A DNA stretch of 64,000 nt from NCBI GenBank assembly GCA_010015805.1, contig ML978122.1:2762453-2826452 (forward strand), read 5' to 3'. The notes below the pieces were generated by a model. It was not told the DNA's origin. It worked only from the letters and a program-made list of their open reading frames with translations, and made no database searches. Below, piece after piece: positions 1 to 64,000 of the stretch (position 1 is its first letter; every line of letters begins with the position of its first letter). This DNA is from Rhizodiscina lignyota. Its lineage: Eukaryota; Ascomycota; Dothideomycetes; Aulographales; Rhizodiscinaceae. The translations under genes were made by a program, and so were the position numbers.

Positions 1-1031
1 TTCGTATCCGCATCGGACTTGGACAGAGGGCTCTCTGGAGGAGAGCATGGTATGCTGCCATCATGCTGACGAGGAGGAGTCAAGGATGTAGTCGAGCTCG
101 AATTATTGCGATGATGAGACCCCGATGAATAATCGCCCTGCTTATATGGGCCTTGATGGCCGGTGTGGTTCGGGTACTTCAAAACCGCAAGCTGTTTATG
201 CGTTGGGTGGGGAACACTCGAGACTACGATGTTGGCGGGCGCCGGTACGTAGGCTTGATGCCGATAAGCACCTGAACCCGTTGGAGCGGGGAAGTAGGGC
301 AGGTAAGGGGCGTTCGGAATCCACTGGGGGCTGTGGAAGATGTTCGCGACAGGAAGGTGAGCGCCAGCAGTATTGTACCCTGCATAGCCATTGCTCATCT
401 GCGGCACTGGATAGTGATGATTCGCATATCCATGGACCGCCGAAGGTTGAGAGGTCCCGAGAGGCGCGCCATTAACGTTAGCATTTGGCATCATGCCGAC
501 AGTGTTGGGTGGTGGTTGCGGCATAATGAACTCCGGAGCCTCAACATTGAACTGCATCCCCGCCATGGTGTTAACTGACGTGTTCTGTGGGTTGTTGTGG
601 AACCCATCAGCCGCGTTGTCAACGCTCGTGTTCGTGTTTGAAATGCGGCTGGCCGCCATCAGACCTGGAGGAGGTTGAAGGCCAGGAGGGTACTCTTCAG
701 GGGGGACTAGCTCGCCACTATTAAGCCAGGCGCCAAGATGGGCCATTCCGGTGTGTGGGTCATTCGGCGCCTGTGAAGGGAAGTCAGGCGCAAACATCAA
801 CGATATTGGGCCGCGACGCGGTTTGCTTACCTTCTCGCAAGTCAACGAAATCACCTTTCCTTTCTCGTTTTTCTCGCCTTCGAAGAACCTAAGCTTGTTG
901 TCCAACGGCTTTGGGGCTTCGACAATGTCGCGAAGCTCGGCCTCACTATATAACCCGTTTGTACGATACTCGGTCTTGAAGCGGTTCGGCATTATGACAT
1001 TTGACGGAGTGCCGACGGTAAAGTCCGACAT
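1..1031 (-). CDS. Hypothetical low-complexity protein, 3' end beyond window
   Basis: The reading frame starts with MSDFTVGTPSNVIMPNRF at 1031 and runs off the left edge without a stop, so the C-terminus is missing. A likely 60-nt intron (771-830; donor GTAAGC, CTGAC branch point, CACAG acceptor) divides it after about 67 residues. That intron is a multiple of three without a stop, so retention would add 20 residues. The first 70 residues look folded (acidic/basic, ending near LTCEK). The rest is rich in Pro, Asn, Ser, Gly, Tyr and Met with no catalytic motif or membrane segment, suggesting a mainly disordered, possibly nuclear or RNA-associated protein. I do not recognise the family. The smooth coding frame over 300 codons supports a real gene; the function is unknown. 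Confidence 0.6.
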   Translation of the reverse strand, partial: MSDFTVGTPSNVIMPNRFKTEYRTNGLYSEAELRDIVEAPKPLDNKLRFFEGEKNEKGKVISLTCEKVSKPRRGPISLMFAPDFPSQAPNDPHTGMAHLGAWLNSGELVPPEEYPPGLQPPPGLMAASRISNTNTSVDNAADGFHNNPQNTSVNTMAGMQFNVEAPEFIMPQPPPNTVGMMPNANVNGAPLGTSQPSAVHGYANHHYPVPQMSNGYAGYNTAGAHLPVANIFHSPQWIPNAPYLPYFPAPTGSGAYRHQAYVPAPANIVVSSVPHPTHKQLAVLKYPNHTGHQGPYKQGDYSSGSHHRNNSSSTTSLTPPRQHDGSIPCSPPESPLSKSDADT

Positions 1032-2508
1032 GGTCTCTAGTAAATGCCACGAGGTTTCCGATTTCAATGCGATTTGTTGATTTGTAGAAATGCTTCGATG
1101 GGTGTGATGATGATTGACGACGGTGTGTGTATAGTGCACAAGTCGAATACAACTTCTGCGTTATCCAAGAGCTTGAAAATGGCGATTTTCTAGTGTCGGA
1201 GGCAGAGGTATCTGAGGTGCAAGACGTGTTGTCTGATGAAAAGGAAGAGAAGAAAGGGAGAGGGAGAGGAGGTGGTAAGAGGTTTTGATCCCCATCAACG
1301 ACACACCGTTGAAAACTACCATTGCCAAGGCTCTACCACACATTGTGAATTCACGTCCTAGTGTATGGCTGCAAAACGACCGCGTTGTCCGTACTTTCTA
1401 GCAGTGAGGTGAAGTATGTATGTAACAATGCAGGCGCGTGGACGACTAGCGTGCATTGCCCCTGAGAGACTCAGAAACCGCCATGGAACCATGGCCAATA
1501 CGATGAATTAATAAAGTAAAGGAATATATATAGCCCCGGGCTCAGGGTCTACATCGTTAAAATAGAGCTTATTAGCGGCTGCATTTATTGCAAAATGAGG
1601 CCGCAATAGATCAAAGAAATTCATAATGGGATTCACAATCCCATTGTCCAGGGGAGATTTGGATACGTTCAACGGCATGTACAAAGTCTCTTAGCATTGA
1701 CAAAGAAGCAGCAAAGCAGAAAGATTGCCCAATAGAAGGCAAGGCGAAATGGTAAGCATCAGATCGTGTACGAGAGATCGTATGGAACGGTAAGTAGCAG
1801 CTACAAACCTTGATTTTTGCTCAGCAACTTGATCGACTTCATTGTCTCACTTGCCATCTCCATTTAGTCTGACAGAGAGATCATACATATTTCACAATTG
1901 AAGTCGTTCAAACGTGTTCGTTATTTCAATATGGCTCTGCCGTCGTTATGCAGTTAGCGAATATTCATTTGTGCCCTGTTGAGACGAGCGCCTTCGCTCG
2001 ACGTTGAAAACAGATAAACAAACTGTCTAAAACGAGGTGGGTTGATTGGTCGACATAGAAGCAGTACGAAAAACCGGCCTTAATAGCAACCTCTCACCAC
2101 TCCGAAAGAGTTGACCGTTCTCACATCCAGGTTGGTGCGTCGCTCAAGGAGTTGCACAGCTGTGATTGCAAGCAGGTAAGACACCGATCATCACGAGCTC
2201 CGGCGTTCTGTCGGCCTGCAAAAACGCGTGAAAACGCGTCGAAATACTCTCTTCTTCTCGAACGAAGCACCAGCGTGGATGAGTAGACGTCAAACGAAGC
2301 GCAATTCAGCCTAATCCATATCCGTCAAAGTTCGGACGGATAACTACCGCGGCGGGGAGATCTCCGGGAATAATTGGCGGGGATGCATCGAGCTGCGACT
2401 GACGAACCAGTTGGAATTGATCGAGCAAGCTGACACGATTGTACATAAATTTTATCAATTGAGCTTGAGCTAATCTTCCGAGTTCATCTCACCTTCAGCT
2501 ACAGCTGT
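1032..2508. other. Intergenic, divergent promoters
   Basis: About 1.5 kb between the start codons of two divergent genes. I see no supported gene; the short ORFs are at most 68 codons and look random. The only patterned site noticed is a pair of ACGCGT motifs near 2221-2239, listed separately. Confidence 0.6.
2221..2239. promoter_or_regulatory. Tandem MluI cell-cycle box-like (MCB) motif
   Basis: The 9-mer AAAACGCGT occurs twice, ten bases apart, at 2221-2229 and 2231-2239. ACGCGT is the core of the MCB element bound by MBF-type (Mbp1/Swi6) APSES factors in yeasts. It lies about 270-290 bp upstream of the dehydrogenase start at 2509. A role in cell-cycle control is inference from the motif alone. 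Confidence 0.35.
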
Positions 2509-3725
2509 ATGCATTTCGCTCCTCGATTCATTCAATTGCGAACTGCTGCTGCTTTCCTTCGTAGCCCCTCCTTCAACCACACCACCCCGCAATTACCACG
2601 CACCTTTCAGCAACAAATAACCCGCACAATGGCTTCCGCGATGGAGAAGCGTCTTGCTGGCAAGACCATCGTCGTCACCGGTGCTTCGTCAGGCATTGGC
2701 AAGGCCACGGCACTGGAGTTTGCTAAGACGTCACCGAAGAACCTCAAGCTTATCATCACTGCCCGTCGTCTTGATACCCTGAAACAGATTGCGGAGGAGA
2801 TTAAGAAAGAGGTCGGAGACGGCGTCAAGGTCCTCCCGTACAAGCTCGACATTAGCAATCCAGACGAAGTCAGAGCTTTCCCAGGCAATCTACCTGACGA
2901 GTTCAAAGAGATCGATGTCCTCATCAACAACGCGTACGTTCTTCTTATCCGCAATCACAAAGAGAACAAAGAACAGTGCTAATGGTATCATAACAGCGGT
3001 CTCGTAAAGGGTGTAGCACAAGCCGGCTCCATCGCCGAGGAAGACATCAAAGTCATGTTCGACACCAACGTTACAGGTCTGATCAATATGACGCAAGCCG
3101 TCCTGCCAATTTTCAAGAAGCGACCAAACGGCGGCGCCGGCGATATCGTGAACATTGGCAGCATTGCAGGCAGAGAACCATATCAGGGCGGAACCATCTA
3201 CTGCGCAACGAAGGCTGCCGTGCGAAGCTTCACGGACGCCATGAGGAGAGAGCTGATCGCGACGAGAATAAGGGTTATCGAGATTGATCCGGGTCAGGTG
3301 GAGACGGAGTTCTCAGTTGTGAGATTCTACGGAGACAAGTCCAAGGCTGATGCGGTATACAAGTGAGTTCACCCTGCATCTGGATATCTGCTTCTCCAAG
3401 CTGATCAGGTTCTAGGGGAGTCGACCCTCTTTACGGCGAAGACATTGCGGAGGTCGTTGTCTTCGCTGTTGGACGCAAAGAAAACGTCGTTCTTGCTGAT
3501 ACCCTTGTCTTCCCCAACCACCAGGTGAGATCCCTCCTTCCTTGCCTCAATCTTTGACTGGTGTAGCGTCGCCGGCTTCCATAAAGCAACATCACTAACT
3601 TGGAGAAGGCGGCTGCAACAGTTATGCACAGAAAAGGATAGAAGAACCCATGTTCTAACAGCTCTCAGGCGGGCACCGGCAACGCGATGTACAGGAAGCC
3701 GGATCCCATCAAGGGTAAGATATGA
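2509..3725 (+). CDS. Classical short-chain dehydrogenase/reductase (YMR226C-like)
   Basis: Four exons (2509-2933, 2997-3362, 3416-3524, 3669-3725) give 318 residues. After a 40-residue leader comes the NAD(P) Rossmann motif TGASSGIG (about residues 58-65), then NNAG, the catalytic Ser in NIGSIAG and the YxxxK pair in YCATKAA. This is the complete Ser-Tyr-Lys set of classical SDRs. The order of motifs and the DPGQVETEF segment match NADP-dependent 3-hydroxy acid dehydrogenases of the yeast YMR226C type, which reduce or oxidise small hydroxy acids and serine-like substrates. The substrate here is inferred, not shown. The leader has several Arg and no acidic residues, as in mitochondrial presequences. 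The internal Met at 2630 (MASAMEKRL) is an equally good start for a cytosolic form. Confidence 0.9.
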
Positions 3726-3872
3726 CCAGCAGCAGCAGGTGGGCTGCAGAAGCAAAAGCAAAACGTGTAGTAGATATCATAGATTCTTTTGCTGAATCCA
3801 GCTTTCGACTGTTACGCCGTTCTATATGCTCGATGTACAATCACGTAGTAGTACCACGACGATCAAGCTTAT

Positions 3873-4407
3873 CTATTTTGTCGAACCCCAACTTCCTTTC
3901 TTCTTCATAATTTCTTCCTCTTCCTCTCTCAGCTCCTGGTCGATCTTAGCCCCTTTACTTGGCTCGTTGCCATGTGAAACTGCGGGAAGCGTGGAGTCCT
4001 TTTGCGTCTGGATCGTCTCGAAGCTCTTCGGCTCAGGCTCATGTTGACGCTGCGGCCGCATTAGTACATGTCTATTTGCAGAACAGGATTGGAATGGCTT
4101 ACCTTCTCCTCTCGAGCTAGCTTGTTCGCGATTGTGCGCTCGTCCTCTACATAACATGCATGGTTAGCAGTGTCCATAAGGTGGTGGCAGTGAACAGGCT
4201 CAGGTGACAATCATACTGGAGTCGTTGGCGAGATGGCTGTTCGGTTGACCCTCCTTGAATCGTTCGCGGTCGTTGACTTCAGAGTCTTTGTAGTTCCTCT
4301 GGAAGTATTTGTGAGCTTGATAGAGGTTGCGTTGTTGAACGTAGTAATATTACCTGATCACCAGCCTCGTAGACGGAAGATTGGCCGACGTTTGATGTGC
4401 CCGACAT
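3873..4407 (-). CDS. Small conserved-looking hydrophilic protein
   Basis: Four short exons (4407-4354, 4298-4217, 4146-4103, 4049-3873), with introns of 55, 70 and 53 nt, give a 118-residue protein starting MSGTSNVGQSSVYEAGDQ. It is very hydrophilic, with segments such as NYKDSEVNDRERFKEGQ and RTIANKLAREEK, and a charged end (EEEEEIMKKKGSWG). There is no signal peptide, membrane segment or cysteine cluster. Four well-formed exons joining in frame are strong evidence of a true gene. I believe similar small proteins are widespread in filamentous ascomycetes but cannot name a function. It is convergent with the upstream dehydrogenase, with only 147 bp between the two stop codons. Confidence 0.8.
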
Positions 4408-5007
4408 TTTGAATGTGCAATGATGAAGATTTGTTTAGTGTGTTTTTAAGTCGAGAAGATTGAGATATGTTTGATAGAGGAATTGGAGATATTGGAGAGA
4501 TTTGGGCAGCACGCGAGCTTTTTGAAGGTGCTCGCTCAGATTGACGTCACCGCAATCGAAAATTGGAGAATCCGATGACGGAAACCGATCTGCAATTGCC
4601 ATTCAGCCCCAGCCCTTGACATCACATGTTTCAGGGAAAATTAATTGCAGCCCGTGCCTACCCAGGTACATATTGCTAGGCAGCGCTTATATGCGAGAAC
4701 CGAGATTGGGCTGGCTTCTGCGGCGATTAAACGCGGCGCTGCAGAACAGTTGAAGCGGAAGGAAAGACTCGTTGAACTTCACGGAATTGGAAGTTGAAAG
4801 TCTTGAATTCTCATCTCTAGGTCTCTGCATTTCAAGTGGTTCTATACATTTGTTGATATTCAGGTTCGACAGACCATTCTCTATTTTTGAGCTCGCATTG
4901 CAAAAATTGGTATCTAGAAACGTGCGATCCTTTGTCCATAGACATGAGAGCTTTCGACATCGTCCCACTCTATGAAGGGATAAATGAAGGGGTGAACTGT
5001 CACCATA
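4408..5007. other. Intergenic, upstream of small minus-strand gene
   Basis: Six hundred bases between the small gene's start and the PEX12 stop. No supported gene; the short ORFs on both strands (70-93 codons) have no protein-like features. Confidence 0.55.
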
Positions 5008-6501
5008 TCATACAAGCACCCGCCTGAGCACTTCCGTGCCACCTAATATCTTCTTGCCCGTAATCGCATCTCTACCCTTACCGCTCTCCCACCGCCCCTC
5101 TCTACTACCTTCATCAGCGCCCCATCCCTCGTCTTCTTCCGCGCCGCCATCTTCTTCTTCGTTCTTTTTGAAGGTGGCGTTACCTTCCATGAACGCGATC
5201 TGGCGGTCATGCTCTCCCGCTACCCATTTGTGTATACATGTATAGCAGTAGACGTATCCGTACGGCGATGCTGTCGGATTTGTGATAGAGTCGCCACAGA
5301 TGGGGCAGAGATGCGATGTTGTTGGTGTCGGAGGTGAGACGGTGAGGATGGGGAGAAGGGACGTCGATGAGATTGGAGGTAATGGTTTTGAGCGTGGTGT
5401 CGCCGATGAAGTCGGTTCCTCAGGGTCGGAGGGTTGAGCAGGTGTCGATGCCGCAGCCTTCTCTACAGCCCGAGCCTTTGCAGACAGTCTTGCGAGGCCA
5501 GATATTATTGGCGGTGGCAGCTCAAGACCTTCGGCCGCTTTCCGTGACAACTGCCGCGCAAAGTCGGACGCGTGCCACCACTCCAGGAACTTGAGCGCAA
5601 AGATGCTTGCTGGCAGTAGTATTTTCAACGAGCTGAGCAGTCGTGGGCCAACCGTCCTCGCCATCGTCCGGGGATTGAATATTGAGTTGCTCTGGCCCGG
5701 TCTCGCAGCCGCAGCAGTAGCCGCGTTTGTCGCACTCTGCGTCGCCAGCTCAATGGCCTTGTGATCCGCATCTCCCATTCGTCTGATCCGCGTACCTATA
5801 AGCCATAGAAACGGAGAGTGGAACTTCGAGCTGTCGAAGAGATACGCCAGGTTGAACGCCAGTATGGCAAAGTAGTACGCCGCGTTCACGCTCGGATACA
5901 CTTTCCGCAAGAACCACTTGTAGTAGTAAAGAAACCTCTGCTTGAAGCTCGCGTCTGCCGGTAGTTCTTCTCGCGACTGCCAACCCGGTCCCAGAACATT
6001 AGTATGCGCGGCGTGGATATCATACCCCTCGTCCAACTTCCTCTTGATATATGGCAGTCCGATCATGACCGCAAGATTGAGCCAGACATCTCGATCACGC
6101 AGCTTCAGCGTCTCACGAACTTGTCCTGATGAACCAAGCTGTGCTCGTGGAATCTCCCCACTGCGTATCCGTAGTACCCGCTCGCGCTTGAGGCCATAGA
6201 AGTTCTCAGTGAAGCCGCCGCCATAGGTGCGGAGGTAGTGGCGCTCTACGAGGAGGGAGACGAGGGCGTAGACTTCGTCAAAGGAGTTGAGAATGCGCAG
6301 AAGGTAGCGGGGATGGCGGTGAGTGGCGACTGCGAGGAGGTAGCGGAGAGACGGGGGAAGAAGGGCGGATAGTTGTTGTTCGGAGAGGAGCTCTAGATGG
6401 GGTCAGTAAGAGATGGATGGCGAGGAGAGGATAGTAGGAGTACCGAAGAGTGATGGCTTGAGCTCGTCCAGGCCGCCTTGGAGATGGGTCATAAACTCCA
6501 T
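5008..6501 (-). CDS. PEX12: Peroxin PEX12, peroxisomal RING E3 ligase subunit
   Basis: Two exons (6501-6444 and 6392-5008; 51-nt intron) encode 480 residues starting [22 protein letters not shown]12 is a peroxisomal membrane protein that forms the PEX2-PEX10-PEX12 ligase complex, which ubiquitinates the receptor PEX5 for recycling. The N-terminal domain has hydrophobic helices (for example [14 protein letters not shown] and [19 protein letters not shown]). The C-terminus carries the incomplete RING typical of PEX12: CPIC, then YCYTCIHKW, with fewer zinc ligands than a full RING. After it comes an acidic insert rich in Glu and Gly, then [10 protein letters not shown]. The length is ordinary for fungal PEX12. 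A peroxisomal Lon protease is encoded in the same window at 41-44 kb. Confidence 0.93.
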
Positions 6502-6902
6502 TCTCGGCGGAGTTCGCTGTGCGGCGCAGGACGCGCGAAAAGGTTGAATATTTGTACTCTGTCGAGTGGTGATGTGCTCCCAGGTCGGTCGTGATGATTG
6601 CAAGGGTTGGTGGAACCTCGGCACACGTCTTCAAGAGGGCTCGGTTTTGTCAGGATAACACGCGACTCATGTTCCGAACAATAGTATTGGGAGCATATAT
6701 ATATTTGGAAAGAAGGCTATCTCCAGCATTTTAGTGGTATTGTTGAAGTGCATATTATCACCTCTACGAATATTCCTCAGTACAGTTGTGAGTCCGCACT
6801 CATATAAAAACCGTCCTAGGCTTGCTCCAGGAGCATTGCCCTGTCTTTCCATAGTTTCCAGATACCACCAGATGCATTCAAACGCCCGAAAACCAATGCA
6901 TA
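6502..6902. other. Intergenic between FIP1 3' end and PEX12 start
   Basis: About 400 bp holding the PEX12 promoter and FIP1 3' flank. The overlapping ORFs (80 to 118 codons) are out-of-frame or low-quality readings; nothing else supported. Confidence 0.55.
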
Positions 6903-7989
6903 TCACCACCGTCGACCTCCTCTACCACCTCCTCCACCTCTGCCTCCACCGCCGCCGCCGCCGCCATACCCGCCCCATTGCTGCTGTCCTGCTGGTGCTT
7001 GTTGTGCTCCAGACTGTCCCATGCCTGGCATCCCTCCCATGCCCTGCGCCTGCATGAATTCCTCAAAGTTTAATTGACTCGGATCCGTGATCCCTCTTGC
7101 GCTCATCATGCCCATCATGTTCTGGAACATCTCTTGCTCTGAAGGCATGCCAGTAACTCCAGTCCCTGGCATCGCACCACCCACTTGCTGCTGCCCGGGC
7201 TGACCTCCTGCTGCTGGCGCATTCGGCATTGAGGGCATGCCCGGCATGCCCGGCATACCACCCATATCTAGCATCGCCATTGACGCGTTGATCGATTGCT
7301 TGGTATCTCGTCCAAACTCCGCCATGGACTTTTGCTTCATAACATACGTTGCCCATGTGAACTCGTCGAATCCATAGTTAAAGTAGTCGCTTTGATCGGC
7401 GCCTGGTCTTCTCCAGGGCTTGTCGTGCTCTGCAAGGTCGGCATCGATGTCGACTTCTGTTATTGGTTTACCTACATCAGCATATACTGGGGGTTTGCCA
7501 TTCACATCGACTGTCGAGGTGTGCACTTCGGGGTACGTATAGCCGGGTTTCAGATTTTGAGGAGAGGTGGTAGTGGCTGGCGTAGTAGTACTTGTTGGTC
7601 GAGGTGTAGGCGATGTCCTTTGAGCTGTACTTTGTGAGAGAGGTTTTGTGGTTGTATCGGTGGATGTTGCGCGCTGTTCTTGCTTGATAGGTATTGCTCG
7701 ATTAACTTGTCTATGACATGTTAGTTTGGAACCCAAGATGGACGCGCATCGAGCCTTACGGTGTTGGTTCTAGAGGCGGCGCGTCTTTGCGCTCTACGAT
7801 AATGTCGATGTCCTTTACGCATATTAGCTTTGATATGGTCCTCTTCAGTGAATTGGCGCATACCGAGTCGCTTTCTTCCTCCTCCTCGTCTTCGCCATCT
7901 TCCATCCCTTCGTCCATTTGCTCTGACTGGTTATCGTCACCCTCGTCGCCATTGGCGCCGTAGAAATCTTCGTCTTTTTCTTCTTCCAT
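6903..7989 (-). CDS. FIP1: Pre-mRNA polyadenylation factor FIP1
   Basis: Three exons (7989-7864, 7812-7760, 7710-6903; introns 51 and 49 nt) give 328 residues. FIP1 is a subunit of the cleavage and polyadenylation factor that tethers poly(A) polymerase to the complex. The acidic N-terminus ([11 protein letters not shown] through [11 protein letters not shown]) precedes the hallmark Fip1 motif, visible as [20 protein letters not shown] followed by FTWATYV. The C-terminal half is low complexity: repeated GMPGMP units, Gln/Ala stretches and a Gly-rich RGG-type tail ending RGGRRW, likely RNA-binding. The first intron is stop-free and a multiple of three, but removing it restores the usual acidic SDSDID sequence. 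The gene is divergent from NUP49. Confidence 0.93.
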
Positions 7990-8270
7990 GGCTTCGCCGT
8001 GACAGAATGCAAGCGTAGTGGGGAGAAAAGAGAGGTGTGGTGGATATCAGAGCTAAACATTGGAGCTATGGCCGTGGTGGTCTCTATAATGCCAAACCCC
8101 CTGCTCACACAAGCCACACGCCGCTGCACGTTGAAGGTCACGTGCGTTTACGCGTCAACTTGAAGCTCAAGCTTTCCGCGTGTTATTTTCACTTTGAACT
8201 CCCCACAACCTCACTCGAACACGCCTTCCTTTACAACAACCACAAAGCGTTCGCGCGTCCCTCCAGCAAA
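7990..8270. promoter_or_regulatory. Shared divergent promoter region FIP1/NUP49
   Basis: The 281 bp between the FIP1 (minus) and NUP49 (plus) start codons must hold both promoters. No conserved element was recognised. Confidence 0.5.
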
Positions 8271-10492
8271 ATGGCGGGTTTTGGAAGGTCCAACTCGCTG
8301 AGCATAAACACTGGAAACAATCCTTTGTGAGTTCCCCCATGCCCTTTCCTTATCCAGTCCATACTTTTATGGCTGCCAACAGCGCTGGTGCCCTGGACTC
8401 CGGTTTCGATCCTATGGCAAAACGTCGCACAGATATCGCTTCAGAACTCCGTCCTGCGAAGAGGATATCGATGCCGCAGAATACTCCTTCAAGCTCTCCA
8501 ATTTTCCCTGCGAGCTTCTTCCCTCCTCCACGCCCTCCTCCTCCCTCGGGTTCTCCAACAAGCTCATTCCTCGCTCCGTCTCCTTTTGACGGTTCTTCAA
8601 CGAACCCATTCCTCCCTCCAACTCCTTTTGGCGGTCGCACGAGCTCATTCCTTCCACTACTTCCTCCTGGAACTTTCCGAGCGGGCCCAGGCCCTCCTCC
8701 AGCTCGAGGACGAGCTAGCGCTCTTTCAGCACCATCGCGAGCTCACCCTCTCCCTCAGGGCCCTCCGCAGTTCTTCGGCCACCACGCGGCTTTTTCCAGT
8801 CTTTTATTGGATCCTCAAGGCCCTCGTAAAAAGTCTACTAAGAACCCTACTAACCCTTTCAGTGGCGCTTCTAGCAACACAAGCCAGCCTGCCCAAGGCA
8901 GCAACCTCTTCGGCGCAGCCGCAGCTCCGACCTCCAACCTCTTCGGTGCTTCAACAAACACGAACCAGCCTCAACAGTCGAGCAATCTCTTTGGTGGATC
9001 TACACAGACAAACACTCAAGGCGGAGGCCTCTTTGGCAACAAGCCAGCGACAGGAGGCAACATGTTCGGTGCAACCACTACTTCTCAACCTCAGCAGACC
9101 GGTGGCCTCTTCGGAGCTACCTCTACCACTTCAACCGGCCAGACAGGCGGATTGTTTGGCGCAGCGCAATCACAACCTCAGCAACAGCAGACCGGCGGTC
9201 TTTTCGGCTCGACTCAACCCTCTGGTGGACTGTTCGGCAACACTCAGCAACCTCAGCAGCAGCAAACTGGTGGCCTCTTTGGTGGTGCGGCTCAGCCACA
9301 ACCACAGCAGCAGCAAACTGGAGGTCTCTTCGGCGCGTCGCAGGCACAGCCTCAGCAGCAGAGCGGTGGTTTGTTTGGTGCGTCCCAGCAACAACCTCAG
9401 CAGCAGAGTGGCGGTATGTTTGGTGCGTCCCAGGCACAGCCTCAGCAGCAGAGTGGCGGTATGTTTGGCACATCCCAGCAGCAACCTCAGCAGCAGAGTG
9501 GTGGTATGTTTGGCACATCCCAGCAGCAACCTCAACAATCTGGCGGAATGGGAACCTCGCTGTTCGGCGCATCGGCAGCTCAGCCTCAACAGATTGGCGG
9601 ATTCATGGGCGGCTTGACTATGGGTCAAGGCGCCGCGCCAACGCAGCAGACAGTCCCGGGCGTGAAGATCGACATCTCGAACATCCGCGGTAACACCCGT
9701 TTCTCCGATCTCCACGAAGACCTGCAGAAGGAGATCATGGCTATCGACGAGTTCATTCAGGCGCAAATTCGACTCAAAGAGCAGATTGATTCGTTCATTC
9801 CGAAGACCGACGAGAACATCAGGACGCTTGCGCCGGACGTTGAGTACCTCTCTGGCAAGGCCGAGACAGTGGAGCTGGCGCTCGAGAATGATGCTCATGC
9901 AATCAAAGGGGTCAAAGACCTTGTCGAGGAAGATGCAAACGATGCGAAATTGGCTTTCAGGGCCATCGAGAATCTCAAGTTGCCTCCACAGTTCCACTAC
10001 AACAACGGATGGCATCACAGCGCAGGTGCTACAATTGCAGAAGACGACCCGGCCGCTCCACCAGACCTCATCGCCTACTTCTCTAACCGCACGGATGCCC
10101 TGGACGCTCAGCTCCAGCGCTATGTGGAGCACGTGACCGAGATCGAGGCACATCTTAGGACGATGGAGGAGACTGCTAAGGCTGAGACACATGCCCTGGT
10201 CATGCGCAATGGTGGCGGAATGCCAGCCTTCGACGGCAGCTTGCAGGGTAGAATCAGGGAGCTAGCACGTACGATGAAGATCTTCGAGGATGCGATTGTT
10301 AACATCGCTACGAGAGTCGGTGCCGCGAGGGAGGAGGTTGTGGAGTTGAGCATGGGCAAGTACCTTGGCGGTAGCGGCGGAGGTGGTGCCAATGGAGGTG
10401 GAGGTGGCAATGGTTCGTTCGGTGGTTCCTTTGCGTCTGGCAGCATGAACCCACCGCCTGTCCCAAGGGATAGGCGCATTGGTTGGTCCTAG
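8271..10492 (+). CDS. NUP49: GLFG-repeat nucleoporin NUP49
   Basis: Exon 1 (8271-8326) encodes MAGFGRSNSLSINTGNNP. A 536-nt intron (8327-8862; GTGAGT donor, CTACTAAC branch point, CTTTCAG acceptor) separates it from exon 2 (8863-10492), giving 561 residues. The first 270 residues carry many LFG/MFG repeats (NLFGA, GGLFG, GGMFG) spaced by Gln/Pro/Ser linkers, the FG mesh of the central transport channel. The remainder is alpha-helical coiled coil (from GVKIDISNIRGNTRF to about VELSMGKYL), which assembles with NSP1 and NUP57. A Gly-rich linker and a basic end (PRDRRIGWS) follow. This layout fits fungal NUP49 (metazoan NUP58/45). The intron is about ten times longer than others here and is open in the exon-2 frame throughout (see findings). 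Confidence 0.92.
9340..9540 (+). repeat. In-gene tandem units of about 48 bp (GMFG/GLFG repeats)
   Basis: Within NUP49 exon 2, near-identical units encode a G(L/M)FG(A/T)SQ core followed by QPQQQSG. At least four consecutive copies share most bases, suggesting recent expansion by slippage or unequal exchange. Confidence 0.7.
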
Positions 10493-11155
10493 GTTGCCCT
10501 TCAACGGGCGCTCATGGCGGTTAAAAGGCCCTTTGGCATAGCACGGGAGGGCGTCATGTGTACAAAACGATAGAACTCATAACATGCCTCACACGGAGGC
10601 CACAGAGCAATGAAAGTGATTCTGCTCTCAATTTTCTCGTATTTCCATAATGCCGTCTTGTTCCATTTCGTCGCTCTCCTAATCTCCAACGGGTCTACTC
10701 AACCCAGAGGTGAAGACGAAGGCATAGCATTGCAGACTCCCGCAATTTCAATTGATTTCAAGGTCTTTACAGCTATGCCCGGGTTCAAGCCCAAATTGCA
10801 CCTGCTGAAATCTATCAATAAAGCCGCCGGAGGAAGTGTAGTCGTTCATTAGAAGCACCAGATTGCAAATCAATCTCGGCTGTGACAATTCCCTTACCAA
10901 GTTAACAGTCTCGTACTTCAAAATCGTCTAATCCCCTTTCACCACTCACAGGAATCTCAATGGGCTACTCGGCCAGCTAGGTAAGAGGAAGACCAAGTTT
11001 TACAATACAATGCTTTTTAATAAATTCCATAGACTTTGCTGGTACATGGAGATTCGAGTGCAAGTTGCACCTGCTGAAATCTATCAATGTATTCTGCCCA
11101 AAAGCGTCGTCTGCTACACATGACACTCGTCTACTTCCATCAGATCCCACAATGA
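10493..11155. other. Convergent intergenic with a 24-nt direct repeat
   Basis: The gap between the 3' ends of NUP49 and the aldolase gene. No supported gene. The 24-mer starting TTGCACCTGCTGAAATC occurs at 10796-10819 and again at 11065-11088 in the same orientation. Confidence 0.6.
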
Positions 11156-12205
11156 TCACAACTTCCCTGTCAACTTCGCACTGCACTTACTCAGCGTCTC
11201 ACAATTCGCTTTAGCTCCGTTAAGCATCAACGACAGATCCAGGCCTCCCAGGATCCAGCGGCAACCCATCTCGTTGATAAGCCGCTCCATCAGATCGGGC
11301 CGGTGGTAGAGACCGCCAATTCCGAAGATCTTGCCGTGCTTCTTGCACGCGGCGGAGACCTTCTCCAACGCGGCGATGAATCGCGGATGATCAAAATCTG
11401 GTAGCGTACCGATCCTGAGGTACATTGCCGCGTCAGAAGCATTTCAAAACAGGGCCGGATGGAGATGCTTACTCAATGGAGAGATCGTTCGCGCCTACAA
11501 GCAAAACATCACAACCCGGCAGCGCAGCAATGGCATCCACATTCTCCAACGCATCCTTCGTCTCAATCATTAAGAAAACCGTAGATCCCCTCTCATTCAA
11601 CAACGGTGCCGTCACCGGTGCAGGCAGCGGCTTGAGATCAAAGTGCGGCAGGCTGCCCGTCAGACTGCGGTGCCCGACCGGCGGGTACTTCGAGATGCCG
11701 ATGACCTTCTTGGAGTCCTCTACGCCGTGGATGTGCGGCACGACGATGCCCATGGCACCGGCGTCGAGCACGCGCTGGATGAAGCCGTCGCCGCATTGGT
11801 GCGGAACTCGCACGAAAGGGGTGATGCCGGCTTGCATGGCGGTGATGCAGAGTTGGCCGCAGTCTTTCATCGTGAGCGTTGTGTGCTCGAGATCGATGAA
11901 AACGGAGTCATAGCCCGCGGTTTTGGCAACGAGGATGGTTTCTGCGAGGGGAAAGCTGCGGATTCCGAGGGCCTGAGAGATGGGCATTAGTGGAGAGGAT
12001 CATATTCAATCAGACAATGGATAGGGGGTTCAAGATAGGTGTGGTGACATGAAACAACACGACCATTCGCCTCTTCTTTCGCAATGTATTTGCCAATCAA
12101 GTATGAGATATGTGAATTTGAGGTTTGGACCATGCTACCTACAGTGGAAACTTTATTCTGGGCTACACGATCCAACAAATTGTTGGCGTGGAGTTGAGAT
12201 GCCAT
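11156..12205 (-). CDS. HpcH/HpaI-family aldolase (2-keto-3-deoxy acid type)
   Basis: Three exons (12205-12143, 11972-11473, 11414-11156; introns 170 and 58 nt) give 273 residues starting MASQLHANNLLDRVAQNK. The family consists of metal-dependent class II aldolases that split 4-hydroxy-2-oxo acids into pyruvate and an aldehyde; citrate lyase beta-type proteins share the fold. Visible signatures are the catalytic His in FIDLEHTTL, Arg in PFVRVPH, the metal-binding Glu in MIETKDA and Asp in VGANDLS, plus QRVLDAGAMGIVVPHI. The length fits the family. The Met at 11987, inside the first intron, would give a shorter protein, but splicing exon 1 onto ALGIRSFPLAE gives the normal N-terminal strand. 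Substrate unknown; no pathway neighbours. Confidence 0.88.
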
Positions 12206-12586
12206 GTCTATATCCGTATAAATGGAGACGTCCTTCCGACTTCGCTATGTTTTCTCGATACGGAAATTCAGGAAAGTTGGTCGATGGCGAGATATGCTGA
12301 CTGATACAACAAATATGATTCTCAGGACCTTAGACCCATTGAACAGCAATAAGGAATATATTGAAGCTATTAATACTCAACTTTCGCAAGGCGTGGCGTG
12401 GGCCGCCGGTATTGAATGAGTGAGCGGACAGTGTTGTGCCTTTCCCCGCATAACTTATCCGCAACACAACCATCCAAGGTTAACGGAAAAGGCAAGCTCT
12501 ATAATGTCAAAACTATTAAAGGAGACCATATACTGTTGATGCAAACGTATATTTCGTATTGGACTCCTGATCACAGTCACTTCTGT
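12206..12586. other. Intergenic, no feature seen
   Basis: About 380 bp of moderately AT-rich sequence between the aldolase start and the relic reading frame; ORFs of 65-83 codons have no protein character. Confidence 0.5.
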
Positions 12587-13351
12587 TTACAACTTGTTGG
12601 TATCTCCGCGTCGGTTGCATGAGACCCATACTCGGTCGAGCTGCACGAATTGGAAAACTAAACCAACTTGGGATTTCTTTACATCATCGGCCTCCTCATC
12701 GCTACGACGCTTCCTTCCTACAGCCTCGCCGCCATCACGACCTCCTGTCATTGTATTCTGGCTTGTAACGACATCCAGGATCTCATTATCGCTATCAGTC
12801 TCTGATCCTTCACCTGCGGCCTCCGTCGCTCGTGACCTGGCGATAAAGCTGCCCAGGTCGTCATTGGTCCTTTCCGGGGCATCAACGCTTGGAGGAGGAT
12901 TCGCTGGAGCATCAACGCTCGGAGGAGGATTCGCCCGGGCATCATTCGCTTGAGCATCACTACTCGGAGGATTCACTATAGGCGGCTGAACCTAGGAATC
13001 CTGCTGTGTTTGGAGCCCGAGATATGACGGCCCTTGAAGGAAAGAATCTCCGCGACGACTCTCCGGCACTAGCTGAGTGAAATTCACGCGTCGTTGGAAG
13101 GTAGCAAAGTCTGGGGATCGCAAAGGGCGAGGTGGAGGCATAAGCTGGGAGTCCTCCCCCTGAGTACTCCCAGCTTGTGCGTATGTTAAGGGAGCATTCT
13201 CCTTCTCCGTTGGCGGCGGAATAGTGAGTAGTACTCCCTTTATAGGGGACTTAGCACCTAGGGTGCTTGAGGTTGATCGAAGGCTACGACGGCGCTCGTT
13301 TATGTTAATCTAGCCTAAGGGGGACCTCTGTGAAGTACGTAGAGGTGGCAT
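12587..13351 (-). pseudogene. Broken reading frame, probable relic of a repeat-encoded protein
   Basis: One minus-strand frame of 255 codons from ATG at 13351 (MPPLRTSQRSPLG) to a stop at 12587 is interrupted by two TAG codons, at 13310-13312 and 12992-12994, yet reads as coherent protein on both sides of each. It is Pro/Ser/Arg-rich, with LMPPPRPLRSPDFATFQRR in the middle, a tandem ANPPPSVDAP pair, an acidic stretch and a basic GRKRRS patch. No splice sites remove the stops. Both TAGs could be CAG to TAG changes, the CpA to TpA change of fungal repeat-induced point mutation. A transposon or repeat origin is inference; I recognise no transposase domain. Confidence 0.5.
12879..12938 (-). repeat. 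30-bp tandem repeat, two units
   Basis: Two adjacent 30-bp units (12879-12908, 12909-12938) differ at only a few positions and encode ANPPPSVDAP twice on the minus strand, inside the broken reading frame. Confidence 0.75.
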
Positions 13352-15135
13352 TTCGATGATTTCAATAAAATAAATGACAAAGGAACGAGTTAATGAGTGA
13401 ATAGGTACAAGGTATAGCAAAAACAACAAATAAATATAGTAAATTAATGATTGTATACGAATTCGAAGCTTCGTTGCCAGGATATTTGAAAAGGAGGGTG
13501 AGGCTATTCGGGAAATTATAGCCAAGTGTCAGGGATTCTTAGTAATTAGCTAATAAACCTGGACTAGCGTGCACGGGTGACCGGCACAGGCCACCGCAAA
13601 CAACAAGAAATCACTGGTGGTGGGGGGTGGCAGCGTGATTGCAAAATGCTGTAGTAAACCGCTGTTCAAGGTTGCCGTTAGTTTTAGGTAGCCGGGGCTA
13701 GTTTAACATTATTCAATATCAAGAAGCAGAGCAGCAGACTTTCATGACTCCTGAATGATATTCATGGGAAATACAATAATGTGACTGAACATGCCGATGT
13801 TTTGGATATGGCCAATATCATCACTTTTGGGGACTTTGTAGTCGCCGACTGATAGCTCTTAGGTTCCCGTACGGTGTCTGAAAACATGAATCAGTGTATC
13901 GCCGACAGTAAGATGAGAGTGATAAGATCGCAAAGTCAAAGGCGAAGAGTTGCGTTCTTTGGAGAATAGCCAGGTCGTAAGGACAGATTTCTGATATTGC
14001 TGCGGCTTGCGACAAGCTTCTTCATTAGATGCGCAGGGGAAAGAGATAAGATCCACTTCAGACGCATTGTACGAGCCGGGAAGGCTATTGAATATCGGCC
14101 GACGGATACTCCGTATACGTGTTTGAAGGCGTCTTTCGTCCGTTCGAAAGCTGAACATTCGCCACCGGACCACTCTTGAAATACGATACCAATCAACAAC
14201 AAAGCATCTTTTTGCTAAGTAAGCGGGCCTATTGTTGAAGAGGATGTCTTTGTAATAAGCACTATTCCTTCTTAATTGCACCATGCGAAACGAGCGACCA
14301 ATCTTCGCATTACCACAGATCCCGTTTAATGATCACTTTCAGCTGCGGAGCTAATCATTAGAGTCCGGATTAGGTATCATATACCGGTTTGAGAGTGATT
14401 ATGGAATCTTTGGGACGTGAAAATCGCTTATAAGTATGCAGTCCAATGGGGAGTAAGCAATAATATATGATTCTCCCAAAGAGGGGTATTTCTTAAACAC
14501 CTCTGCGATATCCCTAACAGCCATCCTAGTCTCATTAGCCTCATTCAGCTTAGTCGCTACTTTCCTTCAACTCCACGTCTCGTTTCTGCATATACCGGAG
14601 GCGTATCGAAAGCCCGCTTGCTAAGCTACCATGCTAAAGTCTGAGATCATAAGCTTATCTTGGACATGCCCTTTCTCGAGCATCAATACCCCGGATCGCA
14701 TGCATGCGAGCCCTTGTCAGCCGCTTTTCAATTTGGACAGATCGGACGATGAAAGACGGCGAAAGAGGATTCCTCATAATTCGACAGCATCAATCTCTAT
14801 TTAATCGAGTCTGGTTAAGCTTCGTCTGACACTTGCATGGACAATCTGGCTGGATGTAGCTAAATTCCACTCTGACTCTTACATACTCTAGCGGCATGGA
14901 TCAAAGCTTCGGTCAAAATATCGGGTTGTCCAGTAGATGTAGAAGATGTCGACCATAGGGCGTTGGACCCTGCGATCGGCTGTTTCCCTCAAACTAATAA
15001 ACAATTTATATACAGCTCTCGCTTACTTATTTCGGTTTTAAGGACTCCTGTTCAGAGTTAGATTCGAAAAGAAAGGAGACTCAAACTATCTATCAAATTT
15101 GTCTTGTCAACTCAACCATTTCCCAATTACTCACA
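13352..15135. other. Gene-poor stretch with possible coding remnants
   Basis: About 1.8 kb with no supported intact gene. Minus-strand ORFs at 13859-14284 and 13936-14202 overlap in different frames, and neither has a recognisable domain. On the minus strand around 14563-14399 a 54-codon segment (with TRMAVRDIAEVFKKYPSLG) reads like a helical protein but has no start and follows a stop, so it may be a decayed gene end. The last 100 bp are the probable leader of the aldehyde dehydrogenase gene. Confidence 0.4.
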
Positions 15136-16747
15136 ATGGCAGTCAAGAATGTCCTCCAGTATACTCCAGTCGAGGAGATACCAGCGATGGTAAAGAGCTT
15201 GGACGACGTCTTCCGCTCCGACAAGACTGAGTCCGTGGAATGGCGCAAGGGCCAGATCAAGCAGTTGTGGCGTATGATGGACGAGAAAGAGGCAGAATTT
15301 CAAGAGGCCCTCCGACTTGACGAGGGGAAGCCGCAATTTGAAGCTCAAGTGTTCGAAATGGGCCTTGTGAAGAATGACTGCCTGCATATGCTTGCGGAAT
15401 TAGATGGTTACCTGGAGCCGGAGGCTGTCGCAGTCCCTCCGCCATTCGAGTACTGGCAGCCGAAGATCCTACGACAGCCAAAGGGAGTTGCTCTGATCAT
15501 AGCCCCATGGAATTTTCCTATCAATCTGACAATGCTCCCTCTCCTGGGCAATATCGCTGCTGGAAACACAGTCGTCATCAAACCGAGCGAGTATACGCCT
15601 CATACCGCGCAAAGGCTTGCGGAATTTCTTCCTCAATATCTAGATCCCGATTGCTTCAAAGTCGTTAATGGCGATGCGCCCATCGTAGAGGCACTCTTGG
15701 AACAAAAATTCGATGTCATTTTGTTTACTGGCTCGAGGAAGAACGGTCATAGTGTGATGGCAGCTGCGGCAAAGCATCTCACTCCTGTCATCCTTGAACT
15801 TGGCGGCAAGAGCCCTGTCATCATTTCAGATAAGGCGAATCTGCCCATCATCGCCAAGCGCCTTGCTTGGGGGAAGTTCTGGAATCTTGGACAAATCTGT
15901 ATGGTGCCTGACTACGCTCTTGTTCAGGAGAGTGTGTACGATGAGTTTGTGGAGTTGCTCAAGAAGGTATGATCAGACTTCTCTACACTGCTCCAATGAT
16001 ATGCCAACAAAATATACAACAGGAAATCGAAAGCCAATATGGACCCAATCCCCGAAAGGTTACGGCTCGGATCATCAATGAGAACCACTTCCAGCGCTTG
16101 TCAAAACTGCTGTCCGGGACGAAGGGCAAATTTGCAGTCGGAGGGAAGGATCTCAGTATTGATGAACTCTTCATTGAGCCGACGGTCATTAGAGACGTAT
16201 CGGAAGACGACGTCGTCATGCAAGACGAAATCTTCGGCCCTATCTTGCCCGTACTCAAATACCAGAAACTTGAGGACGTCCGCGCGATGGTTCGTAAAAT
16301 CGACGAGAACCCACTCGGCGGATACATTTGCAGTGAAGATCAAGCAGAGATCGACTACGTGGTGAAGTACATACGCGCAGGGGACGTAAGCGTCAATGGT
16401 ACAGTGCTTCGCAGCATCCTTGTTTGCATTTATAGGCTAACTTATCCTTCCCCAGATATGATGGCCCACATCGCAGTAACAGGAGCCCCATTCGGAGGTA
16501 TGCAGGCTTTTTTTCACGCCTCTTGACAATCGGTCGACTGCTTACACACATTTTAGGTCAAGGCGGTAGCGGTATGGGCCGGTATAGAGGCAAAGGAAGC
16601 ATCCTCGCGTTCACTCATCCCAAGAGCAACGCCACTGTCTCGACGTCCGATCAGTTCGAGGGCATGCTGAGCTGGAGGTACAAGAACGGGGAACGTGTGG
16701 GAGATTATGATTTTTACAAGCAGCATCTGGAGCCTGCTCTGAACTGA
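15136..16747 (+). CDS. Aldehyde dehydrogenase, ALDH3/fatty-aldehyde type
   Basis: Four exons (15136-15966, 16023-16398, 16456-16497, 16557-16747; introns 56, 57 and 59 nt) give 479 residues. The enzyme oxidises aldehydes to acids with NAD(P). Motifs in order: APWNFPIN (catalytic Asn), KPSEYTP, FTGSRKNG (cofactor loop), LELGGKSPV (general base Glu), LGQICMVPDY (nucleophile Cys), EIFGPILPV and GAPFGGQGGSGMGRYRGK. The absence of long N-terminal extensions and the GxGMGxYxGK ending place it with ALDH3-type enzymes such as yeast HFD1, which act on fatty or hexadecenal-like aldehydes. There is no clear C-terminal hydrophobic anchor, so it is probably soluble. The usual NxGQTC around the nucleophile is NLGQIC here. 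Substrate inferred. Confidence 0.92.
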
Positions 16748-16816
16748 GATTTTCCATCGATCTTACAAGGGCTCCATGTTCAAAGGAATTGTTAGGAACT
16801 CTCCTTAGCTTTAGGA

Positions 16817-17191
16817 TTAACCCAATATCAAGGGTGACAAAAAAAGTCGCATCCCAACTGCGACGCCTTGAACTGCTAGGCTGTACGGAGTAGTCCTCGT
16901 TCGTTTGTCGATGTCATCTTCGAAGAAGATGTGCGTACTCCAGAAGTACTTTCCTGAGCATGTCAAACTAAGCTTCTGGATGTGCTCTCGCTCGCATTGG
17001 AGAGCAAACCTCATCTGCGCTAGACTTAGAGGTACATACACCCTCAACCTACGCCGTGGCGCGTCAGTTCCGTCAGTTCCGTCAGCCTTGGCCGCTATTT
17101 CTCGTTGAATAGCGGAGTTGACCGCTCGCAAAAAGTCGCTCGGGCTAGAAAGATTTGATGATGTTTGATTCCCGCAAGATACCCAAATCAT
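16817..17191 (-). CDS. Possible small hypothetical protein
   Basis: A single-exon 124-codon frame from ATG at 17191 (MIWVSCGNQTSS) to TAA. The middle (SDFLRAVNSAIQREIAAKA, then TDGTDG from a short tandem repeat, then RRRLRVYVPLSLAQMRFAL) has plausible helix-like character. There is no known domain, no splice support and no homologue I recognise. It ends 70 bp from the aldehyde dehydrogenase stop, convergently. It may be spurious. Confidence 0.25.
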   Translation of the reverse strand: MIWVSCGNQTSSNLSSPSDFLRAVNSAIQREIAAKADGTDGTDAPRRRLRVYVPLSLAQMRFALQCEREHIQKLSLTCSGKYFWSTHIFFEDDIDKRTRTTPYSLAVQGVAVGMRLFLSPLILG

Positions 17192-17753
17192 TTGAGACGT
17201 TCAAAGTAAACCGTACTGTCAGTCAGGCAGGGAGGACGAAATGGATTCGACTAGAGTAGCTCTGCTCTACCTTGCTACGGCACGGGTTCGGCCCGATGCG
17301 CTTCAACACCCCCCCCTGCGCCACACCTCTGGGGAGTCAATCCACATTTCGCGTCAAATGGCAGGACAGCACCATGGGCCAGATGATGACCATTTACGAT
17401 CGTATGCGCACCTACGCAATTCCCACGACCTGGGAAGGTGGCTTCAAACTGTTGAAGATGATTGGATTCTGGTGCGCCCGCAGCCTCAATGGCGTTCTCT
17501 ATGTTTCAGGACTGCGGTGCAGCGGCAGAAACGGCGATACGCACGTCAGCCTTGCGGCACAGCAGTCCTGAATTAATGTACCGAAAGCTCTCTGTGCATA
17601 CGATGGCTCTGAGATTACTGCCGTGTCTTCATTTTGCTTCAACTTATGTATCTCAATATTCTCGCTTTCCAATTGTTTAGTAGTTTCTTTTCACCTAGAC
17701 AGGATTCTGACTGAATGATCTCCATTTTCGATTCATTGGTCCACATATAAACC
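17192..17753. other. Upstream region of the GHKL/NO VEIN-like gene
   Basis: About 560 bp. A plus-strand frame at 17260-17571 contains KWQDSTMGQMMTIYDRMRT and looks mildly protein-like but has no ATG at its beginning and no domain I know. The antisense frame is equally open, so neither is called. Confidence 0.35.
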
Positions 17754-20700
17754 ATGGACGATTCTTCTGTAGAGGATGCACGAGAGTTCATCGATAAGCT
17801 ACGATATGAAAATGGGGGCCTGACAAAAGAGGATAGAGAATATCTAGAAAACAGACCCACACTGCGTCAATCGTATGACAATCTACGCCGGAAGCTTGGG
17901 GTATCAACAAGAACGTGAGTTACTTCTAAAAAAAAATCATGCATCTTGGGTGTCCTGCCGATCCATACCGTGCTAATGTCTGAGTATCTAAAATAGTCTC
18001 GCTGAACAGTTATACGCAAAAGACACCCGCTTTGTGTACGAACTTATCCAGAATGCCGAAGACAACAACTACACTACTGTGAATGGCTTATCTGACCTCC
18101 CCTGGCTTCGTTTCGGCCTGTACCAAGATCGAATCGAGATTGATTCAAACGAAGATGGTTTCTCAAGGGCAAACATCAGAGCCATCTGCTCGACTGGCGA
18201 GAGTACCAAGACAAACGTCAGAGGTTACATTGGCGAAAAGGGCATTGGTTTCAAGTCGGTGTTTAAGGTTGCATATAAGGTGCACATTCAGTCCGGAGTA
18301 TATTCATTTGCGTTTGAGCACCAACGCGATGGAAACGACAATGGACTCGGAATGGTCACCCCAGTGAATGAACCACATCGTATAATCCCCGACGTGCGGA
18401 CTCGGATGATACTTTACCTTCTCAAGAGCTGCGATCAAGATTCACTTCGCAAAGATCTCCTCGACCTACCAGAGACCCTCCTGCTGTTCTTGAGGAAGTT
18501 GAAAAGACTGTCGATTCTCATCGCGCTCCAGGAGGATGCACCACAAGAGCGGCATTACTCCTTGACTTCATCCGGAAATCGTGCCACAATCCACAAAGCA
18601 ATACGGCCTTCTATATCGGATTCATCTAGGGATTATTTGATCACGCGTCGATGGGCCTCCAACATGCCACTCGACGGCGCTCGCAAAGGCATCACTGATG
18701 CAGAAATTGTACTTGCGTTCCCACTAGACGCACACAATGCTCCCATTGTCGAGGAGCAGCACGTATTTGCTTTTCTTCCACTGCGAAAGGTTGGCTACAA
18801 GGTCAGCTTAAAATTTTCTTCTGTCGATTTCTCTAATATAATTGACGGGTTTGGCCTAGTTCCTCATTCAATCCGATTTCATCGCCCAGGCAAGCCGTGA
18901 AGATGTGTTCGACAACAAGTGGAATAGACACCTCCTCGAGGAAATCAGTAAAACTTTCATGAACAGCGTCGATGCTTTTTTGGAACACCCAACCCTCAGG
19001 CATTGTTGGGTGCGATACATTCCAACCGACCGGATTGCGGATGAGTTTTGGGGACTTCTTCAAACCCAGATATTCTCCAGGGTCTCTTCTTGCAGCGTGT
19101 TCTCTTCGAGAGACAATTCTCTCTGGAAAGCGAAGGACTTGTACGTGGTGCCTCGTCAATATAGAGACGCCGCTATGCAGCCCTTGATACCTGACTACGT
19201 TGGCGGACCAACCGCATATATATCCGAAGACTACGATACGATCTTAGATGTTCCGATCTTGAGAAAACTAGGAACTACCACTCTGTCAACCGGAGGTTTT
19301 CTGGGCAGGATCAATAAAGATCTTGACCGCCTTCATCCCCGACTCCACACCATGCCGCCTCAGCTTGCAACCGACTGGCACACCAGAGTCGCTGATCAGC
19401 TAATAGCTGCTATTCAATTGAATTCTCGGAACCGTGACTTCCTGCGAAAGTTGCCAATTGTGCCACTGAACAATGGGAGATGGGTCCGAACGTTCAACGC
19501 TAGCGTCTTCTTTCCAACATCAGGCGGGACCGAAATTCCTCCTGACTTACCATTGAACCTCGTCAATGATGACGCACTCCAGAATGAGAGCCGGAAGAAG
19601 CTTTTCAGTCAACTCGGCATCGCTGAGTGTGCGCCAGCGAGGATCTTTCCGCTGATCGAGCAAACATATCCACTTTCCGATCAAAACTTTGACAAGAGCC
19701 TATCCCACGTCAAATTCATGTTCTGGCATCACAAAGAGCTCCCATCTCAAGGTTTACGCGTTTCACTGGCTCCAAACGACAACAGTGATTGGTTCAGGCC
19801 CAGTGACGTAGCGCATGGCTGGGTATACTGCCCCCTTCCTGGAGATGGATACGCCGCATCATCACTTATTCCGGCCTCCCTACCGGAAGAGTTGAGAGGC
19901 GAGATGCATTTTGTCAAGTCTGACTATTACAACATGCTTCGGCAGTGCCCCATCCGGAATGGCCAAGAAGGAGTCGATTGGTTCCGAGAATTCTTCCAAA
20001 TCAAGCATAATGTGCAGCTTTACTGGAGAAAATACTCGACTTCGACTTCATATGAACTGGACTATATTCGCAAGTGGCGTCCAGAGTCTTTGCTTGGGGT
20101 GCTTGAGGCCAGCTGGTTTCAGTATAATGAGTGCAAGGACTGGGACGATTCTTTCGCAGCCGCAGAAGTCCCAATACTTAAGTCACATCAGCGAAAGCGC
20201 CTTGACTCTACATATCTACCTCTTCCAAAGCTCGTATCAATCGTCCGAGGCCTGGATCTCGAAGATGACTTTGGCTTCATTCAAGAGCTACAATCCATTA
20301 CCGAGATTTCCTCCATCAAGTGGTCCTTTTTGAAACGCTTTGGGGTCTCTATCGAAGAGAGCGTGACATTTTGGCTAGCGCTCTTGACTCAAGCAAAGGC
20401 GAAGAAAGATATTGAATGCAGGATTATTTTTGAGATATATCGGAACTTGCAAAAGTTTAGCGCATCGCACGATGGAGACAAAATCCGGTCAGTCTCATCC
20501 TTGTCCGCTTTGCTTGACGTTAGCTAAATCTCAACCATAGGCGCGCCTTTGAACAGGATGTCATCTGTCTACCTCCAGAATCTCAGTCCGACAGTGCGGC
20601 ATGGATCGCCCTTGACTCATGTGTTTGGATGGGACCAGATTGGTTCACCTTCAAGACTCGCTTGGGGGCCTTGAAAGAGTACGGCACACTATACGGCATC

Positions 20701-22950
20701 TTCGTTAACACACTACGCACCAGCGATGCAAATTTGAATGACTTTTTGGCTTACCTACAATCTATTCAAGAATCCAAAACTTATCTGACGTCAAAAGATG
20801 AGGAACGAAAGATTACTTTGCTGTACAAGGAGCTTCAAGGTAACGTTACGGACGACACCGCAGTAAGACTTATTCGGTGCAGTAGTTCCCAAATTTGATA
20901 TCCAGTGTATGAGCCATTCTAATGTTTTTAGATCTCGATTTGAAGACCGAAAGCTTATCTACGATTCCCGAAACCTGACGTGGCATGCTCCATCTTCATG
21001 CATTTGGGCTGAAGATCGGATCCAGCTTCCCAGAAAGGTGTCTCTCGCTTCAGCATATAAGGGGTACCAGTCATTCTTCACCAAGACCCTTGGAGTCACC
21101 AAGCCAAACTTGCAGATGCACATCAATGCTCTGGAGCAGAAAGCTGCAAATGAGCCAGAGAAGCAAGATATACTGCAAGAGATGCTCAACATCTGCGCGT
21201 TCAACCCTACGCCGGATGCCCTCAAGAGACTGGGAAACTGCGAATGCTTTCCAATCAAGCCACAGTTGGGTAACCTCGCTTGGGTCAATGGCTCAAGCGA
21301 TTTCGCAATTATAGATCGTCGTGAATATGGTGAACTTTTCAGCGGAAAACTCAAAATCTTGGATCTCACGTTAGAGGAAGTCCACAGCATCAAGGACTTC
21401 CTCGATGCGATGCAGTTAGAGGAGAGATACTTGTCGAGTGCTGTCAAGCCTAAGACTAGCGCCGAAGGTGGCTCGCTCAGCCGGACACTGACGGATGATC
21501 TGAGAAAGAAATCATATGCGATTTGTCGGTGAGTTTTCACAAGTTCAAGTTCCACACGGCGCTAACCTTTGCAGTTTTGCCGCTCACTTCGGCAGTGCGA
21601 GAGTCAGACGGGACCCAGCTACTGTACAGTCGATGCTTCAGAGCATGGAAGTCTACAGCAGTAGCGGCATATCAATGTCCCTGTCGATCAAACAAGCAGA
21701 CCGTGAGGTGACGATCGATCAAAAGAGAGCCTACTTCCACCTTAAAGAAGAGGAGGGTAAGCTGACACTCTATGTTCCAAAAAATGGGGCCCAGCGACAA
21801 GTATGTTATGCGTCTGAGCTTCCAGCTGCGATTCTCAAACATTTCGGTGCTCAAACTGCGGAATCTGCACGATTTGGCCACGTAATCGCTGCACCTGGCC
21901 TTTCTGCTGTCAACGAGCTTCTCGAAATCAATGGGATCATCGAGGTTGCTGGAATAGAAACACCAAACGACGATAGTGGATACGAATCCGATTCAACAGA
22001 AGGCGTGGATACACCACCTGGCAACTCTGCGACACCGCTCGAGTCGACGTCCTTGCACGAAATAGCACAGTCATCCTCGCATCAGGCCGCGTCTCCCTCT
22101 TCTCGAGAGGCATTCCCTCCAACGGTTGTAGAAGAACCAGAAGTGGCACCAGCTCCCTCAAGTTTTGCACCATCTCGATCTCCTACCCCACAGCCACGAG
22201 TGGACCAGTACAGGGAGCTGTTAGATGTTTTGATTCGGCAAGCACAGGGACTGTCAAGCCTTCCCCATGCTGGACAAACCATTCGGGCAGCGGCGGCTGT
22301 GGAAGACCGTGGACTGAATACTGTATTCGCAGTGGAGTCGTCCACTCCTGGGGAAAGGGAATTTAGGATAGGTGCAGCTGGAGAGCTGTTCGTATGTGTA
22401 TCCTAAAGCGCGACCAGCACCGCAACCAAAGCGTGCTAACATGATACAGGTGTTTGAAGTGCTGAAAAGCCTTGCGCTTCCGAACTTCTCGCTTAACCAT
22501 TGGCAGAGCACGATCCGTGGCCGAGTCAGTGTACATGACGACTACCAGGGTATTCGTAACTGGATAGGCACCGAAACCGCTGATATTGTCTATCACGACT
22601 ACCGTAGTGCGCTCACTGAAAGGCTGATCAGCCTGGGCTATTTGGGCTCCGCGTGGAGAGCCCGCACTCCGACCTACTACATCGAAGTCAAGTCGACTTT
22701 AGGGCTGCTGGAGATGCCGTTCTTCTGCAGTCAACCACAAGTTTCTCGCATGGACGGTATGCGATTGTCGGCCTCAAATCCGCTTTCAAACGATGTCTAT
22801 CTCATCTTCAGAGTATTTACGTTAGGTGACAGAACCGGATTCAAGATCTACTTCGATCCTGGTACTCTAAAGCACGAAGGCGAGTTGGAATTTAGAGCCG
22901 ATAAGTTTGCTGTGACATCACGACTCCGATTTCATCATGACGGGTTATAG
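17754..22950 (+). CDS. Large GHKL ATPase with C-terminal NO VEIN/DUF3883-type domain
   Basis: Seven exons (17754-17914, 17997-18801, 18860-20487, 20541-20876, 20932-21528, 21575-22391, 22450-22950) sum to 1614 residues. A short helical N-terminus leads into a sacsin/Hsp90-like GHKL ATPase (about 54-260) with N box ELIQNAEDN, a G1-like EDGFS, GESTK and G2 GYIGEKGIGFKSVF. A long uncharacterised middle follows, then a Ser/Pro/Glu-rich linker (about 1290-1400), then a C-terminal domain of about 170 residues. Asp in ETADIVYHD (about 1493) and E-x-K in YYIEVKSTLG (1527-1529) resemble the PD-(D/E)XK nuclease-like core of the NO VEIN C-terminal family (DUF3883). Plant NO VEIN acts in development; fungal function is unknown. 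The exon 4/5 junction (GTGCAG donor) is the least certain; it was chosen because it keeps the AVRLIRSRFEDRKLIY helix. Confidence 0.85.
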
Positions 22951-23319
22951 ATAGAGTATATGTTGCACTCGATGGTAGTTTGATCTGAGCACGGCCCTTT
23001 ATTTCCTAGAACCGATAACTCGGCAACATGCGGTGGATCAGGACGATTTTGGCAATCATAGAAGGTAACCTCAGGAAATTGTATTTGTCGTCGCTTATGC
23101 AATTTGATACACGATTACTGACCCGACTCGCTGTAAAAACAAATGAAAAGTAAAAGACCGTAAAGTCTAGATGCTGAGCCAATCAGAGGGGGTATTTAGC
23201 CATTCAGAACTCCGTCGCGCGATGCATCTGACAATCTCTCCTGTCCGCAGGATGCCCATTCAAACGCCCAAATCCAAATGCAAATTAGGGTAAGAAAACA
23301 AAGCAAGAAAAGAGTGATT
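22951..23319. other. Convergent intergenic
   Basis: 370 bp between the stops of two convergent large genes; it should hold both terminators. Nothing else seen. Confidence 0.6.
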
Positions 23320-26300
23320 CTATGCCTCCGCCATCACCTGCTCGCCTTCATCCAACATGTTCATAATCAGCGCTACCTTGCGCACCATCTCATTTGCCTG
23401 GCCAACGAGTAGAAGCTTCTCCGCATTCGATGGAAGACCAAGATATGTTGGAGGCTCGCGCTCAGGCAAATTCTTCACCCAATCCATAAACTCTCTCCAT
23501 CCAGTGCCCGCTGGCAGAGTGAGAACCTGGCTGTTTTCAGCCTGCGCTCCGGTAGGCTGGATGTCCTTGATGATATTGTAGTTCTCCTCGAATGCCGCAG
23601 GTGTCATGAAACCAGTAACCAGCTTGTTGAGGGTTTTGAAGTCACTCTCGTCATCAATCTTTCCGCCATACATCTCAGTCGTCAAAGTGCGAAGCATATC
23701 CCAGGGGATATTCTTCGGAGCAACGTTCGTTCTTCCGCCCGCAACAGATTCAACCCATGTATCAATGATGAAGCTGCAGCACTCGTACTATGAAACATTA
23801 GCATCTGTAGAATAACAAGCAGACTCAAAGAACTTACGTCGCTATCATTGAACTCCCAGAAACCCTTCCATCCGAGCGTTGGAGCATAACGTAGTCTCTC
23901 TTGAATGACCGCATGAAGGAAGCATAACAAGAGGTAGATACGGCCGCGTTCGACAGGCTGCTTGGTTGCTCTTGCAGAGAGAGATGATAGAGAGTCCTTC
24001 ATGTTTGCCCTGATTCCAGCGGGCTGCTCGTACATCAAGACTCGAGATGCTCGAAGTAGGTTGACAGGGATCTTGGGATTCGTCTCCATTGACAAGAACA
24101 AGCGGAAGTCCGGATGTGGTTTGAGCGAGTCGATACGTTTCTCAAGACTCTGAAGCCACTGCGGAGCCAGATGTACGTTCTTGACAATGACCCAGGAGCC
24201 AGTTTGGGCTGCATTACTCACAGCTTTGTCTGCGCTGGCCAGGCCTTCATTCGAACCCATGGCAATGGCTGCACAAGTAGCATGCATCCTTTCGACGAGG
24301 TTATCGACTTTGTAGCTCGCGTCGAAACCTGGACTAGAGCTTAACGCGATCGGAACACCCGCGGATACTTGCTTCACGACATCCTCTAGGTCTCCAGTAA
24401 CATCAAGAATGCCATCTCCAAATACAGAAGTGACGAATCGCTCTGCAGCTGGGACCATGCGATCGACGCGGAAGATCCTGATAAGAATGAGGGAGAGTAG
24501 ACCTTGGTCGAGTGGGCTAGTATCTTCAGGCCATACTTGTGGCACATATTTCTCTGCAAATTCTTGAGTCGAGAACTCGTTCCAGGCTGAAGTTGGGATG
24601 TCGGCGATATGCTCCTTGAAGAGGCGATGCTTCGAAGCTCGCTCCATGACCTCATCAGATCGATGTGGGTGAGTTGAAACATCCACCCCTACGATATCCT
24701 CATCGAGAACAGCATCGATCAGCTGCTTGTCCATCTTGTATGGTGCAGCCTGTGCAAGAAGCATAGCAAAGACGACACGATCTCTCTGTAAGAGAGACAA
24801 CGATGTCCGACGGTAACTGACGGAAAAGAGGTTCTTGAGAATAAAGTCGATCCTCGCGTTGTGGCTTGTTTCTGCGGATCGCCTGGCTTCTCTAAGAACG
24901 TACTCGAAAATGTCGACAAAGAACTGCAGCGAGAATTGATAGAAGTGGTTAATGTGGTGAAGTTGTTCCAGAACAGCAAAAATCGCTGAGCAGGATCGAG
25001 CGATAACGGAGTATTGTTGGGTGACGTTGTCGACCTCTTGCATGACACCTTGTGTCTCTGCTGCCTTAGCATTGATCTCTGCAGCTTCCTTCTTCAGCGT
25101 CTCGAGAGTTTCCATAACGCGGTCATCGTCAAGAATGTTTCCGCGTGATTCGTTAAGAGCCTGAAGCAAGCGCTTCTCGAGATGCCGCAGACGAAGACTG
25201 AATTCACCTTGCATCTTAATCAGGTTGGATCGGCGCTCATCGACATCGGGACGCTCGGACTTGAGTACTTCGTTGAGTGATTGAGTCTGAAGACTGCTCT
25301 GGGTGACTGTGAAGTTGACGAACGTTGTTCGAGAGCATATGTCAGGAGCGAAAGTAGCCGACGGATCGCGAGTAGACAGGAAAAGCTTGAACGATGGCGA
25401 AAAGTCGATCTCTTGTTTGCCAAGCTGGATGAGAACACGACCACCTGTCTTCTGGTACTCCTTGTTAAGGACATGCGTGAGGATAGGATCCAGGTGTTCA
25501 GCATCTTGGATCAAGATTGGATTACCGAAACGCAAAGAGCTCTCCAGCTGCTTCACGAAAGAATCATCCAAGAAGCTAGTGACAGTGAGCCTGCGATCTT
25601 TACATTCATTCTGCAAGAACTCGGTGACACGGCCAGATGGATCGATGATAAGTGGGTATCGGTTGAAGCGCTTGAGGATGATCGCATTCTCAGTGCAGAG
25701 ATCATCGACTGGAAGTGAGTTCTCTTGCCACTTGAGACGTTCGTCTGCTGTCGAAAGGTACTCCGTTACTGGGTTGATTGGCTTGTACTGAATGTTGGAC
25801 AGTGACATATGGTGAAGCCAGTCTTCGGTCATTGCTTTTCTGTATTGCTGATCGTAGAAGCCTCCATATGCAATGAAAGCTGCTGCAACAAGGACGTCGC
25901 CAACAATCGTATCGATTTGAGTCGAAAAGGATCGGCTACTCTCTTCCCAACGTGCGCGCTCGGATGACAAACTGTCAAGGAGCCTCATGCTACGGTCGAC
26001 CTTCGACTGAACGCTGCTCATCTCCGATTTGATGGCCTGAGTTTCGCTGATGAGCGCAGCATATTCGGTCTTGTAAGTAGCAATGCTCTTTTCCAGATTC
26101 TTAATTGTTTCGTCGATGGCCTGCGCCTCTGCCTTGGTCTGTAAAGCCGCTTCTTCAAGCTCTTGAACTTCTTCCCTGAGCGGGCCGACTCTGTCGAGAA
26201 TCTCCGAGTAGGTGACCTGAGCCTCCACCCACTGCACAAGCGGACCGCAGGCTTTGCTGGCCCTGTTAACACGCTCAAACGAGAAGTCGTCCTTGGACAA

Positions 26301-29300
26301 GAATTCATTCCGCATCCTGATACGATGGTTCCTGGTCATCTGTCGCTCATTGTCATAGTTGACGATGCTTGCAATGAAGTCATCCTTTCTTACGATAGCC
26401 TGAATATCCTTCCAATTTGCCACCTTGTGACCAAGAAGAGTGCAAACAGATTCCAATGCTAGCTTAACACCAGACGGAGGATTCTGCATTGATCTGACTT
26501 CAGTAAGATGTTGACGCTTGATATTGCTGACACTCTTCTTTGCCTCTGCGACTGCGGGTTCGGCGTTTGCAAGATCGTTGAGCACAACTTCACGACGGGT
26601 CTCAACTTCCTGCTCCTGCTTTTCGAGCGCAGCTTGGATCTCAAGGGAAGCCGACTTCCGTTGCTCAGCTTCGCGCTGATCAGCAATCATACGTTGCAGC
26701 TTCTCGTTTGCCTCTGCATCCTTCTTCTCGAGTTGACCCTGCTTTGCCGCGAGGCTCTTGCGAAGATCGCTGACTTTGTCCACAGTCTCTCGTAACTTGT
26801 CGAGACCGACGTTGAGATGCCGTTGCTGCTCTTCAAGGTCTTCTCGCTTCTCGTGGTATAGCTTGACGTACTGCGCAACAAAATCAAGGAAGTGGCGAGG
26901 AGTAAGGTATGTGATCTTATTCTGCTGCTTCTGAAGGCGAACGCTGAGTTTCTGCAGTGAATAATGGACATAGACCATAGCATTAACAACTGCATCGCGA
27001 TGGTTGAGTGGTAGGCTGAGCTCGCGATAGACCAACTGTACGCTGTCCGGCGCAGAATAAGATGGCCGATCAAGATCGACGCTCTGTGTAAGCTCAGAAC
27101 CAACCTGGAATAGAGCTTGGTCGGACCAGTCTCCAAACCAGTTGAGGACGCAACGATTGAACAGGGCAGGGCTAGTCGCAGCTTTTGAAGAGAGACCTTC
27201 CTCTGGCGGGTTCATAGTGAAAACAACGTGAAGGTTCTTGACGATTTGCTGTGTAAACCACTTGTAAAGCTCTTCTTGGGAGTCCAGAAGAAGGCCCTGT
27301 CGCTGAGCTCCTTCGCGGCAAGCAGTCATGAGAGTTGCATATTCGTCGCCTTCAAAAAGACCCGGTACTTCAGCATTGGCGAGAAGCGTGTTCATGCGCT
27401 CCAGGAAACCCGAATCAAGGACATTGGACTCGTCCATGATGAAGCAGACCTTCTCACCCTTACAGCCGCAGCGTCGAAGTACATTTCGCAGATCCTCATC
27501 GAAGTCCTCAGCGGAGTATTTGCCGTGGACTTTGATCTGGAAGACCGTAAGGCCATTCATCCAAGCTACGAAACGGGACAATGTCGTCTTGCCACTGCCA
27601 CTGACACCGATCAGGATCAGATGGCCTTGCGGTTGCCGGAAGACACGATCGATGCGGAGAACGTGTTCTAGCACGTCGTTGAACAGGATGAGTGGCACGT
27701 CGAGCTCTTCTTCGCAGAAAGTCTTGAGACGAGCTTTGACGAAGTCGCGGAGTTGCTCCCTCTCCACAGGTACGTAATTCTTCGATAGCCAGTTGGAAAA
27801 CAGTATTGGACCTCCCAAGGCCTTATCTTCATCAATGGTAGGGAAGTGCTCGAGAGCAATCCGCTGCACGCTGTCTTGCGTCCAATTTCGCTCATCCTCG
27901 TCAATGAGACGATCCTGGAAGAGTCGAAGGGCCTCGTGCGCCCAAATGCGGACTAGGCCTTCCAGCGTGAGACTCTCAAGTGGCTTGATAGCCTCATACA
28001 AGCCCCGAACCCACCTAGTCAACTCACGAGGCGAGTAGACATAGTGTGGTTGGATATCCGGTGTGAAGCGCTTCTGCGACTCGGAGTACAACTGCACCAT
28101 GGCCTTCGTAAGAGGCTCGGCATAGCCACGCAAAGCTGGGATGATCTTCAGCACGGCGTTGTTGAACGTGCCGTAGATCTGGTGAAGTGACAATTCGCCC
28201 GGATAGTCGACCATCACGAGAGGCGCATGACGAAGGAATCGGAAGCCCATAGGTGTACGTCCAGCATCTGTAGGAGGGTTGCAAGCGCCGACGAACTGTA
28301 TGCGGTCAAGAGTAACCCAGGTCTTGTCGCTTGTCCTCCAGAAGCCATTCTGTTCAATGAGCTGACGCAAGAATGAAATTGCTCGCTGAGTGCCATAGTG
28401 ATCTGGAGCAGGCAGGTTGATTTCGTCGCAGAAGATGACTAGCCAGCGTCCAATTTGCGACGGTGTGAGCATAACACCATTCAGTGTCTTCTTGTACTCG
28501 CAGTATTGCTCGAAAGTCTTGATCAGTAGATCTGGAGTTGTTGCGCTTGAGAAATTCAAGCCTACGACCTCCATGTTGGGAAGTTTTCGCAGCGCACTGA
28601 ACAATGTCATGGTTTTACCGGAACCTGGAGGACCACAGAGAATGAGTGGTTTGTGCTCTGCGAGCCATGAGTAAAGGATGTCCTCGTGCCGAACGGTGTC
28701 AAGTGTCGGTATGACCACGTCCGTCTGAGTTACTGAATGTGTGTTGACCTCAATAGAAGGCACTTGAGATTGCCACATCGTCCAATCTGCAGTTGGGAGA
28801 GAGACATCAAAGTCAATGAGCGAAGTGCCCTGGCCGAGTGGAGGTACATCAACTGTCGTGAGACCTGCTATGTGATCCCCAAAGAGTTTTCTCTCTGATA
28901 GTGGGCAGTCGCCAGTGAAAGACCAAGTCATCGCTAGAAGCAGCTTCTTCGAGAGGTATGCATCGATCTGTTCAACCTCAAGTGGGAAATCCGGGTGCTG
29001 AATATTGTACTCAAGCAACGAGCGGCAGGCCTTATTAAGCAGCGAGAAGAGAGTCTTCAGTGCACGAATATCGCTATACTCCATAATGTGGCGGAGAGGA
29101 CGGGCTTCAGTGAGAGCCTTATGGACAAGCTGCTCGCTCTGTAGATGGGCTTGGAGGAAATCGGCGGCCTGGCCTTGAACAGTGAGCAGCTTCTGAGGTA
29201 ACTGGCCAGGCGGTACTGTCTCGTCCTCTACATCTTCGAATGGCAGCTGGCGAAGGGCAGAAAGGTAGTTCTCGACCATCATGTCTGTTGTAACCGTATC

Positions 29301-32300
29301 ATCGCTGAACCAAACCATACCACAACGACTGACTGTAGCAAGAGTAGCGTATTTGAGGGTCTCGACTTCGAACATGATGCGAACATTCGCAGGCAGATTG
29401 AGGCGCTCTCCATTCGGCAAGGTGAGCAGCTTGTTATCATCAAGAACACTGTTCAAGTTCTCAACCCATTCGGGATCAACGTCACCATCGAAGACGATCC
29501 AGTGTCTCTTTGTGTCTTCACCACGGAGGTTGTCGACGATCTTTCGCAGGATGCTCGTGAATAAACCGTCTGTCCACTCACGCGTCGTGCTGTCGAGACT
29601 ACCGTACAGGTGCTCTTTGCTCATGACCTTAGGATCGATAACGTGGCAAACACCTTCGACGCCTTCCACCTTCTGCAGCGCCTGGAGGAGAATCCTCCAC
29701 GCACTGGACTTGCCAGAGCCTGAGGAGCCCACCATCATGACACCATGATGTAGGCATTGAATCTGGTAGAGTTGGATGACCTTGGCCATCCAGGAATCGC
29801 TGACCACGAATCGAGATGCAGCAGCAACCTCGCGGATTGCCTTCTTGAGCTCTTCAAGTGGAGCAGGTACGTACTCGACACCAGGGAAGGACTCTGCCTC
29901 GATTGTCTCCATGACTTCAGCATCCTGCCGGATCAACTTGGGTCCCATGGTTTCGCGTAAACTTTGCACAATGATCTGTGGCTCCAGAATGTCGTCATGA
30001 AGGCTCTGATCTCCCTTTGTCGACAGTCTTGCGCGCTTCAGTCCTCCCGAACTAACAAGCACGCTCTTCAGGGCACGTAATCCGAAGTCGTAATGTGCCT
30101 GCTTTGACAAGCTCGCAGCGCATTTATCGAAGAACGGTACGGTTTGCTTGCTGAGCTCCTTTGCCCTTGAGAAGCCCTGTGAGAACAGCATAACTTCTGC
30201 GATAAGTTCCTTGTCGGGCTTGGACATGGCAACACTTCGGAATAGCTTCTTCAAGTTGTCTGGAAGATTAGAACGCCCAGCGTAGCCCGGATTCATGGTG
30301 ACAAAGATTCCAGTATTGTTGTGAACGTGCAAGCTACGACCAACGAGGTCGATTTGAACCTTCTCATCGACTACACCGCGACGCAGACCAAGCTGGATAT
30401 TTTGTATCTGCTGAGACACTGCGGACAAAATGCGCTCTTCGAGACGGTTGAATTCGTCAAAGCAACCCCAAGCGCCGACTTGGCAGATACCAAGGAAGAT
30501 CCGTCCCATGGCTTGGAAGTCAAAGGTATCGTCGCAGCAGAACACTAATGTGAAGCGACCAAGCTGAACACCAAGTGCTTTGACTGACTCTGTCTTACCA
30601 GTACCAGCAGGTCCATATGGCGATCCACCCAGCCTCTGGCAAAGGGCTTGAGTGAGAGTGAGGAAGCATCGGTCTGTGAGCGGTGTTCGAACGAGGCGCT
30701 CCGCCACACCAAGATACTCAAACCCGTAGGGAATGATTGCGTTCGCCATTTTAACCTTCAGCCGATCGAGCAACTCTCCTTCGTTCGCGTACACGTAGCG
30801 CATCTGGAGTTGCCACATGTAGTAGTTGGGTGAGTCGGCGTTTGCAGCTTTCAGCTTGCCAATTACATCGCGTTGATGGACGAATTCGGTGATGAGATGC
30901 TCTGACTTTCGCCTCTGTAATGGTTCCAAGTTTCCAAGTACAGACGAAGCCAGCAACCGAAGCAACTCGACGTGGCGATCATAAAGTGCTCCCAGGGATG
31001 CACCACCTTCTCGAAGCGACTCCTCGACAGATGCAGTCCAACAGCACTGGGTAGCCAGGACGACGATCTGAGCCGGGAAAGCAGACATGTAAGCTTCGAA
31101 AGCCGCTGCATCAAGGGTGTCAGCTTCGACAATTGCCTTGAATTGTTCCGATGCGTCCACCAAGAGTTCGGCAAGAGTGACCTTCATGCTGTGTTCAAGT
31201 GCACCGAGCCACTCATTGACCTTGGGGGTCTTGATGAGAGAAACTTCGCGCTTCATCATAACCTCTTCCCCTTCCTTCGAAACGAAGCCGATAATAGTCG
31301 TGTCTTCAGTCGTGATGAGACCGGCGAGGCCGGCGAACATTTTGCGAAGGTGTTTCGCGACGCGCCCAGTGTCATTGCTGTTGCCAATGATCTCCAGCAA
31401 GTCCTCGTCGCCGACAAAGTAGAAGCGTGGGAAAGATACGCGCTCACGCTCAAGGTATTCTCCCAATGCTTTTTGGATCTTGTTGAGTAGCTCTGCCAAT
31501 CGCTCGAGAGACTTCTGCACTCCTGCAATGCTGAGAACCTCCATGACGAATGGCTGCTTCGCGACCTTCCGCATGACTGAAAGGAACTCATTGTCGATGT
31601 TCTGGAAACGCGAAGATTCCAGCGGGAGCAAATGTTTGATATCAGCATTGCCGGTGAAGACGCCCTCAAGGTAGACCCATTGCCTCTGCACATCTATCCA
31701 AACATCGAACAAGACGTGGACGCGGTTGAGCTTCTCTTCCCAGAGCGACGCATCCTCCTCAAATTCTTTGTAGTAGGGGGAATGTCGCATAGCTTGGAGA
31801 GAGTTCAAGTTCTCGGAGCATTTTGCGAACAAGTCGTCCCAGCCGCGAATCAATCGGCATTTGTTGTGATAATTGACCAGGTCCAGGGAGTAGTTCTGCC
31901 AAGTCTCTTTCACTTGCCGAATGAACTCTTCCAATGCCATCTCACCTTGCGCTTGAGCAATGACATCTCGGATAATGACTTCGTTTGCGCTGAGATTGAG
32001 ATCCCAGACATCGCCAAGCGTCATCGAGAGTTGAGAATAACGCTTTGACGGTTTGAGGGTTTTAAAGATGCGGTTCCAGTGTCTTTCCCTTACAGCCTCA
32101 GATCTCATATCTGCAAGTAGCGGGTTCATCTTCAGTAGCTGGCGCAGCTGGTTCTGTACATGCTCGAATGCCGCGTACTGTCGCATTCGGCTAGGCATCT
32201 CCTTGGTCATTTTAATGAGGTTGTCAAGAGACTGGCGCAACTTGCGTGGCTGAATGCTATTCCACAGAGACTCCCGGAGTTCATTGATGCTGTTCCAGAT

Positions 32301-35300
32301 TGTCCCAAGGGCTGCCCAGACGGACTGGAAGTCTTGTACTTCCTCCAGTAGAGTTGAAAGTGCCGTTTCTGGGCTGGCAGGAAGATCCAAGGCTTCTTTC
32401 GCTTTCGCTACCATCTCAGATTCTGACTGGAGCTGCGTGAGCTTGCTGCTAAAAGATTGGAGAGTCAACGAAGCCTGCTCGTGTGGAATAAGGCCGGAGA
32501 CGGGTTTCTCCTCATTCCATTGCGTACTGATCTCTGTGATCTTTTGGTGAACGAGCTTGTCTTCTGCAACAATCTTTGCACGGAGTGCATCAGTCTGGTC
32601 CTGAACGATCTTTGCCTTGCGCTCAAGGATATCGTTCAAAATAGCCCACTCGTGATCAATCTGGTCGACATGCAGCCAGTCCGCAGGGAATTGATGGCGT
32701 TGTCGTTGAAGCATCGTCTGGCCCTGACGAAACACCTCGACTTCTGGTGTCCAAGCTTTGACCTTCCGCTTCGATTGTTGGACGACAGTAATGAATGCAA
32801 CCGCGTGACCGGTAGTTGAAGCCTCCAGTGACTGGCTCTCCAAATCTTTGCGGGCCTTCTCGATATCTGCGTGGACTTCGACCATACGGGTCCCAAGCTT
32901 CCCCGCAAATCGAACCAATATATCGTGTTGCCATTGGTCGTACTTCGCATTAACCTTCATCTGCACTTGCTCGTAGTCCACGTTTACGTGACCAAATGAT
33001 CTGCTGACTTCAGAGGTGTCAAAAGTTGACCGGCTCTTCCTGATCTCTTGCAGAAGCTGGAGCCATTGCCCTAGGTCGTCTCCAAGGGCGTCGTATACTT
33101 GCTCTGCGCGGAGATCCCAAAGAGATTGAAACTGTAACCACTTCGCAATGTATTCGTTTACATGGCCCAGACGCTCCTCGATGGCGTCGTAGACTCGGGA
33201 CAAGGCTTCCATGCAGCGCACTGGAAGTTCGATATATAGAGACTCGGCCAAAACCTCTGAGTCCTGCACACGATGCTCATATCTTGTAGCCTTGACTGTC
33301 TGTAGGTTGCAGACGATGCCAATCCAAGAATGAAGCTGTTCTAACCATGCAGCTCTCGCGTACTCTAGAGGCGGCTCCAAGAAGATGACTTGGTTGCGCA
33401 TTGAGATTTCCAGTACCAGTTGATTTAGTTTTGGCACGTTGCGCTGCATCGGATCTAGATCTTGGTCGGCGTCCCTACTCCTTGGTCTGTCAAATGATGT
33501 CTCATTACTGGTAAAGACTTCAATCCAGTCGTCGATAGCGCGCTGAAGTCTTGCGGTAAGGATATCCTCGATCTTGCCATTCAGCTCAGAAACCCAATAA
33601 GACAAGTTGACATAGTTCTGGAGGTGAAGCTGATCGACAGAGTTTTGGATTGAGTCGAGCGTTCTCTGGAAGGCTTCCTCGGTGTACGGGCAGGTCTCTA
33701 ATTCCGCCAAGCAATTCTGAATGGTAGAATGCAAAGTGGTAAGAGTCGTAGACTTCTTTTGCAGCTCCTCGACGGCGTGGGCAAACTCTCGCACAAACTG
33801 AACGTGCTTGCTCTCGCCTCGCACTCCACTCGTGTCTCCAGGTGCAAGCGTACCGTGCCGAATATGCAGGTCGTAAGCGTGTACAAAAGACTCCCATCTC
33901 AAATACACGCCTTTGGCGATCAAGGCCCGGACATCATTTCCGTACCCGCTTAAGAGAATGGTAACATCTCCTAGTTCCGTGACGGAGCGTTGCGTCTGAG
34001 CGTAGGTACGAATGCTTTCCATCATACTAACAGCGTACGGGTACACGCGTTTAGCTTCCTTGGAAACATTGTTGATAGCATGTGGGACCTGATAATTTAG
34101 CCACAGCAGATTCCGCACTTCCTTGAAGAGCACGATGATCTGGGGGTCAAAATTAACATTGATCTCAAGCACATTGCCGGCTGCGCGGTTGCGTGTTATC
34201 GTGAAGAGGCGCCCTGATATCGAGAGGTTACGTCGCGCGACGTTCTGATACCAGGACTCGAAAATGGGCCGCGTTTCGAGCTTCTTTCGGAACATGCTGC
34301 TCTCGTTTTGCAACTTCTGTCCCTCTGCGTGGAGGGCCCAGTTCTCGCCAAGAATGTCCTCGACTTTCTTCATGTACGCGTCCAGTTGTCGCTCGATTTG
34401 TCTGGCCCAAATGATTGCGCCAGAAACTGGAGGGATATCTCTAAGGCTTGCCATGGCATGCGCTTCCGATTTACCGTACTGCTGCTTGAACCGCTCATGC
34501 AACTGAAGGATATCATCCTTGACATTGTCGATCAATTGCGTCTGGTACTCGGATATTGCGCTTCGGATCTTGGGTCGCACAAACAGCGCGTTGAACTTGG
34601 AGAAGACTCGGAACATCTCATTGGCGTTCTTCGCTATCGCAAGTCGGTCTCTCAGCCTGGCTATGATCGAATTCTCGACTCGCGCAGTCCGCTCATTGTA
34701 AAGCTCTTCGGCATGCGCCCAGATTTGTGTGCCTTCTGGGGACACGTCCAGGACGTCCACATCTTTAAGCGCAGCATAGGCCTGCGAAACTTCTTCCACA
34801 GCATCAACATCACCAATTTCTTCAACGATGACCGGGCCAGTTCCATTAGCCAATTCTGCAGTGTCCTTTGGTCCTGTTGTTGGGCCTAACACGTTGACAA
34901 TCGTTCGCTGCAGCTGCTCGTGGTTATGCCTGAAGTTGTTGATATATTTTAGGCGATCCTGTGTCTTGATGTGCCTTGCCGTAATGCGGATTGGGATAAA
35001 TCTATCATTTCGCTTCCTCGTAACTTCGCGGGCTACATTGGTGAACTCCTTAACATTGTAATCCCACGCCATCCAGATCTCATCAGCGCTCTTCATGAGT
35101 GTCTGAAACTCGGGGAATTCCAAGTGCATCAAAGATCTGCCGCGCATGAGAGTATGCAGTCTGTCGTCAAGATCGCCAGAGATTGCTTCCACAAGAGGTA
35201 ACGCCCGCTGTACTGGATATGGACTTATGCGCAGCTTCTTGTTCATGTGCACAAAGATTTGGTCGATCGATTCCTTCACCTTCTGCAGAGATGTTGCCGA

Positions 35301-36480
35301 CAACAACTCATCTAGAGGGAACTCGCGCATGAGTTGGTTATAGCGCTGCACAAGATCCATCTTCTCTTTCAGTCCGGTATCCGTGCTAAAGCTGATTGCC
35401 GTACCAAATCGTTTCGCATTCTTCAATACCTCGAGCGTGAGAAGGACGCCACCACTACGCAGCTGACTCTCAATAGAGTCTAGTCTCGCTTCCATGGCCA
35501 ACCAAAAGTTGATCTCTTGTGAGGCAGTTCCTTGCGTTGGGTCCCTCGACGTGTCTGTTATCGTGCGTATCGCCTTGATCCACCCATTGACAGAGGTCTG
35601 TAACTGATTATGGAAGGCCGGATCGTCCGTTAAGGTCTTTGGCTTGATCATGTCGATCGTCAGCTGTTGGCCTTTTGGCTCGGCCTCCTCCACAGCTTCT
35701 TGGATGACCGGATGAAGTGGGAGAGACAAGGCAGGGATCTCGACATTTTGCTGCAGCTGCAAGAGATTCAGTTCCAGCTCTGCAATCTTGCGCTTCGTGC
35801 CAGGTATGCCAGTCCGTGCATCGCTGTCTGCCTTGCTCCAAGTCCGGTTCAGCACGTCGTTGTTCTTTGTCAGGGCCTCAAAGTATGGTCCCAGAGCGTA
35901 GTGAAGATACGTATGCACCACCCCTGATGCAGCAGCGGACGAGCCTTGATTTGCGGCTGCGGCATCTTGACTTGATATACCTGGTAGGTATATGACCTGG
36001 ACTTGTGATGTAATCGGAATTTGAGGGTCTAGTGGCTGCGCATTTGGTTTGAGAATGGCAATGGTAGCAACGCAGGTCGGCGAATTCGAGAGGTCTGAAG
36101 AGAGTGTATAGGTGAAGCGTTGAGAAGGTACTGGTAATCTTTGTCAGTATATAAATTTTGATTGCTTGGGAGATATTAAACTAACATGCTGTACCGTTTG
36201 CGCCGTTGGTGTGTAGTGGCTCGGCCTCAACGTCTTTTCGAACATACAGTGCTGCAGCCTGCGGCTCTGAAGCAAATCGCGAACAACGTTGCAGAGTTTC
36301 TGGCAACTCTGATTGCGACAGAAAGCTCGGATATGCTTCCAAGTCAGACTTTGGAGCTCCTAAGGTGACGGTGATGAGATTCGAGAGATGGTCCACCAAC
36401 ACTTGGGGGTCGAATGTTGGTGGACTGGCAGCGTTGGCGATGCCGTTGGCCCCTGGCGGAGCGACCAGAGGGCCTTCCAT
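23320..36480 (-). CDS. nudA: Cytoplasmic dynein heavy chain
   Basis: Three exons (36480-36195, 36130-23838, 23787-23320; introns 64 and 50 nt) give 4348 residues, the usual length of fungal cytoplasmic dynein heavy chains (A. nidulans nudA, yeast DYN1). It is the minus-end-directed microtubule motor for nuclear migration, spindle positioning and vesicle/endosome transport. The first third is the tail that dimerises and binds intermediate chains. The motor ring follows, with P-loops [10 protein letters not shown] (AAA1, near 1930), [11 protein letters not shown] (AAA2, near 2230), [11 protein letters not shown] (AAA3, near 2600) and [12 protein letters not shown] (AAA4, near 2940). The coiled-coil stalk flanks the microtubule-binding region ([17 protein letters not shown], near 3360). 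The first intron needs donor G|GTACAG; the last joins FNDSD to YECCSF. The 12.3-kb central exon has no interruption. Confidence 0.98.
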
Positions 36481-38431
36481 AATATTTCACGTTCCTCTCG
36501 CTGACGTAGACATGTGGATGCAACCAGAGCCTCAGAAAAGTCGGACTGAGGTGGTGCAGCGTTCGTTCGTTGTTGAATTCTTGCGTTTCGCCAACTTTCG
36601 CGAGCGTGAGTTATCAAACGCGTCTGGTGTTTTTGCGCTATTCCGTTCAGGCCTTAGCGCCTTCTCGGGCGTTATTTGACGGCTGCAGGGGTCCAACATC
36701 CATGGATGCACTCCTGACCTCTCCTTTTCTCTACATCTTTTAGCCGTCCAATCATAGTTGGCCGTTCAAAACATTTTGGGGTGATTCTCTGGCTCTGTCT
36801 GCCAATTGTTGACTCGTTCATAACCAAACTCGTCTTCTGGTTCACATTCGACAATATCTTTGTCCTCAACTGACAGCAGTGTCACGACCACTCGTCAAGC
36901 TCAGTGGGGCAAACATATGCCTTTTGATGGCGAAGATTACGATTAATGTTTCAGATTCATACGCATAGGCCATTCGAGTGGATATCCCCCATCTTCGTAG
37001 CTGAAGCCTGAAGACACGCGCTTGGGCTCTCTGGGCCCGAATCCGAGCGATTGTCCTTCAACGAGAGTAATGTCCAAGAGCAGACCAGTCTTATTAAGTA
37101 CTGCGATCCATCCGACTAACTTCAACAAATACCATTTTATTGCGAAAAGATTGTACCGCGAAATGAATTGTGCCCTAAGGGTGTTGGAGTACCTTGTAAC
37201 GTACAAGCTAGTGGCATACGAAGAGGTGAAGAAATCGATCCTTAATCCACACTGCTTTTCCGACTAAAACTGCCGAACATTATCTTGTAACCTTTGGTTA
37301 GAGATACGAAGACCATGTGAAGCGAGGATACCGCAAGAGGAAAGACTGAAGCTGAAGAATCGTCAAAAGATATCGTGAAAATTCAATCCTCGTCCGATCC
37401 AGTCCGGTGATCTCATCTAACACACGGACGTAACAGTTGAACTAGAGAGCTACTCAATATAACCCTAAAACGTTCCAATAAAAGAGGACACGTCGTTGAT
37501 CATGTATCCGCCGAAGATTCGAATTATTGTCGATAGCCTAGCATTCTCTAGCCGGCCTGATCAATAAAGTCGGCGTGAAGGTGAGTTGTTCGCGGAGATC
37601 CTTCTTCCGTCCGAACTGTTCAGCAATTTTGAACGCGAACCTGAGAGATGCTCTCTGTTCTCACACATCCTGCGGGCCTGACATGATTTTGATATATCCT
37701 TAGTCATATTGACACTGCCTAACGTTTACATACCCAGAAGTCGGTTCCGATTGTCTGGATACCGCTTCTGTTCCTAACGTGCGCCTCGTCATTTCGCATG
37801 CGAGACCGACTATGTCTTGACGCGGCTGTCCTTCCGTAAAGGATGCACGCAGCATCACCCACGGAGCTGAACTGTGCAAGCTCCGCTCCTATATTCGTCT
37901 ATCGCCCGCATCGGAAAGATTAAATGTCCTATGACTAAGCACGGCAACATTGATGAGCGCTCAACCATGCGGTCGAAAGGATCTTGGTGGCCTTCGTAGT
38001 TTCGTGGACGGGGTTTGGTGGCGCCGTTGCCCTCTTACGGCCGGTGAGGGATGCAAACCCCAGCGCAGCTGCGCACAAGGGTACGTCTCCTGCTGCTCAT
38101 AGGCTTGAATGACCATCGAAATACGGCCGACGCAAACTTTGCTCCCTACGAGATGAAAGGGCTGAGCCTGAAACGGGTAGATGAGCGATCTGGGCGTGCA
38201 TTGCAAGAAGATGTTGCGTACGAGTGAAATGTATATAGAAGGGATGTCTTTCGCCTCGAAAGATGTTCATTCTCAGCCAGCATTGCCTCGAAACAGTAAA
38301 GCAACTACCCAAAGCACAACAACTCTAGCAATCCGACAAATCACGTCCTTAATCACCTTGATAAATTCCTCAAATTTCTACCTATCAGCTTAATCTCATT
38401 TCCTCTCGAACATTTCTCGAAATCTCTTACA
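36481..38431. other. Divergent intergenic of about 1.95 kb
   Basis: Lies between the dynein start and the DUF4188 gene. No supported gene. A minus-strand frame ending at 36943 has a protein-like tail (PREPKRVSSGFSYEDGGYPL, then EWPMR) preceded by a possible AG acceptor near 37110, but no upstream exons could be built. It may be an orphan exon or relic. The last 100 bp before 38432 are CT-rich leader sequence. Confidence 0.45.
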
Positions 38432-39349
38432 ATGGTCAGCGCCGCAGACTTTAAGGGTCTCCTCAAGCCCGTCGTCGAAAAGCCCAAGAACCAATCCAGA
38501 AACACAGAACACATTTTGGGCCCACTTGACAGCGGACTTGCAGCTATTCTTCGCGACCAACTCTCTCTATCCTCCTGGCTTGCACTTGGCGCCATAGTCC
38601 AGGGTCTTCTCTTCCTCGTTCTGGGTCGTGTCGCTCTGATCCTCCCCATCACACTTGTCGGCTGGCGAGTACTCGATGCATTTCTCCAAGCGCAAGGACT
38701 AAAGCCGAATCCGCATATGGAGGGCGTCATCAAGAACAAATTCTCGGCACAGTTCCCATCTGAAGACGGTCAATACGGCAACAAGCCTGCCAATGGCGAA
38801 GTCTGTGTGCTCCTACTCGGCTTCAAGAGCAACCATCCAATGCAAATGCTCGCGCCGGGCTTCAAAGAAACAGGCGACCATTTCAACAACATGATGGTCG
38901 AGTTGCAAGCACACAAAGAGGAGAACGGCCTGCTGGGCACTACGAGCTGGATCGGTCTTGGGGAGCGGACGACAGCAAACGAAGTCATGACCACTTTCTA
39001 CTTCCGCTCCCTCGAGGACGTCCACAACTTTGCGAATGGAAAGGTCCATCGCGATGGCTGGAACTGGTGGAACAAGAATGTCCACAAGCACCCACATCTT
39101 ACCATCTGGCACGAAGTCTTCCGAGCCACTAGCGGCAACTGGGAGTCCATCTACGTCAACTCACCTCCAACCAGCCTTAGCGCGACAGCATTCAAGGGTA
39201 TTTCTGAAGAGACCGGCGAAGAAGTTTGGCATAGTCCCATTGTTGATGCCAGGAAAGGTCTGCTGAAGACCAGCGCCGGAAGAATGTCGCGTTCTCAAGG
39301 TGATGAACACGACAAGTACAACGATGATCCGTACGGTAACTACGCTTAG
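38432..39349 (+). CDS. DUF4188 (monooxygenase Af470-like) membrane protein
   Basis: A single exon of 305 residues starting MVSAADFKGLLKPVVEKPK. A hydrophobic double segment at about 48-85 (WLALGAIVQGLLFLVLG, then ALILPITLVGWRVLDAFL) should insert in a membrane. The soluble part has a ferredoxin-like alpha/beta character with NGEVCVLLLGFKSNHPM, WIGLGERTTANEVMTTFYF, then NKNVHKHPHLTIWHEVF, the pattern of fungal DUF4188 proteins. The family name comes from a fumagillin-cluster oxygenase, but most members have no known substrate and no cluster surrounds this one. The polar C-terminus is rich in Asp, Ser and Tyr. It is convergent with the H4 variant gene. A family-level call; function not inferred further. 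Confidence 0.8.
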   Translation: MVSAADFKGLLKPVVEKPKNQSRNTEHILGPLDSGLAAILRDQLSLSSWLALGAIVQGLLFLVLGRVALILPITLVGWRVLDAFLQAQGLKPNPHMEGVIKNKFSAQFPSEDGQYGNKPANGEVCVLLLGFKSNHPMQMLAPGFKETGDHFNNMMVELQAHKEENGLLGTTSWIGLGERTTANEVMTTFYFRSLEDVHNFANGKVHRDGWNWWNKNVHKHPHLTIWHEVFRATSGNWESIYVNSPPTSLSATAFKGISEETGEEVWHSPIVDARKGLLKTSAGRMSRSQGDEHDKYNDDPYGNYA

Positions 39350-39764
39350 TGGTTGGGAGAACTTGGGATGGAAATGGTGTTCAGCGGGCTTTGCTTGTGC
39401 TATAGTTGTCTGTACCAGTTGATCCCCTTTGTCCTCATACCCGTAATGAAAACATTGCACGTTCACGTCATCGTCTTTCCACCCCAGTGCACAGGTATCA
39501 TCCGAGAAACGATACCCAAAGACTCCATTCCATGAAAGTGATTATCCCTGAGCGACCGCTCTATCTGGACCCACAAGCTCTTCAATCGTCGTGATCAATC
39601 GTCGTGATTTGCGTTCGGCAGTATATCTTCGGAACAGATTTGTCGCAGAAGTCGTAAATGCTTAATAGTAGAGGTAATTGCAGTCCATGTAGTTCATATC
39701 CGATAATCCATTCACTTACACCAGACTCCCAGACAAAACCGATGAAGAGCAGTGCGCACGATGC
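39350..39764. other. Convergent 3' flanks
   Basis: 415 bp between the stops of the DUF4188 gene and the H4 variant gene. A CAATCGTCGTGAT-type 13-mer is directly repeated near 39585-39611. No gene. Confidence 0.5.
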
Positions 39765-40565
39765 CTAGATAGTACGGCTCCATATGCCTGGAATGTTTTT
39801 CGTCTCCCAGGGGCCCTGCATTTCGTTAGTTCTCCATTTGCGGCGTGATGATGAGAAATACGGACGTAAATCGGAGTGCCGAGACGGTTAAGCACAAAGA
39901 CGATCTGATGCAGTGCGTCAGCAATAGAGAGATTCTTGCTGTGCCTGGTGAACTCACGTCGGTCACGGTAACTGTCTTGCGGCCCTGGTGGCCGACAATA
40001 ATGCAAGCTTGAGACAGAATCTAAAAAGATCTGTTAGCAGAATGTTACACGTAGCATAAATGCAACCGACCTGTTCGAGGCGCTTCTTGACCACACAACG
40101 AACTTCGTCATAGATAGTAGCGGAAATGCGCTTGATTCCGCCGCGGCGAGCTAGGCGACTATTTGGAGTAAGACATAGGCAGTCAACCCTTGGTGCAATC
40201 GCAAATATCGCTTAAACAAGCTAATGATAAGGCTGGACTCGGAGGAAGTTATGTTTCACTTCGCGCGTACCGAATATCGTTCTTCTGCGTATCATATTGG
40301 TACGGTTATCACCCTTTTTCGGTAAGAATAGAACGTACTGTGATGCCGCGAATGTTGTCACGCAAGATTTTCCTTTTCGTAATGTTCGTCAGCCCGTGCC
40401 CTGAAGCAAAAACACTATGCATGTAAGGCTGGTGTTGATGTTTCGGCCTCACCTGTGTCTTTTGAGGGTCTTGCCGCCCTTGCCTTTTCCTGCACCTAGC
40501 CCTAAACTGGACTTTCCACCACCCATTGGCAGCCCAGAGCGTGCTGTTGTGGATGGCTTCACCAT
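39765..40565 (-). CDS. Divergent histone H4 variant with 14-nt microexon
   Basis: Seven exons: 40565-40453, 40372-40339, 40283-40270 (14 nt), 40158-40071, 40020-39958, 39904-39866, 39815-39765; 402 nt, 133 residues. The H4 fold is clear: KGGKTLKRHRKILRDNIRGI, then TKNDIRRLARRGGIKRIS, then GRKTVTVTDIVFVLNR. The microexon supplies KNDIR; without it the exons neither join in frame nor restore this conserved segment. The N-tail is longer than canonical H4 (begins MVKPSTTARSGLPMGGGKS). The region of the third histone helix is changed (VKKRLEQILSQACIIVGHQ). The C-terminus reads GTPIYGPWETKNIPGIWSRT instead of the short LYGFGG-type end. Filamentous ascomycetes are known to carry an H4 variant (H4v, as in Neurospora) beside ordinary H4. 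How it alters nucleosomes is unknown. Confidence 0.9.
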
Positions 40566-41283
40566 TGTCGCGAAATGGTGAATTGGAGTGGAGTGGAAGG
40601 TGGTTTGGGATTGGATTTGAGGTTTGTTTAGAAGAGTAATACCTCACGCTCGGAACGCGCTAAACCGTATTCTGCGATGGTGCCTAGGCTACAGCACCAA
40701 TCCTAGTCACGCCAAGATCCCGTAGACCCGCTATCTGCTCTAAGTCATCATTTCAGGGTTAGGGTTAGGGTAGTCCGCTGATGACCATCAGACTGATGCG
40801 ACCTGGAAACCACCTGAGCTTAAAGTATTTGTTGTATTACGTATACATGGAGTCCTGTACATAGTCCTGCAATTGCCATGGAAATTGCCTGCGTATGACT
40901 CTTCAAGAATTCAGGACATTTCACCTACTCGAGGGTGACAAAAATTTGCCCACATCTTTCAGGACACTGAACAAACAATAGTGTGCAACCTGTGCAAGTT
41001 AACAAAGGGAAATTTTGACGGTTCACCATTATTTAGCACATTCCAAAGGACATATAACTAAGCTCCCGGAGATAGTCTCGCTTGCCTTAAAAGTGTAAGA
41101 GCTATTCGCCCTTATACGTTACAACTTGGCTGGCGGGCAAATGTTTCACATCAAGACCTATAAATAGAACGTACACCGAGTATGTCACAAAGTGATACTA
41201 ATTCGAACTATGTGCAATAGCTAAGTACAAGGTAGACGATACCGGTTATACAGTTAGCGGAGGATAGGGTCGAAAAGGGCAGA
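40566..41283. other. Intergenic: H4 variant promoter and Lon 3' flank
   Basis: About 720 bp with no supported gene. It holds the telomere-like array at 40755-40773, listed separately, and an AT-rich remainder. Confidence 0.5.
40755..40773 (-). promoter_or_regulatory. Telomere-like (TTAGGG)n / tandem AACCCT box
   Basis: The plus strand reads AGGGTTAGGGTTAGGG; on the minus strand, the coding strand of the H4 variant, this is CCCTAACCCTAACCCT, containing two AACCCT hexamers. It lies about 190 bp upstream of the H4 variant start codon. AACCCT boxes are the known histone promoter element in fission yeast (bound by Teb1), and TTAGGG is also the fungal telomere repeat. Either reading is possible; the position favours a promoter element. 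Confidence 0.5.
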
Positions 41284-44175
41284 CTACAGCCGCGACTCGA
41301 AACCAGTCCAATGCCTCTCTCCCGGCCAGTGTGCATTTGGCCAGACGTGCCTCATAGCCTCCCAAATATGCCTGCACGAAAGTTAGCATAACTACTCCCA
41401 AAGGTTATAGAAGGAAGAACTTACTGCACATGGATGATCTCCAGTCCCTGCTTGACCTCTTCTGGTAGATCCTTCACATCCTTCCTGTTGCCCTGTGGTA
41501 ATAATACAGTCTTGACACCTGCCCTCAACGCTCCGATCAATTTCTCCTTGATTCCTCCTACAGGCGTGACCTTCCCTCTAAGACTAACCTCTCCCGTCAT
41601 CGCCATTGTCGGAGGCACCGCCTTTCCACTGAACAAGCTGATCAGCGCAATAGTGTGGGCAAGTCCTGCGCTCGGTCCATCCTTCGGTATCGCACCGCTC
41701 GGGCAGTGCACGTGGATACTCCGGTTCTTCATGATATCCTCGTTGGGGTCGTGTGTCAGACCGAGCTCAAATGCGTGTGCCTTAACCCAGGTGAGTGCGA
41801 CTTCGACAGACTCTTTCAAAACATCGCCCAGCTTGCCGGTGAGCTGGACGCGGCCGGTGCCAGGCATGTCTGCGACTTCGATGAAAAGGATGCTACCCTG
41901 GCCGCCGGTGCTGTACGCCACGAGACCGGTGACGACGCCGGGACGAGAGCTCTTTTCCGCGATTTCCTCATCGAAGCGCTCGATGCCGAGGATATCCTCG
42001 AGATCTGCTTCGTTCACAACTGGGTTGTATTTCTCGAGTTTATTGGAATCTTTAGCCTCTGCAAATTCGACCGCCTTCGAGCGGCAGACGGAGCCAATCT
42101 CACGCTCGAGATTCCTGACACCTGATTCACGGGTATATGATGTAATGATTTTGTCTAGGGCGTCCTGCGATAGCTGGACCCTGTCAGTTGCAAGTCCGTT
42201 GGTTGTTATTTGCTTTGGGATTAGATGGCGAGTTGCAATATGTCGCTTTTCGAGTGTGGTATAGCCTGAGAGTTGAATCATCTCCATACGATCAAGAAGC
42301 GGAGGCGGAATGGTGTCCAGAGAATTAGCAGTGGCGATGAAAAGGACCTTGGAAAGATCGATGGGTATATTAACATAGTGGTCCACGAAAGTGTGGTTCT
42401 GTTCCGGATCTAGGACCTCGAGCATGGCCGCCGAAGGGTCACCGTGGAAGTTGGACATTCCGAGCTTGTCGATTTCATCGAGTAGGAAGACTGGATTGGC
42501 AACGCCGACCTTCTTCAAGCCATTGACGATCAAACCTGGCATAGCGGCCACATATGTCCGACGATGACCTCTTATCTCAGCCTCATCTCTAACGCCGCCA
42601 AGGGAAATGCGATGGAACTTGCGACCGAGAGCGCTGGCGACTGATTTGGCGAGACTGGTCTTTCCAGTGCCCGGTGGTCCCACGAGAAGCATGATTGGTG
42701 ACTTATCGATCATGCGCTTTGTTTTAAGTAGCTTCAACTCCTCTTCGTTTGTTGGCTTAGTCTTCGCAGCGGTATCGCCAGCCTTTTTCTCCGTAGTGCC
42801 AGAAGTCTTGCCATGATCACCATCGGTCAACTTCTTGATCTGTGCTTCCAAGTCTGAATTGACAGCCTGCTTAAGCTTGAGCACTGCAAGATATTCTAAT
42901 AATCGCTTCTTGATCTTCTCCAGTCCATAGTGATCGTCGTCGAGCTGTTTCCTCGCTCGTGCGAGAGTGTCACTGTCGAGATAGTCTTCGGTGACCTTGG
43001 TCCACGGAATCTCGGCCAAGTTCTCCAAGTAGTTCCTGCACACTTGGTATTCTGCCTGTGCTGGATTCATCTTCTGCAGCCGCTGCAGTTCTCGCTGTGC
43101 CACCTTCTCTGCCTCTGGTGTCAACTTCGCATCTTCCAATCTCTTCTTCAGCTCCTCGAGCTCATTGCTCTCTTCCTCTCCGCCCTGGCCTGGAAAGCCT
43201 GGTGGCGCTCCTCGCATACCACCTGGCAACCCTCCACCTCTACGCAACGCCTCCTGTTGCATCCGCCTCAGGCTGTTCATATCCAAGTCATTATTTGCAG
43301 ATGTAGATGTGATTAATATCCTTCCATTGCCTTGCAACCCGGATATCTGCCTCTGCAGGACCTCGACAACGCGCTCTAAGCGATCCTTGATGGACAAAGC
43401 TGCCAAGATCCTAAGCTTCTCCTCGTGCGACGTATCGAGAACGTTGGCAAGGAAATCAGCAAGCATGCCAGCATCGGAAATATCTTTCCTCGCGATGAAT
43501 AGCTCGAGACGGCGCGCTAGGAGGGGCGAGAGGGTAATGGTAGCACCTCGTGGGAGGAGGGAGGACAGTCGAACGAGGGCGAGGAACTCGCGTGACAGCT
43601 GCTTCAATTCGGCGAAGGAATTCTGGATGTCGGAATTATTCGGATCAATGACTGCGATGAGCATTGGAGTTAGCAAGAGTCTTCCAGCCATTATGAACAC
43701 CTCCATGATGTCTGATATGCGACTTACCCTCATCCTCATACGGTAGTACAGTTGCCTCAAAGTATGGTCGTTCCTGGAGAACCTTCTCCACAACGAACCT
43801 GCTCAGACCCTCCACTATGATCGCAACTTCACCCTGTCTTCTGCCCTGCACACCTGTGACCTTTGCCATCGTTCCAAAGCTGAAGAGGTCCTCCTTCTTC
43901 GCATGTGCCGGGTCCGCCACGTGATGCTCTTCGCGCTTCTCGTTCGCATCCTCGATGAGTTTCTGGCCCTCGCCATTTAGGTATGGAGACTTGACAGGCA
44001 CACACCCAATAATTACGGAGTCCGATTTCGTTGCCGCCTTGCTGTAGATGTGGGCGAGGAGCGCAGCGATATCAGGGCGGTTCGCCAGCTTCACCCGAAC
44101 CGTCACGCCGGGCAAGACGACATCGTTCCGCGGGAGAGGGACGATTGGAATACGCTTCGATTTTGAGCTACCCAT
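41284..44175 (-). CDS. Peroxisomal Lon protease
   Basis: Three exons (44175-43728, 43651-41425, 41371-41284; introns 76 and 53 nt) give 920 residues. The start [18 protein letters not shown] was chosen over an in-frame Met 11 codons upstream because it begins at the conserved LON-N domain. An N-terminal substrate-binding domain is followed by AAA+ Walker [14 protein letters not shown] (near 473), Walker [11 protein letters not shown], and a protease domain with catalytic Ser in [11 protein letters not shown] (near 810) and Lys in GGIKEKLIG (near 850). The last small exon ends FESRL; SRL is a peroxisomal targeting signal type 1. Peroxisomal Lon degrades damaged or unfolded matrix proteins. There is no mitochondrial presequence. 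If the last intron is retained, translation ends at IIHVQ and loses the signal. Confidence 0.95.
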
Positions 44176-44340
44176 ATTTGCGATAGAATGCAGTGCACCA
44201 CCCCGCAAGAGGTAGCAGCACCTGTGACTGATATAGAAGAGGGAGATGGAAACGCGGAGAGGTGATTGTTCTAGAAAGCGATAGACTCTCGAGATAGGTG
44301 ACGCGAGCCTCGGCTGATGACGGCACAGCTGGGGCAGGGG
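44176..44340. promoter_or_regulatory. Lon gene upstream region
   Basis: 165 bp between the chosen Lon start and the tandem duplication; presumably core promoter and leader. No specific element recognised. Confidence 0.3.
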
Positions 44341-44866
44341 TTATAGTGTCGAGCCGGGTATAACGCTTGTCAAAGGCAATTGAATTCCAGACGAAGTCAC
44401 GAGGAGACCTTTCCCGTCATTAGACATATAGCAATGGAAGTGTTTGAATAGCGTAAATATCTCCTTAGACTTAGTTGTATTACACAACAAACAGTTTAAA
44501 GGTAAATAAGTATAATTTATAGTCCTCAAGAGAGCCTAGGGATTGAGTGAATGACATTCATAGGGTAGCCCGACATTATAAGCAGCGAGACAGGGTAATG
44601 AGCGCTTAAGCATGGGCTATAGTGTCCAGCCAAGTAAGACACCAGGCAAGGGCAATTGAATTCCGACGAAGTCACGAGGTGGCGATTCTCGCCGTTAAAC
44701 AGATTGCTATAGAAGTGTTTGAATAGCATCAAGCCTTCCTTTGACTCAGTGAGATTATGTAATAAGCATTTCAAGGTGAATAAGGATAGTCCCTACCGTT
44801 CAAGAGACCCTAGGGGATGAGGACCTACCATTCATGGGATAACCCGACACTACAAGGAATAGGACT
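44341..44866. repeat. Diverged tandem duplication, period about 276 bp
   Basis: Two head-to-tail copies, about 44341-44590 and 44617-44866. Matching landmarks in the same order include AGTGTC, GGCAATTGAATTCC, GACGAAGTCACGAGG, GAAGTGTTTGAATAGC, AAGAGA-CCTAGGG, CATTCAT-GG and CCCGACA. They are separated by mismatches and small indels, giving roughly three-quarters identity by eye. Short minus-strand ORFs in each copy (62 and 82 codons) resemble each other only because of the duplication. It may be a degenerate repeat-element fragment. Confidence 0.75.
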
Positions 44867-44997
44867 AGATGTGGAGGTCATCACGGTAAAACAGTAGTGT
44901 GAAGGCAGACTAATCGAGCACTCAACATCACTTTCATTCCATCTAAAGCTCAACCTTCCGCAGCCAGCGCGTGAGGCATGAGGCAACACAACTAGCA

Positions 44998-46141
44998 TTA
45001 TACTGCTTGTATTTTTTCGAGCAGCCTTGCCAGCTGTGCTACCTCAGCCTCCACGCGCCTCTGCATCCTCTCCAGCACCGCCTCCGCCCAACCCAGCTCA
45101 CTCCTGACCTTCTCCAGGTCTTGGGCTACGCCCTCCTTATCCACAACCGTCCTGCAGCGCCAGGCGGTTGTGGGCGAAGAGGGCATAGCCGGAGCCTCCC
45201 CTTCATCCTCTTCCTCGTCCAGCACCGGCTCGCCGGCCGACGCGCCGCTCTCACCTTGAGAGCGGACTTGCTTGGTGACCTTGGCGCCGGTCCTCCAATC
45301 TCGCTCCTTGATAAGGTTATTGCTGTCAAATACATTCAGGAATTCAGCGGGTTCTTACCTCGTACTTCTCCAGCTCCCGCTCGGCGGCATTGCGCCCAAT
45401 GCGCCGACGGTATCCCTCGCGACGGATCGCGATCCCGATGCATTCTCGGTAGAACTGCTCCAGATCTCCGAGAATCGCGGCCGTGAGTTTGGCGAGGGTC
45501 GCCTTGCCCTCTTTGCTGGGCCTGTTGGCGCCCTCCTCGACCTTCATCTCCTGCAGGATTCGGCGGAGGTCATCCGCAAAATCCGGCAGTGTGATGTCTT
45601 CGTCATCGGGAATCTCGTCCGCCCGAGAGTATGCCATGGCGGCCTCATCGTCGCTGAGCGGGCTGTCTTTATCCACGCCGGGATGCAGGACCTTCCAGAC
45701 AAGCTGGACGTCCTGTGTTGTGACAGCCACGTTCCTCTCCAGCGCCTTTGAGATCCGCTTCTTCTCCTTTCTCTCCTTCTTCGTCATGGGCGTGGGCGCG
45801 GCCACGTCTCCATCGGCTCTGTCGGCCTTCTGTGGCGTCGATGCCCTTTCGAAGGGCGTGTTTGGGTTGCTTTGCTTGGACGCGTCGACAACACCTCCCT
45901 TCAGCTCTCGAACGAGCTTTGCGATCTCGCGATGCCGGGTTTCATGTCGCTCATCGGTATCGCGACACGGTTTGCACTCGTGCGAATGTCCTCTCATGTG
46001 AAGGCCGTAGTGAAAACGCCAACAGACGACGGCATGTGAGCCCCAACACGTCTTCACGGCAGAGGGATGCTTGAGCGGCTTCGAACAAACTGGACAGTGA
46101 TGCTCCAGGCCGGAATGGCTGTGCCATTTCTGGTACGACAT
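44998..46141 (-). CDS. Hypothetical protein with N-terminal Cys/His cluster
   Basis: Two exons (46141-45359 and 45306-44998; 52-nt intron) give 363 residues starting MSYQKWHSHSGLEHHCPVC. Residues 7-60 contain many possible zinc ligands: HCPVC, KTCWGSH, VCWRFHYGLH, HSHECKPC. A Lys/Glu-rich stretch follows (MTKKERKEKKRISKALERN), then an acidic-helical middle (DDLRRILQEMKVEEG, LGDLEQFYRECIGI) and a C-terminal coiled-coil-like end (VAQDLEKVRSELGWAEAVLE). The coding part is visibly GC-richer than its AT-rich flanks. I do not recognise the family. A zinc-binding, nucleic-acid or protein-interaction role is only suggested by the cluster. It lies next to a diverged tandem duplication, as lineage-specific genes often do. 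Confidence 0.65.
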
Positions 46142-47107
46142 TGTGTTCCGTCCGCGTGTGGTGTCAAAGGTCAGGAGGTATAGAGATCGGTTTCAATGTC
46201 GCCGGTGGTGTTCTGCGCATACTCCTGCGGGATGAGCAGCTAGAAACGGTCTTCGAGGTCTGATGTTCTTCTGGGAAGCTGTTTGATAGCAAGAGAAAGA
46301 GGGCTGGCAAAGATGAGTTCTTGCTCCAAGAAGTTCTGCAAACGGGGAAGATCGGGGCGTTGTTGACTGAAGAGCAAGGTTCGCGTTTTGTACTGGAAAT
46401 TGTTGTTGATGCGTTTAATGAGTGCCGAAATTACCCCGTAGTACATGTGTTGTTGACACGATTTGACTTTTGCCACCTGGAGGCCGTTGCCTAGTGACAC
46501 CAGAGTCGCGCCCAGGTGATAACTCTCTCACGTGGCACCATATTGTATAAAGCTGGCGTTGCTTTACCAACACAAGGACAAGAATGATGTCGGTCAGTGG
46601 ACAAGTTGTCCACTGCGCGAGCATGCAGAGACGGTGGTGTATAATATCGGAGTCGGTGCGTGGCTGTCTCGGATACCTGCCTAGGTGTTTTTCGACCTTC
46701 TCAAAGGAATGATATGAGAGCTCGAACCAATGGATACAGAATGAAATAGGCTGCGGGACTGACTATGTCGAAAACGAATAACGTGAATACTAACAATTTT
46801 CGAACTCCTTTTTAGCACGGTTCCAGAAATTGACCATCGAGAAACTTTGGAGATACGGTGTACGTCGGCTTCCGTCGGTTGCTTGCAGACGTCAAGCCCT
46901 GCTTATTCTCTCATTTGGTGTTTGAATGTTGAGCGAAGTGATCCTACCCCGTTTGACTGATACACTCGCCTTGGTAGCTTGGATATGCTCTTATAACTCA
47001 ATGCCGTCACCCTCCTCGCTTGTAGTCAATTCAAAATTTGCATATCCAGACCCAGACAGCTCTACCGATGGTATTTCCCATGCACAAGACTCTGTCGGAA
47101 ACGAAAT
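46142..47107. other. Intergenic, no feature seen
   Basis: Nearly 1 kb upstream of the unknown gene and downstream of the ATP25-like gene. Short ORFs (69-86 codons) have no protein character. Confidence 0.5.
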
Positions 47108-48217
47108 TTATCCAGCATTAGCCTCCTTTAACTGCTCGGCACTAGGATCCGATAGTGCATCATGAAACCTGCGACTAGCATGCTCGGTAACCGCACGAGC
47201 GTCGTGTCTCGCTATGTCATCTGCATCCTCCCGCACCGCTTCTTCTTCTTCTTCCACTTCATCACCCGCCATCGCCAGCTCCGCTCGTCTCGACCGACCA
47301 GTCCACAACTTTTCTAAATCAATATCCTCTCTTCTCTCTTCCGTAAACATCTGCACCGCCAACGTGACCTTGTCACTTATCTCATCAAATCCCACCAGAT
47401 CTTCCCGTTTCGGCACGCTGCTGTTCCAGTTCGGTGATGGTTGAATTCCATCCACCAGCACGCAAACCCATCCCGATCTCAACTCTTCATTGCTCTTTGT
47501 ATCCATAGCACCGACGTTCGCCATGAGTCTTGTCCGTCGTGCCTGGCGTCTCATGCGGATCTTCAGCTCCCCTCTTCCCATCAATCCATCTGCGTGCGCG
47601 CGGAGCTTGTGCGTGCTCCGCAGGTATCTGCAGAAGCGGTCTGCGGAGACGTGCAGATGCTTCTCGCTTCTCGCCGAGCCTATCACCATAATGAGATTGG
47701 AGCCCAGAGCTGGTGGGGGATCGAGATTGCGGAGGTCTAAGAGCGAGAGATCATCCAGGCCAAGGTCGACAGAAATGTGATCGAGCAATGTCTGTAAGAT
47801 AGGAGGTGGTTCAGAGGGCAGGTCGGGTAGACGTTGGCGGTCCGTCAGAGACCGTGATTGCTCATCTTTTTGGGACTCCTGCTCTTGAATGCGAAGGTAC
47901 CACGGCAGTGATGAATCGGTCATGGAGGATGGAGGATCCGGCGTTTTATTTGGGTTCCATTCCACTTTCACTTCGACCTCTTTAACTCCCGCTAGCCCAG
48001 GGTTGCTCTGATCTCTCAAGAACCCATTGTCAGAACCAAGATGCCTGGATACAGACAGAGTGCGAGACTGCGATGCTGCAATTGCGCGTCGTAAGGGAGC
48101 CGGTGGCACAGGAGTGAATTCCAGGCCAGATAGAGATGCAAGACTGCGGTATAAAGCCGTGCGGCAGTTAACACATTGTAAGGCCGAGTTGGTAGCCCTA
48201 GAGAGCGCCATAGCCAA
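47108..48217 (-). CDS. ATP25: ATP25-like mitochondrial protein (RsfS/Iojap domain)
   Basis: A single exon of 369 residues. The N-terminus (MAMALSRATNSALQC onward) is Arg/Ser/Ala-rich without early acids, fitting mitochondrial import. The core (ILQTLLDHISVDLGLDDLSL, LLDLRNLDPPPALGSNLIMV, SARSEKHLHVSADRFCRYLR) is the ribosomal-silencing-factor-like domain of ATP25, and LPWYLRIQ before it is also typical. In yeast, ATP25 is cleaved: the N-half helps assemble the Atp9 ring and the C-half stabilises its mRNA. This protein stops after the first module and an acidic tail (EVEEEEEAVRED), short of the roughly 600 residues of the yeast protein, and no continuing exon was found downstream. It is divergent from NMD3. 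Confidence 0.85.
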   Translation of the reverse strand: MAMALSRATNSALQCVNCRTALYRSLASLSGLEFTPVPPAPLRRAIAASQSRTLSVSRHLGSDNGFLRDQSNPGLAGVKEVEVKVEWNPNKTPDPPSSMTDSSLPWYLRIQEQESQKDEQSRSLTDRQRLPDLPSEPPPILQTLLDHISVDLGLDDLSLLDLRNLDPPPALGSNLIMVIGSARSEKHLHVSADRFCRYLRSTHKLRAHADGLMGRGELKIRMRRQARRTRLMANVGAMDTKSNEELRSGWVCVLVDGIQPSPNWNSSVPKREDLVGFDEISDKVTLAVQMFTEERREDIDLEKLWTGRSRRAELAMAGDEVEEEEEAVREDADDIARHDARAVTEHASRRFHDALSDPSAEQLKEANAG

Positions 48218-48480
48218 ATTGTAGAGTGGTGGTTCGAATTACTTCTCCATTGCGCTCCTGAGCAGAAAAGTTCGGACGGAAGACGTGAAGTCGGCAAAAA
48301 TGTCGCGCCACTTCTGCGCTCAAGCCACACATTCAGCGCCACATATCCCCGCCACGCCACTGGCGTCGATTGACAGGGGTCTTCCACAAATCTGTGAATC
48401 GCATTTTGAAGGCAAACATCTACAACATCTCCATTCTTCGACATATTCCCTCCAAACCCTTTCACTACACCGCCGCAGCC
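48218..48480. promoter_or_regulatory. Shared divergent promoter region ATP25/NMD3
   Basis: 263 bp between the two start codons. It is open in the NMD3 frame from an upstream ATG at 48370, but the downstream ATG at 48481 gives the usual NMD3 start. Confidence 0.5.
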
Positions 48481-50071
48481 ATGGATTTGGACGGACCAGT
48501 AGCATTTCAGCCAACGGCTTCAAATCCTGCAACGTACGCTATGATCGACTCTTTACTTGGCTCAATGCTAACTTCAACTTAGAATCCTCTGTTACAACTG
48601 CGGCGCACCGATAGACGGCACTTCCTCAGCTGGTGCATTATGTAGCGACTGCGTCAAGCTCGAAGTCGACATCTCACAAGGCATACAAAGAGAAGGAACG
48701 CTCCATATGTGCCGAGATTGCGATCGATGGCTGTCGCCTCCCAATCAATGGGTCGTTGCGCAACTGGAATCACGAGAACTGCTGGCGTTATGTCTCAGGA
48801 AACTGCGAGGGCTGAATAAAGTGCGAGTCATAGATGCGGGATTCCGGTGGACAGAGCCGCATTCAAGAAGGGTCAAAATCTACATCACTATCCAGCAGGA
48901 GGCGTTCCAAGGCACCATACTACAACATACCTTCGAGGTCGAGTTCGTCCAAGCCTACCAGCAATGTCCTGATTGCGCCAAATCCTATACGCACAATACC
49001 TGGCGTGCTGTCGTCCAAGTACGACAGAAGGTCCCCCACAAGCGTACATTCCTCTACCTCGAACAGCTCATCCTCAAGCACTCCGCGCACAAAGACGCTA
49101 TAAACATCAAGGAGGTGCATGATGGTATCGACTTCTTCTTTGGACAACGAAATCATGCTGAGAAGTTTGTCGACTTCCTTAGCTCCGTCGCGCCGGCCCA
49201 TGTCAAGAAGTCGCAGGAGCTGATATCGATGGACATCCACACATCCACCAAGTCATACAAATTCACCTACTCGGCGGAGATAGTACCGGTATGTAAGGAC
49301 GACCTTATCGCACTTCCAATCAAGCTTGCCAGAGCCCTTGGGAACATCGCCCCCCTCGTACTTTGTCACAGAGTCGGGACCGCTGTCAATTTCATAGACC
49401 CAGCAACACTTCAAACTACGGACCTTCAACCCAAGCAGTATTGGCACACGCCCTTCAGACCGCTCGCAGACGTCCAAGAGCTCGTCGAGTTCATAGTGCT
49501 GGACATCGAGCCTCTCGGCCCTGCAAAGGGACGTTTCGTACTGGCGGAAGCAACCATAGCTCGGGCAGCAGACCTGGGCGTTAATGATACAACGTACTAT
49601 GTGCGGACACATCTGGGCGGCGTGTTGCACCCAGGAGACTCAGTCATGGGATTCCATCTCACAGGCACCAACTTCAACAATCCTTTATTCGACGACCTAG
49701 AGAACCACAAGCAGTATTCCTCGCAGATCCCCGACGTCGTGCTAGTGAAGAAGTTCTACGCGCGGAAGAAGAAGAGCAAGACGCGAAACTGGCAGCTGCG
49801 GCGTATGGCGAGGGAGGAGGGCGATATGCTGCCGCGGAAGCAGGATCAGGATAGGACGGAGCGCGACTATGAGATGTTCTTGAGGGATGTGGAGGAGGAC
49901 GAGGACATGAGGCAGATGATGAGCGTGTACAAGGCGCAGAAGAAGGCGCAGAAGGAAGAGATGGAGGTGGATGGTGAGACTGAGGCTGGCAGTGAGGATG
50001 AAGGCATTCGAATACCGATGGAGCAGTTGCTGGATGATTTTGAGGGGATGGGAATTGAGGATGATAAGTAG
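48481..50071 (+). CDS. NMD3: 60S ribosomal export adaptor NMD3
   Basis: Two exons (48481-48533, 48583-50071; 49-nt intron) give 513 residues beginning MDLDGPVAFQPTASNPAT. NMD3 binds the pre-60S subunit in the nucleus and recruits exportin Crm1 for export to the cytoplasm. The N-terminal treble of CxxC zinc pairs is present: ILCYNCG, LCSDCV, MCRDCDRW and QCPDCAKSYT. Conserved blocks include NQWVVAQLESRELLALCLR, GIDFFFGQRNHAEKFVDFL and YWHTPFRPL. The C-terminus has a basic ARKKKSKTRNWQLRRM patch and an acidic end with MEQLLDDFEGMGIED, consistent with nuclear localisation and export signals. Length as expected. Confidence 0.97.
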
Positions 50072-52078
50072 ATTTGCATTTGATACGGCTTTTACATGTG
50101 TCATGAGCACTCATGATGAGAATGAGGATATGTCTCAATGACCCAAGCGAATGAAAAATTCTCCTGAGTATTTCTCCGCACAGCATCGAAATTTGAAGAC
50201 ATGTGCCCAGGCGTGATCACTCGTATTTGAAAGACTTGGTACTATTCAGGGGCTGAGGGCTTACCATCCTTCAAGCCATTTCCCAGTTGTGGAAGATATG
50301 CGGTACTACTTTCACTCCAGAGCAATGGACATTTGCAGCCTTACTTCCTGAGGCACCCATTTCAGGCAATCCTGAGGCATAAAGGCTGGGACCGGTACGC
50401 TCGATTGAATTTCGTCTGTGCTCGGACTTCGCAATCCGCCCAAGAAGAGGATGTGGCTCTGTCTCCTCAGGCCACCAAGGGCGCAGACCCCAAACGTGAT
50501 CGTGGTCTAGTTTACGGAGCTTCATTTCGCATTTGCTTTGGAATCCGGTACTTCGTACAGCGAGCTGTATACCTAATCAAAAGAATACGCACGCTGAGGA
50601 CGGCCTGGCGATGACGGTTGCTGCGCCTCCTTCGCAGAGCATGGATACAGGAACATGAGTTTAGCGTGGAGATGCGACGGCTAGCATCTCGCATCCCGCG
50701 CGCAAAGTGAACGTGCGACTCCGCTCTCCTTTCCGCAGTCGGATAGGGAGCGATTGGTCGGAAGAAATATAGAGGACAGTGTGCGCGCAAATGTGCCGTA
50801 TATGTCCTAGGGAGAGGTTGTGGCTGGCGATGCCAACCAACTCGGCCGGGTTGAGACGACTGGGGCTTGACCGATCTGTCTCGCGCAATGTTCCTTATTC
50901 AGCTCTTGGAGTTTTCCTCAGCCCATGTAGCTGGCAGCTACTCCTGCCAGGTTTCCGTCGGTAACAGACGTCGTTGTGCTTCTCCGCCAGTATGCGCCCG
51001 GACATGTGCCACAATGTACAACCAAAGTACAAGTAGACTGTTTCAGAGGCGGCCAATGATGCCTCGCTGGAACAAGGTAACGCCCAGCTGTACAAGCCGC
51101 GGCCGAATGAGAACAAGCGACTGCAAGAAAGCCCAAGAGAATGACGGACCTACGACAAGCTTCCTCCATTGGTCTTATGCTGTCATACCAAGACCGCGCT
51201 GCATAATGTGAGCCCGCCATTCGTTTTGCAGAAAAAGCAGGAAATGCTGCCTGCCACGTCGCATGTTGGGTCGATGATGCGCTGCCTCTGTGAGCTCACA
51301 TAATGAAGGCGATCTGGCTCCCAGGCTGTGATATTCGCGCCATAGTAACAGTCGCCCATTGACCGTCTCATCGCTCTCGACAAGCCACATCGGTGTCGTC
51401 ACGTCACGAACACGCACGAAGGCGGGACGTGAAACTGAGGCGGTGCGCAGCCGGTGCCACCAGTGCAAGGAGACAACCGAAATTCGTGGCGCCAGTAATT
51501 GGCTCCTCTCGCCGATCCTCCAGCTTGTAGCCATCGCAAGGGGAAACTCAAATTTCTCTTCTTCAACCTCGCTGCTGCACTGCCCTCTAGGCTTCCAACA
51601 TTCCTGTGGCCACGGGCGAGTACCGGAATCCCCACCTTCATATATCTTTGTTCTTGCGCGGCTGCACAAGGCTGAAGAAGGTCCATCGAAAACAATAGGA
51701 CAACAACTTTGGCCCCCCCGGTCCCTTTTACGCGCCAATACATTCGAAACGACCGAGCCATTGACGTCGACGCGTTCGAACATTTCCAGAATTTCTGCAG
51801 AGGAACAACTCAGCGGCTTTCGAAACAAACTTCGGCGACTCAGCAAATAATATATCGCGTTGTTTGCGGTGTTGGTTGCTGTGACTGCCTCGCATTCTCC
51901 AACAATCCTCTGCGCTGCGCCCTACCTACTAGCAGCAACCTGACACGATGCGTAAGTCTGCCTCCGCCCTGTTGCCTGACCTACTTAGTGTCCCATACGC
52001 CCGATTGCCTCGCCTTACCCCTCATTATTGCGCTATTTCGGGTGGTTCTATTGTGTTTACAGCTTCAATTAACTAACA
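50072..52078. other. Intergenic of 2 kb
   Basis: Downstream of NMD3 and upstream of the Ca2+/H+ exchanger. The longest ORFs (51175-51846 minus, 223 codons; 51359-51850 plus, 163 codons) overlap on opposite strands in a GC-rich, stop-poor stretch and have no domain or splice support. The last few hundred bases are probably the exchanger's leader, possibly with a leader intron. Confidence 0.4.
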
Positions 52079-53984
52079 ATGGCGTTTATAGACAAGTTTC
52101 GCTCCGCAGCGCGGCACGGTGCCTGGAAACAAGATGGGACTAATTTCAACCCATTCGCTAGAATACCCTCAAGACCGCAGAGAGCAGAAGGAGACGTGGA
52201 GCAGAATTTAGTACCCGATACGGCCTCGACACATTCGGAGAATTGTGCGCGAGATATTGAGGGACTGGACGCACCGAATCCTGGCCCGAAGAGAAGTGAG
52301 ACCGCACCGTCAAGCTCAGAGCCCACTTCGGCAGCAACACAACATCCTCCCGTTAACGCACTATCGGATTCCAGGGGCACAGATACCGAGAAGGGCGAAA
52401 ACGGCGCGCCATTAGAGAATGAGAAGACTGCTGTCGATGAGGGTGGGCCGAGGCAGAGAAAGAGACTTGGACAGATGGCGTCGTTCCAGGCGTTTGGCAA
52501 GAGGAGAAAGGATGACCTTGACAAAACCGAATCCGAGGATGAGAGCAAGAAGAGACTGCGCAAGAAGATTCCTATCAGAACGCAATTGAAAGCGGTGCTC
52601 TATCCACAATGGCTGACCATCAACTGGCTTCTGGTTCTTGTTCCCATCGGTATTGCCGTAGCGCAGGTCGACAGCATACCTGCGATCGCTGTCTTCGTCA
52701 TCAACTTCCTGGCCATTGTTCCGTTGGCTGGAATTCTTAGCTATGCGACCGAGGAGATTGCGATGCGTGTCGGCGAGACCCTCGGTGGTCTCCTCAATGC
52801 GTCTTTTGGGTAAGTTGATCGTCGTTTCATTATTATAGCGAGCTATTATTGACTAATTCAAACAGTAATGCCGTCGAACTGATTGTTGGCATCATCGCCC
52901 TGGTCAAGAATGAGGTCATCATTGTCCAGACTTCTCTCATTGGCAGCATGCTATCCAACCTTTTGCTCGTCATGGGCATGTGCTTCTTCTTCGGCGGTAT
53001 GAACCGCCTGGAGCAGAACTTCAACGTCATTGTCGCGCAGACAGCAGCTTCTCTCCTTGCCCTGGCGTTTGGCTGTCTCATCATCCCCACCGCCTTCACG
53101 TGGGGCGTGGGCGGCTCGTCAAAGACCAACTCGGATGAAAAGATCTCCAGAGGAACGGCGATTATCATGCTTATCGTTTACATTTCCTATCTCATCTTCC
53201 AGCTCAAGACCCACAAGGAGATCTACAACACCCCCAGCGAGAAGGTCGAGAAGCGCAAGGGCACGAACAAAGACGAGGGCGAGAGCATTCAAGCACTCAT
53301 GCGCGCGGGCGCTGGCCAAGCCGCTATTATTGGAGGCTCGATCAATCGCGAGAATCTTGTTCATCCCGTTGAAGAGGACGAAGAGGACCCGCAGCTGAGC
53401 CTCGTCGGCGCCATGGTCACTCTCGCTGGCAGCACAGCGCTTGTCGGAGTTTGCGCAGAGTTCCTCGTCGACAGCATTAACAAAGTCACTTGCCAGTATC
53501 ACGTCTCGCAGTATTTCGTCGGTCTCATTCTCCTGCCGATCGTCGGTAATGCCGCCGAGCATGCTACCGCGGTCACTGTAGGTAAGTTTTTAAATCCAAC
53601 TCAACCAATCATGACATAAAGCTGACAGCCCAAAATCCTGCAAGGATAAGATGGACCTAGCGATAGGCGTAGCAGTCGGCAGTTCCATGCAAATTGCGCT
53701 CTTCGTACTCCCACTGATGATCGTCCTCGCCTGGATCATTGGCGGCAGAGATCTCACGCTCGTCTTTGACGATTTCCAGATTGCTGTCCTGTTTGTTGCC
53801 GTACTTCTGGTGAGTGACAGAATGAGCCGGTGGCTCGTACAGATACTCACCTCAACAGGTCAACTATCTGATATCTGACGGGAAATCCCACTGGATGGAG
53901 GGCGTGTTGCTCATGTCTCTCTACATTATTATCGCGACGTGTTCGTGGTTCTATCCTACCCCCGCGGACGAGAACCAGTGCTGA
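52079..53984 (+). CDS. Vacuolar-type Ca2+/H+ exchanger (VCX1/CAX family)
   Basis: Four exons (52079-52809, 52866-53581, 53622-53809, 53859-53984) sum to 586 residues. A long polar N-terminal tail (about 165 residues) is followed by CAX membrane helices in two halves. Each half has the cation-selecting signature: LLNASFGNAVELIVG (near 243) and LPIVGNAAEHATAVTV (near 475). An acidic loop with EEDEEDPQ lies between. Such exchangers drive Ca2+ (sometimes Mn2+) into the vacuole using the proton gradient. The third junction is odd: the natural-looking 59-nt intron (CTGAC branch point, CAAG acceptor) would give a stop. Frame is kept only with a 40-nt intron ending ATAAAG at 53621, which inserts about five residues before KDKMDLAIGVAVGSS. 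The last exon ends FYPTPADENQC. Confidence 0.9.
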
Positions 53985-55669
53985 GCGCGCTCACTCTGTC
54001 TCCAAACACCGAGCTCCACGCTCAGGGAGTATCGCCAATCGAGAATGGCGAAAAAGTGTGGGCCATCATTCCAACATCTTGCACTGTTGAGATGTGTGGT
54101 GTCTTCACTCCATACAGATTATAATTATTCAGGCTGTGCTTTCTCTATCAACAGGGCTTGGGGAACATCAAGGCCAGCTTTCTAAGATGCCCCAGCTAGT
54201 GTTTAAGGAAAGCAAGACTCATTATTCTGCACTCGCTTCGACCAATTACTGAGCGGCAGATTCTGATTAGAAGCACCAAGGTTACAAGAGATACCCAAAA
54301 TCGGCGTTTGAATTGAACAAGCAGGGGAAATGAGCAAACACAGGCTGTCGTTACTGCACTCATCAGGTGTGATATGGCGTTTTTATGAGTTTTCGGACAG
54401 CCATACCATGGTGTTTCGGTCTATTCGATTTCACGGCTGGCTTTCTCCTTTGTAAAATTTCGGATCGAGACTTTGCATTCTGAGGCGACTCAACGTGTAC
54501 ATATGGCGATGGTCCTCTTTGTAATCTTTATATTTTGTCTTCAGACAGAGTGTCTCGGATTGTTATGCATGCCGGTGACAATGAAATGGTCGATGAAGAG
54601 ATTGAGTTGGACAGTAATCAGGTGAGTCAATGTTTAGAAGATGCTTATATTCGTAAGCTAACGCCTAATTTCATGGAGCTCATCACCCTTCACCACGGGG
54701 ATCTTTGTTAAAATGCCATGCATCGAGCAGAACCCCGTGAGCGTAGAATGCGCGCTGCACTCTCGATCCCACAATTGAAATCCAACTGCACATGTGAAGA
54801 TTGGATGGCATTTAGCATTAGGTGTATCAATTTCTCATTCCGCAAAGAGTTTTAGACTGGACGTTGCCGTAGAGCTCGCGCAAGATCATGCTCTGTCGAG
54901 ACAACTCCTACAAGACTCTGTATAAGCCAAAGTTTGTCTCGATGCGAACTTCGATCCTAGCGACTTTGAGATAAGCATTCACTTCATCGCAGAGACGGAA
55001 CTTAAAATGATTCGCACCTTGACCTCTCGTTCTCACTGGTTCAAGCTCAAACTTCCCCATTTCCATTCACTGCCTCTTCAGATTCTTCCGCCGCAAGATC
55101 CTATGAGATCTTATTAGCTTTTCGGTCTTTCTTCCGATCCATCTTATTTGCGCCTACATAAAGCTCTACAACCAGCTTCGATCCATCTTTCCTCAATAAA
55201 CTCTTTTGCATCAATCTCCTTGACAACTTCATCTCGTCCCTTAACTTGCTGTCGTGCAAAGACGGACTTGGTCCTATCACGGCAATCCAAATCAATCATC
55301 AACATCACTCGAACATTCATCAGCGACTGCAATTCACCTCAAAACCCAAGAACTTCCAACTTCAAATCAAGGTATGTAGCAGTCATGTGCATACCACAAA
55401 CCTTTCAAATTGCACAACATCTTTCGTGCCTTCCTCAATCAAGAGCAACGTTTCTCACCGCCGGATCAATATCGGATCAACGCCCAAGCATTGCCTATGT
55501 ATATATATCCCCCTACCCTTCCCTATTTCCTTCCACCAAACATCTACCAAGCATCTATCTTTTGCCTGGCAATCCTTCCTTCTTCTCTTCTTCCTTCTAC
55601 TGCCCTTCCATTCCAACCCATCTAACACTATCACAGCACTAAGTCATTGATACATCTTCGAGCAGCAAG
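53985..55669. other. Intergenic and long CT-rich leader of SNF2 gene
   Basis: About 1.7 kb without a supported gene. From about 55300 the sequence turns strongly C/T-rich with little G, typical of a transcribed leader, and a GTATGT donor at 55373 could start a leader intron. Upstream ATG frames of 71-164 codons in this part are composition-driven and not called. Confidence 0.45.
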
Positions 55670-58600
55670 ATGCCGCCCTCTCAGGAGCCCGGCCCTTCTG
55701 CAGAGGATGACATCCATTCTCAAGCTCCCGACGTCAATATGGGTGGCAATGATAACGAGCACGATCACTCGCTCATCGTTGATTCACACACTGATGTCCA
55801 GATGACGAATGCTGAAGGTGGCGACTTGCCGCGCAGCATGGCGAATTCAAACTTGCAGGACAACCCGACCGACAATGGCATTGTTCCAGAGAGTGGTGAA
55901 ACAGCCGAAAAGAGCAGTGCTCCTTTGAGCACGATGGGAAACTCTGATGATACAGCAATCAATGTCGAGACCTTCATCAAGTCTGAACCAGCCGAACCCG
56001 ATAGACGTGTCTTCGACTTCACTCCATTCATCATGTACCCCAACACCATTGACACACCGATTGTACTTGACGAGGACGACGATGTTCCAATGGCCGAAAC
56101 TGCAGCACCGCAGGAGAGCTCCTCCACAGAAGTCATTCCTAATGCTGAGCCAGACACCAACGTCGAACCGCATGTCTTCAACCTTGGCAAGTCAATCCTT
56201 CGACCTTCTAGCAAGCCCAAAGAGGGCGCATCCAAAGATGACACGCCTAAGGATGATATGCGCAGCAAACTCAGGGAAGCTCAGCGCATGATGGCCAAGA
56301 AGCTCGAAGCTAAGCGGGCTGCTGAGGCCCAAAAGGCTACAAGCGCATTGAACGACACCGAAGAAGACATGGGAAATGGCATGAATGAGGCAGAAGTGGA
56401 CCATAAACGACTCTGCAAACTGTGGAAGAAGAAGGAGAAAGCCTACAAAAAGAAGGAAGAGAAGGGCTTGACGACCTTTGATGAGGAGATTGATTTCATG
56501 AAGGCCCAGAAGGAGGAGAATACTCGAGTCCGTCGCTTCGAAGAAGATCGTGAGAGAGCAGACGAAGAGCGCCAAAATCAGTCTCGCGAGAGTTCGGATG
56601 ACGAGATATTTGTCGGTCCTTCCAGAGTGGCCGGAGTCAGACGCTCCTTTAACGCTACGATTGCTTCTGATGACGATAATGACGGCTATGTCGATAATGA
56701 AGACGACGTCCTTGAACGCAAGCGGCAGCGTGTGCAGGAGCAACTCCGGAAACCAACCAGAATCCCGCGACTTGTGGAAGCAGAAGCTCTGTCAGCTTTG
56801 CTAGACGACGAACGCGGTGAGCCAGCGGAGTCTTCAAAGAAGGGTAAGAAGAACACATCACCGAGAAAGAGCAAGGCGAAAGGCAACGATGATCCGGATC
56901 CTTCAAATGCCAAGAGCAACTCCAAGAAAAACGCATCTACCACTGCAGCGAAGGGCAAGAAGAAGCAGGGCCGTACGCAGAAAGACAAGCCGGACAATCC
57001 GCAAAGCAATCCGCTTGGAAATGTCGAGTCTCTGCTGACCTCGAACATCTTCCGCGACGCCGAAGGCAATGAGAATCTTGAAGCCCAGCCTACTTTCACA
57101 TCGGGTACCAGGGACAAGGCGCTGAGAGAGTTGCTCGCCGGCCTGTCGAAAGAGGAGCGCAAGACCGCAAACGTGGACAAAGCATACTTGCAGGCTGCTT
57201 GCAAAGACTTCGTCGGTCAGCGTTCTGTCATGGCGATTGGCCATGACAAGAATCCCGACGGAGAGACAGGCTGGCAGGTCAGAGGAATGACATGTGTCCT
57301 CAAACATTACCAACTGCTTGGTGCCGCCTTTATGAGGCGCCGAGAGCGTGGTGACGACCAACCACCTGGGGGATTGTGCGCGGACCAGATGGGCTTGGGA
57401 AGTGAGTTTACCAGTATTATACACATTCTCGATTTTCAGCATGGCTAACTCCTACACAGAGACGATAATGATGCTCGCCAACATAGTCAATGGCCGTGTC
57501 CCACCCAAGAGCAAGGAGCCCAGAACTACTCTAATCGTAGCTACTCCAGCACTCATCAACCAGTGGGGCGAGGAGATTGCCAGACACTGCAACATGAAGG
57601 GCTTTGAGGTAAGTAATATCTTGTCCAGCACATTGAGTCTGTTGAAATTTCACTAAGTCATTTAATAGGTTATTAAATATTGCGCTGGACACAAGATCAA
57701 CAGTACGAACATAACGACGATCCTCGAAACGTTTGACATCGTTCTTACCACCTATTACGAGGTGATGAGAAGCTGGCCAAAAGTTGAATACCCGGCACAC
57801 ATCATGACTGCGGAAGCCAAGGCGGAGTATAAGCGCGAGTATATCATGGAAAACAAAGGCCCTCTGCACCAGATCCACTTCCAGCGCATAGTGCTTGATG
57901 AGGCGCAAGCAATTAAGAACCGGCAGTCTCGAACCTTCCTCGCCTGTAAAGGACTTATGGCCAAGCATCGGTGGGTCATCAGCGGTACGCCTCTGCAGAA
58001 CTCCGTGGAGGAGATCTATCCGTACTTCAAGTTCCTGCGCGTACCCCACTCAGGCAGCTATCGGGTCTTTAAGCAGAACTTCCTCGGAGACGACGATCCG
58101 GACAAGCAGGCACGTCTGCAGCAATTTCTGAGCAAGGTGCTCCTTCGGCGCACGCACACCGACCGTCTGTTCGGCCGCCCACTTGTCAAGTTGCCGGCAG
58201 CCTCTAACAAAATCCATTGGATCAAGTTCAACGACCTGGAGCGAAATGTCTATGAAATTGTCAGACGACGTATGATTCAGCGGATCAACACATATTCGAA
58301 GAATGATGAGCTGGAGAAGAAGTATCACAATGTGTTGGTGATGCTGCTGAGGCTGAGACAGTTGACTGGACACATCATCTCTATTGAGGAAGTGTTGCGC
58401 GATTTACTTGGTAAGTTATCCTAAGCTACAAATATGAGATAATCATGCTAACCTGCTCCACTCATTTAAATAGAGTTCGAGGACCATGAGCGCCTCAAAG
58501 AGCTGGCTGAGGAATACGTAAACCCGAACACGGCCAAAGACCATAGAGAACAGATCGAGCACCTGCGCCACGTGCTTAAAAAGCAGGATATGATAGAGCA

Positions 58601-59928
58601 GCGCAAGAAGGAAGGCGAAATTCCGGATCCCGATGAAGAGGAACCTTCCCGAGGCGAGCCAAGTGGAACTGCTACGCCCGGCACTCGAGCAGATTCGGTG
58701 TTCACACGCGGTACGAGTGTGTTCGGAGGTCAGCGAATCAGCACTGGACATACGCATGGCCTTACGTACGATTTCACCAAGTACCTGGCAACGCTTCGAT
58801 ATGGCGATACATGGGAGAGACTCAAGACTCGCCAGTCATGCGCTATATGCGATCAACCCCCGGTGACGCCGTGGATCACATCATGCTTTCACATCATGTG
58901 CGCGGATTGCCTCGAAATCCTTCAAACATCGGCAGCGGAGAGGGACATGTCACACGCACGCTGCCCGGACTGTGGCGATATGTTCTACATGGCGAGCCCT
59001 CTTACGGACTGGAGCTTCGACCTTCCGGACGGTGAGGAAGAGGATGGACCGAAGAAAAAGAAGAAGAGAGGTAAGAAAGATGACGGAGGCGAGAAAGGCG
59101 TACCTAGCTGGCTCAATATGCCGAACCAATACCTCCTACCGAGTTCAAAGACAGTTGCAATCAAGGTAAGTTTCCGCGAGAACTGCGACTTAGCGATATA
59201 CAGCTAACTGACTTCTATCTAGGCGCAGATTCTGAACTGGCTTGAAGAGGATCCCGGCACCAAGGTGATTGTCTACTCCCAATTTCTCAGTATGATCCGC
59301 ATCCTCTCTCGTGTATGCATGCAGGAGAAGTGGGGCTACCAGGAGGTAAAATATCATCAACGCTCAACACTAAGGTGTAAATTAGCTGACCAGCTCCAGT
59401 ACCATGGTGAAATGACCATTACAGAGCGTGAAGCTGCAATCAAGAATTTCAAGGAAGAAGATGGAACCAAGGTCTTGATTGCCTCCTTGAGGGCAGGAGG
59501 AGTCGGTCTCAACCTCACGATGGCTAGCAAAGTCATCGTAGTCGATCCATGGTGGAATCTCGCTGTTGAAGAGCAAGCCTTTGCCCGAGTCTTCCGCATC
59601 GGCCAGAAATCTGAGACAGCGATGACACGCTTCGTAGTGGAGAACACCGTCGACGAAGCCATGACGAACATGCAGCGGCGCAAGAAGAATGATATTGACG
59701 AGGTCATGGAGGATGGATCTGGCGGTCGCCGCAAGTAAGTAACGCCCGTTCGAGTATTGTTGGGAGCACATTCTGACATAGAATAGGTTGAGTACAAAGG
59801 AGCTCCTGTCGCTGTTCGGGCCCGTACGTGAGGATGATAACGGTAAGCCGTTTGTGCTTGTTGAAGACAAGGAGCTGGAGCCGGACTTTGATCCCGACGA
59901 TGACGAGGAAGACGGTGACGACGAGTGA
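55670..59928 (+). CDS. SNF2-family helicase with internal RING finger (ULS1/RAD5-like)
   Basis: Seven exons (55670-57401, 57460-57608, 57669-58410, 58474-59165, 59223-59345, 59400-59734, 59787-59928) sum to 1304 residues. A long acidic, disordered N-terminus with Lys-rich segments precedes the ATPase: motif I GGLCADQMGLGKT (near 575), the Walker B variant LDEAQAIKN (near 703), and VISGTPLQNS. A C3HC4-type RING (CAICDQPPVTPW, then CFHIMCADCL, CPDCGDMF; near 996-1040) lies between the helicase halves. The second half has VIVYSQF, SLRAGGVGLNLT and ARVFRIGQKSETAMTRF. A RING inserted in a SNF2 motor defines the RAD5/RAD16/ULS1 group: DNA translocases with ubiquitin or SUMO-targeted ligase activity in DNA-damage tolerance or chromatin. 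I favour ULS1-like because no HIRAN domain is seen. The acidic tail ends EDGDDE. Confidence 0.93.
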
Positions 59929-59980
59929 AATTGGTGAATTGCTTGGATTGAAGGCGTTTGGATGGGGTTGGAAAAATGGG

Positions 59981-60332
59981 TTCAATAATGAACGGGATCC
60001 ACTCGACGGGTTTGGGACTTAGGATTTTTTACGACTTATGACACAACGGGGACTTGGGCATTCTGACTTGGAGTTATTGGAAAAGTGGCGTTCCGGAAAA
60101 ACTATGTACACTATGATGACAGCATGAATATCACAAGAGTATATCTTAATTTCAAACTAAGCTTCAGAAATAGGTTCAACAATAACCAGGATCCACTTGA
60201 TGGCCTTGGAACTTAAGGGTTTAAATAGATTCAACAATAACCAGGATCCACTGGACGGCCTTGGAACTTAGGGTTTCTTACGACTCACAATATAACTGGG
60301 ACTTAGACACTCGACGGCCTTGGGACGTAGGA
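59981..60332. repeat. Degenerate minisatellite, unit of about 45-55 bp
   Basis: Copies at 59981-60024, 60175-60220, 60230-60272 and a partial one at 60308-60332 share TTCAA(C/T)AAT-A-C-GGATCCACT-GA-GG then CTTGGAACTTAGG-like sequence; copies 2 and 3 are nearly identical and 55 bp apart. The first copies are followed by a related TTACGACT-ACA-GGGACTT segment. The array fills the gap between the convergent SNF2 and NirA-like genes and likely lies in their 3' untranslated regions. Confidence 0.75.
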
Positions 60333-60350
60333 TGATCATACATAAACGCG

Positions 60351-63265
60351 CTAAGCGTACCATTGACTCTCATCATAACCTAAGAAACCTCCGAAGCCCA
60401 GACCCTGACTTGTTGGAACTACCGGCCGGGTATTAACACCATTCCCATGCAAATTACCCATGCCCTGTCCCATACCCGCTGCATTTGCACTTTCCATTGC
60501 ACTTAACGCCTTGATTAAAGTACTATTAGACGCCGAAGTGCCCATAGTCATACCTCCTGCATTGCCCATAGCACCACCGACAGGGCCGCCAGAAGTTGGG
60601 GCCAATGGCGGAGACGTCTGCGTTGTAGAACCGAAAGCAGACTCTGGCATGCCCGCCGCAAACCATGCGCCCGCAGCTTCGGCATCTGTCCAGTTGTCGA
60701 AGCCAAGTGCAAGCTGGCTCTGATCATGCATCCACCAATCCTGGCCGTTGTCGCTTGTTCGGAGCAGCTGGTCCACACCGCCGAACATATCCGATGGACT
60801 TGCCCTGGATACCGGTGTAGCGTTTGCAACACTGTCGATGCTCGGTCTCGATTGGATGGTCCCCGGATCGGGCGATGCGCTGGTAGTTGCGGGGGTGGCG
60901 GACGTAATATTGAGATATGCTTGGAGTTCTTGTGCGCTTTGGGGCGGTGGGATGGATCTAGGCGATGCCGCAGCACCACCAGGGAAGTGATTCTGCGTTG
61001 CAGTAGCAGTCGTGACTGGGAGTGGAGGAAGTTGCATGACCTGACTAGGTGAGATCTGTGGTGGCGATAGAGACTGTCTCTGTTCCAACGAGAGATTCTT
61101 CGTCTTTGGCGAGGTAACATAATCAAGCGTGAAGGGACCGAATTTCTCTTCGCATCGTGTCAGGACTTGCGACGCTTCTTCCGGTAGCTCTATATTCCAC
61201 TTTTTGCTCAAGACGCTGAGAATGCTGAGCGTTCGTCTAGCGCAGAGCCACGATTCGGCGATTTCCTCGAGATGCTTCACGCCGTGGGTGATGTCTCGCT
61301 TTGCGTTCTTCTCAGGGAGATTGAGAAGGTGTATTGTGCATGCGTTTTGAATTATGTATATTGCGACATTGCAGATCTGGCGGAGACCGTGAGAGCGTTT
61401 GTACAATCGAAAGAGTTTGGATATCATGGCAGCAGCGCTGGTGCAGAGTTTTCGAGGCGACACATTTGATGGGAGAGGGGAATGCTGAGGAGAGTATTTT
61501 AGGAAAGGACGGAAGAGGTGGATATAAAGCAGTTGGAAGAACATGCTAGGAGGTGTAAGTGCCACATAGATCCCAAGGTTGTAGATCGCGACTTACTGAG
61601 CGACAAGCATATTTGGCAAACCACCTTCCTTCGGCTCGAATTCTTTCGGAAGGTCTCGTCTCCATCCTTCAAGCCGTTGATGAATTTCACTAAGCTTCTT
61701 CAGCTCAGCTTGCTTGCCCTTGGCTTTGTCTATATCGATTGGGTTGTAAAAGTAATTCATGAGATCACCAGAAATCTCGCAGAGCGATGATATTTGCCGT
61801 GCGACAGCTCTTGTCCTGCTCGGCTGGGCATGCGACTGGTTGAATCCTGAATCTGTGTACGCAGCCCATGTTTCCGCATCTTCCGCAGGGAAGACCTCGA
61901 ATTTTGGTACCGTGATTATGGACGAAGGCAGTTGAGGAAGGCGCCCGAGATAGTTGCTCCAGCACTTGTCGAAAAGGAAGCAGCCCCAGAATGTTATCCT
62001 CCTCGCATCTTCGTCTATTTCGTCGCGTGTTGCTAGTGCACCAGAATCCAGATTCAGTCCGAGGTCACAGGCCATTCGGAAGCTCATCCCTGAGTACACC
62101 CAGCCTTTAGCTTCTCTCCCACACCCAGCCTCCCTCACAGACATCAAAGCAAGCGCTTGCACTGTCGGAAGGGATGGCTTCTCATGCTCGTCATTCTCCA
62201 AGATAAGCCGTTTTGCCTCTCTGAAGAAATGTTCTCCGGCTGTAGCAGAGTCGTCCGGATCTGACCTAGCACTTGGACGTGCTGTGAAATGGCATCCCAA
62301 AGCGCACATCGCGTTGACAAGGAGAGGTGTGCAATACTTTCGTCCATTTCCAGATGGCGGATTGCCGAGCATGAAGTCTCTGAAGAATAGTGATTTGGAA
62401 AGCGTCGTGAAATATGCGTAATGCCAGGTGAAATACATGTTAAGCAGATGGGTGACCAGATCCGCTTCGGTCGTAACGGTCGTCCAAGACGTGATGGGAT
62501 TCTCCTGCTGCATCTCGTCTATAAAGTCTAACGACATCATCCCCTCGCCCACATCTTCTCCAGCGCTGTGTCCCGCGAATAACAGATGCGAAGTGCCGCC
62601 GATATATCTCGTGAAGCCATCTTCCAGTCGTAGTTCACCCATCTTGCCGGACAACTGCTTCTCAAATTCGGGCTTTGTTGACATATCCTCTTCATCTTCG
62701 GACGCGAAGTCCTCATCCTCCTCTTCTATGCCAGCTTCCTTGGCAAGTATGCCTTCCGCAACCGTGTCGAGACTCTCGCATGTTCGTATGGATTTTATCA
62801 GGTCTGGTACCTCTCCTTCAGGATAATTCAGGATTGCTTGTATGAGTACCTCGAGCGTCGAGTTCCGCGTCTTCAGCTTGTCAATGTCCTTCTTGTACAC
62901 TCCCTTCCGCCGATGGTCAGAGTTCGGGTCGTACACGCATTCGGTATTGTATACAGAGGCGCAAGACGAGCACGCAGGCAAGTTACCATCGCACTGGGAT
63001 TCAATATCAGCTTCATGCATACAACCGCGGCGACAATTGCATTGGGATCCGCGCCATTGGGGCATACTTTACTCTTCCGCCGCCGACACGCTATACACGC
63101 GGTACTAACACACCTCCTCTTTGCCGCCTCGTCTGCAGAGACATCCTTTTTCCGATTCCGCACGCGCGCCTTTGGTCTCTGCGCCTGCTCAGGAAGCTGT
63201 GTCGCGGCGTAGCTCTCAGCATTGGTGGCGGGCGGAGCGGGTTGTAGAGGGCTAATGTTGTCCAT
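60351..63265 (-). CDS. nirA: NirA/NIT4-like Zn2Cys6 transcription factor
   Basis: Three exons (63265-63068, 62993-61597, 61545-60351; introns 74 and 51 nt) give 929 residues. The DNA-binding domain has six Cys at 57, 60, 67, 74, 77 and 85 (CIACRRRKSK, then CDGNLPACSSC), split by the first intron between KSK and CDG. The linker NSDHRRKGVYKKDIDKLKT and helix NSTLEVLIQAILNYPEGE match the nitrate regulators NirA (Aspergillus) and NIT-4 (Neurospora), which switch on nitrate and nitrite reductase genes together with the GATA factor AreA. The fungal-specific TF middle domain spans about 190-560 (KGWVYSGMSFRMACDLGLNL, RRITFWGCFLFDKCWSNYLG). The C-terminus is Pro/Thr/Ser/Gly-rich, the likely activation region, ending DESQWYA. 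No nitrate genes are nearby. Confidence 0.88.
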
Positions 63266-64000
63266 TGAGCCTCAGGCTGTTCGAGCAGTAGCCTAGAAGC
63301 ACTCTCAGGTTACTGCGCCATGCCGCGCATCGAATATTTACTTGATGTCCGGGGTCTGGGAGTCAGAAAGGTCTTTAGTCAGGCGCCCGCTCGGTCGTAA
63401 ATCTAGAAGGCGGTCGGTGCCACGGAATTTGTCCGCGGCTTGCTGTTGATTTCAATCTTTGCGGTATTTCTGATCCGAGAAGGATTTGACGTGACTCCCA
63501 AAGCTCACAGAATCAGGATTAAATGAATCTCGAGGTTGAGGTATATTCCTGCTTACAAAAGAACGAAATTGATAGGTGGTGCCCAGCTGAGACGCCAGTG
63601 GTGCCCCCACCTCCGCAGTTATCAGCCCAAAGGGGAAAGGTGTGGAAGATTCATGCATAATCTGTGCAGAACCTCAGATATCTGGCGGATCGGAGATAGA
63701 TCCACTATCTCGCTAACTCGATGGGCAGACAGGGGCAGTTTCGCCGTCATTCTGATGTAGTCTCGTCCATGATGTTAAGAACCAATGTGCCAATGTCGAC
63801 TTGACTGTATTGGGTCTGATTCAATGCAAGTGCATAAGGGCGACAACAATTAGAACGCAAAACTGTATTGATAAGAATTCATAACTGTCTTGTATTCGTA
63901 CTCGTAACTCGTAGTTCATTCATCATAACGAACGTCGGGGGTATCATACCATGCACTATTCTCATGCAATCCCAAGCCACCTGCGCAATGCAATGCCGTC
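63266..64000. other. Upstream region of the NirA-like gene
   Basis: 735 bp to the window edge, presumably promoter and leader. No supported gene; ORFs of 68 and 74 codons look random. Confidence 0.5.

Follow-up and report, generated by a model that had tools for sequence, protein, structure and literature searches.

How does a histone H4 variant gene keep its reading frame when two of its exons do not fit each other? H4E (hheA) is described as an enigmatic H4 variant of Pezizomycotina, named H4v in Neurospora crassa (PMC10878826), and a gene that resembles it lies on the minus strand of the stretch of 64,000 nt analyzed here (the window; Rhizodiscina lignyota, contig ML978122.1). In this gene, phase 0 is found at the end of exon 2 (40339) and phase 2 at the start of exon 4 (40158); these two exons cannot be joined in frame, as an earlier note on this DNA had stated. 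That note placed a 14-nt exon between them, and we find that synthesis of the protein very probably depends on inclusion of this 14-base piece by splicing.

The gene model and its product

The predicted gene has seven exons and occupies positions 40565-39765, beginning with an ATG (40565) and closing with a stop codon (39767-39765); removal of its six introns would leave a product of 133 residues, open over 133 codons. Exon 1 (40453..40565) contributes 113 nt from the ATG and ends in phase 2, and it is followed by intron 1 (40373..40452; 80 nt, GTGAGG..AAG, with a branch-like GCTGAC), exon 2 (40339..40372; 34 nt, phase 0 at its end, whereas the typical H4E has 29-32 nt and phase 1) and intron 2 (40285..40338; 54 nt, GTACGT..CAG). 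Exon 3, the microexon AAGAACGATATTCG (40271..40284; 14 nt), encodes K, N, D and I together with the CG of an Arg codon. Downstream of it lie intron 3 (40159..40270; 112 nt, GTACGC..TAG), exon 4 (40071..40158; 88 nt, matching the typical H4E model), intron 4 (40021..40070; 50 nt, phase 0), exon 5 (39958..40020; 63 nt), intron 5 (39905..39957; 53 nt, phase 0), exon 6 (39866..39904; 39 nt, that is 21 + 18, with no intron at the published i7 place), intron 6 (39816..39865; 50 nt) and the coding part of exon 7 (39765..39815). For intron 6, eight AG acceptors were translated, and the one chosen keeps YG and gives a 50-nt intron; this acceptor is the least certain junction of the model, and the C-terminal tail is therefore the least certain part of the protein.

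The 133-aa product matched histone H4 in a phmmer search against PDB chains (best E 2.6e-29), with an alignment that runs ungapped across the microexon, where KNDI stands against KPAI. In Pfam, a 117-residue form scored just above the cut-off of CBFD_NFYB_HMF (21.5 vs 21.4 bits), and TAF remained under its own cut-off. We found two canonical H4 genes in the genome. They encode the same 103-residue protein, and each has two introns, one after 10 nt and the other 138 coding nt later; none of these coincides with any of the six introns of the variant. The variant core shares 51 of 84 residues with the canonical H4 of this genome, and its tails are longer and diverged, with KRHR starting at residue 35 (canonical 17) and a total of 133 vs 103 residues. 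A search of the genome with PF15511 (CENP-T_C), a family poorly suited to H4, gave five matches, two of which are the canonical H4 loci, and one scan of a collection of genome contigs for H4E relatives found none.

The order nudA (dynein heavy chain)-hheA-svf1 is reported to be kept in Eurotiomycetes and Dothideomycetes (PMC10878826). Here, a dynein heavy chain ORF lies near the H4E gene, as published (23682-36143, minus strand; its domains were found in the piece 23682-26081), whereas the Svf1 gene, published as adjacent, is located at 3087561-3088101 of the same contig, approximately 285 kb from the H4E gene. Between the dynein gene and H4E, an ORF on the plus strand (38300-39349) matches Pfam Monooxy_af470-like with E 4.4e-35. 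At 40756-40770, some 190 bases 5' of the H4E ATG, there is a telomere-like run, GGGTTAGGGTTAGGG; nowhere else in the 264 kb examined do two full units (TTAGGGTTAGGG) occur, and the run could be a promoter element or the scar of a telomere repeat.

The 14-nt piece between exons 2 and 4

The 14-mer lies on the minus strand between an AG and a GT, with GATACGCAG before it and GTACGC after it. Its sequence and flanks are as the earlier note gave them; the interval 40283..40270 assigned to it there is one base low, the true one being 40284..40271. The identification of the piece as an internal exon of a histone H4 variant gene holds: it brings back the frame and the TK--IRRLARRGG stretch, and its four residues and two Arg codon bases stand at the place of K31 to R35 of canonical H4. 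When all paths from exon 2 to exon 4 were enumerated, allowing GT and GC as donors, AG as acceptor and no intron shorter than 35 nt, 1,430 were obtained (123 with one intron and 1,307 with two), 169 of which are open in frame, the retained form being counted. Among these 169 open paths, the one with the 14-nt exon is the best match to canonical H4 (158), followed by a path with a GC donor and a 20-nt exon (146) and by one with an 11-nt exon (145). The 14-nt path also has the highest weaker-intron splice score among the GT-only two-intron open paths.

Chance was assessed by post hoc tests, designed after the 14-mer had been seen and for length 14 only: when the 180 nt separating exon 2 from exon 4 were dinucleotide-shuffled 50,000 times, the arrangement AG-[AAR N6 ATH CG]-GT was present in 1 shuffle; 61 of the 50,000 contained an AG-14-GT (the 14-mer ending in CG or AG) whose peptide equalled or exceeded the score of KNDI against H4 KPAI; and among the 439 AG-14-GT sites of the window (209 on the plus and 230 on the minus strand), the 14-mer alone scored that well. 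In the 33.4-Mb genome, the pattern CAGAARNNNNNNATHCGGTRNG has two matches, and its read-backwards control also has two. The bare motif is thus no proof; what counts is where it sits in the H4 frame.

Splice signals were scored with a consensus-seeded position-weight model built on junctions between long ORFs that adjoin each other, 84 of 91 being kept; they came from 264 kb of the 33.4-Mb genome, made up of the window plus 20 pieces of 10 kb each. The stricter run is the one reported. Relative to the 84 intron-like junctions, the total scores of introns 1-6 fall at about percentiles 37, 29, 43, 31, 38 and 58, and these values indicate compatibility only, because the training was seeded with a consensus and had no transcripts in it. 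Weak components are the branch point of intron 2 (14th percentile) and the acceptors of introns 4 and 5 (2nd percentile), and the lengths of introns 4 and 6 lie at percentile 8. A first training drifted into coding sequence and was discarded because it selected 1,132 supposed introns from the 264 kb; in that run, introns 2 and 3 had ranked at about percentile 3.

We consider it highly likely that the 14-mer is exon 3 of an H4E (hheA/H4v) orthologue, constitutively included by intron definition, with intron 2 displaced by 2 nt. The spliceosome would remove the 54-nt intron before exon 3 and the 112-nt intron after it, each by intron definition, so that exon 3, in a transcript presumed to be spliced, would be included constitutively and would supply K-N-D-I and two bases of the Arg codon. 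Fungi are inferred to recognize splice sites chiefly by intron definition (PMC2397502), and with flanking introns as short as these, plain removal of two short introns is the simplest account. The special recognition that the earlier note had demanded for such an exon is accordingly not needed, given introns of this length with ordinary total splice scores and the prevalence of intron definition described in PMC2397502. The earlier note had also made too much of the rarity of such exons in fungi: in a white-rot fungus (Phanerochaete), almost a third of P450 genes are reported to have microexons (PMC1184071), a 1-nt exon is reported in Fusarium (PMC12940212), and the typical H4E model itself contains a 16-nt exon at this place (PMC10878826). 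As a counterpoint, functional microexons are said in PMC11121469 to have been previously undescribed in filamentous fungi. In the H4E family, a very small exon is in itself to be expected. The gene model is nevertheless of a type that automatic annotation could easily miss, and correct models are a precondition for testing H4E, since no detectable function of the protein is reported in PMC10878826.

Other readings of the locus

The acceptor of intron 2 forms part of a tandem, CAGAAG (40282..40287), and use of both AGs would produce in-frame exons of 14 nt and 11 nt that differ by one lysine; we regard this as unlikely. An open reading frame is kept in the 11-nt model; the score of its first intron is 13.4 vs 15.3 in the 14-nt model, and it ranks third by protein match (145 vs 158) and second by weaker-intron score among the GT-only two-intron open paths. 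However, the first AG of CAGAAG outscores the second, and the 11-nt form would lose a lysine that is also present at that place in the genome's canonical H4. The dropped lysine takes the place of K31 (counted in the canonical protein minus its first Met), which is a modification site of H4 in other organisms. One could imagine that intron 2 slid by 2 nt and that the tandem acceptor yields variants with and without the K31-place lysine, a state that would be set by splicing and not by modification; we hold this combination to be less likely still. Skipping of the whole 14-mer does shift the frame, as the earlier note had claimed, and translation gives a dead product of 65 residues, 49 normal and 16 altered, with three exon junctions downstream of the stop. 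In filamentous fungi, an mRNA with a premature stop ahead of exon junctions is subject to decay. With a regulated switch, conditional skipping would lead to this frameshifted product and probably to nonsense-mediated decay, and inclusion would set H4E on or off, which appears very improbable to us. The on/off role had been derived solely from frame arithmetic, which is equally true of any exon with a length that is not a multiple of three. Points in favor of a switch can be cited: a 20-nt microexon of Trichoderma Xlr2 is included in a glucose-dependent manner (PMC11121469), the mRNA level of A. nidulans hheA responds to nitrogen starvation and temperature (PMC10878826), and a table in PMC2397502 appears to list a few very short cassette exons from Stagonospora nodorum and A. 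nidulans. Against a switch, retained introns exceeded cassette exons 37-fold in the fungi and protists surveyed (PMC2397502), and nowhere does the main text of PMC10878826, on H4E, use the terms alternative splicing, isoform or microexon. Retention also stops translation early, after 58 residues for intron 2, 60 for intron 3 and 58 for both, and loss of frame is therefore not special to skipping. Because skipping and each of these retentions end in such short products, correct splicing is needed for any H4E to be made; this need is a requirement and not evidence of a switch.

The least probable of the readings, in our judgment, is that there is no microexon, a single intron joining exon 2 to exon 4, or that the gene has decayed. 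Open single-intron paths do exist, for example from a donor at 40312 to the acceptor at 40159, giving ITVRSILTEKGRLARRGG, but the top path of this kind reaches 133 vs 158 for the 14-nt path and loses the TK--IR residues. Decay is also hard to reconcile with a full model that is open throughout its length and whose six introns have ordinary total scores. Single-intron and retained-intron models were enumerated and rejected, scoring below the 14-nt path.

Comparison with H4E and with other tiny exons

With 14 nt, the exon falls inside the size range of 3-30 nt given for microexons (PMC11121469). Xlr2 of Trichoderma virens (PMC11121469) is similar in that an internal exon with a length (20 nt) that is not a multiple of three occurs in a filamentous ascomycete, and the 1-nt exon of Fusarium CYP621A (PMC12940212) is similar in that it was inferred from out-of-phase flanking exons inside a conserved motif. 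Unlike the exon described here, which is read from sequence alone, the Xlr2 exon was found by RNA-seq to have glucose-dependent inclusion, and the CYP621A exon is reported to be backed by 18 SRA reads from two species. In the titles and abstract openings of the literature searched, no 14-nt H4E exon is named.

The typical H4E model, that of Symbiotaphrina buchneri, has a phase-2 intron 1, an exon 2 of 29-32 nt, a phase-1 intron 2, an exon 3 of 16 nt, a phase-2 intron 3 and an exon 4 of 88 nt (PMC10878826). The constitutively included 14-nt exon that we propose corresponds, by its predicted place, to this published 16-nt exon, slightly shifted. The differences are confined in this region to exon 2 (34 nt vs 29-32), exon 3 (14 nt vs 16) and intron 2 (phase 0 vs 1). 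Since exon 2 equals 32 + 2 and exon 3 equals 16 - 2, intron 2 lies 2 nt further downstream, in phase 0, and the displacement amounts to 2 nt (34 + 14 = 32 + 16). We infer that the intron slid, in one genome, where loss and regain would look alike; the locus thus provides a candidate for the slight displacement of an intron at a tiny exon that is conserved. Inspection by eye led us to reject an exon of 16 nt delimited by the phase-1 boundary of the published model, since it would need an intron CA...GC. Because the model is called "typical" in PMC10878826, where gained and lost H4E introns and a possible slide are also described (sliding being raised for intron 1, in Glomeromycota), we treat the mismatch at exon 2 and intron 2 as a departure and not as a condition of membership.

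In A. nidulans, seven hheA introns are confirmed by sequenced RT-PCR products, the database model was incorrect, and the Aspergillus model departs from the typical one in two introns (PMC10878826). We read these two as the fifth and the most 3' one, and we infer from this that exon 3 of A. nidulans has 16 nt. In the 3' part of the gene described here, the published phase-0 i7, which follows a 21-nt exon, is missing and the 39-nt exon is uninterrupted; intron losses are reported for the family in PMC10878826. The exons of 60, 18 and 21 nt (i4 to i7) in the figure legend of that paper do not fit the gene, whereas its text does at two points: exon 5 has the 63 nt given outside Eurotiomycetes, and the last intron lies 18 nt beyond the i7 place, as given for Dothideomycetes. 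In common with the published H4E (PMC10878826), the gene further has an H4 core with longer, diverged tails, introns at places unlike those of canonical H4, a phase-2 intron 1, a tiny exon 3 ahead of a phase-2 intron 3, an 88-nt exon 4 and a phase-0 intron 4.
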